Of a DNA stretch of 48,806 nt, positions 1 through 48,806 are shown one piece after another (position 1 is the stretch's first letter; each line of letters begins with the position of its first letter). Both the position numbers and the translations under genes were made by a program. The notes beneath the pieces are model-generated. The model made no database searches. It saw nothing but the letters and a program-made list of their open reading frames with translations, and was not told the DNA's origin. Source of the stretch: Pelosinus propionicus DSM 13327 (GTDB taxonomy: Bacteria; Bacillota; Negativicutes; DSM-13327); assembly GCF_900114615.1 (NCBI RefSeq), contig NZ_FOTS01000039.1, forward strand, positions 1-48,806, written 5' to 3'.

Positions 1-1
1 G

Positions 2-247
2 CTGCAAGCCGCAAGAATGAAGCAAAGCATGTCTAGAGTGGCGCACTGTATTGATAACGGTCCGATGGAAGGTTTTTGGGGCATTCTAAAACGTGAAATG
101 TATTATGGGTACAAATTCACCAGCCGGGAACAGCTTGCGCAAACTATTTCTGACTACATCTACTATTACAATTACCAGCGTTTACAGCGTCGTTTGTCTG
201 TCATGACACCGATGGAGTTCCACCAACAGTACGCAAAGGCTGCATAA
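2..247 (+). CDS. IS3-family transposase (OrfB), C-terminal part, cut by window edge
   Basis: The reading frame is already open at base 2, so this is the 3' end of a longer gene. The visible 81 residues match the end of the IS3/IS150-group DDE integrase: an SMSR block, then IDNGPMEGFWGILKRE containing the catalytic Glu, a Tyr-rich stretch and the closing PMEFHQQ motif. Whether the element is complete cannot be judged. It is followed within 60 bases by a right terminal repeat, so the 3' side looks intact. No cargo gene is linked to it here. Confidence 0.85.
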   Translation: MQAARMKQSMSRVAHCIDNGPMEGFWGILKREMYYGYKFTSREQLAQTISDYIYYYNYQRLQRRLSVMTPMEFHQQYAKAA

Positions 248-303
248 AGAAATGCTGCCCACCATTTCGGTAGACAGCAATCAAATTCTTCTATTTTTTC
301 ATT

Positions 304-324
304 GTCCTCTTGACGGGGTGCACA
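304..324 (+). repeat. Right terminal inverted repeat of the IS3-family element
   Basis: The segment GTCCTCTTGACGGGGTGCAC followed by A has the form of an IS150-group right end and lies 57 bases after the transposase stop. The left end is outside the window, so the inverted partner and target duplication cannot be checked. Confidence 0.6.
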
Positions 325-380
325 GCATTGGGTGAAGAGTTCTATTTACATTAAAATCGTTATTTTTTTCACAAAAAGGA

Positions 381-409
381 TTGTTTTTGCATTAGGGGTA
401 CGATATACT
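381..409 (+). promoter_or_regulatory. Sigma-A-type promoter of the iron alcohol dehydrogenase
   Basis: TTGTTT (381-386) and TATACT (404-409) are separated by 17 bases, about 45 bases upstream of the start codon. It lies outside the IS end, so the gene has its own promoter. Confidence 0.6.
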
Positions 410-453
410 AGCAATATACATAAACTGAAAAATCAGAAAAGGCGGGGATGTAC

Positions 454-1653
454 ATGTGGGGGAAAGAAATTGATTTAGCTCAAATTGTAGAAATTCGGAC
501 TAAAACAACTGTATATTTTGGTATTGGTGCCATTACTAAAATGACCGACATTGCAAAGACTTTATCTGAACAAGGAATTAATAAGGTGGTCGTAGTTACC
601 GGCAGAGGCTCTCATATCAAATCAGGTGCTTGGGAGCATGTGAAAAAAGCATTGGATGCCTTCAATATCCTTCCTGTGTTATATAGTAAAGTTACATCCA
701 ATCCAACTGTTGATCAAGTAGATGAAGCGGCAAGCGCAGCATTGGAATTTGGAGCACAAGCCGTTATTGCTATTGGTGGCGGGAGCCCTATTGATGCAGG
801 AAAAAGCGTGGCAGCTTTAATAGCAAATCCGGGTAAAACGGCACGAGAGCTGTATGAATATACTTTTTTACCAGAAAAGGCAGTACCGATTATTGCTATT
901 AATTTGACTCATGGAACAGGAACAGAGGCCAATCGCTTTGCGGTTGTTAGCATACCCGAGAAAGAATATAAGCCAGTACTTGCTTATGAGTGCTTATATC
1001 CGATGTATTCCATTGACGATCCGGCTCTTATGACTACGCTGCCGCCAGAGCAGACTGCCTATGTATCCGTTGATGCTGTTAATCATGCCATTGAAGCAGC
1101 TACTACGAAGCTAGGCAATGTATATGCTGTAACGTTAGCTCGCGAAGTCATTTCACTGGTTACTCATTACTTGCCATTGGCCCAAGAAGATCCGAAGAAT
1201 TTGGAAGCCCGTTATTATTTAACATACGCTTCAATGATTGCAGGGGCTTCTTTTGATAATGGATTGCTGCACTTTACTCACGCTATGGAGCATCCTTTAA
1301 GTGGTGTGAAGCCTGATTTGCCCCATGGTTCGGGTTTGGGGGTCTTATTGCCTGCAGTAGTAAAACATATATACCCTGCGAAAGCAGCCATTTTAGCGGA
1401 TATTCTGTCACCGATTGTAGCTGGTCTAAAAGGAGAAGCAGCGGAAGCAGAAACGGCATATGCAGGCTTAAAGCAGTGGCTTAAGAAGCATGGAATGAAG
1501 CAAAGCCTGCGGGAAGAAGGATTTGTAGATAGCGATGTAGAACGGCTAACAGATCTTGCTTTTGAAACTCCTAGCTTAGAATTGCTTTTAAGTATGGCGC
1601 CCGTTGAAGGAAATCGGGAAACCGTTGCTGCTATTTACTTGGATTCGCTATAA
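454..1653 (+). CDS. Iron-containing alcohol dehydrogenase
   Basis: NAD(P)-dependent group III (iron) alcohol dehydrogenase, 399 aa, cytoplasmic, interconverting an alcohol and its aldehyde. The N-terminal nucleotide-binding half carries the GGGSPIDAGK signature (residues 108-117). The C-terminal helical half carries the expected metal ligands by comparison with FucO: Asp207, His211, His276 and His291 (SVDAVNH, FTHAMEH, LPHGSG). The spacing between the last two histidines is one residue longer than in FucO. Start: the upstream ATG at 448 touches the ribosome site AAGGCGGGG, whereas ATG 454 sits 6 bases from it, so 454 is chosen. It is a single gene with its own promoter; the substrate cannot be read from sequence. 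Confidence 0.9.
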   Translation: MWGKEIDLAQIVEIRTKTTVYFGIGAITKMTDIAKTLSEQGINKVVVVTGRGSHIKSGAWEHVKKALDAFNILPVLYSKVTSNPTVDQVDEAASAALEFGAQAVIAIGGGSPIDAGKSVAALIANPGKTARELYEYTFLPEKAVPIIAINLTHGTGTEANRFAVVSIPEKEYKPVLAYECLYPMYSIDDPALMTTLPPEQTAYVSVDAVNHAIEAATTKLGNVYAVTLAREVISLVTHYLPLAQEDPKNLEARYYLTYASMIAGASFDNGLLHFTHAMEHPLSGVKPDLPHGSGLGVLLPAVVKHIYPAKAAILADILSPIVAGLKGEAAEAETAYAGLKQWLKKHGMKQSLREEGFVDSDVERLTDLAFETPSLELLLSMAPVEGNRETVAAIYLDSL

Positions 1654-1806
1654 AAAGAATTAAAATAGAATTTTCAGTATGGTAATTTTGCATCTTATCA
1701 ATTCGAAAATGTAATAAATAAAATTTAGAGACTTGTGCATAGTAAAATAAAGTGTTATTATAGAAGCAGTTACCAATATGAATGTTATAAAATTCCATAT
1801 GTTGAG

Positions 1807-1959
1807 ATAGGTGCCCCAAGGGGCTTAATAGGGAAGTCCGGTTTAATGCCGGCGCGGTCCCGCCACTGTAATGAGGAGTGAACCCAAGGTATACCACTGA
1901 GACAATTGTCTTGGGAAGGTTTGGGTAAACGATGAGCCAGAGCCAGGAGAACTGCCTAT
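1807..1959 (+). promoter_or_regulatory. Cobalamin (adenosylcobalamin-type) riboswitch
   Basis: Conserved blocks occur in the right order: a TTAATAGGGAAG block, GCCGGCGCGGTCCCGCCACTG, a GGGAAGG block, and the B12-box region GATGAGCCAGAGCCAGGAGA. The outer P1 helix can close between ATAGG (1807-1811) and CCTAT (1955-1959). The element is complete. A ribosome site GGGAGGGG (1993-2000) and then three terminators follow, but no full gene on this strand. See findings. Confidence 0.92.
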
Positions 1960-2005
1960 TTGACAATCACCGTTTTTTACCCACGAGAGATGGGGAGGGG
2001 ATTAA

Positions 2006-2056
2006 GTGCACCGCAATTTTTGTATGTACTTATATCCTAGCGCAATTTTTCGCTAG
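2006..2056 (+). pseudogene. 16-codon ORF after the cobalamin riboswitch, probable gene remnant or leader peptide
   Basis: A GTG at 2006 lies 5 bases after a strong ribosome site (GGGAGGGG, 1993-2000), where the regulated gene of a cobalamin riboswitch would begin. It encodes only MHRNFCMYLYPSAIFR before a stop at 2054-2056, and the second half lies inside terminator 2034-2065. It may be the stump of a deleted cobalamin-related gene or a short leader peptide; the sequence is too short to assign. Confidence 0.3.
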
Positions 2057-2065
2057 GATTTTTTA
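2034..2065 (+). terminator. Intrinsic terminator 1 after riboswitch
   Basis: Nine-bp stem ATCCTAGCG/CGCTAGGAT with an 8-base loop and a T run. First of three consecutive plus-strand terminators. Confidence 0.8.
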
Positions 2066-2094
2066 TAAGTATAGCTATGATGCTCTTAATTGTT

Positions 2095-2126
2095 TCTCCT
2101 GACCAGCAGTGGTCAGGAGATTTTTT
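2095..2126 (+). terminator. Intrinsic terminator 2 after riboswitch
   Basis: Eleven-bp perfect stem TCTCCTGACCA/TGGTCAGGAGA, loop GCAG, then six T. Confidence 0.85.
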
Positions 2127-2230
2127 ACTTGTTATGTCACTGTTTCGTATCTGGGTACGGAATAGCTAACATATGATCCAAACTTTCATTATCCTTTGCT
2201 ATGTTGTGAGTTGTCTTGGGAAGGGCAGCT

Positions 2231-2258
2231 AAGTTCCGTGAAAACGGAACTTTTTTTT
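2231..2258 (+). terminator. Intrinsic terminator 3 after riboswitch
   Basis: Nine-bp stem AAGTTCCGT/ACGGAACTT with a 4-base loop and eight T on the plus strand. On the minus strand no T run follows, so it does not serve the neighbouring minus-strand gene ending at 2300. Confidence 0.8.
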
Positions 2259-2299
2259 ATTCAAAAGACCTAGCTGTTTCGATCATCATTACTGCAAAA

Positions 2300-4000
2300 T
2301 CAAGAGTTGTCGTTATGCAGTTCCTCATAGCGGAAAACATCTCGATTCGATTGTTCTTGTACGGCAGCTAAATAGGTTTTGTAACCGCCGCTTACATTTT
2401 TTACATTGGTATATTCATTTTGTATGAGTATGCGGTAGGCCAGATATCCTCTTTGCCCTACTTGGCAAAAGAGAATGATTTCTTTATCCTTAGGGATTTC
2501 CTGCATTCTGCTTCGTAGTTCATCCAAAGGAATATTTATGGCTCCTTCGATCGTACCCAGGCAATATTCCTGGGGAGTGCGTACATCGATTAGTAGGACG
2601 TTTGTTTTATTTAACATGCTGATTTCATGCCAATGGATAATTTCATGTTGGCGTTTTAAGATATTCGAGGCAACATAACCTGCCATGTTAACCGGGTCTT
2701 TGGCTGATGAGTAAGGAGGAGCGTAGGATAATTCCAGGCTTTCTAAGTCGTAAACTGTCATGCCGGAACGAATGGCAGTAGCAATTACATCAATTCTTTT
2801 TTCTACTCCCGTATAGCCGATTGCTTGTGCACCGAAAATTCTTCCATCGGTTGGTGAGAAAAGAACTTTTAGGGAGATTGGAGTGGCTCCCCGATAGTAG
2901 CCTGCATGAGATAAAGAGTGAGTATAAGATTTTTCATAGGGGATAGCTAAAATTTTCAACGTTTTTTCGTTATTTCCAGTAGACGATACCGTGAGATCAA
3001 ATACTTTTAGGACAGAGGTTCCCTGGGTACCCCGATATTCATCCTTAATTCCACAAATCGAATTAGCTGCAATTCGTCCTTGCTTATTTGCAGGGCCTGC
3101 CAGAGGAATGAGTGTCGGACTGCCATTCACAAAATCAATAACTTCAATCGCATCTCCCACAGCGTAAATATTAGGATCTGAAGTTCTTAAATGTTTATCG
3201 ACTTGAATGCCGCCCCTTTTTCCGATGATCAGGTTAGCTGTTTTTGCCAATGTGGTATCAGGGGTTACACCAAGACCAAGTAGAATCATATCTGCTTTTA
3301 ATTCTGTTTTCTCATTTAATGAAATGATTGAATAGTGTTTTTCATGCCTTACTGATGTTACGCCATCTTCTAAATAAATTTCCATACCTTTTTCTTTTAA
3401 ATACTGGTGTAGTAAGGCTGCCATCTCAAAGTCAAGGGGACCCATTACTTGGTTTCCCAGCTCTACCAAGGTTACTTTGATACCTCTTTCGATCAGGTTC
3501 TCTGCCAGCTCAATTCCGATGAATCCCCCTCCGACAACAATGGCTCTTTTGGGGTTGTGACGATCAATAAAATCTTTTATTGCGTAGGTGTCAGGAATAT
3601 TTCGCAGTGTAAACACCATATTACCATGTAAGCCAGGGATAGCAGGTTTAATAGGAGTAGCACCCGGAGAAAGAACTAAGGTATCATAGGTCTCTATATA
3701 ATGCGTTTGGTTCTTAAGATCGTGAATCTTGAGCTCTTTTTTTGCAGCATCAATTTCGATAACTTCGCTAAAAATACGTACATCGATATTGAATCGCAGT
3801 TTCATTGCTTCAGGCGTTTGTATAACAAGCTGTTCTTTTTCTTGAATGATTTCTCCGACATAATAAGGTAAACCGCAATTGGCAAATGAAATATATTCGC
3901 CTTTTTCAAATAGGATAATATCCATTTTTTCATTTAAACGTCTTAGACGTGTTGCTGCGCTGGCACCGCCAGCAACACCTCCGATAATGACTACTTTCAT
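2300..4000 (-). CDS. CoA-disulfide / persulfide reductase with C-terminal rhodanese domain
   Basis: FAD- and NAD(P)H-dependent single-cysteine disulfide reductase, 566 aa. Residues 1-450 are the CoA-disulfide reductase fold: N-terminal FAD motif GGVAGGASAA, redox Cys42 in SFANCGLPYYVG, a second nucleotide-binding motif (VVGGGFIGIELAE), and the conserved YAPPYSSAKDPVN near the end of the reductase part. Residues 455-545 form a rhodanese domain with active Cys512 (FCQVGQRG). This fusion is known as CoADR-RHD or NADH-dependent persulfide reductase and acts on CoA disulfide, CoA persulfide or polysulfide. ATG follows AAAAGGAGC. It is monocistronic and divergent from the isochorismatase gene. The physiological substrate, thiol redox balance or sulfur respiration, is not decided by sequence. 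Confidence 0.92.
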   Translation of the reverse strand: MKVVIIGGVAGGASAATRLRRLNEKMDIILFEKGEYISFANCGLPYYVGEIIQEKEQLVIQTPEAMKLRFNIDVRIFSEVIEIDAAKKELKIHDLKNQTHYIETYDTLVLSPGATPIKPAIPGLHGNMVFTLRNIPDTYAIKDFIDRHNPKRAIVVGGGFIGIELAENLIERGIKVTLVELGNQVMGPLDFEMAALLHQYLKEKGMEIYLEDGVTSVRHEKHYSIISLNEKTELKADMILLGLGVTPDTTLAKTANLIIGKRGGIQVDKHLRTSDPNIYAVGDAIEVIDFVNGSPTLIPLAGPANKQGRIAANSICGIKDEYRGTQGTSVLKVFDLTVSSTGNNEKTLKILAIPYEKSYTHSLSHAGYYRGATPISLKVLFSPTDGRIFGAQAIGYTGVEKRIDVIATAIRSGMTVYDLESLELSYAPPYSSAKDPVNMAGYVASNILKRQHEIIHWHEISMLNKTNVLLIDVRTPQEYCLGTIEGAINIPLDELRSRMQEIPKDKEIILFCQVGQRGYLAYRILIQNEYTNVKNVSGGYKTYLAAVQEQSNRDVFRYEELHNDNS

Positions 4001-4293
4001 GTTTGTCAGCTCCTTTTAGATTTCTGTATCTTTCTATACAAAAGGTTAAGATTTTAATACAAGATATAGAAAAGTGTAGAAAATAGTACTGAAAAAGTTT
4101 ACGACTTTTGAAAAGTTGAAGTATTAATGAAGGAGTTATTTCAAATAATAGCTAATATGAGAGTATGATTTTATTTAGAAGCATCATAGATAATGGTTTA
4201 TAGGTATATTGATTATATTGCTGTGGTATCATATTTATTTTTAGTTATAGAATTTAGATCAATCATTTTTAATAAAGAAGAGGGGGAAGAAAT

Positions 4294-4830
4294 ATGCGTT
4301 TGGAAAAGGAAAAATCTCAATTTTTAATGGTGGATGTGCAAGAAAAACTGTTTCCGTATATTGTTGGCGGTGAGCTTATCGTTAAGAAAATAATAACTCT
4401 TATAGAAGGGCTAAAAGCTTTAGAGGTTCCGATCATGGCAGCTCAGCAATATCCGAAAGGATTGGGAAACACAATTGAACAATTGCGTCCCTATTTTTCA
4501 AATTATCATGATAAAACCACATTTAGCTGCTGCGGCAATGAAGCCTTAGTCAAGGAACTTCATGAGCGGAACAGCAAAAATGTTATCATCGCAGGAATTG
4601 AAGCTCATATTTGTGTACTGCAGACAGTAGTTGACTTAAAATCTCTTGGATTTCAGCCAATTGTGTGTGCAGATGCTGTGGGGTCTCGTGCCAGAAGTGA
4701 TTATGAAATCGCATTGGAGCGAATGAAATATGAAGGTGCTATTCTTACTACCGTAGAATCCATTTTATTTGAACTTTGCTACCAGGCAGGTTCCGATGCA
4801 TTTAGGACGATCTCACGGCTAGTAAAGTAA
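4294..4830 (+). CDS. Isochorismatase-family cysteine hydrolase
   Basis: 178-aa cysteine hydrolase of the isochorismatase/nicotinamidase superfamily. The catalytic triad is visible as Asp14 (MVDVQE), Lys74 (HDKTTF) and Cys107 (GIEAHICVLQTV). Length and spacing match the stand-alone hydrolases of the YcaC type, so a role in siderophore synthesis is not implied. An AGAGGGGG ribosome site precedes the ATG. The gene ends against a bidirectional terminator shared with the convergent LysR gene. Substrate unknown. Confidence 0.88.
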   Translation: MRLEKEKSQFLMVDVQEKLFPYIVGGELIVKKIITLIEGLKALEVPIMAAQQYPKGLGNTIEQLRPYFSNYHDKTTFSCCGNEALVKELHERNSKNVIIAGIEAHICVLQTVVDLKSLGFQPIVCADAVGSRARSDYEIALERMKYEGAILTTVESILFELCYQAGSDAFRTISRLVK

Positions 4831-4841
4831 TAGGGTTTGTA

Positions 4842-4880
4842 AAAATGCCTATTTCCATCTCTGAGGAAATAGGCATTTTT
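4842..4880. terminator. Bidirectional terminator between convergent genes
   Basis: Fifteen-bp perfect stem (4842-4856 with 4865-4879) flanked by A run and T run, so it works in both directions. It touches the stop codon of the minus-strand LysR gene. Confidence 0.85.
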
Positions 4881-5773
4881 TAGTTAAGTACACGGGACTG
4901 AAGGTACGACAGAAAAGTCTGAGTAGCAATGGATAACGTTTTTTTCTTATTGTAGATAATGCCGACCGTTCTGGTGGGCATAGGTGGTGATATAGGAATT
5001 TCAATGAGACTTCCTTCGGAAAGATCTTTCTCAATAAAGTTTCGAATCGCAACGGTAATACCCAGTCCGATTTTAGCAAACTCAATAAGAAAATCCATCG
5101 TATTGATTTCTACTTCTGGTTTGATAAAAATATTATTTTCTAATAAAAATTGATCTACATATTGTCTTGTAATATTATCTGATTCCAAGAGCATAAAGAT
5201 ACCTTTTGAAAAGATATCATTCGGTGCTAGAATTTGCAATGAGTTCAAATACTCCTTTTCGGCAACAAAAATGTCTTGGATATCGGCTAATTTAACAAAG
5301 GTATAAGGAGTAATGTTAAAGGGGCGGCTAACGATGCCGAAATCAATCATTCCCTGATCAATGTTTCTGAGGGTATCAAAGGTTGTGTTATTCATGATCT
5401 TGATTTTTATTTCAGGATATTGTTTCATAAAGGGCTTAAGGTGTGATAAAAGAAAATGCTTGCATAGCACGGTACTGACACCTATGGTAATCATGCCTTG
5501 TTTTTTACTCTTAAGTTCGGTTAATATATTTTCACCATCCGCAATAATATGAAACGCTTTTTGAATATATTCATAGAAAATTTTGCCTTCCGCAGTAAGA
5601 GTAACTCCTTTGGAACCACGAGAAAATAATTTAACGTCTAGGAGAGTTTCTAGCTTTTTGATAGATTTACTAACGGCTGGCTGGCTTATATATAAGGATT
5701 CTGCTGCATGAGAAATATTTTTGTAAAAGGCCACTGTATGAAAAATTTTATAAAGTGCTAAATCTTCCTGCAT
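4880..5773 (-). CDS. LysR-family transcriptional regulator
   Basis: 297 aa. An N-terminal winged helix-turn-helix (about residues 5-65: AAESLYISQPAVSKSIKKLE, then KLFSRGSKGVTLT) is followed by a periplasmic-binding-protein-like effector domain. It is transcribed divergently from the tandem dehydratase array at 5913, with only 139 bases between. A 7-bp inverted repeat at 5790-5809 lies in that gap, a classic arrangement for a LysR regulator that represses itself and activates the divergent operon. The inducer is unknown; by context it is a substrate or product of the dehydratases. Confidence 0.9.
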   Translation of the reverse strand: MQEDLALYKIFHTVAFYKNISHAAESLYISQPAVSKSIKKLETLLDVKLFSRGSKGVTLTAEGKIFYEYIQKAFHIIADGENILTELKSKKQGMITIGVSTVLCKHFLLSHLKPFMKQYPEIKIKIMNNTTFDTLRNIDQGMIDFGIVSRPFNITPYTFVKLADIQDIFVAEKEYLNSLQILAPNDIFSKGIFMLLESDNITRQYVDQFLLENNIFIKPEVEINTMDFLIEFAKIGLGITVAIRNFIEKDLSEGSLIEIPISPPMPTRTVGIIYNKKKTLSIATQTFLSYLQSRVLN

Positions 5774-5789
5774 GATATAACTCCTCGTT

Positions 5790-5809
5790 ATATTAAATAT
5801 AATTAATAT
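5790..5809. promoter_or_regulatory. Probable LysR operator and divergent promoter region
   Basis: Perfect inverted repeat ATATTAA-N6-TTAATAT. Downstream, overlapping TATAAT boxes (5837-5842 and 5842-5847) could serve the plus-strand operon, but no good -35 is present. The operator sits just upstream of where the -35 should be, as expected for activator-dependent transcription. Confidence 0.5.
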
Positions 5810-5912
5810 GTATTATTATTATATCACATTAAATTTTATAATATAATGATAGAACGTGTTTCAAATGCAGTCACAATACGGCTAGACTCTAAAAGAATGT
5901 TTAGGAAGAGAG

Positions 5913-6404
5913 ATGATAAACGTGATTACAGGGAAGGTATGGAAGTTTGGGAATGATGTAGATACGGATCAGATTATTCCATCTCAGTATTTGCTGCTGC
6001 CTAATGTTGAGGAAATGAAGCAGTATACATTTGAGCCTTTGGATGAAAATTTTGCTTCGACTGTATGTCCAGGTGATATTATCGTAGGGGGCGAAAACTT
6101 TGGATCAGGGTCCTCACGGGAGCAGGCTCCATTAGTGTTAAAAGCTCTGGGAGTAAGTGCTGTAGTAGCGAAGTCCTTTGCCAGGATCTTTTTTAGAAAT
6201 GCTATTAATATTGGCTTGCCGGTTGTGATCTGCAAAGAGGTATATGATGCAGTCGAACAAAAAGATACATTGGAAATTGATGTTTTAAAAGGTACGATTA
6301 AAAATGTTACAAAGGATCAGAATTTTACCTCGACAAAACTTCCTGCGCATGTAATGAATATTTTAGAAGCAGGCGGTTTAATCGGTTTTTTAAATAAAAA
6401 GTAA
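5913..6404 (+). CDS. Aconitase-family dehydratase small subunit A (LeuD/DmdB-like)
   Basis: 163 aa swivel-domain subunit of a two-subunit [4Fe-4S] hydro-lyase. Family motifs: DVDTDQIIPSQYLLL (about 15-30), GENFGSGSSREQAP (65-79) and AKSFARIFFRNAINIGLP (90-107). The segment after QYL, which helps set substrate choice in isopropylmalate and homoaconitate enzymes, reads LLPN and does not match a set I recognise. It lies 14 bases before its large subunit. No leuA or leuB is nearby, so leucine synthesis is not indicated. Citramalate, methylmalate or dimethylmaleate hydration are possible alternatives. Confidence 0.85.
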   Translation: MINVITGKVWKFGNDVDTDQIIPSQYLLLPNVEEMKQYTFEPLDENFASTVCPGDIIVGGENFGSGSSREQAPLVLKALGVSAVVAKSFARIFFRNAINIGLPVVICKEVYDAVEQKDTLEIDVLKGTIKNVTKDQNFTSTKLPAHVMNILEAGGLIGFLNKK

Positions 6405-6418
6405 GGGAGGTACTCATA

Positions 6419-7675
6419 ATGGGAATGACAATGGGAGAAAAAATCTTGGCCAGAGCCAGCGGTAAGGAGTTTGTGAAGCCAGGAGAGATCATTACAGCAA
6501 AAGTTGACTTATGCATGAGTAACGATGGTACAACCCATTTGAATATTGATATATTTGAAAAGCAGCTGAAAGCAGAAAAGGTGTTTGATCCTAAAAAAGT
6601 GATTTTTATTGTAGATCATAACGTTCCTTCAGAGAGTGCAAAAACGGCTCAGGTACACAAAAAAATGCGAATATTTGCGCAAAAACATGAGATTCCCTTT
6701 TATGAAGGTACAGGAGTCTGTCATCAGATTATGATAGAGGATTTCGTTGTACCAGGACAGCTGGTTATTGCTGCTGATTCTCATACCTGTTCTTATGGTG
6801 GTTTGGGTGCCTTTGGTACAGGGGTCGGCTGTACAGATTTTACTTCCGTCATGAATACGGGAGAAATTTGGTTAATGGTTCCGGAAACGTTAAAGTTTGA
6901 AATTGAGGGCAGCTTCAAGGCAGGAGTATATGCCAGGGATCTGATTTTAAAGATCATTGGTGATATTGGAGCGAATGGAGCAAATTATAGAATTATGGAA
7001 TTTGGCGGTCCAGCAGTGAAGAATTTTACGGTTGATGATCGAGTTGTGCTGTGTAATATGGCTGTAGAAGCAGGGGCAAAAACAGGTCTTGTTGAGGCGG
7101 ATCAAATTGCGATCGACTATGTTAAGACTAGAGGACGTCATGACATGAACCTATATACAAGCGATGAAGATGCAGTGTATGAAAACACATATCAATATAG
7201 CCTTGATGAATTGGAGCCGATGATTGCCATTCCGCATTGTGTCGATGATGTAGTAGGCGTAACCCAGATTGGGGAAGTGAAAATCGATCAGGGCTTTATT
7301 GGTTCCTGCAATAATGGCAGGATCGAGGAGCTGCGTGCTGCAGCGCAAATTCTGCAGGGAAAGAAGATTGATCCTTATGTGAAACTATTGATTTCACCTG
7401 CGTCCAAAGCAGTATATTTAGAGGCATTAGCAGAAGGATTGATTGATATCTTTGTAGAAAGCGGCGCTATGGTGCTGAATCCTAATTGCAGTGTTTGCTG
7501 GGGAAGCTGCCAGGGGGTAATTGGTGAGGGCGAAACCCTGATTTCTACTGGAACTAGAAACTTCAAGGGCAGAGCAGGCCATCCCAATTCGAGTGTTTAT
7601 CTTGCTTCTGCGGCAACAGTGGCAGCTTCTGCTCTTACAGGAAAAATAACCGACCCTAGGGGGTTTGTGGTATGA
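6419..7675 (+). CDS. Aconitase-family dehydratase large subunit A (LeuC/DmdA-like)
   Basis: 418 aa catalytic subunit of a hydratase/isomerase. Cluster ligands are visible at Cys297 (IGSCNNGR; the usual motif is GSCTNGR), Cys357 and Cys360 (NPNCSVCWGSC). Other family motifs are GTGVCHQIM (97-105), the AADSHTCSYG block (118-127) and GSCNNGR. A strong GGGAGG ribosome site precedes the ATG. Its stop overlaps the start of small subunit B (ATGA), so the two pairs are translationally coupled. It is a clear paralogue of large subunit B but diverged, notably around the cluster. Confidence 0.87.
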   Translation: MGMTMGEKILARASGKEFVKPGEIITAKVDLCMSNDGTTHLNIDIFEKQLKAEKVFDPKKVIFIVDHNVPSESAKTAQVHKKMRIFAQKHEIPFYEGTGVCHQIMIEDFVVPGQLVIAADSHTCSYGGLGAFGTGVGCTDFTSVMNTGEIWLMVPETLKFEIEGSFKAGVYARDLILKIIGDIGANGANYRIMEFGGPAVKNFTVDDRVVLCNMAVEAGAKTGLVEADQIAIDYVKTRGRHDMNLYTSDEDAVYENTYQYSLDELEPMIAIPHCVDDVVGVTQIGEVKIDQGFIGSCNNGRIEELRAAAQILQGKKIDPYVKLLISPASKAVYLEALAEGLIDIFVESGAMVLNPNCSVCWGSCQGVIGEGETLISTGTRNFKGRAGHPNSSVYLASAATVAASALTGKITDPRGFVV

Positions 7676-8166
7676 AAGAAGCTTTTAAAGGGCGAGTGTG
7701 GAAACTGGGGGATGATATAGATACAGATATTATTATTCCAACACAGTTTCTTGCCTTAAAGACTGTAGAAGATATGAAAAAATATGCATTTAACCCGCTA
7801 AGACCGGAGCTTGCAGCGCAAATTCAGCCAGGAGATATCATTGTGGCAGGTAAAAATTTTGGCTGCGGCTCGTCTCGGGAGCAGGCTCCTGAGATCTTGG
7901 CAGCTTTGAAGATAAGCTGCATTATTGCCAAGTCCTATGCTAGAATTTTCTACCGCAATGCATTTAATAATGGTTTATTGCTGCTTGAAAATAATGAGCT
8001 GTATGATTGCTGCAGGGAAGGGGATGAGGTCTCTGTTCAGTTAGAAAACAGCCAAGTCTTGCTAGGAGAAAAATCTTTTGAGGTGGCATCCATTCCAACG
8101 GATTTATTGCAGATGGTAGAGGCGGGAGGATTAGTTCCTTTTATGAGAAAGCGCAATGGCAAATAA
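7672..8166 (+). CDS. Aconitase-family dehydratase small subunit B (LeuD/DmdB-like)
   Basis: 164 aa paralogue of the small subunit at 5913, with matching blocks DDIDTDIIIPTQFL, GKNFGCGSSREQAP and AKSYARIFYRNAFNNG. The substrate loop differs from copy A (FLALKT against YLLLPN), suggesting the two pairs are not redundant. The start overlaps the preceding stop by 4 bases. It belongs to the LysR-controlled operon. Confidence 0.86.
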   Translation: MKEAFKGRVWKLGDDIDTDIIIPTQFLALKTVEDMKKYAFNPLRPELAAQIQPGDIIVAGKNFGCGSSREQAPEILAALKISCIIAKSYARIFYRNAFNNGLLLLENNELYDCCREGDEVSVQLENSQVLLGEKSFEVASIPTDLLQMVEAGGLVPFMRKRNGK

Positions 8167-8189
8167 ATTTGCTGGAAAGGAAGTGCAAT

Positions 8190-9443
8190 ATGGGTTATAC
8201 GCTAGCTGAAAAAATAATCATGAGAAATACAAAAAGAAGTTCCGTTACAGCCGGGGAATTGCTCAATGTGAATGTGGATAAGGTCATGGTTCATGATATC
8301 TTTGCTCCCTTTGTTGTTGAAAAATTTAGAGAGATGGGTTTTGAAAAAGTTTGGAATCCGGATAAAATCGTATTTGTCTATGATCATTTGGTTCCCACTA
8401 GTTTTATTGAAGATTTTCGCCATCATAAAATAGCAGATGCCTTTGCTGCGGAGCAGCATATCAAGGCGGTTCATCGTGCAGATGGGGTCTGCCATCAATT
8501 AATGCCTGAGTTACGTTATGTAGTTCCCGGTCAAGTAGTCTTTGGGACAGATTCCCATACTACAACCTATGGTGCCATTGGTTCTTTCTCAACTGGGATT
8601 GGATATACGGAGATGGCAGCGATTTTTGGTACGGGACAATTGTGGATTAAGGTTCCGCCGACTCTTAAGTTTACTATTGATGGCGAGCTGCCGAATGGTG
8701 TTTATTCTAAAGATATCATTCTTAGGATACTTGGTGATATTGGTGCTGATGGCGGTACGTATAAAGCGCTGGAATTTGGCGGTTCTACCATCAAAGGATT
8801 GAGTATATCTTCCAGAATGACTCTTTCCAATATGGCAGTAGAAGCGGGAGCCAAGGTTGGGCTGATTGAGCCTGATGAGAAGACTTTTGCTTTTAGCGGT
8901 GTAGAGGGCAGCCAATTCCAAGATCTTAAGAGTGATCCAGATGCCAATTATGAAAAAGTATTTCATTATGATGCTTCCAATTTTAAGCCTGTGGTTGCAT
9001 GTCCATCTAATGTGGATAACATCAGTGATGTAGAAGCACTGTTAGGAACAAAAATTGATCAAGGATTCATCGGTTCCTGTACCAATGGCAGGTTTGAAGA
9101 TTTAGAAGTAGCTGCCAAGATCCTAAAGGGGCGAAAGATAGCTCCTTTTACGAAATTAATTGTTACACCTGCAAGCCGGAGTATTTATGCAGAAGCTGCA
9201 AAGGCAGGTATTATTGGAATTTTAGTGGAAGCCGGAGCGATTATGAATCCGCCAGCTTGTGGCTTATGCTGCGGCAGGAGCGGTGGGATCGTATCGGATG
9301 GTGAGCGGGTAATCGCCACGAATAATCGTAATTTCTTAGGACGAATGGGCAGTCCGAAGTCGGAAATTTTTCTCGCCTCTCCAGCAACCGTTGCTGCAGC
9401 GGCTTTAGAAGGCAAGATCGTTGATCCAAGAAAGTATTTATAA
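8190..9443 (+). CDS. Aconitase-family dehydratase large subunit B (LeuC/DmdA-like)
   Basis: 417 aa. Cluster ligands are Cys297 (IGSCTNGR), Cys357 and Cys360 (PPACGLCCGRSGG). GADGVCHQLM-like and FGTDSHTTTYGAIGSF blocks are typical of the isopropylmalate/homoaconitate/dimethylmaleate group. The frame could open at TTG 8169, but GGAAAGGAAG lies 6-8 bases before ATG 8190, which is chosen. This is the last gene of the four-subunit operon and is followed by a strong terminator. The reaction is reversible hydration of a substituted malate or maleate; the exact substrate is unresolved. Confidence 0.87.
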   Translation: MGYTLAEKIIMRNTKRSSVTAGELLNVNVDKVMVHDIFAPFVVEKFREMGFEKVWNPDKIVFVYDHLVPTSFIEDFRHHKIADAFAAEQHIKAVHRADGVCHQLMPELRYVVPGQVVFGTDSHTTTYGAIGSFSTGIGYTEMAAIFGTGQLWIKVPPTLKFTIDGELPNGVYSKDIILRILGDIGADGGTYKALEFGGSTIKGLSISSRMTLSNMAVEAGAKVGLIEPDEKTFAFSGVEGSQFQDLKSDPDANYEKVFHYDASNFKPVVACPSNVDNISDVEALLGTKIDQGFIGSCTNGRFEDLEVAAKILKGRKIAPFTKLIVTPASRSIYAEAAKAGIIGILVEAGAIMNPPACGLCCGRSGGIVSDGERVIATNNRNFLGRMGSPKSEIFLASPATVAAAALEGKIVDPRKYL

Positions 9444-9450
9444 TGTATAA

Positions 9451-9488
9451 AAGCACTAGCAGCGAAAATCGCAGCTAGTGCTTTTTTT
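9451..9488 (+). terminator. Terminator of the dehydratase operon
   Basis: Near-perfect stem AAGCACTAGC.GCGA/TCGC.GCTAGTGCTT with a run of T after it. Confidence 0.85.
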
Positions 9489-9505
9489 GTAAAGATAATT
9501 TCCAG

Positions 9506-9548
9506 ATGTGGCAACTTTCTTTCCGGATTGGAAGTAAATTTGCCACAT
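9506..9548. promoter_or_regulatory. Large dyad, probable upstream activator site for sigma-54 activator
   Basis: Two 19-base arms with 16 matches around a GGATT centre; the outer 9 bases are perfect (ATGTGGCAA at 9506-9514, TTGCCACAT at 9540-9548). No T run follows, so it is not a terminator. Its centre is about 120 bases upstream of the start expected from the sigma-54 promoter at 9620-9634, the usual place for an enhancer-type site. Confidence 0.55.
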
Positions 9549-9619
9549 TGTTATAGCTGCTGAAGAGAGAGTGCACAGGTAAGAGTGGTATTTGTGTAGA
9601 TACGGGTTGCGATTTCTTG

Positions 9620-9634
9620 TGGCATAAAAATTGC
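9620..9634 (+). promoter_or_regulatory. Sigma-54 (RpoN) -24/-12 promoter of methionine gamma-lyase
   Basis: TGGCATAAAAATTGC fits the -24/-12 consensus, with GG (9621-9622) and GC (9633-9634) exactly 10 bases apart. A sigma-54 activator gene lies immediately downstream of the regulated gene. Confidence 0.75.
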
Positions 9635-9682
9635 AATTTAAGTTTGCAGTAATGAGACAAAAGAATGATGGGAGGTTATCTT

Positions 9683-10903
9683 ATGAAAGGACATTACAAT
9701 CTAGGGTATGATACAACAATCATTCATGCGGGCCAAGCTCCAGATCCCGCTACCGGTGCACTTGCCACTCCAATTCATCAAACATCTACATTTGTATTTG
9801 AGAATGCTGAACAAGGAGCAGCACGATTTGCCTTAGAAGAAGAAGGTTATATATACACGCGTCTGGGAAATCCTACGCAGCATGCGCTTGAAGAAAAAAT
9901 GGCGGCCCTTGAAAATGCAGAGGCAGCTTTGGCAGTTGCTTCTGGAATGACGGCAATCGCGGCCGCCTTTTGGACACTTTGCGGCAATGGTGATCATATT
10001 GTAGCATCGGATACGTTATACGGGTGTACGCACGCTCTTTTATCTCACAGCATGCCTAAATTTGGTATTGATGTCACTTTTGTTGATGCTTCTAATTTAG
10101 AAACTATTCGTAAAGCGATACGACCAAATACGAAAGTAGTATATATTGAGACTCCTGCGAATCCAACGCTTACGATTCTTGACATTGCGGCAACTGCGGA
10201 TTTAGCTCATGAGTACAATGCCAAGCTTATGGTAGATAATACATTTATGTCCCCTTATTGCCAGCGTCCGTTAGAATTAGGTGCAGATGTTGTAGTGCAT
10301 AGTGCTACGAAATATATTAATGGACATGGTGATGTGATTGCGGGTATTGTCTTAGGGAAAAAAGAATTCATCAATGAGGTACGATTTGTTGGCGTAAAAG
10401 ATGTTACCGGTGGATGTATCAGCCCTTTTAATGCTTGGCTGACGCTGCGCGGTTTAAAAACTCTTGGTGTTCGTATGGAAAGACATTGCAAAAATGCTTT
10501 GCAGGTTGCGATGTTTCTTGAGAAACACCCAAATGTGGAGAAGGTATATTATCCTGGTTTGCCGGGACACACAGGGCATCAGCTAGCCAAAACGCAGATG
10601 TCGGGTTTTGGCGGTATGTTAAGCTTTGAAATCAAAGGGGGCATTGAAACCGGACGTAAGGTCATGAATAGTGTTAAACTTTGCTTGCTGGCAGTTAGCC
10701 TTGGTGATACGGAAACGTTAATTCAACATCCAGCCTCGATGACCCATTCACCGATACCTCGTGAAGAGCGCCTAAAGGCAGGGATTAGTGATGGATTGAT
10801 CCGCTTATCTGTAGGGCTGGAGGATCCTAATGATATCATTGCTGACCTAGATCAAGCGATAAAAAAAGGGAGTATGCATACTTCAGATCCCAATGAAGGC
10901 TGA
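9683..10903 (+). CDS. megL: Methionine gamma-lyase (PLP-dependent)
   Basis: 406 aa Cys/Met-metabolism PLP enzyme that splits L-methionine to methanethiol, 2-oxobutyrate and ammonia. The hallmark Tyr113-Gly-Cys115 ([10 protein letters not shown]) corresponds to the YGC of Pseudomonas methionine gamma-lyase. The Schiff-base lysine is Lys210 ([12 protein letters not shown]), and the phosphate-binding YTRLGNPT is present. An upstream ATG exists at 9665, but the ribosome site GGGAGG (9670-9675) selects ATG 9683. Expression appears sigma-54 dependent. Cystathionine or O-acetylhomoserine activity is less likely because of the active-site cysteine. Confidence 0.88.
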
Positions 10904-10955
10904 CCTTATAATGGGATCAGGACTTCAAGGCAGCTGCATAATTGGTATGTTGCTG

Positions 10956-12548
10956 TTATTTTGATGTGTCTGGTGAATGGCTGCCAAGTAAGTGCTCCAG
11001 TCCATAACGACGAATTCTAGTTAAAACCGTTGTATGGGAAAGGCCAATTGCACGGGCTGCGCCTCTTGCGCTTCCACATTTTTTTAACGCTTTTTCTAAG
11101 ATCATTCTTTCAGTATGATTTATCACTTGCTTCAAATTTTTATTATTTACATTTGTTTGAATTTCAATAACCTGTGAGTCATTCTGTATTAGAAGATCAG
11201 AAATGTCAATTTCTTTACCTAAAGTTAGGTGTATGGACCGAAGAACTATATTTTGTAATTCTCGTACATTGCCAGGCCATTCATAATGCATTAAATATTC
11301 AATTGCAGCAGGTGAAAATTCAAGCTGCCTGTTTAGTTCTGAACAATGTTTAACGTGAAAGTGCCGTAAAAGTATGGGAATATCCTCAGGCCGCTGTCTT
11401 AGAGGAGGAATTTGAAGGGGAATCACATTAATGCGGTAATATAAGTCTTGGCGAAATTGTTTGCTTACGATCATTTCTTCTAAATTTCTATTAGTAGCTG
11501 CTAGAATTCGTACATCAATGGGGATCTCTTGCGTGCTCCCTACACGGCGGATCACTCCTTCTTGGAGAACTCTTAATAATTTGCCTTGTAAGACAAGTGG
11601 CAGCTCACTGATTTCATCAAAAAAGATGGTTCCGCCATGAGCGATTTCAAAGAGTCCGCTCTTACCGCCTTTTCTGGCACCGCTAAAGGAGCCATCTTCA
11701 TAACCAAATAATTCACTTTCTAATAAGGTTTCGGGAAGAGCAGCGCAATTGATTGGCACAAAGGACTTAAGACACCGACTGCTGGCATGGTGAATGGCTT
11801 GGGCAAACATTTCCTTACCTGTCCCGCTTTCACCCCTGATTAGAATACTGCAGTTGTTTATTGCCAGCCGTTGTGCAGTAGTAATTAGCTGTCCCATCGA
11901 TGAGCTGACATAAATGATATCGTCAAACTTAAATTTTTGGTTTTTCATAATGGAATTAACAAGTTGTTTGGCGGAGTTCATACTTTTTAGCGTAGCTACC
12001 GATCCGATATTTTGATTATTTTCATCTTGTATAGGACGACCGGAGCATAAATAATGGAGAGTACCTCGAGAAGTATCAATTAGCATTTGCTGATGATCAA
12101 AAGATTTTCCTGAAAGAAGTCCGCTAAAATGTGTATTTGTTCCGATGATTTGGGTAATATTTTTTCCTACAGATGACCATTTGTCGATTCGCAGAAGTTG
12201 TGCAGCAGTGGAGTTGATATAACGAATTGTCCCTTCTGAATCCAAACCGATAATCCCGTCATTTGCAAATTCTAATACCGCCTGCAATTCTTTCTCTCGC
12301 TGTTCATAGGGCTGTAAAGCAATATTCGTGATATCATGGATATCATTATGATTCAGCAATTCTTTTTTTAGTGCTTCAGCAATTTTACTATTTAAATGGG
12401 CACCATCTAAATGAAACTTAATAAAAATTTGTCCGGCAGATACCTCCATAGACTTTATGCTTACTCCCTCTTGAGAAAAAACTTGGGCTACTTCTTGAAT
12501 CATTCCAATACGGTCGCCTGTTTTTAACATCCAGCGAATCGCAGTCAT
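10956..12548 (-). CDS. Sigma-54-dependent activator with ACT and PAS domains
   Basis: 530 aa enhancer-binding protein. An ACT-like amino-acid-binding domain (about 1-80) is followed by a PAS domain (85-190), AAA+ ATPase (205-440) and a C-terminal Fis/HTH_8 domain (490-525, SARGAARAIGLSHTTVLTRIRR). Walker A is GESGTGKE (239-246) and Walker B GGTIFFDE. The sigma-54 contact loop, normally GAFTGA, reads GSFSGA (286-291). It is convergent with methionine gamma-lyase, whose promoter is sigma-54 type, so it probably activates that gene in response to an amino acid. The frame opens at GTG 12557, but AGGAT is spaced correctly for ATG 12548. Confidence 0.9.
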   Translation of the reverse strand: MTAIRWMLKTGDRIGMIQEVAQVFSQEGVSIKSMEVSAGQIFIKFHLDGAHLNSKIAEALKKELLNHNDIHDITNIALQPYEQREKELQAVLEFANDGIIGLDSEGTIRYINSTAAQLLRIDKWSSVGKNITQIIGTNTHFSGLLSGKSFDHQQMLIDTSRGTLHYLCSGRPIQDENNQNIGSVATLKSMNSAKQLVNSIMKNQKFKFDDIIYVSSSMGQLITTAQRLAINNCSILIRGESGTGKEMFAQAIHHASSRCLKSFVPINCAALPETLLESELFGYEDGSFSGARKGGKSGLFEIAHGGTIFFDEISELPLVLQGKLLRVLQEGVIRRVGSTQEIPIDVRILAATNRNLEEMIVSKQFRQDLYYRINVIPLQIPPLRQRPEDIPILLRHFHVKHCSELNRQLEFSPAAIEYLMHYEWPGNVRELQNIVLRSIHLTLGKEIDISDLLIQNDSQVIEIQTNVNNKNLKQVINHTERMILEKALKKCGSARGAARAIGLSHTTVLTRIRRYGLEHLLGSHSPDTSK

Positions 12549-12632
12549 CAGAACCACATCCTACAATTTGTAATCAAATTTTTGCTGTACATTCTATAGC
12601 TTTTTATTCGAGGATCGAGAGGTAAATCCTGC

Positions 12633-12662
12633 CAAAAAACCACCCGTTCTAAACGGGTGGTT
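12633..12662 (-). terminator. Terminator of tcdA
   Basis: Eleven-bp stem AACCACCCGTT/AACGGGTGGTT; the T run lies on the minus-strand 3' side (A run at 12634-12639). It separates tcdA from the sigma-54 activator. Confidence 0.8.
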
Positions 12663-12684
12663 CTTACTATTTTTAGTTTTTATA

Positions 12685-13446
12685 TTATTTTTTACTAAAC
12701 GCAATGTCCTTTACGACTTCGCCGGCAATGATTAATCCGGCGACAGATGGCACAAAAGAGATGCTGCCGGGAATTTGGCGGCGAATGGTGCATTTTCGAG
12801 TAGTGCCGGAGGGGCAGATGCACCCTGTTGCACAATTAGAACCTTCTGTTTCGATTGGGGTTACGGGCAACTCTTTGGAGTACACTACCTTCAAGGAGCT
12901 TACGCCGCGTTTTTTTAGTTCTTTGCGCATGACTTTTGCTAAAGGACATACGGATGTCTTATAAATATCTGCTACTTCGAATTTTGTAGGATCAAGCTTG
13001 TTGCCTGCTCCCATGCAGCTAATAATAGGAATGTTTTTAGCTTTGGCTTTTTCGATCAAATCAATTTTCCCTGTTACGGTGTCAATGGCATCTACAATAT
13101 AATCGTAGTCGTCAAAGATTAATTCATCAGCAGTGTCTGGCATGTAAAATGTTTGAAAGATCGTAACCTCTGCATCTGGATTAATTTCTAAAATACGCTC
13201 TTTCATGACTTCGACTTTTGCTTTACCTACAGTTTTTCTAGTAGCAAGTAGTTGACGATTAATATTTGTAAGACATACACAGTCATCATCAATCAATACC
13301 AGCTTGCCTACACCAGCGCGAACCAGACCTTCCACGGTATAGGAGCCTACACCACCAATACCGAAAACAGCTACTTTACTTTGTTTCAATTTTTCTAAGG
13401 CTTCTACTCCGATTAATAATTCGGTTCTAGAGAACTGATGTAGCAT
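12685..13446 (-). CDS. tcdA: tRNA threonylcarbamoyladenosine dehydratase
   Basis: 253 aa E1-like enzyme that cyclises t6A37 of tRNA to ct6A in an ATP-dependent reaction. It has the nucleotide-binding GIGGVGSYTVEGLVRAGVG near the N-terminus, the adenylation-site block VLIDDD...NINRQ, and the Cys-containing C-terminal region (GSNCATGCICPSG) of the YgdL/CsdL type. Length matches the family. GGGTG precedes the ATG. It is transcribed alone and divergent from the cyclase-family gene. Confidence 0.92.
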   Translation of the reverse strand: MLHQFSRTELLIGVEALEKLKQSKVAVFGIGGVGSYTVEGLVRAGVGKLVLIDDDCVCLTNINRQLLATRKTVGKAKVEVMKERILEINPDAEVTIFQTFYMPDTADELIFDDYDYIVDAIDTVTGKIDLIEKAKAKNIPIISCMGAGNKLDPTKFEVADIYKTSVCPLAKVMRKELKKRGVSSLKVVYSKELPVTPIETEGSNCATGCICPSGTTRKCTIRRQIPGSISFVPSVAGLIIAGEVVKDIAFSKK

Positions 13447-13754
13447 ATTGTCACCCTTTTTTCATATCAATATTTAACCAACTAGGCTGATTTCTTGATT
13501 TAGCCACGATTTGACTCAAACCAAATCTTATCAAAAATACGTATAAAATTCAACTAAATATAGTTTGCTTTTATTAAAATACAAAAATCTCTGAAGAAAA
13601 AGCTTCTTTACTGCATGCCGACAAGGAAATGTTAGTGTTTGTGTGGAATATACACAATAATTCAAATGTCTCTTCATCCTTATTTTGGATGGAGGAGTTT
13701 ATGACAAATTGAATGTTTTTCATTTGTCGCTGCAAAATCAGGAGGTAAAAAGTA
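13447..13754. other. Intergenic region with tandem upstream mini-ORFs
   Basis: No full gene or recognised RNA is seen in the first 240 bases. At the right end GGAGG (13691-13695) precedes ATG-ACA-AAT-TGA (13701-13712). A second mini-ORF, MFFICRCKIRR (13713-13748), then has a stop codon overlapping the ribosome site of the cyclase-family gene. A short hairpin GACAAAT/ATTTGTC overlaps the two mini-ORFs. Confidence 0.4.
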
Positions 13755-14306
13755 ATGTTGATTGACTTGACACTTAAGATGAGTAAATCTGATTTTATCA
13801 CAGATGATCCATCAAGAAAATTAGGGCATTTTGGTACGCATTGTGATGTTATGAATAAGGAATTTCTGTTAGAAAATATTAAACGAGCCGGTAAAATTAT
13901 TGATATTAGCAATATAAAAGACAGAGAAGTCAATATTACGGATATCAATATTGAAATTGAAAAAAATGATTTTGTAATATTTAAAACAGATCATCTGAAG
14001 ATAAATGGATATGGAGCAAAAGAATATCAAATAAAAAGTGCAGAATTATCCGATTCAGTTATTGATTTTTTAATTGAAAAAAAAGTAAGCTTGATTGGGG
14101 TGGATGCTCCAGGATTGCAGAAAGCTTCCAAACATGGGGAAGTAGATCAGCATTGTGCAGATCATAATATTTTCGTGATTGAGAATTTGTGCAATATTGA
14201 TACTCTTTATGAAAAGGTAAAGAACAATAGCTTTACGGTCTATTGTTTTCCTTTAAATCTTTTGGATTCCACAGGTTTATCCTGCAGAGTTATCGCTGAA
14301 TTTTAG
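13755..14306 (+). CDS. Cyclase / kynurenine formamidase-like metal hydrolase
   Basis: 183 aa, cyclase family (PF04199 type). The metal-binding HFGTHCDVM (about residues 25-33) corresponds to the HxGTHxDxP motif, and a GVDAPG block lies around residue 115. It is somewhat shorter than typical kynurenine formamidases (about 205 aa). AGGAGG precedes ATG 13755. It may hydrolyse an N-formyl or cyclic amide; no kynurenine gene is nearby, so the substrate is open. A terminator follows. Confidence 0.75.
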   Translation: MLIDLTLKMSKSDFITDDPSRKLGHFGTHCDVMNKEFLLENIKRAGKIIDISNIKDREVNITDINIEIEKNDFVIFKTDHLKINGYGAKEYQIKSAELSDSVIDFLIEKKVSLIGVDAPGLQKASKHGEVDQHCADHNIFVIENLCNIDTLYEKVKNNSFTVYCFPLNLLDSTGLSCRVIAEF

Positions 14307-14338
14307 CTGGACAACGAGAAATAGAAATAATAAATGCA

Positions 14339-14385
14339 AATACAAACTTCTACAAGGTGACATCTTGCAGGAGTTTGTATTTTTA
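14339..14385 (+). terminator. Terminator after cyclase-family gene
   Basis: Outer 11-bp stem AAATACAAACT/AGTTTGTATTT with further internal pairing, then T-rich sequence. Confidence 0.75.
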
Positions 14386-14450
14386 TAGTAAATAGAAGAA
14401 TATAGGAAGCCTTGAAAAAATAGGAAGTTGAAATTGTAAAGGAGCTATTT

Positions 14451-15647
14451 ATGAAAAATACGCAAGACCTTCAGACTGGACAATTTAGTAATACTCCTAT
14501 TGTTATCTTATTAGTTCTTATGTATGTAATCGTGGCTATGAGTGATAATTTCAAAGGCATTTTTGTACCTTTTTTTAAAGATGATTTTGGTATTAATAAT
14601 ACGCAGGTTGGTTATGTCCTGACAGCAGGTTTTTTAGCCTATGCCGTATTTCAGTATGTCGGTGGTATTTTTATCGAGAAGATAGGTTATAAGAAAGTCA
14701 TAGCCACTGGCTTCATGATAGGGATGGCCTCTTTGGCTCTTTTAATTACTTGCAAAACCTATATCATATTAATCGTTGGATTATTTGGATTAAATGTTGG
14801 CATGGCTATGTTTAATGTGGGGGTCAACACATTAGGACCGGTATTGACGGTTGCTTCCACTGCCGTTCTCATGAATTTTGTAAATTTTTCTTATGGGGCC
14901 AGCAATACAGCAATACAAAAAATAGTAGGAACTCTGCTAAACAAAGGAATACCATGGACTCAATTTTACATTTTCATGCTGCTGTGCTGCGGGGCTTTGC
15001 TGGTCTATTTACTGCTCATTAAAATACCCTATGTACCTGCCAGTGAAAAAGTGAAGTATAATAAAAAAGATCTGTTTAAAAATAAAGTTATGTATTTGTA
15101 CATTGCTGCTTTAGGTTTTTACTTGGCATCAGAGTATGGCATTGGCAACTGGTTTGTAAATTACATGGGAGAAGAATTTAACCTAGATGCAGATAAAAGG
15201 GCATTCTATGCTGCATTGTTCTTTGGTCTTGAAACAGTGGGCAGGTTATTTGGAGGATTTATCGTAGATCGGTTAGGATCTTTTAAAAGCATGCTGCTGT
15301 TTGGCTGTGCGGCATCTTTGTTATCTGCAGTTGGGATTTGGTTGGGAGAGGCAGGATTACTTATCTTTTCGATAGCAGGTTTATTTTATTCTATTATTTA
15401 CCCCACGATCATCACGACTGCCCATGGAGTGTTTAAGGAAGCTGCATCTTATGTTACTGGTTTGATGTTAATGTGCGGTACGTTAATCGCAATGGTTGTC
15501 AATATGCTGATGGGGATAGGGAATGATATTATAGGTGTACATTATTCTTATTATAGTATTGCTGTCTGCATAGCCATCACTACCGTCGCTGTTGCAGTGA
15601 TCAGGAGAAATGTAGATGGATTTGAAGGGAAGGAAAAGACAGGATGA
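14451..15647 (+). CDS. Major facilitator superfamily transporter
   Basis: 398 aa with about 12 hydrophobic segments, the first beginning at residue 17. The MFS loop-2/3 signature region is present (GGIFIEKIGYKK), with a matching GGFIVDRLGSFKS in the second half. An AAAGGAGC ribosome site lies 5 bases from the ATG. The stop overlaps the start of an AraC-type regulator, so the two are coupled. The family resembles sugar or fucose-type MFS permeases only loosely; substrate unknown. Confidence 0.85.
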   Translation: MKNTQDLQTGQFSNTPIVILLVLMYVIVAMSDNFKGIFVPFFKDDFGINNTQVGYVLTAGFLAYAVFQYVGGIFIEKIGYKKVIATGFMIGMASLALLITCKTYIILIVGLFGLNVGMAMFNVGVNTLGPVLTVASTAVLMNFVNFSYGASNTAIQKIVGTLLNKGIPWTQFYIFMLLCCGALLVYLLLIKIPYVPASEKVKYNKKDLFKNKVMYLYIAALGFYLASEYGIGNWFVNYMGEEFNLDADKRAFYAALFFGLETVGRLFGGFIVDRLGSFKSMLLFGCAASLLSAVGIWLGEAGLLIFSIAGLFYSIIYPTIITTAHGVFKEAASYVTGLMLMCGTLIAMVVNMLMGIGNDIIGVHYSYYSIAVCIAITTVAVAVIRRNVDGFEGKEKTG

Positions 15648-16444
15648 TGAATGGAGTACAATTTTACCGTGATGAAGAGTTGCCGTATTTTGAATTAAAG
15701 CTATGTGATACCAGCCAGCTTTCCTATAGAAAGCATGCTCATGAAGAATATTCATTAGGTATTGTAGATAAAGGTACGAGTTCATTTTGGTATGAAGGTA
15801 AGTGGGAACAGGTAAATCCGAAAACAATTGTGTTTATCCCTCCCAATTTAGTGCATTCTTGTAATCCGCAGCAGGAGGATCAATGGAAATATAAAATGCT
15901 GTTTATCAATACCGCATGGATACATCGTTTTATGGATAGTAAAGAAAAAGTTCTTTTTCGGAATCCAATTGTTGAGGCGATTTCTGATCCAGAAATCTTT
16001 AAAATGACCAGCAGCATGATGGAAAATTTAATGGAACATGCAAGTCCTTTAGAAAAAGAAGACAACATCATTGCTCTTTTTGATAAGATGGCCGTCCATG
16101 CAGATCAGGTACAAAATATAAATAGCAAACAAGGGCTTTCGAAATTAAGAGTGGTTAAAGAGTATTTACACAGTAATTTTTGTGAAAAAATCACATTAGA
16201 TGATTTAGAGCAAGTTTCAGGAATCAATAAGTTTCATTTGATTCGCCTTTTTAAGGATGCTTTTGGCATACCTCCTCATATGTATCAAACCTTATTACGA
16301 ATCAATTATGCCAAAAGGCAGCTTCGCAAGCAGCGGCAAATTACCGAGGTAGCTTTAGAAGCAGGATTTTATGATCAAAGTCATTTCCATAAAGTGTTTA
16401 AAAGCCATACAGGGATTACTCCAGAAAAGTACGAAAAAATATAA
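15644..16444 (+). CDS. AraC-family transcriptional regulator
   Basis: 266 aa. An N-terminal cupin-like sensing domain (HAHEEYSLGIVDKG, FIPPNLVHSCNP) is followed by two helix-turn-helix motifs in the C-terminal 100 residues (LDDLEQVSGINKFHLIRLFK and ITEVALEAGFYDQSHFHKVF). It overlaps the MFS stop by 4 bases, so it probably controls uptake or export by that transporter. A terminator follows within 10 bases. Confidence 0.9.
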   Translation: MMNGVQFYRDEELPYFELKLCDTSQLSYRKHAHEEYSLGIVDKGTSSFWYEGKWEQVNPKTIVFIPPNLVHSCNPQQEDQWKYKMLFINTAWIHRFMDSKEKVLFRNPIVEAISDPEIFKMTSSMMENLMEHASPLEKEDNIIALFDKMAVHADQVQNINSKQGLSKLRVVKEYLHSNFCEKITLDDLEQVSGINKFHLIRLFKDAFGIPPHMYQTLLRINYAKRQLRKQRQITEVALEAGFYDQSHFHKVFKSHTGITPEKYEKI

Positions 16445-16450
16445 GTTGAA

Positions 16451-16484
16451 TTGATAGGATCCAATTGGGTCCTATCAATTTTTT
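16451..16484 (+). terminator. Terminator after AraC regulator
   Basis: Nine-bp stem TTGATAGGA/TCCTATCAA followed by TTTTTT. Confidence 0.85.
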
Positions 16485-16535
16485 ACAAGACGCCTGCTGT
16501 TTGGTTTGTTAGAATGTGAAAAACAGGAGGGAACT

Positions 16536-17498
16536 ATGCAGAAATATCTTTTATGGTATAAAAATAGTATTCACTTTAATAAGCAAAAACAGTTACTGGC
16601 TAACCTAGTGATGATTGTAGTTGTCGTATTATGGGGGATTTCCTTTATCAGCATCAAAATAGCCGTATCGGAAATTCCTCCGACAACGATGGCACTGCTG
16701 CGTTTTATCATTGCTTCCGTATTTCTTCGCATTCTATTAAAAAAAGTAGAACCTAATGCAAAGATTTCCAGGAATGATCTTCCTAAAATGGCAGCTGGCG
16801 GGGTCTTAGGCATTACATGTTATTTTTATTTTGAGAATATGGGTGTTCAATTATCGACAGCTGCGAATGCATCTCTTATTGTAAGCATTGTCCCGATTAT
16901 TGCCATTGGTTTGGATGTCTTATTCTTTAAAAGTAAGATAACACCATTGAAGTTAGCGGCAGTTGGTATTGCAGTCTTAGGAACGTATTTGTCAATAACA
17001 GCCAATGGAAAGATTGAATTTAATTCAAATCATTTCCTCGGCAATATACTTATGATTTGTGCCATGATATCTTGGGCACTCTATACTTTAATCAATAAGT
17101 CTTTGCAAGGCAGGTATTCAGGTATATGTATGACAACCTATCAAACCATTATTGGAACACTTTGTCTAGTGCCTGTATCCATTTTAGAATATAGCGATTG
17201 GAGAGTATTTTCTTTGTTGGCATTCTGGCATGTCTTATTTTTAGCGATTGGCTGCTCGGTTATTTGTTATGTATTCTATATGTATGTTTTGAAACATCTG
17301 GATGTTGCTATTACCACAATCTATTTGAGCGCAGTACCTGTTATTGGAGTGGTAAGCGGCCATTACTTCCTAAAAGAAAGTGTCTTTCCTATTCAAATGA
17401 TGGGCGGGATGCTGACTATTTTAGCGATAATTGCAGTAAATATAGATTCAGTAAAAGCAAAGGAGAATTCGAGCTGTGAAAATTGTAATGATTATTGA
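16536..17498 (+). CDS. EamA-family (DMT) metabolite exporter
   Basis: 320 aa with ten predicted membrane segments in two EamA repeats (about 20-155 and 180-310). The first repeat shows WGISFISIKIAV and the helix-end LLRFIIAS typical of drug/metabolite transporters. The frame opens at TTG 16506, but CAGGAGGG is placed for ATG 16536. Its last 23 bases overlap the DUF2000 gene. Substrate unknown; the family exports amino acids and related metabolites. Confidence 0.87.
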   Translation: MQKYLLWYKNSIHFNKQKQLLANLVMIVVVVLWGISFISIKIAVSEIPPTTMALLRFIIASVFLRILLKKVEPNAKISRNDLPKMAAGGVLGITCYFYFENMGVQLSTAANASLIVSIVPIIAIGLDVLFFKSKITPLKLAAVGIAVLGTYLSITANGKIEFNSNHFLGNILMICAMISWALYTLINKSLQGRYSGICMTTYQTIIGTLCLVPVSILEYSDWRVFSLLAFWHVLFLAIGCSVICYVFYMYVLKHLDVAITTIYLSAVPVIGVVSGHYFLKESVFPIQMMGGMLTILAIIAVNIDSVKAKENSSCENCNDY

Positions 17499-17883
17499 TA
17501 AAGAATTGCCAATCGGTTTAATTGCCAATACTGCAGCCGTTTTAGGAATTACTGCGGGAAAATTATGTGGTGAAATTGTGGGACTGGATCACTCTGATTC
17601 AGATGGAAATGTGCATGCTGGTATTACTACCAAAACAATCCCCATTTTATCAGGTACCAAAGCACAAATTAAATCGATACGAGATAGCTTATATGGGGAA
17701 GATCACATAGGAACGACTGTCATTGATTTTAGTGAAGCAGCGCAGAGATCGCTTGATTATGAGACATATGTTGCATTAGTAGCAAATCTTAAAAGTGCAG
17801 CCATTGACTATTTAGGAATCTGTATATATGGTCCGAAGAAAACAGTCAATAAGCTTACAGGGTATTTAGGGCTTCTCAGATAA
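17476..17883 (+). CDS. DUF2000-family protein
   Basis: 135 aa, small cytosolic protein matching the DUF2000 family in length and layout: N-terminal IDKELPIGLIANTAAVLGITAGK, central HAGITTKTIPIL. The GTG start lies inside the end of the EamA gene, giving translational coupling. The family has a peptidyl-tRNA-hydrolase-like fold and no established function. A terminator follows. Confidence 0.75.
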   Translation: MKIVMIIDKELPIGLIANTAAVLGITAGKLCGEIVGLDHSDSDGNVHAGITTKTIPILSGTKAQIKSIRDSLYGEDHIGTTVIDFSEAAQRSLDYETYVALVANLKSAAIDYLGICIYGPKKTVNKLTGYLGLLR

Positions 17884-17903
17884 CCTTATCTGGTAATAAG
17901 AAT

Positions 17904-17948
17904 AATAATCCTGCAAAATATATTAATTTGCAGGATTATTGTATTTTA
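17904..17948 (+). terminator. Terminator after DUF2000 gene
   Basis: About 14-bp stem AATAATCCTGCAAA / TTTGCAGGATTATT with an AT-rich loop, then TATTTTA. Confidence 0.75.
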
Positions 17949-17992
17949 ATGGTAAATAGAATGAGATAAAAGCAGTACACGAGGTGAAGTGC

Positions 17993-19102
17993 GTGTTTGA
18001 AACAATCGTTTTATTTTTTATGACTGGTACAGGAAATTCATATCAGGTAGCTGCATGGTTTGCAGAGAAAGCAGCTGCACTCGGCGTAGAAGTACAAATG
18101 CAGCAAATCAAAAGGGCGAATCTTTCTCTTGAACCTAAACGTAGTACGCTGTGTGTATTTGCATTTCCTACTCATGGATTTACAGCTCCTTGGTTATTGT
18201 TAAAACAGATTTTATGTCTCCCTAGAGGCAAGGGGACGGCTGCTGCGATTCTTCCTTTACGGGCTGGAACTAGGATCAAAGGAATCTCATTTCCGGGAAT
18301 GGAGGGAACGGCTGGTTATTTAGCAGCTTGTTTACTACTTTGGAAAGGCTATAGGGTAAAAGGTGTTTTAGGTATTGATATGCCTAGCAACTGGACTGCA
18401 GTCCATTGGGGATTAAGTAAAGAAAATACAGAGTTTATTATTGCAGCCGCAGAGCCAAAAGTGAAGCATTTTGCAAACGTGATTTTAAATAGACAAGTAT
18501 ATTTTGATGGTATTGTCCCTTTCCTGATTGGCTTATGGTTGGCTCCTATTTCTGTCATGTATTTGCTTTTGGGACAGCTCATGCTTAGTAAATTGTTCTT
18601 TGCCTCAGACAAGTGTATAAGCTGCCGAAAATGTGCAAAGCTCTGTCCGAAACAGGCTATTATAATGGCCGGATCAAACAGAAAACGTCCTTACTGGACT
18701 TACTCCTGTGACAGTTGTATGGCATGTATGAATTACTGCCCTTATGGAGCAGTAGAGGTAAGTCCAATTATCGGAATTCTGTTTTATTTTATAGGCACAA
18801 TACCGATTTCAACTTACATACTGAGTCATTTTGTTCCCCTTCCTCTTTCTTGGCTGCCGATCAGTTGGAGTGGAATTATACAATATATCTATATTTTAAT
18901 TTCTGTCTTTCTAGCATATCGGTTGCTGCATACTGCACTTGGCTGGCGTTTTTTCAGCATGTTCCTTAGCAAGCTTAGTCATACGCGATATTTCCGTAGG
19001 TATCATGCTCCCAATATAAATGTAAAAGATTTCATTTTATCTTATGAAGTTGCGGTTGACACAAAAAATGAATTGATGTACGATAACAGAAATAATAAGT
19101 AA
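17993..19102 (+). CDS. EFR1-type flavodoxin-ferredoxin membrane-associated protein
   Basis: 369 aa. The N-terminal flavodoxin-like domain has the FMN phosphate loop MTGTGNSYQVA. Two [4Fe-4S] motifs lie around residues 205-250 (CISCRKCAKLCP, and CDSCMACMNYCPYGAVE). The last 110 residues hold about three hydrophobic segments, suggesting membrane association. This is the EFR1 (ferredoxin plus flavodoxin) layout, probably electron transfer to an unknown acceptor. GTG codons occur at 17984 and 17993; GAGGTG is spaced for 17993. Function inferred from cofactors only. Confidence 0.8.
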   Translation: MFETIVLFFMTGTGNSYQVAAWFAEKAAALGVEVQMQQIKRANLSLEPKRSTLCVFAFPTHGFTAPWLLLKQILCLPRGKGTAAAILPLRAGTRIKGISFPGMEGTAGYLAACLLLWKGYRVKGVLGIDMPSNWTAVHWGLSKENTEFIIAAAEPKVKHFANVILNRQVYFDGIVPFLIGLWLAPISVMYLLLGQLMLSKLFFASDKCISCRKCAKLCPKQAIIMAGSNRKRPYWTYSCDSCMACMNYCPYGAVEVSPIIGILFYFIGTIPISTYILSHFVPLPLSWLPISWSGIIQYIYILISVFLAYRLLHTALGWRFFSMFLSKLSHTRYFRRYHAPNINVKDFILSYEVAVDTKNELMYDNRNNK

Positions 19103-19117
19103 GCTGATTGGAAAACC

Positions 19118-19161
19118 AAAGGCTTCGTCACTTTTTGAAAAAGAATTGGCGGGGTCTTTTT
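19118..19161 (+). terminator. Terminator after EFR1-type gene
   Basis: Thirteen-pair stem using several G-U pairs (AAAGGCTTCGTCA with TGGCGGGGTCTTT), then T-rich. Confidence 0.6.
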
Positions 19162-19223
19162 GCATTATAGAGGATGCAAGTGATGTTACTATAAACAAAA
19201 TAAAAAAGGGAAGGTGCTAAAAA

Positions 19224-20399
19224 ATGGATCAGGAAAAAATTGCTTTTCAGACAAAATGTGTTCATACAGGAAATGGTATTGATAAAGAAACGGGAAGTAT
19301 CAGACGCCCTATTACGATGGCAAACAGTTATAGGCTTCCAGAGGATGCATCTACTTTGAATTGGAGTGATCCCAATCAGCTTGTTTATACGCGAAATACT
19401 TCTGCAAATCAAATTTATTTGCAGGAAAAGTTAGCTGCTTTGGAAGGCGGAGAAGACTGCGTAGTACTAGGAACGGGTGTTGCAGCACTAGCAGGAGTCT
19501 TTTTTACATTTTTAGATCAAAATGCACATATTATTTGTTCGAATGTTTCTTATGTAGCTGTATATCGACTATTGCATGAGTATTTTCCAGATAAGTATGG
19601 AGTGGAAGTGACGCTATTAGATACTGCAAATTTGGATGAAATTAAGAAAGCAGTACGCCCAAATACAAAGATGATTCATATTGAAACTCCTGGCAATCCT
19701 ACGACAAGAGTCAGTGATATTGCCGAAATCGCAAAAATCGCTAAATCTGCCGGTGCTTTACTTACGGTAGATAGTACTTTTGCCTCTCCTTTCTTGCAGC
19801 GTCCTCTTCATTTGGGAGCTGATCTTGTTATACATAGTTTAACCAAGTATATCAATGGTCACGGCGATGCTATGGGAGGAGCTGTCATTGGAGGAAAGGA
19901 GCTGATTGATAAAATAAAACGCCAAGCTATGGTAAATTTGGGAGGAGCCATCAGCCCTTTTAATGCATGGCTCATTATGCGTGGTGTTGTAACATTGCCT
20001 TTACGTATGAAACAGCATAGTGAAAGTGCCTTAAAAATTGCGCATTTTCTTGAAGAGCATCCCGCTATCGCATTTGTTGCCTATCCTGGCCTTGCAAGCC
20101 ATCCGCAGCATGAAATAGCAAAAAAACAAATGACAATGTTTTCGGGAGTGATATCATTTGGTCTAAAAGGCGATGTAGATATTCATAATAAATTTGTAAA
20201 CTCTCTAGACTTGATTGTTCCTGCTGTATCCATTGGCCATGATGAAAGTCTTATTGTTTATACCGGGCCGACAGATGAAAGAAATCATTATTATCCTGAA
20301 GAATTTAAGAATGGACATCTTCGTTTTAGTGTTGGTCTGGAAGACGCTGATGATATTATTAATGATTTGCAGCAGGCAATACAAAAAGCAGGCTTGTAA
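19224..20399 (+). CDS. Cys/Met-metabolism PLP-dependent enzyme (gamma-lyase or transsulfuration family)
   Basis: 391 aa, same fold family as methionine gamma-lyase at 9683 but diverged. Lys208 is the Schiff base ([12 protein letters not shown]), with YTRNTSANQ in place of the usual YTRxGNPT. The segment that normally reads YGxT is SYVAVY, keeping a Tyr (110) but lacking Gly and the catalytic-type Cys. It may be a cystathionine/homocysteine lyase or an O-acylhomoserine sulfhydrylase. GGGAAGGTG precedes the ATG. It is a monocistronic gene with its own upstream region. Confidence 0.78.
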   Translation: MDQEKIAFQTKCVHTGNGIDKETGSIRRPITMANSYRLPEDASTLNWSDPNQLVYTRNTSANQIYLQEKLAALEGGEDCVVLGTGVAALAGVFFTFLDQNAHIICSNVSYVAVYRLLHEYFPDKYGVEVTLLDTANLDEIKKAVRPNTKMIHIETPGNPTTRVSDIAEIAKIAKSAGALLTVDSTFASPFLQRPLHLGADLVIHSLTKYINGHGDAMGGAVIGGKELIDKIKRQAMVNLGGAISPFNAWLIMRGVVTLPLRMKQHSESALKIAHFLEEHPAIAFVAYPGLASHPQHEIAKKQMTMFSGVISFGLKGDVDIHNKFVNSLDLIVPAVSIGHDESLIVYTGPTDERNHYYPEEFKNGHLRFSVGLEDADDIINDLQQAIQKAGL

Positions 20400-20469
20400 T
20401 GGTGTAGCACTTCTTTATGTTTTTTCGTTACTGCAATTTTATTCCAAGTATCCTTTTGGGTAGTAGCTG

Positions 20470-20479
20470 ACTAAAAAGT
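20470..20479. promoter_or_regulatory. Operator-like palindrome ACTAAAAAGT
   Basis: ACT-AAAA-AGT lies 80 bases upstream of the iron-sulfur flavoprotein gene. The same ten bases occur in a larger dyad at 29920-29937, upstream of another flavodoxin-type reductase. Confidence 0.35.
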
Positions 20480-20559
20480 GCATACTATCTTTCTTGGAGA
20501 AATACTATACAATGGAATAGAGAAGTATAGGTAAAGAAATATAACATGGAGGTAAATTT

Positions 20560-21222
20560 ATGAAGGTATTAGCAGTGAATGGCAGCCCCAGAAAAGGATG
20601 GAATACCGAAATTTTATTAAAGCAGGCCCTGGAGGGGGCAGCATCTCAGGGGGCAGATACAGAGCTTATTCACTTATATGACCTAAACTTTAAAGGCTGT
20701 ATAAGCTGTTTCGCCTGTAAGTTAAAAGGTGGTAAGAGTTATGGAAAATGTGCTTATCAAGATGAGTTAACACCAATTTTAGAAAAAGTCGAAGAAGCTG
20801 ATGCAATTATTCTTGGCTCGCCTGTTTATCTAGGAGCAGCTACTGGTGAGATGAGATCTTTCCTAGAGCGATTCGTTTTTCCTTTTCTAGTATATGATCA
20901 GAATTATTCCAGTCTCTTCCCAAAGAAAATACCGACAGGTTTCATTTACACAATGAATGTCGATGAAAAGCGACTGAAAGATATAGGATATGAATATAAT
21001 TTTCGGAATACAGAAATGGCATTAGCCAGAACCTTTGGGAGCTCAGAATCATTGTTAGTTACGGATACCTATCAATTTAGCGATTATTCCAAGTATGTAG
21101 TAACCTCATTTAATCCAGTGGAAAAAGCAAAACGAAGGGAAGAGGTCTTTCCCATAGATTGCAGCAAGGCATTTGATATGGGGGTCCGTTTTGCAGGAGG
21201 CAGACCCGATGGGATTCATTGA
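20560..21222 (+). CDS. NADPH-dependent FMN reductase / iron-sulfur flavoprotein family
   Basis: 220 aa flavodoxin-fold protein. The FMN loop is NGSPRKGWNTEIL (about 6-18), a cysteine motif GCISCFACK (46-54) resembles the compact cluster motif of iron-sulfur flavoproteins, and GSPVYLGAATGEM is the second flavin motif. It is translationally coupled (14-base overlap) to a ferredoxin-nitroreductase, so the two probably form one reductive unit. A cluster is likely but not certain, as only three cysteines are close together. Confidence 0.83.
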   Translation: MKVLAVNGSPRKGWNTEILLKQALEGAASQGADTELIHLYDLNFKGCISCFACKLKGGKSYGKCAYQDELTPILEKVEEADAIILGSPVYLGAATGEMRSFLERFVFPFLVYDQNYSSLFPKKIPTGFIYTMNVDEKRLKDIGYEYNFRNTEMALARTFGSSESLLVTDTYQFSDYSKYVVTSFNPVEKAKRREEVFPIDCSKAFDMGVRFAGGRPDGIH

Positions 21223-22009
21223 AGTTAACCAAGAGCACTGCACCCAATGTGGAATTTGCGCTGATGTGTGTCCTACGCGGGTGTTAGTTATGAGTAGCAA
21301 TGGTCCGGAAGCCATTGGCTCCGAGGTCTGTATTGCCTGCGGACATTGTGTAGCAGTATGTCCGCAGAAAGCGCTAGATCATGAGAAAGCACCTCTTGCC
21401 AAGCAGATGGCGTTAACCGAATTTCCAGTGTTATCTGCACAGGAAGCTCAAGTATTTCTTCGGTCCCGACGATCGATTCGTAAATACAAAGAAAGGTCTG
21501 TGCCCCATGAGCAATTACTGCAGCTAATTGAAATCGTGCGTTTTGCACCGACCGCCAGTAATAGCCAGGGTGTATCGTATATAATTATAGAGAATAAAGA
21601 ATGTATTGAGAAGTTGATAGAAGTAGTAATTGAATGGATGGAGAGCCAAATTTCTGTGCATTGGAGTTTTCTTCTTCATGTGAAAGCATATAGAGAGGAT
21701 AAGAAAGATACAATCTTTCGAGGAGCTCCCCACATTATTTTGGCAACTGCTGATAAAGGTTTTCCACGCGGGCGCGAGAATACCGTTTTTTCCCTAGCAT
21801 ACCTGGAATTGTATGCAACAACTTTGGGGCTGGGATCCTGCTGGGCTGGACTGTTTGAAATGTGTGCATTTTCAGGTTATAAACCCCTGCTGGAATTGCT
21901 AAAGATTCCGGCTGGAAAAGAAATAACCGGCACTGTCATGGTTGGTTATCCGCAATATAAGTATCAAAGACTGGTAGATCGTAACCCCTTAGATGTCAAT
22001 TGGATGTAA
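21209..22009 (+). CDS. Nitroreductase with N-terminal 2[4Fe-4S] ferredoxin domain
   Basis: 266 aa. Residues 5-60 carry two CxxCxxCxxxCP motifs (CTQCGICADVCP and CIACGHCVAVCP). Residues 75-260 form a nitroreductase FMN domain (RSRRSIRKYKER, FAPTASNSQ, GLGSCWAG). AGGAGG (21195-21200) selects ATG 21209 over the upstream ATG 21173. Such fusions reduce nitro or quinone compounds using ferredoxin-level electrons; the overlap with the preceding flavoprotein gene suggests a shared pathway. Confidence 0.88.
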   Translation: MGFIEVNQEHCTQCGICADVCPTRVLVMSSNGPEAIGSEVCIACGHCVAVCPQKALDHEKAPLAKQMALTEFPVLSAQEAQVFLRSRRSIRKYKERSVPHEQLLQLIEIVRFAPTASNSQGVSYIIIENKECIEKLIEVVIEWMESQISVHWSFLLHVKAYREDKKDTIFRGAPHIILATADKGFPRGRENTVFSLAYLELYATTLGLGSCWAGLFEMCAFSGYKPLLELLKIPAGKEITGTVMVGYPQYKYQRLVDRNPLDVNWM

Positions 22010-22039
22010 GTACAGTTCTTATAAGTGCGTTTAAAAAAA

Positions 22040-22107
22040 TGTCATTGTGAACATCGCGAAGCAATCTCTAAACGAGAGGAGATTGCTTTACGATGTTCGC
22101 AATGACA
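22040..22107. repeat. Palindromic intergenic repeat element
   Basis: Two 29-base arms (22040-22068 and 22079-22107) with 26 matches around a 10-base loop. The arms begin TGTCATTG and end GCAATCTC, like a repeat motif (GTCATTGCGA...GCAATC) I recall as dispersed in many bacterial genomes. No T run follows, so it is more a repeat than a terminator. Confidence 0.65.
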
Positions 22108-22152
22108 AAGAATGCGCAGCGTTTTTCTCAAGTTGTGGGTATGATCAGTGGA

Positions 22153-23025
22153 TTACCCATTTACAATGGTACCGCCATTGACATGTAGGATTTGCCCTGA
22201 CATATAGCTTGAGTCTTCTGAGGCAAGAAATACATAAGATGGAGCTACTTCTGCTGGCTGGCCTGCACGTTTCATTGGGGTATTTTGCCCGAACTGGACT
22301 ACATGCTGGTCGTTAAAAGAAGCAGGAATAAGAGGTGTCCAAATGGGACCGGGGGCTACACCGTTGACACGAATGCCTTGACCGATTAAAGCTTGAGATA
22401 AGGAACGTGTAAAAGAAACGATTGCACCTTTGGTTGCAGAGTAGTCAATTAATTGGTCATTTCCTTCATAGGCAGTGATAGAGGCTGTATTAATAATGGC
22501 ACTGCCATTTTTTAAATGGGGGAGAGCTGCTTTACTAAGGTAAAAATAAGAAAAGATATTGGTACGAAAGGTTCTTTCCAGTTGTAACGCAGAAATATTT
22601 TGCAGGCTTGTCTGGACATGCTGTTCTGCAGCATTGTTGACAAGTATATCAAGCTGACCAAACTTTTTTAGTGTTTCATCAACTACCTGCTGACAGAACG
22701 TTTCATTGCCAATGTCGCCAGCAATGAGTAGGCAGCATTTGCCTATATTCTCCACAAGTTTTTTTGTTTCGTCTGCGTCAGTATGTTCATTAAGATAGGA
22801 GATCGCTATATTTGCGCCTTCTTTAGCAAATGCTAATGCTACAGCGCGTCCGATGCCACTGTCTCCACCGCTGATTAAAGCTACTTTGCCATCTAGCTTG
22901 CCACTGGATAAGTAGCTGTCAGTAATGGTAATTGGGCGGGGGTTCATTTGTGATTCAATTCCGGGCTGCTGATCTTGATGCTGTGGTGGGAAGCTTGCTT
23001 TATAAGGAATCGTTTGTTGACTCAT
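22153..23025 (-). CDS. Short-chain dehydrogenase/reductase, stress-protein (YhdF/YghA) type
   Basis: 290 aa NAD(P)-dependent oxidoreductase. It has the long N-terminal extension typical of general-stress SDRs (QTIPYKASFPPQHQDQQPG), cofactor motif SGGDSGIGRAVA, NNAAE block, catalytic Tyr and Lys in YSATK, and PGPIWTP. The frame could start at 23049, but AGAGGTG selects ATG 23025. It is isolated from neighbours; the substrate is unknown and the role is likely stress-related. Confidence 0.9.
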   Translation of the reverse strand: MSQQTIPYKASFPPQHQDQQPGIESQMNPRPITITDSYLSSGKLDGKVALISGGDSGIGRAVALAFAKEGANIAISYLNEHTDADETKKLVENIGKCCLLIAGDIGNETFCQQVVDETLKKFGQLDILVNNAAEQHVQTSLQNISALQLERTFRTNIFSYFYLSKAALPHLKNGSAIINTASITAYEGNDQLIDYSATKGAIVSFTRSLSQALIGQGIRVNGVAPGPIWTPLIPASFNDQHVVQFGQNTPMKRAGQPAEVAPSYVFLASEDSSYMSGQILHVNGGTIVNG

Positions 23026-23229
23026 GTTTACACCTCTTTTAACGATCATTATGCCATAGTTTTTCCAAATTTGTATTTTGTAATACTGCTTATTTTTGTT
23101 GCGATTAGGAAGCTATTAATTACGAGGATTTACCGGTAAAGGATAATGATTGACACCTTGAGATAACCAGAAAATTCCATGTATTAGATTTGCAAAAAAA
23201 ACAATACTATGTGGTGTAAAGGGTTCGTA

Positions 23230-23619
23230 ATGGTTGAGCCAAGACTGGTATCGGATCTTAATCGGTTCGGTATTGGTCGGCCAAAGAGTATTGTCGGGTC
23301 GAAAGGTTCGGCAGTAGTCGGCGGGCAGATCGTTATATGTCTTGTAAGGCTGTACGGCAGCCCAACTGTTGTCGTGTGGTCGAAAGAGATGTATAGCGGT
23401 CGAGCTAAGACTGCCATGGGTTCTGAAATCATATGGGTCGGTCGTTGTCGAGAGATTGCGGTCGGTTCGGTAGGTATCTGTGGCAGTCGAGCAAAGGTCA
23501 GTATCGGTTGTGTAATGCTTGTGGGTAGTCGAAAGATTGCGTATAGGTATGTAATGATCGGTATTGGCTGTAGCGTAGATCATTACGGGCTCTTTTTAAG
23601 GCTAACGGATTTCCGTTAG
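23230..23619 (+). CDS. Putative repeat protein (low confidence)
   Basis: 129-codon ORF in a region of unusual composition. ATG 23230 has AAAGGG six bases upstream, and its stop lies inside terminator 23601-23629. About 38% of codons start with G, as expected for real coding, which favours this strand over the equally open minus-strand frame (23116-23583). The product shows a degenerate 14-15-residue repeat of the form GRxKxxxGSxxxVG (for example SGRAKTAMGSEIIWV, GRCREIAVGSVGICG, SRAKVSIGCVMLVG). No family recognised. A non-coding repeat remains possible. Confidence 0.35.
   Translation: MVEPRLVSDLNRFGIGRPKSIVGSKGSAVVGGQIVICLVRLYGSPTVVVWSKEMYSGRAKTAMGSEIIWVGRCREIAVGSVGICGSRAKVSIGCVMLVGSRKIAYRYVMIGIGCSVDHYGLFLRLTDFR
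23285..23560. repeat. Degenerate tandem repeat, about 42-bp unit
   Basis: The pentamer GTCGA recurs in the plus strand with related flanks, and its last copies (near 23447, 23487 and 23529) are about 40-42 bases apart. The segment is visibly richer in G and C than its surroundings. A unit length divisible by 3 keeps both strands open. Confidence 0.55.
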
Positions 23620-23629
23620 CTTTTGCTTT
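23601..23629 (+). terminator. Terminator after repeat region
   Basis: Stem GCTAACGG/CCGTTAGC, loop ATTT, then TTTTGCTTT on the plus strand only. It supports plus-strand transcription of the repeat region. Confidence 0.7.
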
Positions 23630-23645
23630 GTGCATTATTTATAAA

Positions 23646-23676
23646 ATTTTAAACCACAGAGGAGGGGCCTCTGTGG
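23646..23676 (-). terminator. Probable terminator of EVE-domain gene
   Basis: Nine-bp stem CCACAGAGG/CCTCTGTGG; in minus orientation it is followed by TTTAAAATTTT. Confidence 0.6.
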
Positions 23677-23691
23677 CTTGTTGTATCTTGT

Positions 23692-24102
23692 TTAATGCAG
23701 TTTGCTTAGTTCTAGTATGGATTTCCAGTGTTCTTCACTTACAGGCATAACGGAAAGACGTGATTGACGTACGAGCTCCCATTCTTGAAACAAAACATTA
23801 CTTTTGATTTCTTTTAATGTTACAGGTCTATCTAAGGGATAACGTGATTTAACGTCCACTATGATGAATCGCTCGTCAGTCTCATCTGGGTCAGGATAAA
23901 AAGTTGAGATGACCTCAGCCACTCCGACAATTGCTTTTTCTTTTCCAGTATGATAGATAAACACGAGGTCACCCAATTTCATTTGCTTCATATGTTTCAA
24001 TGCTGCAAAATTTCTTACGCCATTCCAGCGATCCTGTCCTAATTTTTCAAGATCGCTATAACTGAAACTTTCTGGTTCTGTTTTCGCAAGCCAATAAGCC
24101 AT
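23692..24102 (-). CDS. EVE domain protein (modified-base reader family)
   Basis: 136 aa, a complete single EVE domain of the PUA-like fold: starts YWLAKTEPESFSYSDLEK, then WNGVRNFAALKHMKQMKLGD, IYHTGKEKAIVGVAEV, and ends LSVMPVSEEHW. These domains bind modified bases in DNA or RNA and are often stand-alone in bacteria. GAGGAG sits 7 bases before ATG 24102; an ATG at 24117 is too close to it. No restriction system is adjacent. Confidence 0.88.
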   Translation of the reverse strand: MAYWLAKTEPESFSYSDLEKLGQDRWNGVRNFAALKHMKQMKLGDLVFIYHTGKEKAIVGVAEVISTFYPDPDETDERFIIVDVKSRYPLDRPVTLKEIKSNVLFQEWELVRQSRLSVMPVSEEHWKSILELSKLH

Positions 24103-24218
24103 GTTACCACTCCTCATGGATTGATTTAATGCATGTCTTTATTATTATATAGTATGTACTAGTTCAACAGAAACATCTGTATCGAATATTCTTTATGTGG
24201 GTAGATATGATTTACTTT

Positions 24219-24297
24219 AAAATGATAATGTGAGGATGCAAAAATATAGAAATATTACATTGCATTCTTCTAATCAATTTCGCATCCTCATCATTTT
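24219..24297. repeat. Imperfect long inverted repeat in intergenic region
   Basis: AAAATGAT....GAGGATGC (24219-24239) pairs with GCATCCTCATCATTTT (24282-24297) across a 42-base AT-rich loop. It lies downstream of the minus-strand GIY-YIG gene and may aid transcript ending, although no clean T run follows. Confidence 0.35.
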
Positions 24298-24372
24298 GAA
24301 AGAAAAAAATCTTTAGGAAGGTACTATATTGTCTTGAAAAAAGGGGCATCCTAAAATATTGAATTTACTTCA

Positions 24373-24738
24373 TTAAACCTTTTTTGTTTTTAATTGGTTA
24401 TATCCTTTTTCATCATAGGGCTGTAAGTTGCTTAGCCATTTATCTTCCAGAGCTAGAATTGTTTTGGACCAATTTTCCTCTAAAATATCCTCTGACTTTA
24501 GGATCTCAAGGACCTCGCAAGTAAAAGCAGCAGAACCGTGCTGCTTCCAGTCTTCTTGCAAGTCCTTATTAGGATGAGAAGCAGCATTTAATTGAAATCG
24601 ATGCCTGTTAAAGATTCCGGGTAAATTCATACTGCTGCCTACAAAGATCTTGCCATTTAAAGTGTTTTTGATTTGGTATACTCCCATAGGAAGGGGCGTT
24701 TGCTTGTATGCCAGTTTTAATTCTTTTTTTCTATCCAA
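24373..24738 (-). CDS. GIY-YIG nuclease-family protein
   Basis: 121 aa single-domain protein. The GIY-YIG core is MGVYQIKNTLNGKIFVGSSMNL (residues 18-39), with the second Tyr of the name replaced by Phe (FVG). It continues with FNRHRFQLN and an acidic ALEDKWL helix that could supply the metal-binding Glu. Nuclease activity is uncertain because of the substitution. A TTG start is chosen: AAAGGAG lies 9 bases before TTG 24738. It sits 38 bases downstream of the LuxR-HTH/DUF2087 gene on the same strand, probably one transcript. Confidence 0.78.
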   Translation of the reverse strand: MDRKKELKLAYKQTPLPMGVYQIKNTLNGKIFVGSSMNLPGIFNRHRFQLNAASHPNKDLQEDWKQHGSAAFTCEVLEILKSEDILEENWSKTILALEDKWLSNLQPYDEKGYNQLKTKKV

Positions 24739-24776
24739 GAGAATCAACTCCTTTTGATTTCATAATATAGTTTTAA

Positions 24777-25541
24777 TTACAATGTAAGCCAATAGGAACT
24801 GCCGTCTGAAGTTCGCTCCATAAAGCCATAATCGATAAGAAGACGACGCAAAAGTACGTAATCCTCATACAATGGTTTTAGTATGGCGTTTACTTCTTTT
24901 TCACTATAGTTTTGATTAGCAGCAAAATTTTTAAGAATATGCTGTAAGATAGCTACGCGTTTCTTTTCTTTAAGAGGGAAGGAGTCTAGAGGACCGTTTA
25001 GCCCTTTCTTAAAATAAGTGCTCAATATTTTGGCGTTTTCCTGTTCGGTAATAGCAAAGCGCTCATCTACTTGTTTTGCATTACGTGGAATATCAATAAA
25101 ATTTTGCTTCTTTGGTATCTGTTCACCTAGTAGCTCCATAATAGCTAAAAAGACTTTGGCTTGCTTTTGCTTTTCTCGTAAGGAAAATCGATGATTACGA
25201 ATGGTTGATGTGCTTCCTGTACCTAGTGATTTTGCTACATCATTATCACTTTTTCCTTCATAAAAAAGTTCCAGGACTAATTTTTGATGGTCAGTTAGCC
25301 CGGTTAATTTTTTATCTAGGTTAAGTAAAAAATGAAAGGACGAGTGGTGGCATTTTGCAATATGAACTCCAATATATTTTTTTGCTTCATATAAGATATT
25401 ATTTTCAGGATAAATGACACCATTTTGGATAATTTCGCCGCAGATCAGGCATAAAAATTCATCACTCGTTTCATTATATAGATACCCTTGTTTGATTTCG
25501 TCTAGCGTTGCTTGCCAAAATAATTCTGGAATGTTGTTCAT
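24777..25541 (-). CDS. LuxR-type HTH protein with C-terminal DUF2087
   Basis: 254 aa. The N-terminal part contains a C-x2-C and C/H residues (FLCLICGE, HIAKCHH) that could form a zinc site. The middle (about 95-140) is a LuxR-like helix-turn-helix (LTDHQKLVLELFYEGKSDNDVAKSLG). The C-terminal 75 residues (FPLKEKKRVAILQHILKNF to SSYWLTL) match DUF2087. Together with the following GIY-YIG gene it forms a two-gene unit. Likely a DNA-binding regulator; the signal is unknown. Confidence 0.78.
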   Translation of the reverse strand: MNNIPELFWQATLDEIKQGYLYNETSDEFLCLICGEIIQNGVIYPENNILYEAKKYIGVHIAKCHHSSFHFLLNLDKKLTGLTDHQKLVLELFYEGKSDNDVAKSLGTGSTSTIRNHRFSLREKQKQAKVFLAIMELLGEQIPKKQNFIDIPRNAKQVDERFAITEQENAKILSTYFKKGLNGPLDSFPLKEKKRVAILQHILKNFAANQNYSEKEVNAILKPLYEDYVLLRRLLIDYGFMERTSDGSSYWLTL

Positions 25542-25637
25542 ATTCTAAACACCTCTTACACTTATCTAGTGGAACTATAGATATTATAACTGTTTATCTA
25601 GAATGTAGTCAAGACGTAATTGATATTTGTTTACAAT

Positions 25638-25656
25638 TTCCATAGACACTATGGAA
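25638..25656. promoter_or_regulatory. Operator-like palindrome between DUF2087 and DoxX genes
   Basis: Perfect TTCCATA-N5-TATGGAA in the divergent intergenic region. The only regulator beside it is the DUF2087 protein, so it is a candidate site for that protein. Confidence 0.35.
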
Positions 25657-25801
25657 GAGTATCTATGAAAAGACGTTTTTCTTATCTTGATAAATGCTCT
25701 TAGAAGAAGATTGGTAGCAGGATTTTGCATTATCATGTAAAATAAAGAAATAAGGGACTTACATAGCAGAGATATTACATGGAAAAAAGGAGCTAGTAAA
25801 T

Positions 25802-26269
25802 ATGAAAAAATTTTTAATATGGCTAAATCAAAGGAGCTTTTCGTATATTGATATTGGTTTGTTAGTATTTCGTTTGATATTAGGGGGCATGTTTATGTGG
25901 CATGGATATCCTAAGATTACTGGCGGAGTTGAAAAGTGGGCTGCTCTAGGAAAATCGATGGAGGTATTTGGTATTGCATTTGCGCCAGCTTTTTGGGGAT
26001 TTATGTCCGGTTTTGCAGAATTTTTTGGAGGATTATTCTTTGCTATCGGATTCTTATACCGTCCGATGTCTTTATTGTTAGCTTTCAACATGCTTGTTGC
26101 TTTTTCTACTCAGATGTTAAGTGATAAAGGATTACTGAAGGCGTCTCAATCCTTCGAAAATGCAGGAAGTTTTTTTGCAGCATTTTTTGTTGGGCCAGGA
26201 AAATACAGTGTAGATGAGTTATTAGGACTTAATGAAGCAAAAAAATCTCGATTTGCAAAATTTGAATAA
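25802..26269 (+). CDS. DoxX-family membrane protein
   Basis: 155 aa with four hydrophobic segments and the DoxX opening LVFRLILGGMFMWHGYPKI, followed by AEFFGGLFFAIGFLYRP. Members are integral membrane proteins linked to redox or thiol stress. AAAAAAGGAGC precedes the ATG. It stands alone and is divergent from the DUF2087/GIY-YIG pair. Function in this organism unknown. Confidence 0.85.
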   Translation: MKKFLIWLNQRSFSYIDIGLLVFRLILGGMFMWHGYPKITGGVEKWAALGKSMEVFGIAFAPAFWGFMSGFAEFFGGLFFAIGFLYRPMSLLLAFNMLVAFSTQMLSDKGLLKASQSFENAGSFFAAFFVGPGKYSVDELLGLNEAKKSRFAKFE

Positions 26270-26382
26270 GATAGTGAAAAGTATGTTATCCTAAGAATTC
26301 TACTCATATTGATTTCTGAATCGGACTTCTGCATGCTTCTAGTAAAATTATTTTGTTGGACAGAAAGGAATAGGAGTCATAG

Positions 26383-27528
26383 ATGAATTCTTTTATTCTC
26401 TTAGTGAGTGCATTGCTCTTGATTTACGCTGCAGGTAATTATTATATCGGTTTACGATTTTTTCAAGCTTTTCATAGCATAATGGAACCTTATGCTGTGT
26501 TATATTGGAGCATTTTTACTTTTTTAGCAGCTGCTAAATTAGTGGGAAGAATCGGTAGACAGAAATTTCCCGGATTTGCGAATGATATCATTATTATTAT
26601 TGGCGATTACTGGCTTGCAGCGGCCTATTACTTATTTCTATTCTGGATCATGATTGACATTGGAAGTTTTCTAAGTGATATGTTTTTTCACACTGCGGTC
26701 ATTCAAGGTGTACCTTTAGGCTTAACAGTGATGATTTTAGTAGGATTGCTTTTGGTTTTTGGGAGATGGAATGCTCGTAATCCTCGTGTTCGGCATTATG
26801 ATATAACACTCCCCAAAAGTGTGAGTAATTTGCAAAATTTGCATGCAGTGATGGTATCAGATGTCCATCTTGGTACGATTGTCGATAATGCTCGCCTTGA
26901 AAAAATGGTCAATTTAATCAATGAATTGAATCCTGATATTGTATTTCTGGTAGGAGATACGATTGATGAAGATGTTCAGCGTTTCAGCAAGAAAAAGATG
27001 TCGGAAGGCTTAAAAAAATTAAATTCTCAGTATGGTGTGTTTGCGGTGCTTGGAAATCATGAATATCTTGGAAGTGATAGCCAATTTGCAATAGAACAGT
27101 TACAAAAGTCTGATGTCATTGTACTGCGTGATGAATACCAGTTGGTGAATCAGCAGTTTTATATTGTTGGGCGAGATGACCCTACTTCAGTTAAAGTAAC
27201 AGGACAGCAGCGCTTAGATCTATCTGACATAATGCAGGGCATTGATACCAATTTTCCTATTATTTTACTTGATCATCAGCCCTTTAAGTTGACAGAAGGG
27301 CAGTTGAATGGCGTTGATCTGCAATTGTCCGGTCATACCCACCATGGACAGTTTTTTCCTAATCAGTATATAACTAAACGTATGTTTGAAATGGACTGGG
27401 GATATCTAAGGAAGGATCGTTTTCAGGTAATTGTCTCTTGTGGTTTCGGTACATGGGGACCACCTATACGGATTGGTAATCGTCCAGAAATCATTGATTT
27501 GATGATTCATTTTGAGAAAGAAGCATAA
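26383..27528 (+). CDS. Membrane-anchored metallophosphoesterase (YkuE-like)
   Basis: 381 aa. Four hydrophobic segments in the first 125 residues precede a calcineurin-like phosphoesterase domain. Metal-site motifs appear in order: SDVHLG (about 159-164), GDTIDED, GNHEYLG, LDHQP and SGHTHHGQFFP. The fold hydrolyses phosphodiester or phosphomonoester bonds with two metal ions; related proteins act at the membrane on lipid-linked phosphates. ATG follows AAAGGAATAGGAG. Substrate not identifiable. Confidence 0.87.
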   Translation: MNSFILLVSALLLIYAAGNYYIGLRFFQAFHSIMEPYAVLYWSIFTFLAAAKLVGRIGRQKFPGFANDIIIIIGDYWLAAAYYLFLFWIMIDIGSFLSDMFFHTAVIQGVPLGLTVMILVGLLLVFGRWNARNPRVRHYDITLPKSVSNLQNLHAVMVSDVHLGTIVDNARLEKMVNLINELNPDIVFLVGDTIDEDVQRFSKKKMSEGLKKLNSQYGVFAVLGNHEYLGSDSQFAIEQLQKSDVIVLRDEYQLVNQQFYIVGRDDPTSVKVTGQQRLDLSDIMQGIDTNFPIILLDHQPFKLTEGQLNGVDLQLSGHTHHGQFFPNQYITKRMFEMDWGYLRKDRFQVIVSCGFGTWGPPIRIGNRPEIIDLMIHFEKEA

Positions 27529-27540
27529 GGCGAAATAATT

Positions 27541-27589
27541 TGTAGGCCGCTAGTGGAAAATTTTCACTGGTGGCCTACATTGCATTTTT
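27541..27589 (+). terminator. Terminator after metallophosphoesterase
   Basis: Long stem beginning TGTAGGCC and ending GGCCTACA, followed by TTGCATTTTTA. Confidence 0.8.
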
Positions 27590-27633
27590 ATACCTTGATG
27601 TCAATATGTACAAAGAAAAGGAATATAAAACTA

Positions 27634-27688
27634 TTGACAAAAAATAAAAAGAATAATAATATTTAATTAATAACAATAATTATTATCA
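27634..27688 (+). promoter_or_regulatory. Peroxiredoxin promoter with overlapping PerR/Fur-like box
   Basis: TTGACA (27634-27639), 17-base spacer, TATAAT-like TAATAT (27657-27662). CAATAATTATTATCA at 27674-27688 matches the PerR box TTATAATnATTATAA at 11 of 14 positions; a Fur-type alignment (27669-27687) matches 15 of 19. The box starts at the expected transcription start, so binding should repress. Confidence 0.7.
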
Positions 27689-27711
27689 GTGTTGGTTGAA
27701 GGAGTGGTTAC

Positions 27712-28248
27712 ATGTCAGTAAAAGTTGGTCAAAAAGCCCCGCATTTTACTATGTCTACTACGGAGGATATAGAAACATTAGAGCATGTTATAAAGCTTGA
27801 AGATTATCAAGGTAAATGGCTAGTTCTTTTCTTTTATCCTTTAGATTTTACTTTTGTTTGCCCAACAGAAATTAAGGGATTTAATTCTAAGTTAGATGAA
27901 TTCAAGAAGATTAATGCAGAGATACTTGGTGTTAGTACAGACAGTGTATATTCACATCGCGCCTGGATCAAAGCTTCAAAAGAGGATGGGGGATTAGGTG
28001 AATTAAACTATCCACTTGCTTCTGATATCACAAAACAAGTATCCAGGGATTATGATGTGTTGATAGAAGAAAAAGGTGTATCGTTACGAGGTTTATTTAT
28101 CATTGATCCGGAAGGTATTATTCGCTATCAAATCGTTAGCGATTTAAATGTAGGACGCAGTGCGGATGAAATACTGCGAGTATTAAAAGCTTTCCAAACT
28201 GGCGGATTATGCCCAATGGATTGGCAGCCCGGTGAAAAGACACTATAA
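27712..28248 (+). CDS. Typical 2-Cys peroxiredoxin (AhpC/TSA family)
   Basis: 178 aa thiol peroxidase reducing hydrogen peroxide and organic peroxides. Peroxidatic Cys50 lies in FYPLDFTFVCPTE and resolving Cys167 near the C-terminus in GGLCPMDW, the typical 2-Cys layout. GGAG precedes the ATG. No AhpF partner is adjacent, so electrons likely come from thioredoxin or a rubredoxin-type donor. The upstream PerR/Fur-like box points to peroxide control. Confidence 0.93.
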   Translation: MSVKVGQKAPHFTMSTTEDIETLEHVIKLEDYQGKWLVLFFYPLDFTFVCPTEIKGFNSKLDEFKKINAEILGVSTDSVYSHRAWIKASKEDGGLGELNYPLASDITKQVSRDYDVLIEEKGVSLRGLFIIDPEGIIRYQIVSDLNVGRSADEILRVLKAFQTGGLCPMDWQPGEKTL

Positions 28249-28295
28249 TTTTACATAAATAATTCGCAGAGTAATTTACTCTGTTTGAATATAAA

Positions 28296-28338
28296 AATAA
28301 GCAGGAAAACATGCAGATGTTTTTCCTGTTTATTTTTT
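28296..28338 (+). terminator. Terminator after peroxiredoxin
   Basis: AATAAGCAGGAAAACAT pairs with the following ATGTTTTTCCTGTTTATT around GCAG, then TTTT. Confidence 0.75.
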
Positions 28339-28449
28339 GGATAAACCTTTATTCGACAGTTAAAAAAATGATTTTTCATTGACATTGTTACACATTAGTA
28401 TTAAAGTAAATATACTTATTTTAATATGTGTAAAGTGGGGATTTCTACA

Positions 28450-29088
28450 ATGGAAAATTATTTTTATTTTTTTATGACGGCTTTAGCAATGGCTATATTA
28501 CCTGGTGCTGATTTTGCAGTAGTGACTAAGAATACATTGACTGCAGGAAAAATTGGGGGGCAAGCTACTGCACTTGGAATTGGATCAGGGTTAATTTTTC
28601 ATACGACAGCAGTGGTCTTGGGTTTATCAGCGATTATTGCTCAGTCTGCCGCGTTATTTGATGTCATCAAATATGTAGGTGCAATCTATCTTTTCTATAT
28701 CGGTATTACTACTTTTTTAAAGGCAAATCAAAGTAATCAAATAGCAGGTGCTGATGTAATGAAAACCACTAGTCTGCCAGCAAGTAAAAATAATAAAGAG
28801 TATTTTGGTCAGGGAGTATTAACCAATGTATTAAATCCTAAAGCTTCTATATTTTATTTAACTCTCTTACCTCAGTTTGTTACTCCAGGGCAAAATCCAT
28901 TTGTTCAATTAATGATCTTAGGATTTACGGCTGTATTTGTTGTCACATGTTGGTTCTTGTTCTTAGCCTATGCATTTGATCATATTCGCTCATGGTTAAA
29001 TAGACCAGCTTTTCAGGTGATTTTTCAGAGAATCACAGGAATCATGCTTATTACATTAGGGATTAAGCTTGCATTGGCAAGAAGATAG
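28450..29088 (+). CDS. LysE/RhtB-family amino acid exporter
   Basis: 212 aa with about six membrane segments and the family signature ILPGADFAVVTKNTLTAGKIGGQ near the N-terminus, then FYIGITTFLK and GVLTNVLNPKASIFYL. The frame opens at ATG 28426, but GTGGGGA is placed for ATG 28450, which also starts where homologous LysE proteins do. It is monocistronic, followed by a strong terminator. Exported substrate unknown. Confidence 0.9.
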   Translation: MENYFYFFMTALAMAILPGADFAVVTKNTLTAGKIGGQATALGIGSGLIFHTTAVVLGLSAIIAQSAALFDVIKYVGAIYLFYIGITTFLKANQSNQIAGADVMKTTSLPASKNNKEYFGQGVLTNVLNPKASIFYLTLLPQFVTPGQNPFVQLMILGFTAVFVVTCWFLFLAYAFDHIRSWLNRPAFQVIFQRITGIMLITLGIKLALARR

Positions 29089-29107
29089 GAAGTTAGAATT
29101 CCAATAG

Positions 29108-29142
29108 GAAAGGCTCCTGCAAATAGTATGCAGGAGCCTTTC
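29108..29142. terminator. Bidirectional terminator between convergent genes
   Basis: Fourteen-bp perfect stem GAAAGGCTCCTGCA/TGCAGGAGCCTTTC. Confidence 0.75.
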
Positions 29143-29172
29143 AATCTATATATTTGTTATTGTATATATCCT

Positions 29173-29808
29173 TTATCTTATAAAGTTTGTAAATACCTTT
29201 TCTTCTCGAGGAAAGGCTGGTAATTGTGTTTTTCCAGCTGCTAGTGCTTTCATAAGCCAAGCCATGTTTTTGCCTAACACTCGAAGAATCTGCTGTCCTT
29301 CATGATCATCTTTTACTTCTGCTGGTGCTGTACCATGGATTACGTTCCAGTAGTTAGAAGCTGGCATCATCATTTCCCCATAATTGATATAATGATTTAA
29401 TGCATCGAAGGTTGCTACGCCCCCGGACCGCCGGACCGCTACTAGTGTTGCTCCAACTTTATGGCGGAGTAAGCCTCCGTTTACACTTGATACATAAAAA
29501 GCACGATCTAAAAAGGATTTCATGGTGCCGGCAATGCCTGAAAAATGTACAGGAGATCCCAGTAGAATACCGTCAGCTTCTTTGAGTTTCTGGATCGTGT
29601 CATTGACTTCATCGTTTGGAATTACACAGCGCTCATCCAGGTTCCTAGAACAGCCTCCACAGGCTAAGCATCCTCTGATGATTTTATTGCCAATATGGAT
29701 GATTTCAAACTCAATTCCCTCAGCTTGTAATGCTTCTCCTACTTGCTCTAATGAATGAAAGGTATTGCCCTTGCTGTTCGGACTTCCATTAATCGCGATG
29801 ACTTTCAT
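29173..29808 (-). CDS. Flavodoxin-fold NAD(P)H-dependent oxidoreductase
   Basis: 211 aa, NADPH-dependent FMN reductase / iron-sulfur flavoprotein family. FMN loop NGSPNSKGNTFHS (6-18), cysteine motif CLACGGCSRNLDERC (about 48-62), second flavin motif GSPVHFSGIAGTM and RSGG. AGGAGG selects ATG 29808 over an upstream in-frame start at 29859. A GCTTACT-N4-AGTAAGC dyad lies 112 bases upstream. Probably reduces quinones or other electrophiles; in many Firmicutes similar genes are HxlR-controlled. Confidence 0.85.
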   Translation of the reverse strand: MKVIAINGSPNSKGNTFHSLEQVGEALQAEGIEFEIIHIGNKIIRGCLACGGCSRNLDERCVIPNDEVNDTIQKLKEADGILLGSPVHFSGIAGTMKSFLDRAFYVSSVNGGLLRHKVGATLVAVRRSGGVATFDALNHYINYGEMMMPASNYWNVIHGTAPAEVKDDHEGQQILRVLGKNMAWLMKALAAGKTQLPAFPREEKVFTNFIR

Positions 29809-29919
29809 TATATCCTCCTTTTGTATCGCCTTTACTGATTTACTGTTAGGCGACAGCATTTATTGGTTCAGTCTATAGTAAATCAAAGGAAATGGCAAGA
29901 ACGCACTTTTTGGTAGGAT

Positions 29920-29937
29920 GCTTACTAAAAAGTAAGC
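29920..29937. promoter_or_regulatory. Operator-like dyad upstream of flavodoxin-type reductase
   Basis: Perfect GCTTACT-AAAA-AGTAAGC. It contains the same ACTAAAAAGT found before the iron-sulfur flavoprotein at 20560, and resembles TACT...AGTA sites of HxlR-type regulators. Confidence 0.45.
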
Positions 29938-29943
29938 TTAGCA

Positions 29944-30048
29944 ATGGTTATATCTTTGGTTTTATTTGCTTTATTGCTATTTTCACTTTCTAGTAAACAA
30001 GTATTTACGAAAAATGAGAGGCTTATACGAATCTATTCCATGGGGTGA
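29944..30048 (+). CDS. Possible 34-aa single-span membrane peptide
   Basis: In the 358-base gap between the reductase (start 29808) and the GGDEF gene, an ATG opens a 34-codon frame: a hydrophobic N-terminal half (MVISLVLFALLLFSL) then a basic tail (TKNERLIRIYSMG). No good ribosome site is present, so this is a weak candidate. Apart from the dyad at 29920 nothing else is recognised in the gap. Confidence 0.18.
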   Translation: MVISLVLFALLLFSLSSKQVFTKNERLIRIYSMG

Positions 30049-30166
30049 GTAAGCATAAACAGAAAAGCATTAAAGTTATAGAGGGAGAATGGCACAGGTA
30101 TTGCCAAATTATCAATGAAAACGATATAATTAAAAACAAGAAAATTCTTTTCAAATAAAATAAAAA

Positions 30167-31837
30167 ATGATATTAGCAGCAAAAATGAGGGATGAGTTTT
30201 TGAATTTGTATCAACTAATTGGTGATAAATCTCAGTTTTCTATGCAGCATCGAATTTTGAATGTAATTCTCATTTTTGGTGCTCTTATTTCTTTTTGGAG
30301 TGTAATGACTAGCTGGCTCCTTGGGTTAGACTCCATATCAGTTATTGCATGTACAACGATTGGTACTTTTTTAATGGGAGTTTATTATCTGTCTATAATA
30401 AAGAAGAAATATGATTTATGTATCTTTTTATCACTTTTGTTAGTTGCAGCTGTTTTGCCTTTTGTTTGGTTTGCAAGTGGTGGTGCGGCAGGACGTGTTC
30501 CATTTTACATGATGCTTTTCTCACCGATGGGAGTTGCATTGCTGAAAGGGTATAAGCAGTTTATTCTCACTGCAGCTTTAACATTTTTAGCATTAACCCT
30601 AGTGAGTATAGAATATGTCTATCCTTTTCTGGTAACCGGGTATCCTACTGTCACGGTGAAATATATGGATGTTTCGATTGCACTTATTACTTCTATTCTT
30701 ACGAATTCCTTATTATTTACTGTCATATTGAAATATTACGATGAAGAACATCAATTAGCGAAAAGATATTTAAAGGAAAGCGAAGAGGTTCGCAATCATT
30801 TAGAATATCTGAGCTATCATGATGTTTTAACTGGGCTCTATAATCGTACTTTTTTTGAAATGGAGTTAGTGAGGCTAGAACGTTGTAAAAAAGAAGGATT
30901 TGCTGCATTTGTAATTGATATTGATGGTCTAAAGTTTGTAAATGATACCATTGGTCATTCCCAAGGCGATCTTATGATTATCCGAGCAGCAAAAGTATTA
31001 CAATTGTCTTTTCCAGAGCATACTCCGATTTTTCGGACCGGAGGAGATGAATATATTGTCTTGCTGCAGAATGTTTCTGCAAATGGTTTAGAAACTTATT
31101 ATCAAAGTATTTATGATGAGATAGAGAAAAACAATGAGCTTACGAATCCTTCTTTGGTAAAACTGCAAATGTCTATTGGATATGCTTACGCAGAGGGGAT
31201 AGATAAGTCGATAGAAGGAATTATTTTAGAAGCGGAAAATAAGATGTATCGGGAAAAGCTGTTTCATCATACCAGTAATAATCGGTCAATGATTCAAAGC
31301 GTTAAGGAAATGATGGTGGCTCGAGATCATATTACAGGCAGTCACGGGGAGCGTTTGCAAGAATTGATGATTGCATTTGCAAAAATAGCTGGTGTGACAG
31401 AATCGTCAATGGCAGATCTTCTTTTATTTGCAAAATTTCATGATATAGGGAAAATTGGCATCTCTGATGAAATTCTAAAAAAGCCAGAATCACTAACGGA
31501 GCTGGAAAAAGAGGAGATGCAGAGGCATTGTGAAATTGGGTATCTAATTGCTTGCGCGGCAGCGGATTTATTGCCGATTTCTGATTGGATATTACAGCAT
31601 CATGAATGGTGGAACGGTGAAGGATATCCTCTTAAATTACGCGAGAAGGCCATTCCGTTTGAATGCCGTCTTCTGGCAATTGCCGACAGCTATGATGCGA
31701 TGACAAGTGAACGGCCATATAGAAAGGCTATGAGCCATAGTGCTGCGATTGAAGAATTACAAAGATATGCAGGTATTCAGTTTGATCCTGAATTAGTTGG
31801 ACTTTTTATGAATATCAATCCGATTGGAGAAGGATAA
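30167..31837 (+). CDS. Membrane GGDEF plus HD-GYP protein (c-di-GMP turnover)
   Basis: 556 aa. Residues 30-190 hold about six hydrophobic segments. A GGDEF domain spans about 205-365 and an HD-GYP phosphodiesterase domain about 375-550 (HDIGKIG, HCEIGYLI, HHEWWNGEGYP, ADSYDAMTS). The GGDEF signature reads GGDEY (292-296), one change from consensus, so cyclase activity is possible but unproven; the HD-GYP motifs look complete. Neither ATG 30167 nor ATG 30185 has a convincing ribosome site, so the start is uncertain. It probably senses a signal through the membrane domain and sets c-di-GMP levels. Confidence 0.88.
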   Translation: MILAAKMRDEFLNLYQLIGDKSQFSMQHRILNVILIFGALISFWSVMTSWLLGLDSISVIACTTIGTFLMGVYYLSIIKKKYDLCIFLSLLLVAAVLPFVWFASGGAAGRVPFYMMLFSPMGVALLKGYKQFILTAALTFLALTLVSIEYVYPFLVTGYPTVTVKYMDVSIALITSILTNSLLFTVILKYYDEEHQLAKRYLKESEEVRNHLEYLSYHDVLTGLYNRTFFEMELVRLERCKKEGFAAFVIDIDGLKFVNDTIGHSQGDLMIIRAAKVLQLSFPEHTPIFRTGGDEYIVLLQNVSANGLETYYQSIYDEIEKNNELTNPSLVKLQMSIGYAYAEGIDKSIEGIILEAENKMYREKLFHHTSNNRSMIQSVKEMMVARDHITGSHGERLQELMIAFAKIAGVTESSMADLLLFAKFHDIGKIGISDEILKKPESLTELEKEEMQRHCEIGYLIACAAADLLPISDWILQHHEWWNGEGYPLKLREKAIPFECRLLAIADSYDAMTSERPYRKAMSHSAAIEELQRYAGIQFDPELVGLFMNINPIGEG

Positions 31838-31952
31838 TAAGATCATGCTTAGCTAGCGTTACGTATGATCTTTTTGTGGTAAGAAACATTGAACGAATAG
31901 GTCAGTTGCTTAAAGTGAACAAACGTTAAAAGAAAGATGTAGGTGACTGCTA

Positions 31953-32870
31953 TTGAAAAATCATTTATATAAAAAAATAGTTTTTAGTATAATGATGCTG
32001 GTTATGTTAATGGTCATAAACGGATGTACTAATTTGGGGAAGCAAAACCAAGCAGCAGAAGAAACTAATGGTAAAGAAGATAGGGTTACTATGGATGAAT
32101 TTAACGCAATGCTGCAAAAAGAGGATAGTAAAGTAAGAGATGTTTTCGAATTTATTAATAAAAAAATTGCTGCCGTTACACCGCAAAATGCATCAATCAT
32201 GCTGGATGCTCTTGAAAATAAGCAAAAAACTGTAATGGTTAAAATGAAAGACACATACGAGGCGGATAGCATACAACTGAAAATGGCAAAGTATTTTAAA
32301 GGAGATCTTCGGGATAGCGCTTTGCATGAAATACAAGATCAGGATATAAGAGAATTGTTACTGGAGACGAGAAGTAATGGCTTTAAAGTGGAAACAGCAG
32401 AGGGCTTTTATTTTCCGGTTATTGATTATTCTCTATACAAGCAATATCGCGCCAATGTAACTCCAGATATTGCTGCCTATATGGATATTATGGCAGTTGA
32501 ATCGAATATCACTCCTGCCAAAGATGCTGGACTTATGATTAGCTGGGAAGAAATTATGAAGCGCGGCATAAGTCAAGAACAGTTTCTGCAGGAGTATAAA
32601 GATTCTCCTAAAGCAGCTGATGTAGAAAAGTTACTTAAGAACTATCTTATTTTTGCTCTTTATGGAACGAATAATACGCCCCTATTTCAATATGAGAATA
32701 AGCAAATGGTTCCAGCAGCGAAAGAAATTTATCAAAAATTTACCTGGAACGGCAGCGGCCGTTTTTCTAAGGTTATGGCAGAGTATTTAATACTTATTAA
32801 GAATAATAAGTATCGTTTAACTCAGGAAGTAGATGAGTATAGGAAAAAAGTAATTCAGGAATTTCAGTAA
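31953..32870 (+). CDS. Hypothetical lipoprotein
   Basis: 305 aa. A lipoprotein signal is evident: MKNHLYKKIVF, a hydrophobic stretch, then lipobox VINGC with Cys26. The mature part is charged and helical with no catalytic motif I recognise. The TTG start is supported by TAGGTG 7 bases upstream. It follows the GGDEF/HD-GYP gene by 115 bases and is closed by a bidirectional terminator. Function unknown; extracytoplasmic location is the only firm inference. Confidence 0.7.
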   Translation: MKNHLYKKIVFSIMMLVMLMVINGCTNLGKQNQAAEETNGKEDRVTMDEFNAMLQKEDSKVRDVFEFINKKIAAVTPQNASIMLDALENKQKTVMVKMKDTYEADSIQLKMAKYFKGDLRDSALHEIQDQDIRELLLETRSNGFKVETAEGFYFPVIDYSLYKQYRANVTPDIAAYMDIMAVESNITPAKDAGLMISWEEIMKRGISQEQFLQEYKDSPKAADVEKLLKNYLIFALYGTNNTPLFQYENKQMVPAAKEIYQKFTWNGSGRFSKVMAEYLILIKNNKYRLTQEVDEYRKKVIQEFQ

Positions 32871-32922
32871 ACCACGGAGAATATAGTAAGACAGATTATT
32901 GAATAATTGAGCACAATAGATC

Positions 32923-32972
32923 AATAAGGGATTGTAATCAAGGCAAGAATGGATTACAATCCCTTATTTTTT
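32923..32972. terminator. Bidirectional terminator
   Basis: Stem AAGGGATTGTAATC/GATTACAATCCCTT extended by flanking AAT/ATT pairs, then T run. Sits between convergent lipoprotein and LysR genes. Confidence 0.85.
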
Positions 32973-32981
32973 ACGTTGGTA

Positions 32982-33866
32982 TTATGACGCAATGGTATTG
33001 CAAAGTTCTAAGAATGCACGCAATGCGGGCGTTATCCATTTCTCGCGGTGATAGATAAGTTGTGTTTTAACGTCAAAGTGGGGGCCATCCCAAGCAAATT
33101 CGACTAGTTTTTTTCGTTCTAATTCATCTTTTACAGCAATTTTAGGTAAAATGGCGGCGCCTAATCCGCAAATTGTACATTCTTTTATCGCTCCAACACT
33201 GGAGAATTCCATAATAGACCCTGGTTTTACGTTATGTTTTTTTAAGCAAGAAAGAATCAAGGGGCGATATCCGCATCCAGGAGAGGTGAGAATTAGGCAT
33301 TCATCTGAAAAATCATGAGGGCTCATTTTTTTTTGCTGCTGTGCTAACCTGTGGAAGGGACTGGTTACAATTGTCATGGTTTCTTGATGGAGTGTTTGTA
33401 TTGCCATGTCTGGAGATTTTATTGTGTCTGTGAGTACCAAAGCTACATCAATGGCATTGGCTTTAATTAAAGAAAAAAGATTGTCACAGCTTTCCGTTTG
33501 TACGCGGATTTCAACAAAAGGATACAGTTTGCGATACTCGGTTAATATTTTAGGTAAGCGATATACGCATAGCGTTTCTGCTGCGCCAATGCTGATCGTT
33601 CCGCGAAAAACGTGAGACGAAAATTCTTCTTTGGCGACCTGGCATAGATGCAGTATTTGCTCTGCATTTTTTAAAAAGCTTTGCCCCTCATTTGTTAATT
33701 GAATTCCTCTCCCCAGTCGTTCAAATAATTTAACTTGCAATTCTTCTTCTAGCTGGCGAATTTGTCCTGTGATATTGGATTGTGCATAACCCAGTTTTGC
33801 ACCAGCTTTTGTAAAATTAAGTGTCTGGGCTGCGGTATAGAAAATTTGTATTTGTCGTAATTCCAT
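32982..33866 (-). CDS. LysR-family transcriptional regulator
   Basis: 294 aa with N-terminal HTH (KAGAKLGYAQSNITGQIRQLEEEL, then KLFERLGRGIQLTNEG) and LysR substrate-binding domain. It is divergent from the CoA-transferase/aminotransferase/BKACE operon (135 bases between), which it most likely controls. In the gap ATCAT (33884-33888) and ATGAT (33906-33910) form an inverted pair within AT-rich DNA, a candidate operator. The inducer is probably the amino or keto acid degraded by the operon. Confidence 0.9.
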   Translation of the reverse strand: MELRQIQIFYTAAQTLNFTKAGAKLGYAQSNITGQIRQLEEELQVKLFERLGRGIQLTNEGQSFLKNAEQILHLCQVAKEEFSSHVFRGTISIGAAETLCVYRLPKILTEYRKLYPFVEIRVQTESCDNLFSLIKANAIDVALVLTDTIKSPDMAIQTLHQETMTIVTSPFHRLAQQQKKMSPHDFSDECLILTSPGCGYRPLILSCLKKHNVKPGSIMEFSSVGAIKECTICGLGAAILPKIAVKDELERKKLVEFAWDGPHFDVKTQLIYHREKWITPALRAFLELCNTIAS

Positions 33867-34001
33867 TTTATTTCCTCTTTTTTATCATATTTAAAAGTGA
33901 TTAAAATGATATAAACCAATGATTTTTAATGATTCTAATTAGATGATATACTGTGGGCAATAAGAAGTCCATAGCATAAAAATAATGAAGTGAGGAAGAG
34001 T

Positions 34002-34673
34002 ATGGCAGAAATCTGCACAGTGAAAGAGGCGGTAAGGAATATTTCAGATGGGATGTCAATTATGATTGGTGGTTTTCTCAATGTCGGTACACCGGAGAAT
34101 TTGATACAAGCATTAGTTGAAAAAGGTGTTAAAGATTTAACGATCATTTCCAATGATACAGGGTTTGTTGGTAAAGGGATTGGAAAGCTGCAAGATCATA
34201 AACAAATTGCCAAAGTTTATACCTCGTACGTTGAAGGACATCCGGCATATGGTCAGTGTATGGATTCCGGAGAAGTTGAAGTTATTCTAGTGCCGCAAGG
34301 GACGCTGGCGGAGCAAATCCGTGCAGCGGGAGCAGGTTTAGGCGGAGTCTTAACTCCTACAGGTGTAGGGACAGTGGCTGCTCAAGGAAAGCAGGAAGTG
34401 ATGATTCATGATAAGACTTACCTAATGGAACTTGCTTTGTCTGCTGATGTAGCCTTTATTAAGGCATATCAAGCTGATACCAGCGGAAATTTAGTCTACC
34501 GCCGCTGTGCTAGAAATTTTAATCCGATTATGGCGACAGCTGCCAAGCTTGTGATTGCTGAGGTTGAAGAAATTGTACCTGTGGGAACAATTGATCCTGA
34601 CCATGTGATAACACCTGGTATTTTTGTGGATTTTATAGTCAAAGGGGACATTGAGTATGGCAGGAATGGATAA
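34002..34673 (+). CDS. CoA-transferase subunit A (acetoacetate/3-oxoacid type)
   Basis: 223 aa alpha subunit of a class I CoA-transferase: [21 protein letters not shown] near the N-terminus and the glycine-rich [15 protein letters not shown] (about 105-120). GTG 33990 is in frame but overlaps the ribosome site GTGAGG, which is placed for ATG 34002. Overlaps subunit B by 17 bases. Acetoacetate is the likely substrate because a BKACE, which releases acetoacetate, is encoded in the same operon. Confidence 0.9.
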
Positions 34674-35334
34674 GCGGATTTTGGTCGCTCGGCGAGTGGC
34701 TCAAGAACTTAAGGATGGCGAAGTCGTCAACTTGGGCATTGGTCTGCCGACTTTAGTTGCCAATTATCTGCCTCAGGGAATTGCTATTATTCTTCACTCA
34801 GAAAACGGGTTTCTAGGTATTGGCACAGAGCCAGAGTGGGGAGAAGAAGATAAAGATTTGATCAATGCCGGGGGAAAATCCGTTACCATCTTACCGAATG
34901 GGAGTTGCTTTGACAGTGCCATGTCTTTTTCAATTATACGTGGAGGGCATGTGGATGTAACCGTACTTGGTGCACTAGAAGTTGATGAGAAAGGGAACTT
35001 AGCAAATTGGATGGTGCCAGGCAAAAAGGTTACCGGCATGGGAGGTGCCATGGATTTAGTTACCGGTGCAAAAAAAGTAATTATTGCCATGGAACATGTA
35101 AATAAAGATGGTTCACCTAAAATTGTCAAGGAATGTACAATACCTTTAACAGCGCAAGGAGAAGTTGATTTAATTGTAACCGATCTAGCAGTCATTGCAG
35201 TTCAGTCAGATGGGCTGCATCTGCTGGAAATTGGTGAGGGAACCACTGTAGGAGAAGTTGTTTCTTCTACGGGTGCGAGCCTGATTTTACCACAAGACGG
35301 TATTCCTGTTTACAGGAGAGAAGGGAGCAAGTAA
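34657..35334 (+). CDS. CoA-transferase subunit B
   Basis: 225 aa beta subunit. The catalytic glutamate lies in [11 protein letters not shown] (about 46-56), with [11 protein letters not shown] upstream and the [23 protein letters not shown] block typical of AtoA-like proteins. AAAGGGG selects ATG 34657; it overlaps subunit A. It transfers CoA between an acyl-CoA and a free 3-oxo or short-chain acid, here probably acetyl-CoA and acetoacetate. Confidence 0.9.
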
Positions 35335-35336
35335 AA

Positions 35337-36668
35337 ATGAGTAATGTATTTTATCGTAATGTAAATAAACACTACACTGAGGTGGATCGGGGAGAAGGAA
35401 TTTATTTATATGATAAGGCAGGAAATAAATATATTGATGCCTGTTCAGGAGCAGCCGTATCAAATTTAGGTCATGCTCATCCGCGAATTATTGATGCAAT
35501 GTTGAAACAAGCCCAGAGCGTGGCGTTTAGTCATTTATCCCGCTGGACTTCTAAACCGATACAGGAATTAGCTGACTTGGTGGCTAGCTTAGCACCGGGA
35601 ACATTAAACAAATTATATTTAGTTTCTGGTGGTTCTGAGGCAACGGAATCAGCACTGAAAATGGCAAGGCAGTATTATATGGAGCGAGATGGAAAGTCGA
35701 GTAAGTATCGAATTATTTCTCGCTGGAAGAGTTTTCATGGTAATACTATTGGTGCCTTGTCCATGACCGGAGATAAACGCAGAAAAAAGTATACCCCTTT
35801 ACTGCTGAATTTTCCTCATATTGCTCCAGCGTATTGCTATCGCTGTCCTTTTGATAAGACGCAAGGTACTTGTGCTGTTGATTGTGCCTTGGATCTAGAT
35901 CGGGTGATAAAGTTAGAGGGGGCCGAGCATGTTGCTGCATTTATTGCTGAGTCTGTAGGCGGTGCAGCTTGTGGTGCTATTGTCCCTCACAGAGATTATT
36001 TTAAAATTATCCGGGAGATTTGTGATCATCATGATATTTTGTTTATTGATGATGAGGTCATGGCAGGATTTGGGCGTACTGGATCTATGTTTAGTATTGA
36101 AGATTGGGGCGTGGTTCCCGATATGATTTGTGTGGCAAAAGGTATGAGTGCAGGATATTCACCTCTAGGCGGAGTGATTGTCAAAGATGAAATTTATAAT
36201 GCATTTCAAAAGGGAACAGGTGTATTTGTTCATGGGCATACGTATGGAGGTAATCCTTTGTCAGCGGCTGTAGCATTAGCTGTGGTACAAACCTTAACAG
36301 AGGAAAAATTAGCGGAAAACTCTCGTAACATAGGAGAATATTTGCTGGCACAAATGAAAGAGAAGCTGCTTCCTTTCTCTTTTGTCGGAGATGTACGAGG
36401 CAAAGGACTTATGTTAGGTGTAGAAATTGTAGAAAATAAAATAACGAAAGAACCATTTTCTGTTTCTAAAGGGATGGCAGAGAAGCTGGCTGTTGTCTTA
36501 ATGAAATATGGAGTGATTGTATATCCTGGTAATGGGAATGCAGATGGAGAACATGGTGATCAATTCCTTTTAGCACCTCCATTGATAATTACAAAAGATC
36601 AGGCAGATGAGCTAATAGAAGGTATGATTTTGGGATTTGCTGAGTTTGAGAAAGAGTATGTGAGGTGA
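35337..36668 (+). CDS. Class III aminotransferase with Cys cluster
   Basis: 443 aa PLP enzyme of the omega-amino-acid/acetylornithine group. DDEVMAGFGRTG is the cofactor-binding Asp region and the Schiff-base Lys lies in CVAKGMSAGYSPLGG. An inserted motif, Cys167, Cys170, Cys179 and Cys183 (C-x2-C-x8-C-x3-C), could bind a metal. In this operon it probably deaminates a beta- or omega-amino acid (or its CoA ester) to the keto compound consumed by the BKACE. It starts 2 bases after subunit B stops. Confidence 0.87.
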   Translation: MSNVFYRNVNKHYTEVDRGEGIYLYDKAGNKYIDACSGAAVSNLGHAHPRIIDAMLKQAQSVAFSHLSRWTSKPIQELADLVASLAPGTLNKLYLVSGGSEATESALKMARQYYMERDGKSSKYRIISRWKSFHGNTIGALSMTGDKRRKKYTPLLLNFPHIAPAYCYRCPFDKTQGTCAVDCALDLDRVIKLEGAEHVAAFIAESVGGAACGAIVPHRDYFKIIREICDHHDILFIDDEVMAGFGRTGSMFSIEDWGVVPDMICVAKGMSAGYSPLGGVIVKDEIYNAFQKGTGVFVHGHTYGGNPLSAAVALAVVQTLTEEKLAENSRNIGEYLLAQMKEKLLPFSFVGDVRGKGLMLGVEIVENKITKEPFSVSKGMAEKLAVVLMKYGVIVYPGNGNADGEHGDQFLLAPPLIITKDQADELIEGMILGFAEFEKEYVR

Positions 36669-36674
36669 AACGTT

Positions 36675-37487
36675 GTGGAAAAATTAATTATTACGATTGC
36701 ACCAACTGGTAATGTGCCAACAAAGAAAATGACTCCTCATGTTCCTATTACTCCAGAGGAGATTGCACAAGATATTATGGAATGTTATGAGGCTGGTGCA
36801 GCAGTAGCCCATGTTCATGTACGGGATGAAGAAGGAATGCCGACTTCTGACACAAAGCGATTTGCAGAAATATTTGAGCATCTTGAGAAAAAAGCATGTC
36901 CCATTATTAAGCAGATTTCCACCGGTGCAAGAGGAGGAAAAAGTGCTGAAGAGCGGGGAGCATCATTAGTGCTAAAGCCTCAATCTGCAAGCTTGTCAAC
37001 AGGCTCATCGAATTTCCCTACTGCGGTTAATGCCAATGAGCCTTTATTAATAAACTATTTGGCTGCTAGTATGCTTGAGAATGGGATTAAGGCGGAAATA
37101 GAAGTTTTTGATGTGGCAATGATTCATAATGCTGTTCAATTACAAAAGTCAGGTCTTATTCAAGGTCCCTTGCTCTTCAACTTAGTGCTTGGTGTAAAGG
37201 GGTCATTACCTGCCACAGCTAAAAATCTATTTTTCCTTGTTGAGAGCCTGCCGCCTGATGCAATATGGAGTGTTTCCATAATTGGATCAAATCATGTGAA
37301 CTTGTCGATGATTGCGATGGCATTAGGGGGACATGTTCGTGTAGGAATTGAAGATAATATTTATTATAGTAAAAATGTTTTGGCGACTAACAGGACATTA
37401 GTAGAACGTATTTCATCCATTGCCAATGCTATGGGACGGGAAATTGCATCGCCTTTAGATGTAATGCGAATCTGGAAATTGAATTAA
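36675..37487 (+). CDS. Beta-keto acid cleavage enzyme (BKACE, DUF849 family)
   Basis: 270 aa zinc-dependent TIM-barrel enzyme that condenses a beta-keto acid with acetyl-CoA and splits it to acetoacetate plus a new acyl-CoA; Kce of lysine fermentation is the founding member. Zinc ligands His46 and His48 (HVHVRD) and Glu226 (VGIEDN) are visible, as is the substrate-binding KPQSASLSTGSSNF region. The GTG start at 36675 follows TGAGGTG. Last gene of the operon. Which keto acid is used cannot be told from sequence. Confidence 0.88.
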   Translation: MEKLIITIAPTGNVPTKKMTPHVPITPEEIAQDIMECYEAGAAVAHVHVRDEEGMPTSDTKRFAEIFEHLEKKACPIIKQISTGARGGKSAEERGASLVLKPQSASLSTGSSNFPTAVNANEPLLINYLAASMLENGIKAEIEVFDVAMIHNAVQLQKSGLIQGPLLFNLVLGVKGSLPATAKNLFFLVESLPPDAIWSVSIIGSNHVNLSMIAMALGGHVRVGIEDNIYYSKNVLATNRTLVERISSIANAMGREIASPLDVMRIWKLN

Positions 37488-37509
37488 AAAACATGATCGC
37501 AGAGTGATA

Positions 37510-37553
37510 GCTAACACCCCTATCTTCAAAAATCGGAAGACAGGGGTGTTAGC
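37510..37553. terminator. Bidirectional terminator
   Basis: GCTAACACCCCT.TCTTC pairs with GAAGA.AGGGGTGTTAGC around an 8-base loop, between the convergent BKACE operon and the 3D-domain gene. Confidence 0.75.
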
Positions 37554-37556
37554 AGT

Positions 37557-38180
37557 TTATGCATCGCCTTTCTCGACAACAAATACTTTTACATCCTTCA
37601 TGCCAAAATCCTGAGCCTTGTCTACGGATGTTTTGGCAATATCAATACGATTCCCCTTAATTGCTCCACCAGTATCTTCTGCTACGGCATATTCACCATG
37701 TCCATTAGGATACTGAATGTAGAGACGCGATCCTAAAGGAATAACATCTGGGTCAACTGCAACTACGCCAGGGCGTATTTGTGTGCCCAAATAGGTTTTA
37801 TCACCCCATTGATCATTGTCATGTGCTCCTGGAGCATAGGCAGTGGCAGTGATGTCTAAGACATCTTCATACTTAGTGGGTGCTTTGGCAGAGGATGAAG
37901 TGTCTTTGGATTTGCTATCCTTGGATTTTTGATCATTATGATTTGATGGATTTGCTTTTTCAGTTGTCTTTGAGCTGTGAGTGTCTTTGACTTGCTGGGT
38001 AACTGCTGGCTGATCTGCATTTGATGGATCAGCTGAAGCATGTGCTACAGGTGCTGCAATTCCTGGAAGCATAGCTCCAGATAATATCGCTGCTCCAGCC
38101 ACGGCTGCTGCCGCTATATTCTTAAACTTTTTCTGAAACCGCGAAATTGTGCGATGGCGTTTGTTTTTATGATTCATCAT
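37557..38180 (-). CDS. Secreted 3D-domain (RlpA-like) cell-wall protein
   Basis: 207 aa. A basic N-terminus and hydrophobic stretch (AAAAVAGAAILSGAMLPGIA) form a signal peptide ending near AHASA. A Lys/Ser/Asp-rich low-complexity linker (about 50-100) leads to a C-terminal 3D domain (about 108-204) with conserved aspartates in VAVDPDVIPLGS and AEDTGGAIKGNRIDI. Such domains act as lytic transglycosylase-like or peptidoglycan-remodelling modules. Two adjacent ATGs (38180, 38177) lie behind GGAGGG; the second is better spaced. Confidence 0.87.
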   Translation of the reverse strand: MMNHKNKRHRTISRFQKKFKNIAAAAVAGAAILSGAMLPGIAAPVAHASADPSNADQPAVTQQVKDTHSSKTTEKANPSNHNDQKSKDSKSKDTSSSAKAPTKYEDVLDITATAYAPGAHDNDQWGDKTYLGTQIRPGVVAVDPDVIPLGSRLYIQYPNGHGEYAVAEDTGGAIKGNRIDIAKTSVDKAQDFGMKDVKVFVVEKGDA

Positions 38181-38302
38181 AGTACCCTCCTTTAATGAGG
38201 CTATTATGATTTAGTGTTTGCGAAAAAAATTGTTATACACCTGTGATTTTTTGTATTTTTCATCGTATAAAGGGGATACTTGCTACCAGATGATTATCTG
38301 AT

Positions 38303-38758
38303 TTAGAGAAGTAAAGCACCTCTTTCTTTATATCGCGTGATTAAAAATTCGGAATCTACGCTTTGAATTCCATCAATGGACTGCAGCTTGCGCATATAGC
38401 GATTTCCTTGTTCCTGATCATCAAAGAGCGCATGTACGTGTAAGTGAGGGTGGCCGCTCATCTGATATACATTTGTTATTTCTTGGTCAGAGAAAAGCTT
38501 TTCCGCAATGGAATCGATCTTAGACCATTCGACGTTGATGTTAAAGTACATAGAGACCATTTTTCCTGCTTTAAGAGGATTGACTACAATGGTAAAGCGA
38601 TCAATAATTCCATGCTCTATTAATTGATTAATACGTTCTCTAACAGCCGCACGTGTTAAATTCAAAAGGCGGCCAAGCTCCGCATTACTAAGACGCCCAT
38701 TTTCTGATAAAAATTTAAGGATTTTTCTATCCACTTCATCTAAATTTTTGAATTGCAT
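38303..38758 (-). CDS. Lrp/AsnC-family transcriptional regulator
   Basis: 151 aa. N-terminal HTH (LDEVDRKILKFLSENGRLSNAELGRLLNLTRAAVRERI) and C-terminal RAM effector domain (VYQMSGHPHLHVHALF). It is divergent from the TauE/SafE-DUF1634-HD genes and 123 bases upstream of the 3D-domain gene. Probably senses an amino acid or small metabolite; regulation of the neighbouring exporter is plausible but unproven. Confidence 0.9.
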   Translation of the reverse strand: MQFKNLDEVDRKILKFLSENGRLSNAELGRLLNLTRAAVRERINQLIEHGIIDRFTIVVNPLKAGKMVSMYFNINVEWSKIDSIAEKLFSDQEITNVYQMSGHPHLHVHALFDDQEQGNRYMRKLQSIDGIQSVDSEFLITRYKERGALLL

Positions 38759-38942
38759 AGTATATATCTTCCTTTCAAATATTATTTTTTTTGTTACAAC
38801 GTAAAAAATAACATATAAATATTGATCGAATGTATATATTATATTATACTTGTGTTAGAGGTTAAAAGAAACTTTATTTTAATTCATGAAGAATTTTGGA
38901 GTAGTTATTATTCTAGGTATTTTAATTATTGGGGTGAGAAAT

Positions 38943-39782
38943 GTGACGATTGTAGCTATTAAGATACTGCTTGTTTCTATTTCGGCAGGTGTACTTGGCT
39001 CTATACTAGGTCTTGGCGGCGGGATTGTTGTGACACCTGCTTTGACTTTATTATTTGGAGTGGATATTCAGCATGCCATTGGAGCAAGTCTGATTTCTGT
39101 TATTGCCACCTCCAGTGGTGCAGCAGTTGCATACATTAAAGATGGAATAACAAACATTCGAGTGGGAATGTTCTTAGAAATTGCGACAACAGTAGGTGCT
39201 ATTACAGGAGCTTTAATTGCAGGTTTAATTTCGCCAAAGCTTTTGTATATTATTTTTGGTCTGTTATTGCTGTACTCAGCTTTAGCCATGCTTAAAAAAA
39301 CAAAAGAAGAATTGCCTGAAGAAGTACCTTTACATAATGTAGCAAAGACACTAAAGCTGCAAGGGGAATATTACGATAAGGCATTAAAGAAAAATATTTC
39401 CTATAATGTTGATAACGTTTACAGTGGCTTTGGCGTAATGTATGGGGCTGGCATCATATCTGGATTGCTGGGTATTGGAAGTGGCAGCTTTAAGGTAATG
39501 GCAATGGATGTTTTTATGAAGCTTCCTTTAAAGGTCTCCAGTGCAACCAGTAATTTTATGATGGGGGTTACAGGTGCTGCCAGTGCGGGGATTTATTTGT
39601 ATAGAGGCGATATAAGTCCTATTATATCGGCACCAGTAGCAATTGGTGTTTTAATAGGAGCTACGATTGGAGCAAAAATTATGCAGCGCATGAAAAGTAA
39701 AACCATTCGTAAACTGTTTATTCCGGTTCTCATGTATGTAGCCATTCAAATGATGGCACAGGGATTGGGGGTTAAATTGTGA
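38943..39782 (+). CDS. TauE/SafE-family membrane permease
   Basis: 279 aa with about eight membrane segments and the duplicated glycine-rich family motif: GSILGLGGGIVVTPALTLL in the first half and GLLGIGSGSFKV in the second. Family members export sulfite, sulfoacetate or similar organosulfur anions. An ATG at 38886 opens the frame but lacks a ribosome site; GGGGTGAG lies 4 bases before GTG 38943. The stop overlaps the DUF1634 start (GTGA). Confidence 0.85.
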   Translation: MTIVAIKILLVSISAGVLGSILGLGGGIVVTPALTLLFGVDIQHAIGASLISVIATSSGAAVAYIKDGITNIRVGMFLEIATTVGAITGALIAGLISPKLLYIIFGLLLLYSALAMLKKTKEELPEEVPLHNVAKTLKLQGEYYDKALKKNISYNVDNVYSGFGVMYGAGIISGLLGIGSGSFKVMAMDVFMKLPLKVSSATSNFMMGVTGAASAGIYLYRGDISPIISAPVAIGVLIGATIGAKIMQRMKSKTIRKLFIPVLMYVAIQMMAQGLGVKL

Positions 39783-40159
39783 GTGAAATAAATAAAGATG
39801 TACAGGGATCTTCTAAAGATATTAATGAGGTTGAAATTTTTGTTAGTAAATCCTTGCGATTTGGTGTGTTATTGAGTGGTGCGGTTATTTTGCTAGGCTT
39901 AACCCTCTTTTTAAGCAGCGGAGAAGGAGGCTATCCGGGCAGTACATATCCGACGAGGCTTAGGGATATTTTCGCAGGAGCTTTTGAAATGAAGCCTTTT
40001 GGAGTTATTTTAGCAGGTTTAGTTTTATTGATTTGTACGCCGATTATGCGTGTAGGGATATCTGCATTAGTATTTCTAAAAGAAAGAGATTGGTTATATG
40101 TTGGTATTTCAGCAGTAGTTTTTTTTATTCTAGTTAGTGGATTTTTCTTTGGTAAATAA
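39779..40159 (+). CDS. DUF1634 membrane protein
   Basis: 126 aa with three hydrophobic segments (about 28-48, 73-93 and 103-123) and the family block FAGAFEMKPFGVILAGLVLLICTPIMRVG. DUF1634 proteins are encoded next to TauE/SafE permeases, and here the genes overlap by 4 bases, so it is probably an accessory subunit. GTG start. Confidence 0.85.
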   Translation: MSEINKDVQGSSKDINEVEIFVSKSLRFGVLLSGAVILLGLTLFLSSGEGGYPGSTYPTRLRDIFAGAFEMKPFGVILAGLVLLICTPIMRVGISALVFLKERDWLYVGISAVVFFILVSGFFFGK

Positions 40160-40188
40160 AGAGTGGAGCAGAGTTGGAGGGACTTTTT

Positions 40189-40662
40189 ATGAATCGAGTA
40201 TTTGAGATTCAAGAAAAAATTCTGGATAAAATTGCGGAATTTGAAAGCACAAATATGCAAAGAGATATAACGTTAAGCTGGGAGAGAATTCATTTGGCAA
40301 GCTGCGCAGCAGTGGGAAGAGTTCTTGCGCTGAAGCGAGGTGCCGACCCTGAATTGAGTGCCATAGCCTGTTCGCTGCACGATTATGGTCGTATTATTAC
40401 AGGAAAGCAGCAAGATCATGCCATGGCAGGGTATGAACCTCTCAAGCTATTTCTTAAAGAACGCGGCTGCTTTACCACAGAAGAGGTTGAATTACTAGCA
40501 ACAGCTGCCAAAAATCATAGCAGTAAAAAAGAAGTCGGCAGTCCTATTGAGGAAATCGTTAAAGATGCAGATGTCTTTGACTGCTATCAGTATGGCATGC
40601 CCTTGGATCGAGAAGAACAAAGAGCTCGATTAAAGACCATCTTAGAGGAAATAAGTCATTGA
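40189..40662 (+). CDS. HD-domain phosphohydrolase-like protein
   Basis: 157 aa. HD-domain metal motifs appear as HLASCAAVGRVLALKRG, then SLHDYGRI (HD pair), KNHSSK, and DADVFDCY. It resembles small predicted HD hydrolases of unknown substrate. ATG 40189 is chosen; the earlier TTG 40174 lies within the ribosome site GGAGGG. It follows DUF1634 by 29 bases and is likely in the same transcript. Confidence 0.8.
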   Translation: MNRVFEIQEKILDKIAEFESTNMQRDITLSWERIHLASCAAVGRVLALKRGADPELSAIACSLHDYGRIITGKQQDHAMAGYEPLKLFLKERGCFTTEEVELLATAAKNHSSKKEVGSPIEEIVKDADVFDCYQYGMPLDREEQRARLKTILEEISH

Positions 40663-40663
40663 A

Positions 40664-40713
40664 AAAATAGCCAATATGAAACTGAGTAAACTTAGTTTCA
40701 TATTGGCTATTTT
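40664..40713 (+). terminator. Strong terminator after HD-domain gene
   Basis: Twenty-bp perfect stem (40664-40683 with 40694-40713) ending in TTTT. Confidence 0.9.
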
Positions 40714-40781
40714 CTTAGGATGAAAGAATATGAGTTACGAAAAGAAGAGGCAGTTTTTATATATTTGAGTGACACTGTTTT

Positions 40782-41465
40782 CTAGTAGATTTGCATCACA
40801 AGGTAAGAGGTGAGTAGAATCATTGAAAGCAGCATTGCATAGTCCTGTAATGCAAGGGTAACATTATTCTTAAAACTTCGCGTTTTTCGGCTGCCAAAAC
40901 CGCGCAATTCTAAGCTAAGTGCCATGGTTTCTGATTTGGTAACCGCCTTAAGAACAAGAGGTTTGATAACCGCCATATAGGAGAAGAAACGCTGCAATAC
41001 ATTGCCTTGAGGGGAATAACCCCGGCAAGCTTGTGCTTCTTGGATTGCTTTGCTCTCTGCTAAAAAATCAGGAATAAACCGCAGTGCTGCGGTTAGCATG
41101 AATGCATATTCATAAGGAATATGGCATTGCAAAACTAAAGCTGCTGACAAGTCCTGCATTCTTGTGGTTGCCAATAAGATGAAGAAGACGAGAGTCATCG
41201 CAATCATTTTGCTGGCAGTAATGGCGGCAAGCAGTAGATCGCTATTGATGGCGTACTGCATACCAGCTAAGATGGCAGCAAAGGCAAATAAGCTGGCAAT
41301 TCCCTTATAAACACTGGATCCAACTTTTGCAATCGCAAGTAGAATTAATTGGCAGACTATAAGTGCTGTTAAGGCAGGAAGAGATTGTAACACAATTGAC
41401 CATATCGTTACAAAGATTGTCAACGCTAATTTAGTGATGGGTGCTATTTTTTGCATGGTCGTCAT
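40782..41465 (-). CDS. ECF transporter transmembrane component (EcfT)
   Basis: 227 aa with about five membrane segments. The two cytoplasmic coupling motifs of EcfT are recognisable as ACRG (AQACRGYSPQG) and LRG (SLELRGFGSRK), which contact the two ATPases. The gene overlaps the upstream ATPase by 35 bases. Last gene of a complete S-A-A-T operon controlled by a tryptophan-type T-box. Confidence 0.88.
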   Translation of the reverse strand: MTTMQKIAPITKLALTIFVTIWSIVLQSLPALTALIVCQLILLAIAKVGSSVYKGIASLFAFAAILAGMQYAINSDLLLAAITASKMIAMTLVFFILLATTRMQDLSAALVLQCHIPYEYAFMLTAALRFIPDFLAESKAIQEAQACRGYSPQGNVLQRFFSYMAVIKPLVLKAVTKSETMALSLELRGFGSRKTRSFKNNVTLALQDYAMLLSMILLTSYLVMQIY

Positions 41466-42276
41466 TCCTCCTTAAACGGTTTGCAACTTGATCGCCTAGT
41501 TCTGAGATAGACGTTGTTTGTGATACTTGAAAAGCAGCAAGCTGGCGGGAGATCTTTAGAGCAGCTGGTTCGATTAGACCCCAATCTGCTAGTTGGTTTG
41601 TGTCATGAAATAATTCAGTTACAGTGCCATCAAATACTTTTTGCCCTTTTTTCATGACGATAGCCCTTTGGGCACAGGAAGACAAAAATTCCATATCATG
41701 AGTGACTAGCAATATCGTAGTACCTTGCTGATGCAGTTTTAATAACAATTGCAGCAATTGCGCACGTTCCCTGGCATCCTGGCCGCTAGTAGGTTCATCT
41801 AGGATGAGTATTTTAGGCTGCATAGCCAAAGCTGAAGCAATGGTAAGGCGTTGCTTTTGTCCTTTAGACAGAGAGAGAGGATATGCACTAGCTAAAGGAG
41901 ACAGTCCTGTGACTTCTAATGCTTGAGAAACGAAAGTCTTGATTTGTTCTGAAGTACAGCCTATTTGCTTAGGGCCGTAAGCTACCTCTTCCGCTACTGT
42001 ATCGTGAAAGATTTGACGGTCAGGATTTTGAAAAACATAGCCAATATGATGTGCCATTCTGGCAGGAGTTGCGGTTGCTAAACTATTGCCTTGAAAGAAA
42101 AGCTCACCTTTCGTTGGTTTTTTTAATGTCATCATCAGGCGGGTCAGAGTGGTTTTTCCACTGCCGTTGCGCCCAACAATGGCCAAGAATTCTCCTGGAT
42201 TTATCCTTAAAGAAACATCATGGATGTCGTGAGATTGTGCTTTATAGGAGAAGTAAACATTCTTTAATTCAAGCAT
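41431..42276 (-). CDS. ECF transporter ATP-binding subunit
   Basis: 281 aa ABC ATPase. Walker A GRNGSGKTT, Q-loop FQNPDRQIF (the ECF-type NPDxQ motif), signature LSKGQKQR (first Gly of LSGG replaced by Lys), Walker B ILILDEPTSGQD and an H-loop HD. The C-terminal tail is long. It pairs with the ATPase encoded just upstream; the two starts and stops overlap. Confidence 0.9.
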   Translation of the reverse strand: MLELKNVYFSYKAQSHDIHDVSLRINPGEFLAIVGRNGSGKTTLTRLMMTLKKPTKGELFFQGNSLATATPARMAHHIGYVFQNPDRQIFHDTVAEEVAYGPKQIGCTSEQIKTFVSQALEVTGLSPLASAYPLSLSKGQKQRLTIASALAMQPKILILDEPTSGQDARERAQLLQLLLKLHQQGTTILLVTHDMEFLSSCAQRAIVMKKGQKVFDGTVTELFHDTNQLADWGLIEPAALKISRQLAAFQVSQTTSISELGDQVANRLRRNDDHAKNSTHH

Positions 42277-43132
42277 TTTTGTCAGCCTCCTCCTCTAGGA
42301 CTTTGCTCAATTGTGCGATTGCTTCTTCCTCTGTATGCCAAGAAGCAAATTGTCTTGCTGTAAGCTCTTCTATCATGAGTTTTAACTGCCATAAGGGCGG
42401 TATCGCTTCTGTAAATATTTGTTTTGCTGCCATGTAGCTAAGCACTTTTTCAGGGGTACCATTGAAAATTAATTGACCGTTTTCTAATAAAATAAATTGA
42501 TCTGCATAGGGGAGGACGGTGGCAATATCATGTTCAACGACCAGTATTGTGATACCATGTTCCTTATTTAAATCACTCAGGAGTTTATATAATGAGTGGG
42601 TTCCTTCAGGATCTAGGGCGGAAGTTGGTTCGTCGAGAACAAGAATTTTTGGGTTGGTCGCTAGAACACTGGCAAGGACCAGACGTTGTTTCTGTCCTCC
42701 GGATAAATCCGTAACGGCTTGTTTCTCATATCCTGTCAAACCAACTTTGTCGAGAACCTCTTCGACTCTGTGCGTAATTTCTTGGGGAGCAATGCCCATG
42801 TTTTCAAGGCTAAAGGCAACTTCTTCTTCCACTGTCATGGTCACTAATTGCGTTTCATAATCTTGTAAAACAGTACCAACTGTGAGTGACAATTGCTGCA
42901 TAGAAGATTCTTTTGTATGAATTCCAGTAACGTAAACTTTTCCGGCAGAACTTCCGCCAAAGTAATGGGGAACGGCTCCTGCTACTGCTAGGCAAAGTGT
43001 TGTTTTTCCTGCCCCGCTTGGACCTAATATAACAGAAAAGGATCCTGTTTCAATGGAAAGCGTTATATTGTCAAGAACCTTTTTGGGATGATTGTAGGCG
43101 TAGCTGAAGTTTTGCAGGGTTATGGCTGGCAT
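42269..43132 (-). CDS. ECF transporter ATP-binding subunit
   Basis: 287 aa ABC ATPase: Walker A GPSGAGKTT, Q-loop LQDYETQL, signature LSGGQKQR, Walker B ILVLDEPTSALD, H-loop VEHD. With the next gene it forms the heterodimeric ATPase of the ECF module. Its start overlaps the last base of the S-component gene. Confidence 0.9.
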   Translation of the reverse strand: MPAITLQNFSYAYNHPKKVLDNITLSIETGSFSVILGPSGAGKTTLCLAVAGAVPHYFGGSSAGKVYVTGIHTKESSMQQLSLTVGTVLQDYETQLVTMTVEEEVAFSLENMGIAPQEITHRVEEVLDKVGLTGYEKQAVTDLSGGQKQRLVLASVLATNPKILVLDEPTSALDPEGTHSLYKLLSDLNKEHGITILVVEHDIATVLPYADQFILLENGQLIFNGTPEKVLSYMAAKQIFTEAIPPLWQLKLMIEELTARQFASWHTEEEAIAQLSKVLEEEADKNA

Positions 43133-43701
43133 TATTGATCACCTTTCAAGTCAAATAATTTTTTTGCGGGGAAATACAAGATCTGCGTGATGGCGGCATT
43201 GGCAGCAGCGACTGTAAATACGACAGGTATCATAGCGTATAGATACACAGACAAAGGTAGAGAAAGTACAACTTTGAGTATGGTGATGAATGTCATGCCG
43301 CTAGCTACGGTGCTGATAAAGCCTGTTACGGCAGGCTTTATGTTGAGCTTGCCTAATGTCATATTAAAAGTGTGGCAGACGAGTAATGTACATATAATAG
43401 CACCAATGGGTTCACTCAATAGATTGCCGTAAGGAAAAGCGGACTTAGAAGTTGGTATATTAATAGCTGCAGCAACTAGACCGATGCCGAAAGATTGTTT
43501 AAGAGTAGGTTTGGTTAAATTAATAGCAATACAATACATGGCAATGGTCCAGTTAGGAGTTACGCCGCCAATATTTGGACTGACTAAATGCAAAATGGCA
43601 CCAATCGCCAGAAGTAAGGTTGTAATCGTAACCCAGCGATAGCGGCCGCCTTTATTTTTATCATGGATGGTTAATTCGGATTCATTTTTTTCTAATTCCA
43701 T
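43132..43701 (-). CDS. ECF S-component, probable tryptophan transporter (TrpP-like)
   Basis: 189 aa with five or six hydrophobic segments; the layout (TLLLAIGAILHLVSP, then NWTIAMYCIAI, then NIPTSKSAFPYGNLL) resembles the TrpP/S-component group. The T-box leader in front reads a UGG specifier, making tryptophan the probable substrate. It is followed without gaps by both ATPases and EcfT, so the transporter does not rely on a shared ECF module. GGAG precedes the ATG. Confidence 0.72.
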   Translation of the reverse strand: MELEKNESELTIHDKNKGGRYRWVTITTLLLAIGAILHLVSPNIGGVTPNWTIAMYCIAINLTKPTLKQSFGIGLVAAAINIPTSKSAFPYGNLLSEPIGAIICTLLVCHTFNMTLGKLNIKPAVTGFISTVASGMTFITILKVVLSLPLSVYLYAMIPVVFTVAAANAAITQILYFPAKKLFDLKGDQ

Positions 43702-43728
43702 CGTAATCGTTCTCCTTTGTTTTTAAAA

Positions 43729-44022
43729 TAAAAAAACCTCGTCTCTATACATGCATGTGCATATATAGGGACGAGGAGTTAACTCGCGGTGCCACCCTGA
43801 TTAGCTTTTAAAAAAGCTCAGCTTTACAAGATACAGGACAAAGTACAATCCGATATCTGCTTCCTGATAACGGCGGAAGAATCCCGACAGTGCCTACCCC
43901 GTACTACGGATCAGACTGTATCTCCCAGGCCCATTCCACATACCGAGTAGTGCCAAACTTCCACTGCCATTGGCTCGCTGTGACCCTTTGTGTATTGTGT
44001 ACTCTTCCTGTTCATCGATAAT
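43729..44022 (-). promoter_or_regulatory. T-box riboswitch, tryptophan type
   Basis: Read on the minus strand: a Stem I region, then the antiterminator T-box AGGGTGGCACCGCG (43785-43798), then a terminator hairpin built on CCTCGTC/GACGAGG (43738-43774) with a T run. In the Stem I specifier loop GAA is followed by TGG, so the specifier reads Trp. Low charged tRNA-Trp would open expression of the ECF transporter. Confidence 0.9.
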
Positions 44023-44040
44023 GAATATGTATTTTAACGT

Positions 44041-44070
44041 ATTATAACAGATCATACAGGAATCTGTCAA
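44041..44070 (-). promoter_or_regulatory. Promoter of the T-box/ECF operon
   Basis: Minus-strand TTGACA (44065-44070), 18-base spacer, TATAAT (44041-44046). It starts only 13 bases past the stop of the chemotaxis receptor, with no terminator between. Confidence 0.8.
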
Positions 44071-44082
44071 TTAAAAATACTG

Positions 44083-45765
44083 TTAAAAACGGAATTTGTT
44101 TACAACTTCTTGTAGGTTTTGCGCCATTTCGCTTAAAATCTGGCTGGAGGATGCGATTTCTTCCATGGATGCCGATTGTTCCTGAGTGGCTGCCGATACC
44201 GTTTGTGTTTCTTCAGAAGTCTTTTTGCTTAGCGCATCAATTTCCTTGACAGATAATACAATGACTTGGCTGCCATCAGCAATCTGCTGTATGGATGATG
44301 AAATATCTTTGATTTGAGTGGATACTTCAAGAATGAGCTGGGCAATTTCCTGGAATGACTTTCCTGCTACATCTACAACATCAGCGCCTATTTTTACTTC
44401 GGCGGTGCCCTTCGTCATTGCAATAACGGCTTCAGCAGTATCACCCTGGATTTCTCCAATCAATTGAGCGATTCTCTTAGCAGCTTCTTGAGACTGCTCT
44501 GCTAATTTTCTTACTTCTTCTGCAACTACAGCAAATCCTCTGCCTTGCTCACCGGCTCTGGCAGCCTCTATGGCAGCATTTAACGCCAGTAGGTTCGTCT
44601 GTCCAGCAATACCGGATATGGTACTGACAATTTGCCCAATTTCTTTAGATTGTTCTCCTAGTTTCGTAATGACTTGAGCTGAGGTATTTACAGTTTTTTC
44701 GATTTGTGCCATTTGATTAATGGCCTTTTCTATCGATTCGCCGCCTTTGATGGCTGTTTCGGAGGCTTGAGAGGATTTTCCGGCTACAAATGTAGCGTTG
44801 TCAGCAATTTGTTGGATGCCGACAGACATTTGCTGTACGGCAACTGTTGTTTCAGTAAATGTCGTTAGCTGCATTTCAGCCCCCTGGGCCATATCAGAAA
44901 TGGATGCTGCTATTTGACCAGCAGCTTGTGTAGAATGAGAGGCACTTGCTGTGAGCTGCTGGGAAGAGGCCATAACCTGTTCGGCTGCATGGGCAACTCT
45001 TTCAATGACAAGACGCAGATTACTTTTCATTTGGTTAAAGGAACTTGCCAATTGGCCCAGTTCATCGGCAGACTGTGTTTTAATATCATCTACTGCGAGG
45101 TTTCCAAGGGTAATTTCCGAGGCAGCCTGTGTAACTAGTTTGGCGGGCCTAGAGATACCTCGGCTGATGAAAATGCTAATGCCTATGGCAATTGCCGCAA
45201 CGAAAAGGCTAACGCAAACTAACAGCAGCTGCACTTCACTGGCTTTTTGGGTACTATTTTCTTCTTGCTCTCTCACATATCCTTTTACTAATAATATAAG
45301 TTCTTTGGTTGCTGCTATGGAATTCTCAGACGGTCTGCCTGCCTGCTGCATATAAATGCCAACCTGTTCAAGATTGTTGGCACGTTTTGCTTCAATTGAT
45401 TTTGCTGCAATGGTGTCAAAGGCCAGCTTTTCTTTCTTTAATGTTTCTAAGACCGCCTGGGAGTTTTGAAAGGTCAATGCAGCCTGAAGCTTGTTGATTT
45501 TATCATCGCCATATTTACGATAGTTATCAAAGGCAGCTACGTCAGCCAAATCACCTGTGAAATTAAAACGGCGCATGGCCACAGCCTCGTTTGATACGTC
45601 TATGGCAAGTTCCTCGACTAGCTCAAGCTGATAGAGACTATCTCTCATGATTTCTTTTGAAGCTGAATTTAATTCGCCCACTTGAAAATAAGTAATTGCA
45701 CTCATAATAAACACTAAAGCGATGATCACCATAAATCCACTTAAAATTTTTCTACTGATTGTCAT
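44083..45765 (-). CDS. Methyl-accepting chemotaxis protein
   Basis: 560 aa receptor. TM1 (about 8-28), extracytoplasmic four-helix-bundle sensor (30-180), TM2 (about 183-203), HAMP domain (205-260), then a long coiled signalling domain with the hairpin tip [30 protein letters not shown] Glu/Gln-rich set of methylation sites flanks the tip. Ends with the short VVNKFRF tail. AAAGGAGG lies 10 bases before the ATG. A leader with two hairpins precedes it. Ligand unknown. Confidence 0.93.
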
Positions 45766-45832
45766 AATGAGAGCGCCTCCTTTTAAAAAAATTAAAAGTT
45801 ACATATTACGTTTAGAAAAGGTATTTATATAT

Positions 45833-45860
45833 AAAAAAAGCTGGCAATTGAGCCAGCTTT
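45833..45860 (-). terminator. Terminator in the leader of the chemotaxis receptor
   Basis: Nine-bp perfect stem AAAGCTGGC/GCCAGCTTT with the T run on the minus-strand 3' side. It lies between the promoter at 45927-45956 and the receptor start, so it could act as an attenuator. Confidence 0.75.
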
Positions 45861-45920
45861 AATAAGCGTGTACTTTGCTGTCGCAGCATTGCGACGAAAT
45901 ATTTTGTATTAAAATATGTT
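45833..45920 (-). ncRNA. Unidentified leader RNA or small RNA before the chemotaxis receptor
   Basis: From a start near 45919 the RNA would contain a GTCGC/GCGAC hairpin (45880-45895), a linker, and the terminator hairpin at 45837-45860. It does not match the c-di-GMP riboswitch consensus. A regulatory leader or a short independent RNA are both possible. Confidence 0.4.
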
Positions 45921-45926
45921 ATAACT

Positions 45927-45956
45927 ATTATAATAACATAAATAGGAAATAGTCAA
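45927..45956 (-). promoter_or_regulatory. Promoter upstream of chemotaxis receptor leader
   Basis: Minus-strand TTGACT (45951-45956), 18-base spacer, TATAAT (45927-45932). Confidence 0.7.
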
Positions 45957-46121
45957 TCTTATTCGTAGTAAATCGTGTTAAATTATGCTAAATTTAAGGT
46001 ATTATTGCAAAGATATCTTAAATTTTTAGGATTGAGGCATATTATTTGGAAAAGGAACTGTAAAGTCAGGTACTTTTGGACAGACTAAATTCGATAGTTT
46101 TTCTGTGAAAGGGGTAAGTAT

Positions 46122-47075
46122 ATGCGAATCCGTTTGGGGTATGTAGCCATAGCTTTAGGAATTTCTCAGGGATCTCCTAATAAAACCACTACCGTCTTTA
46201 ATTTAAATAAAATTAAGGATAAAAAGGATCAGCTTAGTAAGCTCAGGCGTCTAGCAGAAGAAAATTTAGCTACGCAGCTTCGTGTGCTGCGCTATAATGC
46301 AGCTCATCATATTCAAGTATTCCGGATTACTTCGCAGCTAATTCCCCTAGCAACTCACCCCATTGCTTTTGATTGGGATTATTGCGAGGACTTTCGCTCA
46401 GAATTGCTTGCTATCGGTGATATTGTAAAAAGACATGGAATGCGGGTTAGTGCTCATCCCGATCATTTTACGATTTTAAATAGTCCACTTCCTCATGTAG
46501 TAGAAGCGGCCCTTGCAGATTTGCGGTATCATGTGAATCTTTTTGAGTCTATGGAATTGGGGCCTGAAACTAAATTAGTACTGCATGTAGGGGGATTATA
46601 TAAAGACAAAGGACAATCAACCGAACGATTTAAGGTGATCTTTCAGCAGCTTCCTGAGACGATTCGGGAACGGATTATTATCGAAAATGATGATAAATCC
46701 TATACTGCCAAGGATGTTCTTACTCTCTGCCAGGAGATAAAAGCACCGATGGTATTAGATGTACATCATGACTATTGCTGCAATGAAGGGATACATCTTG
46801 AAGAGATTCTGCCAGAAATTTTTGCAACTTGGGGAAGCGGAATACCTAAAATTCATTTTTCCAGTGCAAGAGACAACGCAAATAAACGAGCACATGCGGA
46901 TCATATTGCTGTAGATGAGTTTTTGAAATTTTTAAACATAGCGAAGATCTGTAATCGTGACTTTGATGTTATGATCGAAGCAAAGGAAAAGGACTTAGCA
47001 TTATTTTCCTTAATGGAAAAGTTAAAGGAAATGTCCGAAGTAAAAATTATTAATGAAGCTGAGTTGGAATATTAA
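46122..47075 (+). CDS. uvsE: UV DNA damage endonuclease
   Basis: 317 aa TIM-barrel endonuclease that nicks 5' of UV photoproducts and starts alternative excision repair. Characteristic blocks: RIRLGYVAIALGI at the N-terminus, RYNAAHHIQVFRITSQLIPLATH, MRVSAHPDHF, LVLHVGG, IIENDDKSYT, LDVHHDYCCN and KIHFSSARD, which supply the His, Glu and Asp metal ligands. Length is normal. AAAGGGG precedes the ATG. Monocistronic. Confidence 0.93.
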   Translation: MRIRLGYVAIALGISQGSPNKTTTVFNLNKIKDKKDQLSKLRRLAEENLATQLRVLRYNAAHHIQVFRITSQLIPLATHPIAFDWDYCEDFRSELLAIGDIVKRHGMRVSAHPDHFTILNSPLPHVVEAALADLRYHVNLFESMELGPETKLVLHVGGLYKDKGQSTERFKVIFQQLPETIRERIIIENDDKSYTAKDVLTLCQEIKAPMVLDVHHDYCCNEGIHLEEILPEIFATWGSGIPKIHFSSARDNANKRAHADHIAVDEFLKFLNIAKICNRDFDVMIEAKEKDLALFSLMEKLKEMSEVKIINEAELEY

Positions 47076-47276
47076 CCTGAAATAGCAGTAGTTGCTGCTA
47101 TAAGAAGTGGATTAAATCGTAATGAGGTAACAACAAATGGTGATGATGATTATTATGCATCACGGCGAAATGTTAAATTTGGTATAGAGGATATTGAAAG
47201 CCAATGGATAAGAAATGAAAATGTTACGGTAAACATTTTTTCAGGTAGAAGGAGAAGAAGATATATAAACGATTAA
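47076..47276 (+). pseudogene. ORF remnant after uvsE
   Basis: Immediately after the uvsE stop the same frame stays open for 66 codons with no usable start. It begins PEIAVVAAIRSGLNRNEV, reminiscent of the C-terminal PEIVAVIAAAV-type segment of biotin-dependent decarboxylase small subunits, and ends with an Arg-rich tail inside a long hairpin. It could be a decayed gene end or chance. Very low expression is expected without a start. Confidence 0.3.
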
Positions 47277-47321
47277 AGGTCTGGATTTCATAGTGAAATC
47301 CAGACCTTTAATCGTTTATAT
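47263..47321. terminator. 27-bp perfect hairpin between convergent genes
   Basis: Arms 47263-47289 and 47295-47321 are perfectly complementary around ATAGT. It probably ends transcription in both directions between uvsE and the HxlR gene, and is longer than the other terminators here. Confidence 0.75.
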
Positions 47322-47328
47322 AAAATAA

Positions 47329-47712
47329 TTATTGCGAAAGAGAGGAAGGCGCGGACGGCTCACAGGTCAAGTCTTTGCCATCGACTTCAACTTCGTTTGC
47401 ATAGTTAAGTCCCCATTGGCATAAAGTAGCTAATATGGGTAAAAGACTTTTTCCGGCGTCTGTAAGGGAATACTCTACTTTGGGGGGGATCTGAGTATAA
47501 ATATAGCGATGTACAAGTCCATCCGTTTCTAAGTCTCGTAATTGCTGTGTTAACATTTTTTGTGTGATTTGCGGCAAAGTTCTTTTCAGTTCACTAAAGC
47601 GCAAGGTATTTTCACCTAGATGCCAAAGAATCAAAGACTTCCATTTCCCGCCAATGAGATCTAAGGTTAACTCCATAGAACATTGGTATTGAATATTTTT
47701 ATATTGAATCAT
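47329..47712 (-). CDS. HxlR-family transcriptional regulator
   Basis: 127 aa winged-helix regulator. The HxlR core is clear: CSMELTLDLIGGKWKSLILWHL, LRFSELKRTLPQITQKMLTQQLRDLE, and the wing VHRYIYTQIPPKVEYSLTDAG. A Cys at residue 11 is positioned like redox-sensing cysteines of this family. It is divergent from a flavin reductase gene; a palindrome in the gap is the likely operator. The probable signal is an electrophile or redox stress. Confidence 0.9.
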   Translation of the reverse strand: MIQYKNIQYQCSMELTLDLIGGKWKSLILWHLGENTLRFSELKRTLPQITQKMLTQQLRDLETDGLVHRYIYTQIPPKVEYSLTDAGKSLLPILATLCQWGLNYANEVEVDGKDLTCEPSAPSSLSQ

Positions 47713-47761
47713 ATTATCTCACTCCTAGAATATAACAGTATAAAAAAGGATACTACATTAC

Positions 47762-47781
47762 AAATAAGTATGTACTTGTTT
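47762..47781. promoter_or_regulatory. Probable HxlR operator
   Basis: AAATAAGTA-TG-TACTTGTTT, an inverted repeat with 8 of 9 matches, lies in the divergent HxlR/flavin-reductase gap and fits the AGTA/TACT-type sites of this family. Confidence 0.5.
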
Positions 47782-47877
47782 TAGTCGATTTTATTGTCTA
47801 TTATTATATCATGGAAAATATTTTTGGTATAGAAAAATAAATAACTGTTATTCTTCGAAAAAGAAGGAGGTAAAAAT

Positions 47878-48459
47878 ATGAAGAAATCATTAGGTGCCAA
47901 TACATTTGCTATGCCATCTCCGGTATGGGTGGTGGGGTCTTATGGTGAAAGTGGTGAGCCTAATATCATGACCGCTTCTTGGGGCGGCATTTGTTGCTCA
48001 GCTCCGCCATGTGTGACAGTATCTTTGCAGAAACCCCGTGCTACATATCAGAATATCTTAAAACATCAGGCCTTTACCATCAGTATACCTTCCAGTATTC
48101 ATTTGGTTGAAGCGGATTTTGTGGGGATAGCCAGCGGAAAAAATACAGATAAGTTTTCAATTGCCAAGTTAACAGTCGTTAAAAGTGATCTTGTGGATGC
48201 TCCTTATGTGCAGGAGTTCCCTTTAATATTAGAATGTAAGTTATTACAAGCAATTGAACTGGGCATGCATACACAGTTTATCGGAGAAATTGTAGATGTA
48301 AAGGCAGAAGAACATGTGCTTGATGAAACGGGAGTTCCAACGTTAGAAAAGGTAAATCCGTTTATCTTTAGTGCACCGGAAAGAATGTACTATCGCATTG
48401 GTCATCCTTTGGAAAAATCACATTCGGTTGGTTTGAAATTACGCAAAAATTTAAGATAG
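47878..48459 (+). CDS. Flavin reductase-like (FMN-binding split-barrel) protein
   Basis: 193 aa, flavin reductase domain (about 5-160): VWVVGSYGESGEPNIMTASWGGICCSAPP and VTVSLQKPRATYQNILKHQAFTISIPS are the FMN-binding blocks. Such proteins use or supply reduced flavin, or in anaerobes act as flavoredoxin-like electron carriers. A strong AGGAGG lies before the ATG. Divergent from its presumed HxlR regulator. Confidence 0.88.
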   Translation: MKKSLGANTFAMPSPVWVVGSYGESGEPNIMTASWGGICCSAPPCVTVSLQKPRATYQNILKHQAFTISIPSSIHLVEADFVGIASGKNTDKFSIAKLTVVKSDLVDAPYVQEFPLILECKLLQAIELGMHTQFIGEIVDVKAEEHVLDETGVPTLEKVNPFIFSAPERMYYRIGHPLEKSHSVGLKLRKNLR

Positions 48460-48479
48460 ATGAATTGGGGAAAATAAAG

Positions 48480-48523
48480 GAGCTGTCTCAAAATAGGTTT
48501 TTAAAACCTATTTGAGATAGCTC
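48480..48523. terminator. Hairpin at the end of the IS1182-type element
   Basis: GAGCTGTCTCAAAATAGG pairs with CCTATTTGAGATAGCTC, then CTTTCTTT. It would also terminate transcription from the flavin reductase gene. Confidence 0.65.
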
Positions 48524-48645
48524 TTTCTTTGTATCCCTAACCGAATAGGGTATTTTCTCTTTTTTGCGAATTAAGTGGAGTAAAGTAGGCATAGCAAAGC
48601 TAGAGGAGCATTATGCCCCTCATAAATTGCTGTGCCTGCAACCTT

Positions 48646-48804
48646 TTAGGCGGTCTTTTTTTCGTGTAGCATTTTTCCGCACCGTTGTTGCTGTATTTTG
48701 TTATGTAGTTTATTTAAGTTATAGCCCATCGCCAAGAACAAGAATTCAGTCCTAACGCTTTGCTTGCCACGCAGCAAGAATCTTCTAAATCGATGGTTTT
48801 CTTT
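48646..48804 (-). CDS. IS1182-type transposase, C-terminal 52 residues
   Basis: Open minus-strand frame entering from the right edge, ending in a stop at 48646-48648. Residues such as RRFLLRGKQSVRTEF and LAMGYNLNKLHNKIQQQ are the usual C-terminal end of IS1182/IS5-like DDE transposases. The N-terminal part is outside the window, so intactness is unknown. Confidence 0.75.
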   Translation of the reverse strand, partial: KENHRFRRFLLRGKQSVRTEFLFLAMGYNLNKLHNKIQQQRCGKMLHEKKTA

Positions 48805-48806
48805 CA

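Follow-up and report, generated by a model that had tools for sequence, protein, structure and literature searches.

A cobalamin riboswitch followed by a conserved noncoding module rather than a gene in Pelosinus propionicus

The window analysed here is a stretch of 48,806 nucleotides from Pelosinus propionicus DSM 13327 (contig NZ_FOTS01000039.1), and near its left end it carries a cobalamin riboswitch aptamer on the plus strand (Table 1). The covariance model RF00174 matches it over model positions 1–189 of 189 and above the gathering score of 31.5 bits, which places the aptamer in that family and agrees with the first-pass annotation, where the riboswitch was described as intact and as controlling no visible gene. 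From the aptamer to the final terminator, T3, there are three plus-strand terminators and no genes, and a convergent gene on the opposite strand ends at 2300. The best matches of that gene are CoA-disulfide reductase models, below their curated cut-offs. Downstream of the aptamer, an Rfam search gave six further matches at E 0.12 to 2.6, each scoring far under the gathering score of its family. In the following, the aptamer, the first two terminators (T1 and T2) and a 132-nt module ending in T3 are together called the block.

Table 1. Features of the block and its putative promoter in the window.
Feature	Position	Strand	Basis
Promoter-like TTGTGC, 17 nt, TATTAT	1733–1761	+	Pattern search
Cobalamin riboswitch aptamer	1792–1973	+	RF00174, 113.2 bits, full length
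P13-like hairpin (CCCA / TGGG)	1980–1994	+	Consensus fold, invariant in 9 genomes
Purine strand GGGGAGGGGATTAAGTGC, predicted antiterminator of T1 and T2	1992–2009	+	Minimum-energy folds of cut RNA
Terminator T1 with T-tract	2034–2065	+	Hairpin 2034–2059; both-sided changes in 5/8 stem pairs, 9 genomes
Purine-strand partner, extending into 5' arm of T2	2082–2099	+	Cut-RNA folds
Terminator T2 with T-tract	2095–2126	+	Hairpin 2095–2120; both-sided changes in 3/9 pairs, 14 genomes
Conserved noncoding output module (hairpin C, linker, hairpin D, T3)	2127–2258	+	Conservation, model R1
Hairpin C, outer TATGT/ACATA, inner CTGTTTCGTA/TACGGAATAG	2133–2173	+	98% of cells paired
Linker with conserved CAAACTTTCATTAT	2174–2208	+	Mostly unpaired in module-alone folds
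Hairpin D	2209–2230	+	Module-alone folds, 10/10 family genomes
Terminator T3, unbroken T-tract	2231–2258	+	Hairpin 2231–2252; both-sided changes in 5/9 pairs

A ribosome-site-like sequence, GGGGAGGGG, is present at 1992–2000, as had been reported. The 16-codon open reading frame described with it also exists (GTG start at 2006), but it is not conserved: in the 10 genomes of the family the corresponding frames have 16, 11, 11, 11, 11, 14, 23, 23 and 14 codons, and the tenth genome has no start. A small-protein gene was sought among plus-strand starts shared by at least 6 of the 10 genomes, none of which was of constant length and sequence, and the 132-nt module has no conserved reading frame. 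Elsewhere in the window, the 3' end of an ORF that looks transposase-like by eye lies at the edge (1–247, plus strand), and 5913–9443 (plus strand) holds two successive small/large subunit pairs of the aconitase/isopropylmalate dehydratase family, the second pair named by eye. A T-box leader (43764–44024, minus strand, 103.6 bits) precedes a gene (43132–43701) whose product has a TrpP tryptophan-transporter domain, and the genes after that one are ABC transporter-like by eye.

The window's genome carries 21 cobalamin aptamers in total, 19 of which have a plus-strand ORF of at least 90 aa no more than 1.5 kb downstream (greedy non-overlapping ORFs). The two without such an ORF are the one in the window and L038, the middle member of a tandem triple. 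Nine of the 21 aptamers lie in tandem sets whose starts are 296 to 499 bases apart; these are on contigs C70 (the one triple, L037–L039), C73 (L030/L024 and L033/L034) and C69 (L040/L036). Other cobalamin leaders of this genome have two terminator-like hairpins by eye (e.g., L025, L031 and L035). A different cobalamin riboswitch (L029, on C73), with two terminator-like hairpins by eye, precedes a methylmalonyl-CoA mutase-like gene.

Upstream of the aptamer, the pattern TTGT[GC/AT]-N17-TAT[T/C]AT was found in 8/8 genomes of the genus, at a nearly constant distance from the block, and TTGACA-N17-TAT[T/C]AT in three of the four genomes of another family that carry the block, counts that were made without a shuffled control and for a promoter that the general signal scan of the window does not include. 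The pattern search found neither form in G008 and G043, and the contig of G009 starts only at the aptamer. From the pattern we infer a transcription start near 1768.

A scan for hairpin terminators on both strands of 1–5000 found four, against a mean of 3.9 in shuffled sequences, so that the scan alone does about as well as chance. The T1, T2 and T3 hairpins are instead taken as real because they are conserved, because their stems covary, and because the fold of 1974–2258 is far more stable than those of shuffled sequences (z −6.7, 0 of 200 shuffles as good); the three plus-strand terminators of the first-pass annotation are thus upheld. Alternative pairings were modelled on RNA that begins at 1970, and so excludes the aptamer, and that stops immediately ahead of the 3' arm of T1 or of T2. 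In the shorter RNA, the purine strand pairs with the 5' arm of T1 in nine of the 10 family genomes, the exception being G008, whose T1 is altered. In the longer RNA, it pairs with 2082–2099, including the 5' arm of T2, in all 10. A consensus fold of nine of the 10 family genomes (G003 was left out) keeps the purine-strand helix with 2082–2090 throughout, with one-sided changes only, and in this fold the GGG of the purine strand doubles as the 3' side of the P13-like hairpin, a hairpin that is absent from the window's own minimum-energy folds. In the full fold of 1974–2258 most of the long purine-strand helix coexists with T2, so only the end of the helix competes with that terminator. These alternative folds fit a predicted OFF switch that would work through two consecutive terminators, T1 and T2; T3 alone resembles a true end. 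Similar parts are described for leaders (btuB2, mutA) of Sporomusa ovata and Veillonella parvula, which have a cobalamin aptamer with a P13 stem-loop, from which the name is taken (PMC9600662). In that study, corrinoids repressed 38 of 86 reporters; a predicted terminator was present in 37 of these, and 12 of them came from S. ovata and V. parvula (PMC9600662). The block shares with those leaders the aptamer, a P13-like stem-loop and a predicted terminator, and differs from them, as far as their descriptions there go, in its extra conserved module, its third terminator and, in the window, the lack of a gene.

Across the 10 family genomes, the module taken by itself folds into hairpins C and D, separated by a linker that stays largely single-stranded, and then T3. 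In folds of 2072–2258, hairpin D is kept in only four of 10 and replaced by another pairing in the other six, and it is present in the window's fold of 1974–2258. Of the cells in the module and T2 hairpins, 98.4% are paired in an alignment of 14 genomes (12 distinct rows), against 34–51% in slid controls; both-sided changes affect 13 of 34 pairs (T2 included) against 6.2 in shuffles, with 32 double-change cells against 8.4, although the alignment was fitted to the structure model and is therefore biased towards it. In hairpin C, five of the 11 inner pairs show both-sided changes, while the five outer pairs are nearly invariant and hence uninformative. The linker is shortened in G005 and G006. 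A pattern search of the window's genome for a target, using a 14-nt complement of the linker, found the block itself only; across eight genomes there were 10 matches, six in blocks and four elsewhere (two in G006, two in G002), and the reversed control pattern gave one. By eye, the linker might pair with GGGAAGGTTTGG of the aptamer in the family, a pairing seemingly not kept in the other family. Some 14 bases (TTGTCTTGGGAAGG) are common to the aptamer (1908–1921) and hairpin D (2212–2225) by eye; this repeat is not kept in G008 and G009 and is probably due to chance.

The block recurs as a whole in relatives. In a DNA search of 60 of them, the matches of all seven genus mates (96, 96, 96, 95, 86, 84 and 83%) span the aptamer through T3, as do those of two genomes of a second genus in the family (80 and 74%). 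A covariance model of 2072–2258 (R1) found one strong copy in each of the 10 family genomes, and matched 19 of 380 genomes of the class under stricter filters that miss weak matches. Four of the matches outside the family (G043, G050, G017 and G034, all of one other family) stand directly behind an RF00174 aptamer and have the same parts in diverged form. Five weak matches (G181, G237, G313, G318 and G374; E 2e-4 to 1e-3) were left out of the count; that of G313 is behind an aptamer but has, by eye, no hairpin C. A second, weak match in G008 (L092, G008:C56:2984–3122, E 3e-5) lies behind another cobalamin aptamer and was excluded from the 14 as an apparent partial copy whose contig ends soon after. 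By eye it lacks hairpin C and retains the CTTTCATTATCC linker motif together with a T3-like hairpin whose T-tract is broken, a hint that the linker matters most.

Comparison with relatives for a gene after the riboswitch, as had been proposed, had a divided outcome. A cobalamin-related gene follows T3 in eight of the 14 genomes, starting 67 to 465 bases 3' of it: cbiK in four (G005, G006, G009 and G043) and methylmalonyl-CoA mutase in the other four (G050, G017, G034 and, behind a second aptamer, G008). The four cbiK products match the NCBIfam cobaltochelatase model at E 3e-62 or better, yet under its cut-off, and those of G005 and G006 pass the cut-off of PF06180; the four mutase products pass the NCBIfam cut-off for the mutase N-terminal domain and not those for the whole protein. 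In the window's genome (G000) and in five relatives (G001, G002, G003, G004 and G007), inspection by eye of the ORFs within 6 kb found no cobalamin-related gene after the block. In the T3 regions, likewise read by eye, the T-tract is unbroken in all six of these geneless genomes and interrupted by C in all eight with a gene. This pattern suits a leaky leader terminator that has become a firm RNA end, although few lineages are involved and the correlation may go back to just one or two events among them.

Sequence conservation was compared between geneless genomes. Only one of the 132 bases of the module differs between the window and each of G001, G003, G004 and G007, whereas the fourfold degenerate sites of the upstream alcohol dehydrogenase gene differ at 66/177, 71/176, 72/177 and 72/176 positions in the same four comparisons. 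The corresponding differences are 5–6 of 167–168 bases in the aptamer and 6–8 of 121–122 in 2005–2126 (T1 and T2), and the upstream spacer (1654–1759) is fairly conserved too, with 12–17 of 104–106. Over 2005–2258, 7 of 253 bases are changed relative to G001, G004 and G007; the 9 of 214 obtained for G003 in one alignment is a partial count, the G003 sequence being shortened there. Similarity ends at T3, as the following 33–41 aligned bases differ at 49–68%. With the G001 counts, the module is more conserved than the fourfold sites (Fisher, 6e-20) and the upstream spacer (7e-5), and not significantly more so than the aptamer (0.14) or 2005–2126 (0.06). The large subunit gene of the aconitase family differs from that of G004 at only 43 of 179 fourfold sites, which makes the dehydrogenase a fast yardstick, but the contrast with the module is still large. 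Against the more distant geneless G002, the module differs at 10 of 131 bases and the fourfold sites of another gene at 85 of 165, near saturation, while the gene-bearing pair G005/G006 is less constrained (module 6/128, fourfold sites 32/122). By fourfold sites, G002 and G005/G006 are about equally distant from the window. On these comparisons the block left without a gene is under strong purifying selection; a short recombination tract between close genomes could mimic such conservation.

Since relatives carry cbiK or a mutase gene after the same block, a gene was probably lost in the window's lineage, and the simplest history is loss in Pelosinus, once or twice. To this extent the first-pass idea of a deletion scar holds, but what remains is under strong selection. 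A functionless leftover leader of a deleted cbiK-like gene would suit both the genes behind the block in relatives and the two cbiK genes that the window's genome has elsewhere, on C69; it is nevertheless rather improbable in view of the unbroken T-tract of T3 and of a module and 2005–2258 segment that hardly change, against about 40% of the fourfold sites in the adjacent gene. Nor is the block likely to be a cis-acting leader that still controls something nearby, such as a more distant plus-strand gene. The T-tract of T3 is broken in gene-bearing genomes as in a leaky leader, and the next plus-strand gene of known kind is about 380 bases after the block in G003 and about 540 in G001, but the flanks on both sides vary among genomes, and in the window the reductase on the opposite strand separates the block from the next such gene (at 4294, with an isochorismatase domain). 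In the eight genomes where the block does precede a cobalamin-related gene, it may be a cis leader.

To our knowledge, riboswitches that control a noncoding RNA are few, with EutX/Rli55 and AspocR the standard cases. EutX of Enterococcus faecalis and Rli55 of Listeria monocytogenes are described as having a cobalamin aptamer before a noncoding RNA that is truncated by the ligand, and as being encoded with eut genes (PMC6317780). The block resembles them, as described there, in having an aptamer before a noncoding RNA and no gene before the final terminator; it differs in having its own output module, with two terminators ahead of it, and in lying outside the eut region (the block is on contig C27, and EutBC with the regulator on C59, contigs that are unordered). 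A decoy of this type would bind the antiterminator EutV, whose ANTAR dual-hairpin target has hexaloops with A1 and G4 (PMC3369931). In the window's genome, genes for a histidine kinase and for EutB/EutC do lie next to that of an ANTAR response regulator, and the eut region has A1/G4 hexaloop hairpins. Such a role is highly improbable for the block, however, since 1769–2262 contains no A-N-N-G-N-N hexaloop hairpin of at least three pairs, and across the 10 blocks a single hairpin of this type was found, in G002, and no dual hairpin; the scan for pairs found none even in the genome's own eut region, so that the positive control applies to the single-hairpin scan. AspocR of L. monocytogenes is described as a 1,400-nt noncoding RNA antisense to pocR and controlled through termination by a cobalamin riboswitch (PMC8079631). 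A cobalamin riboswitch with a noncoding RNA and predicted control by termination is common to both, but the RNA proposed here would end at its own T3, about 490 nt from the inferred start, and would not overlap the opposite gene, provided that T3 terminates. Antisense control of the CoA-disulfide reductase, suggested earlier on the AspocR model, is accordingly hard to credit: the convergent gene has its 3' end at 2300, but T3 ends at 2258, 41 bases short of it, and no such gene stands beside the block in G001, G003, G008 and G009 (ORFs within 6 kb, by eye). The first-pass annotation was correct to hold the three terminators against antisense read-through, but T1 and T2 appear to belong to the switch and only T3 to be a true end.

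The interval thus appears to encode a functional regulatory RNA gated by B12 and not to be the relic of a gene deletion, and among the three readings offered by the first-pass annotation the source of a B12-dependent small RNA has the best support. We give a probability of about 0.68 to a stand-alone B12-gated noncoding RNA gene, which would be transcribed, would respond to the ligand and would act in trans, as the explanation of the block, its conservation, covariation, genomic contexts and predicted folds. RNA polymerase would start near 1768. With a corrinoid bound, the aptamer would hold P13 and so occupy the purine strand, T1 and T2 would form, and short RNAs of about 300 and 360 nt would result. 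When corrinoids are scarce, the purine strand would pair with the arm of T1 first and with that of T2 next, so that both terminators fail and the polymerase reads on through the structured 132-nt module as far as T3, for a transcript of about 490 nt. This module would be the product, its conserved linker or its hairpins acting in trans on an RNA or a protein. Such an RNA would probably descend from the long leader of a cobalamin-related gene since lost (cbiK in the nearest gene-bearing relatives).

Open-access titles and abstract openings, among the matches listed, mention no cobalamin riboswitch before a noncoding RNA in Pelosinus or Sporomusa. We suggest, tentatively and at somewhat less than even odds, that the block represents a new family of B12-gated trans-acting RNA, in which the long multi-terminator leader of a cobalamin-related gene outlived that gene, acquired a firmer last terminator and retained the structured 132-nt module as its product, and in which one purine strand would block two terminators successively. 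If this is true, relatives at both stages, with the gene behind the leader and without it, would document the conversion of a leader into a regulatory RNA, and there would be an extra RNA layer in the cobalamin control of a genome that has 21 such aptamers.
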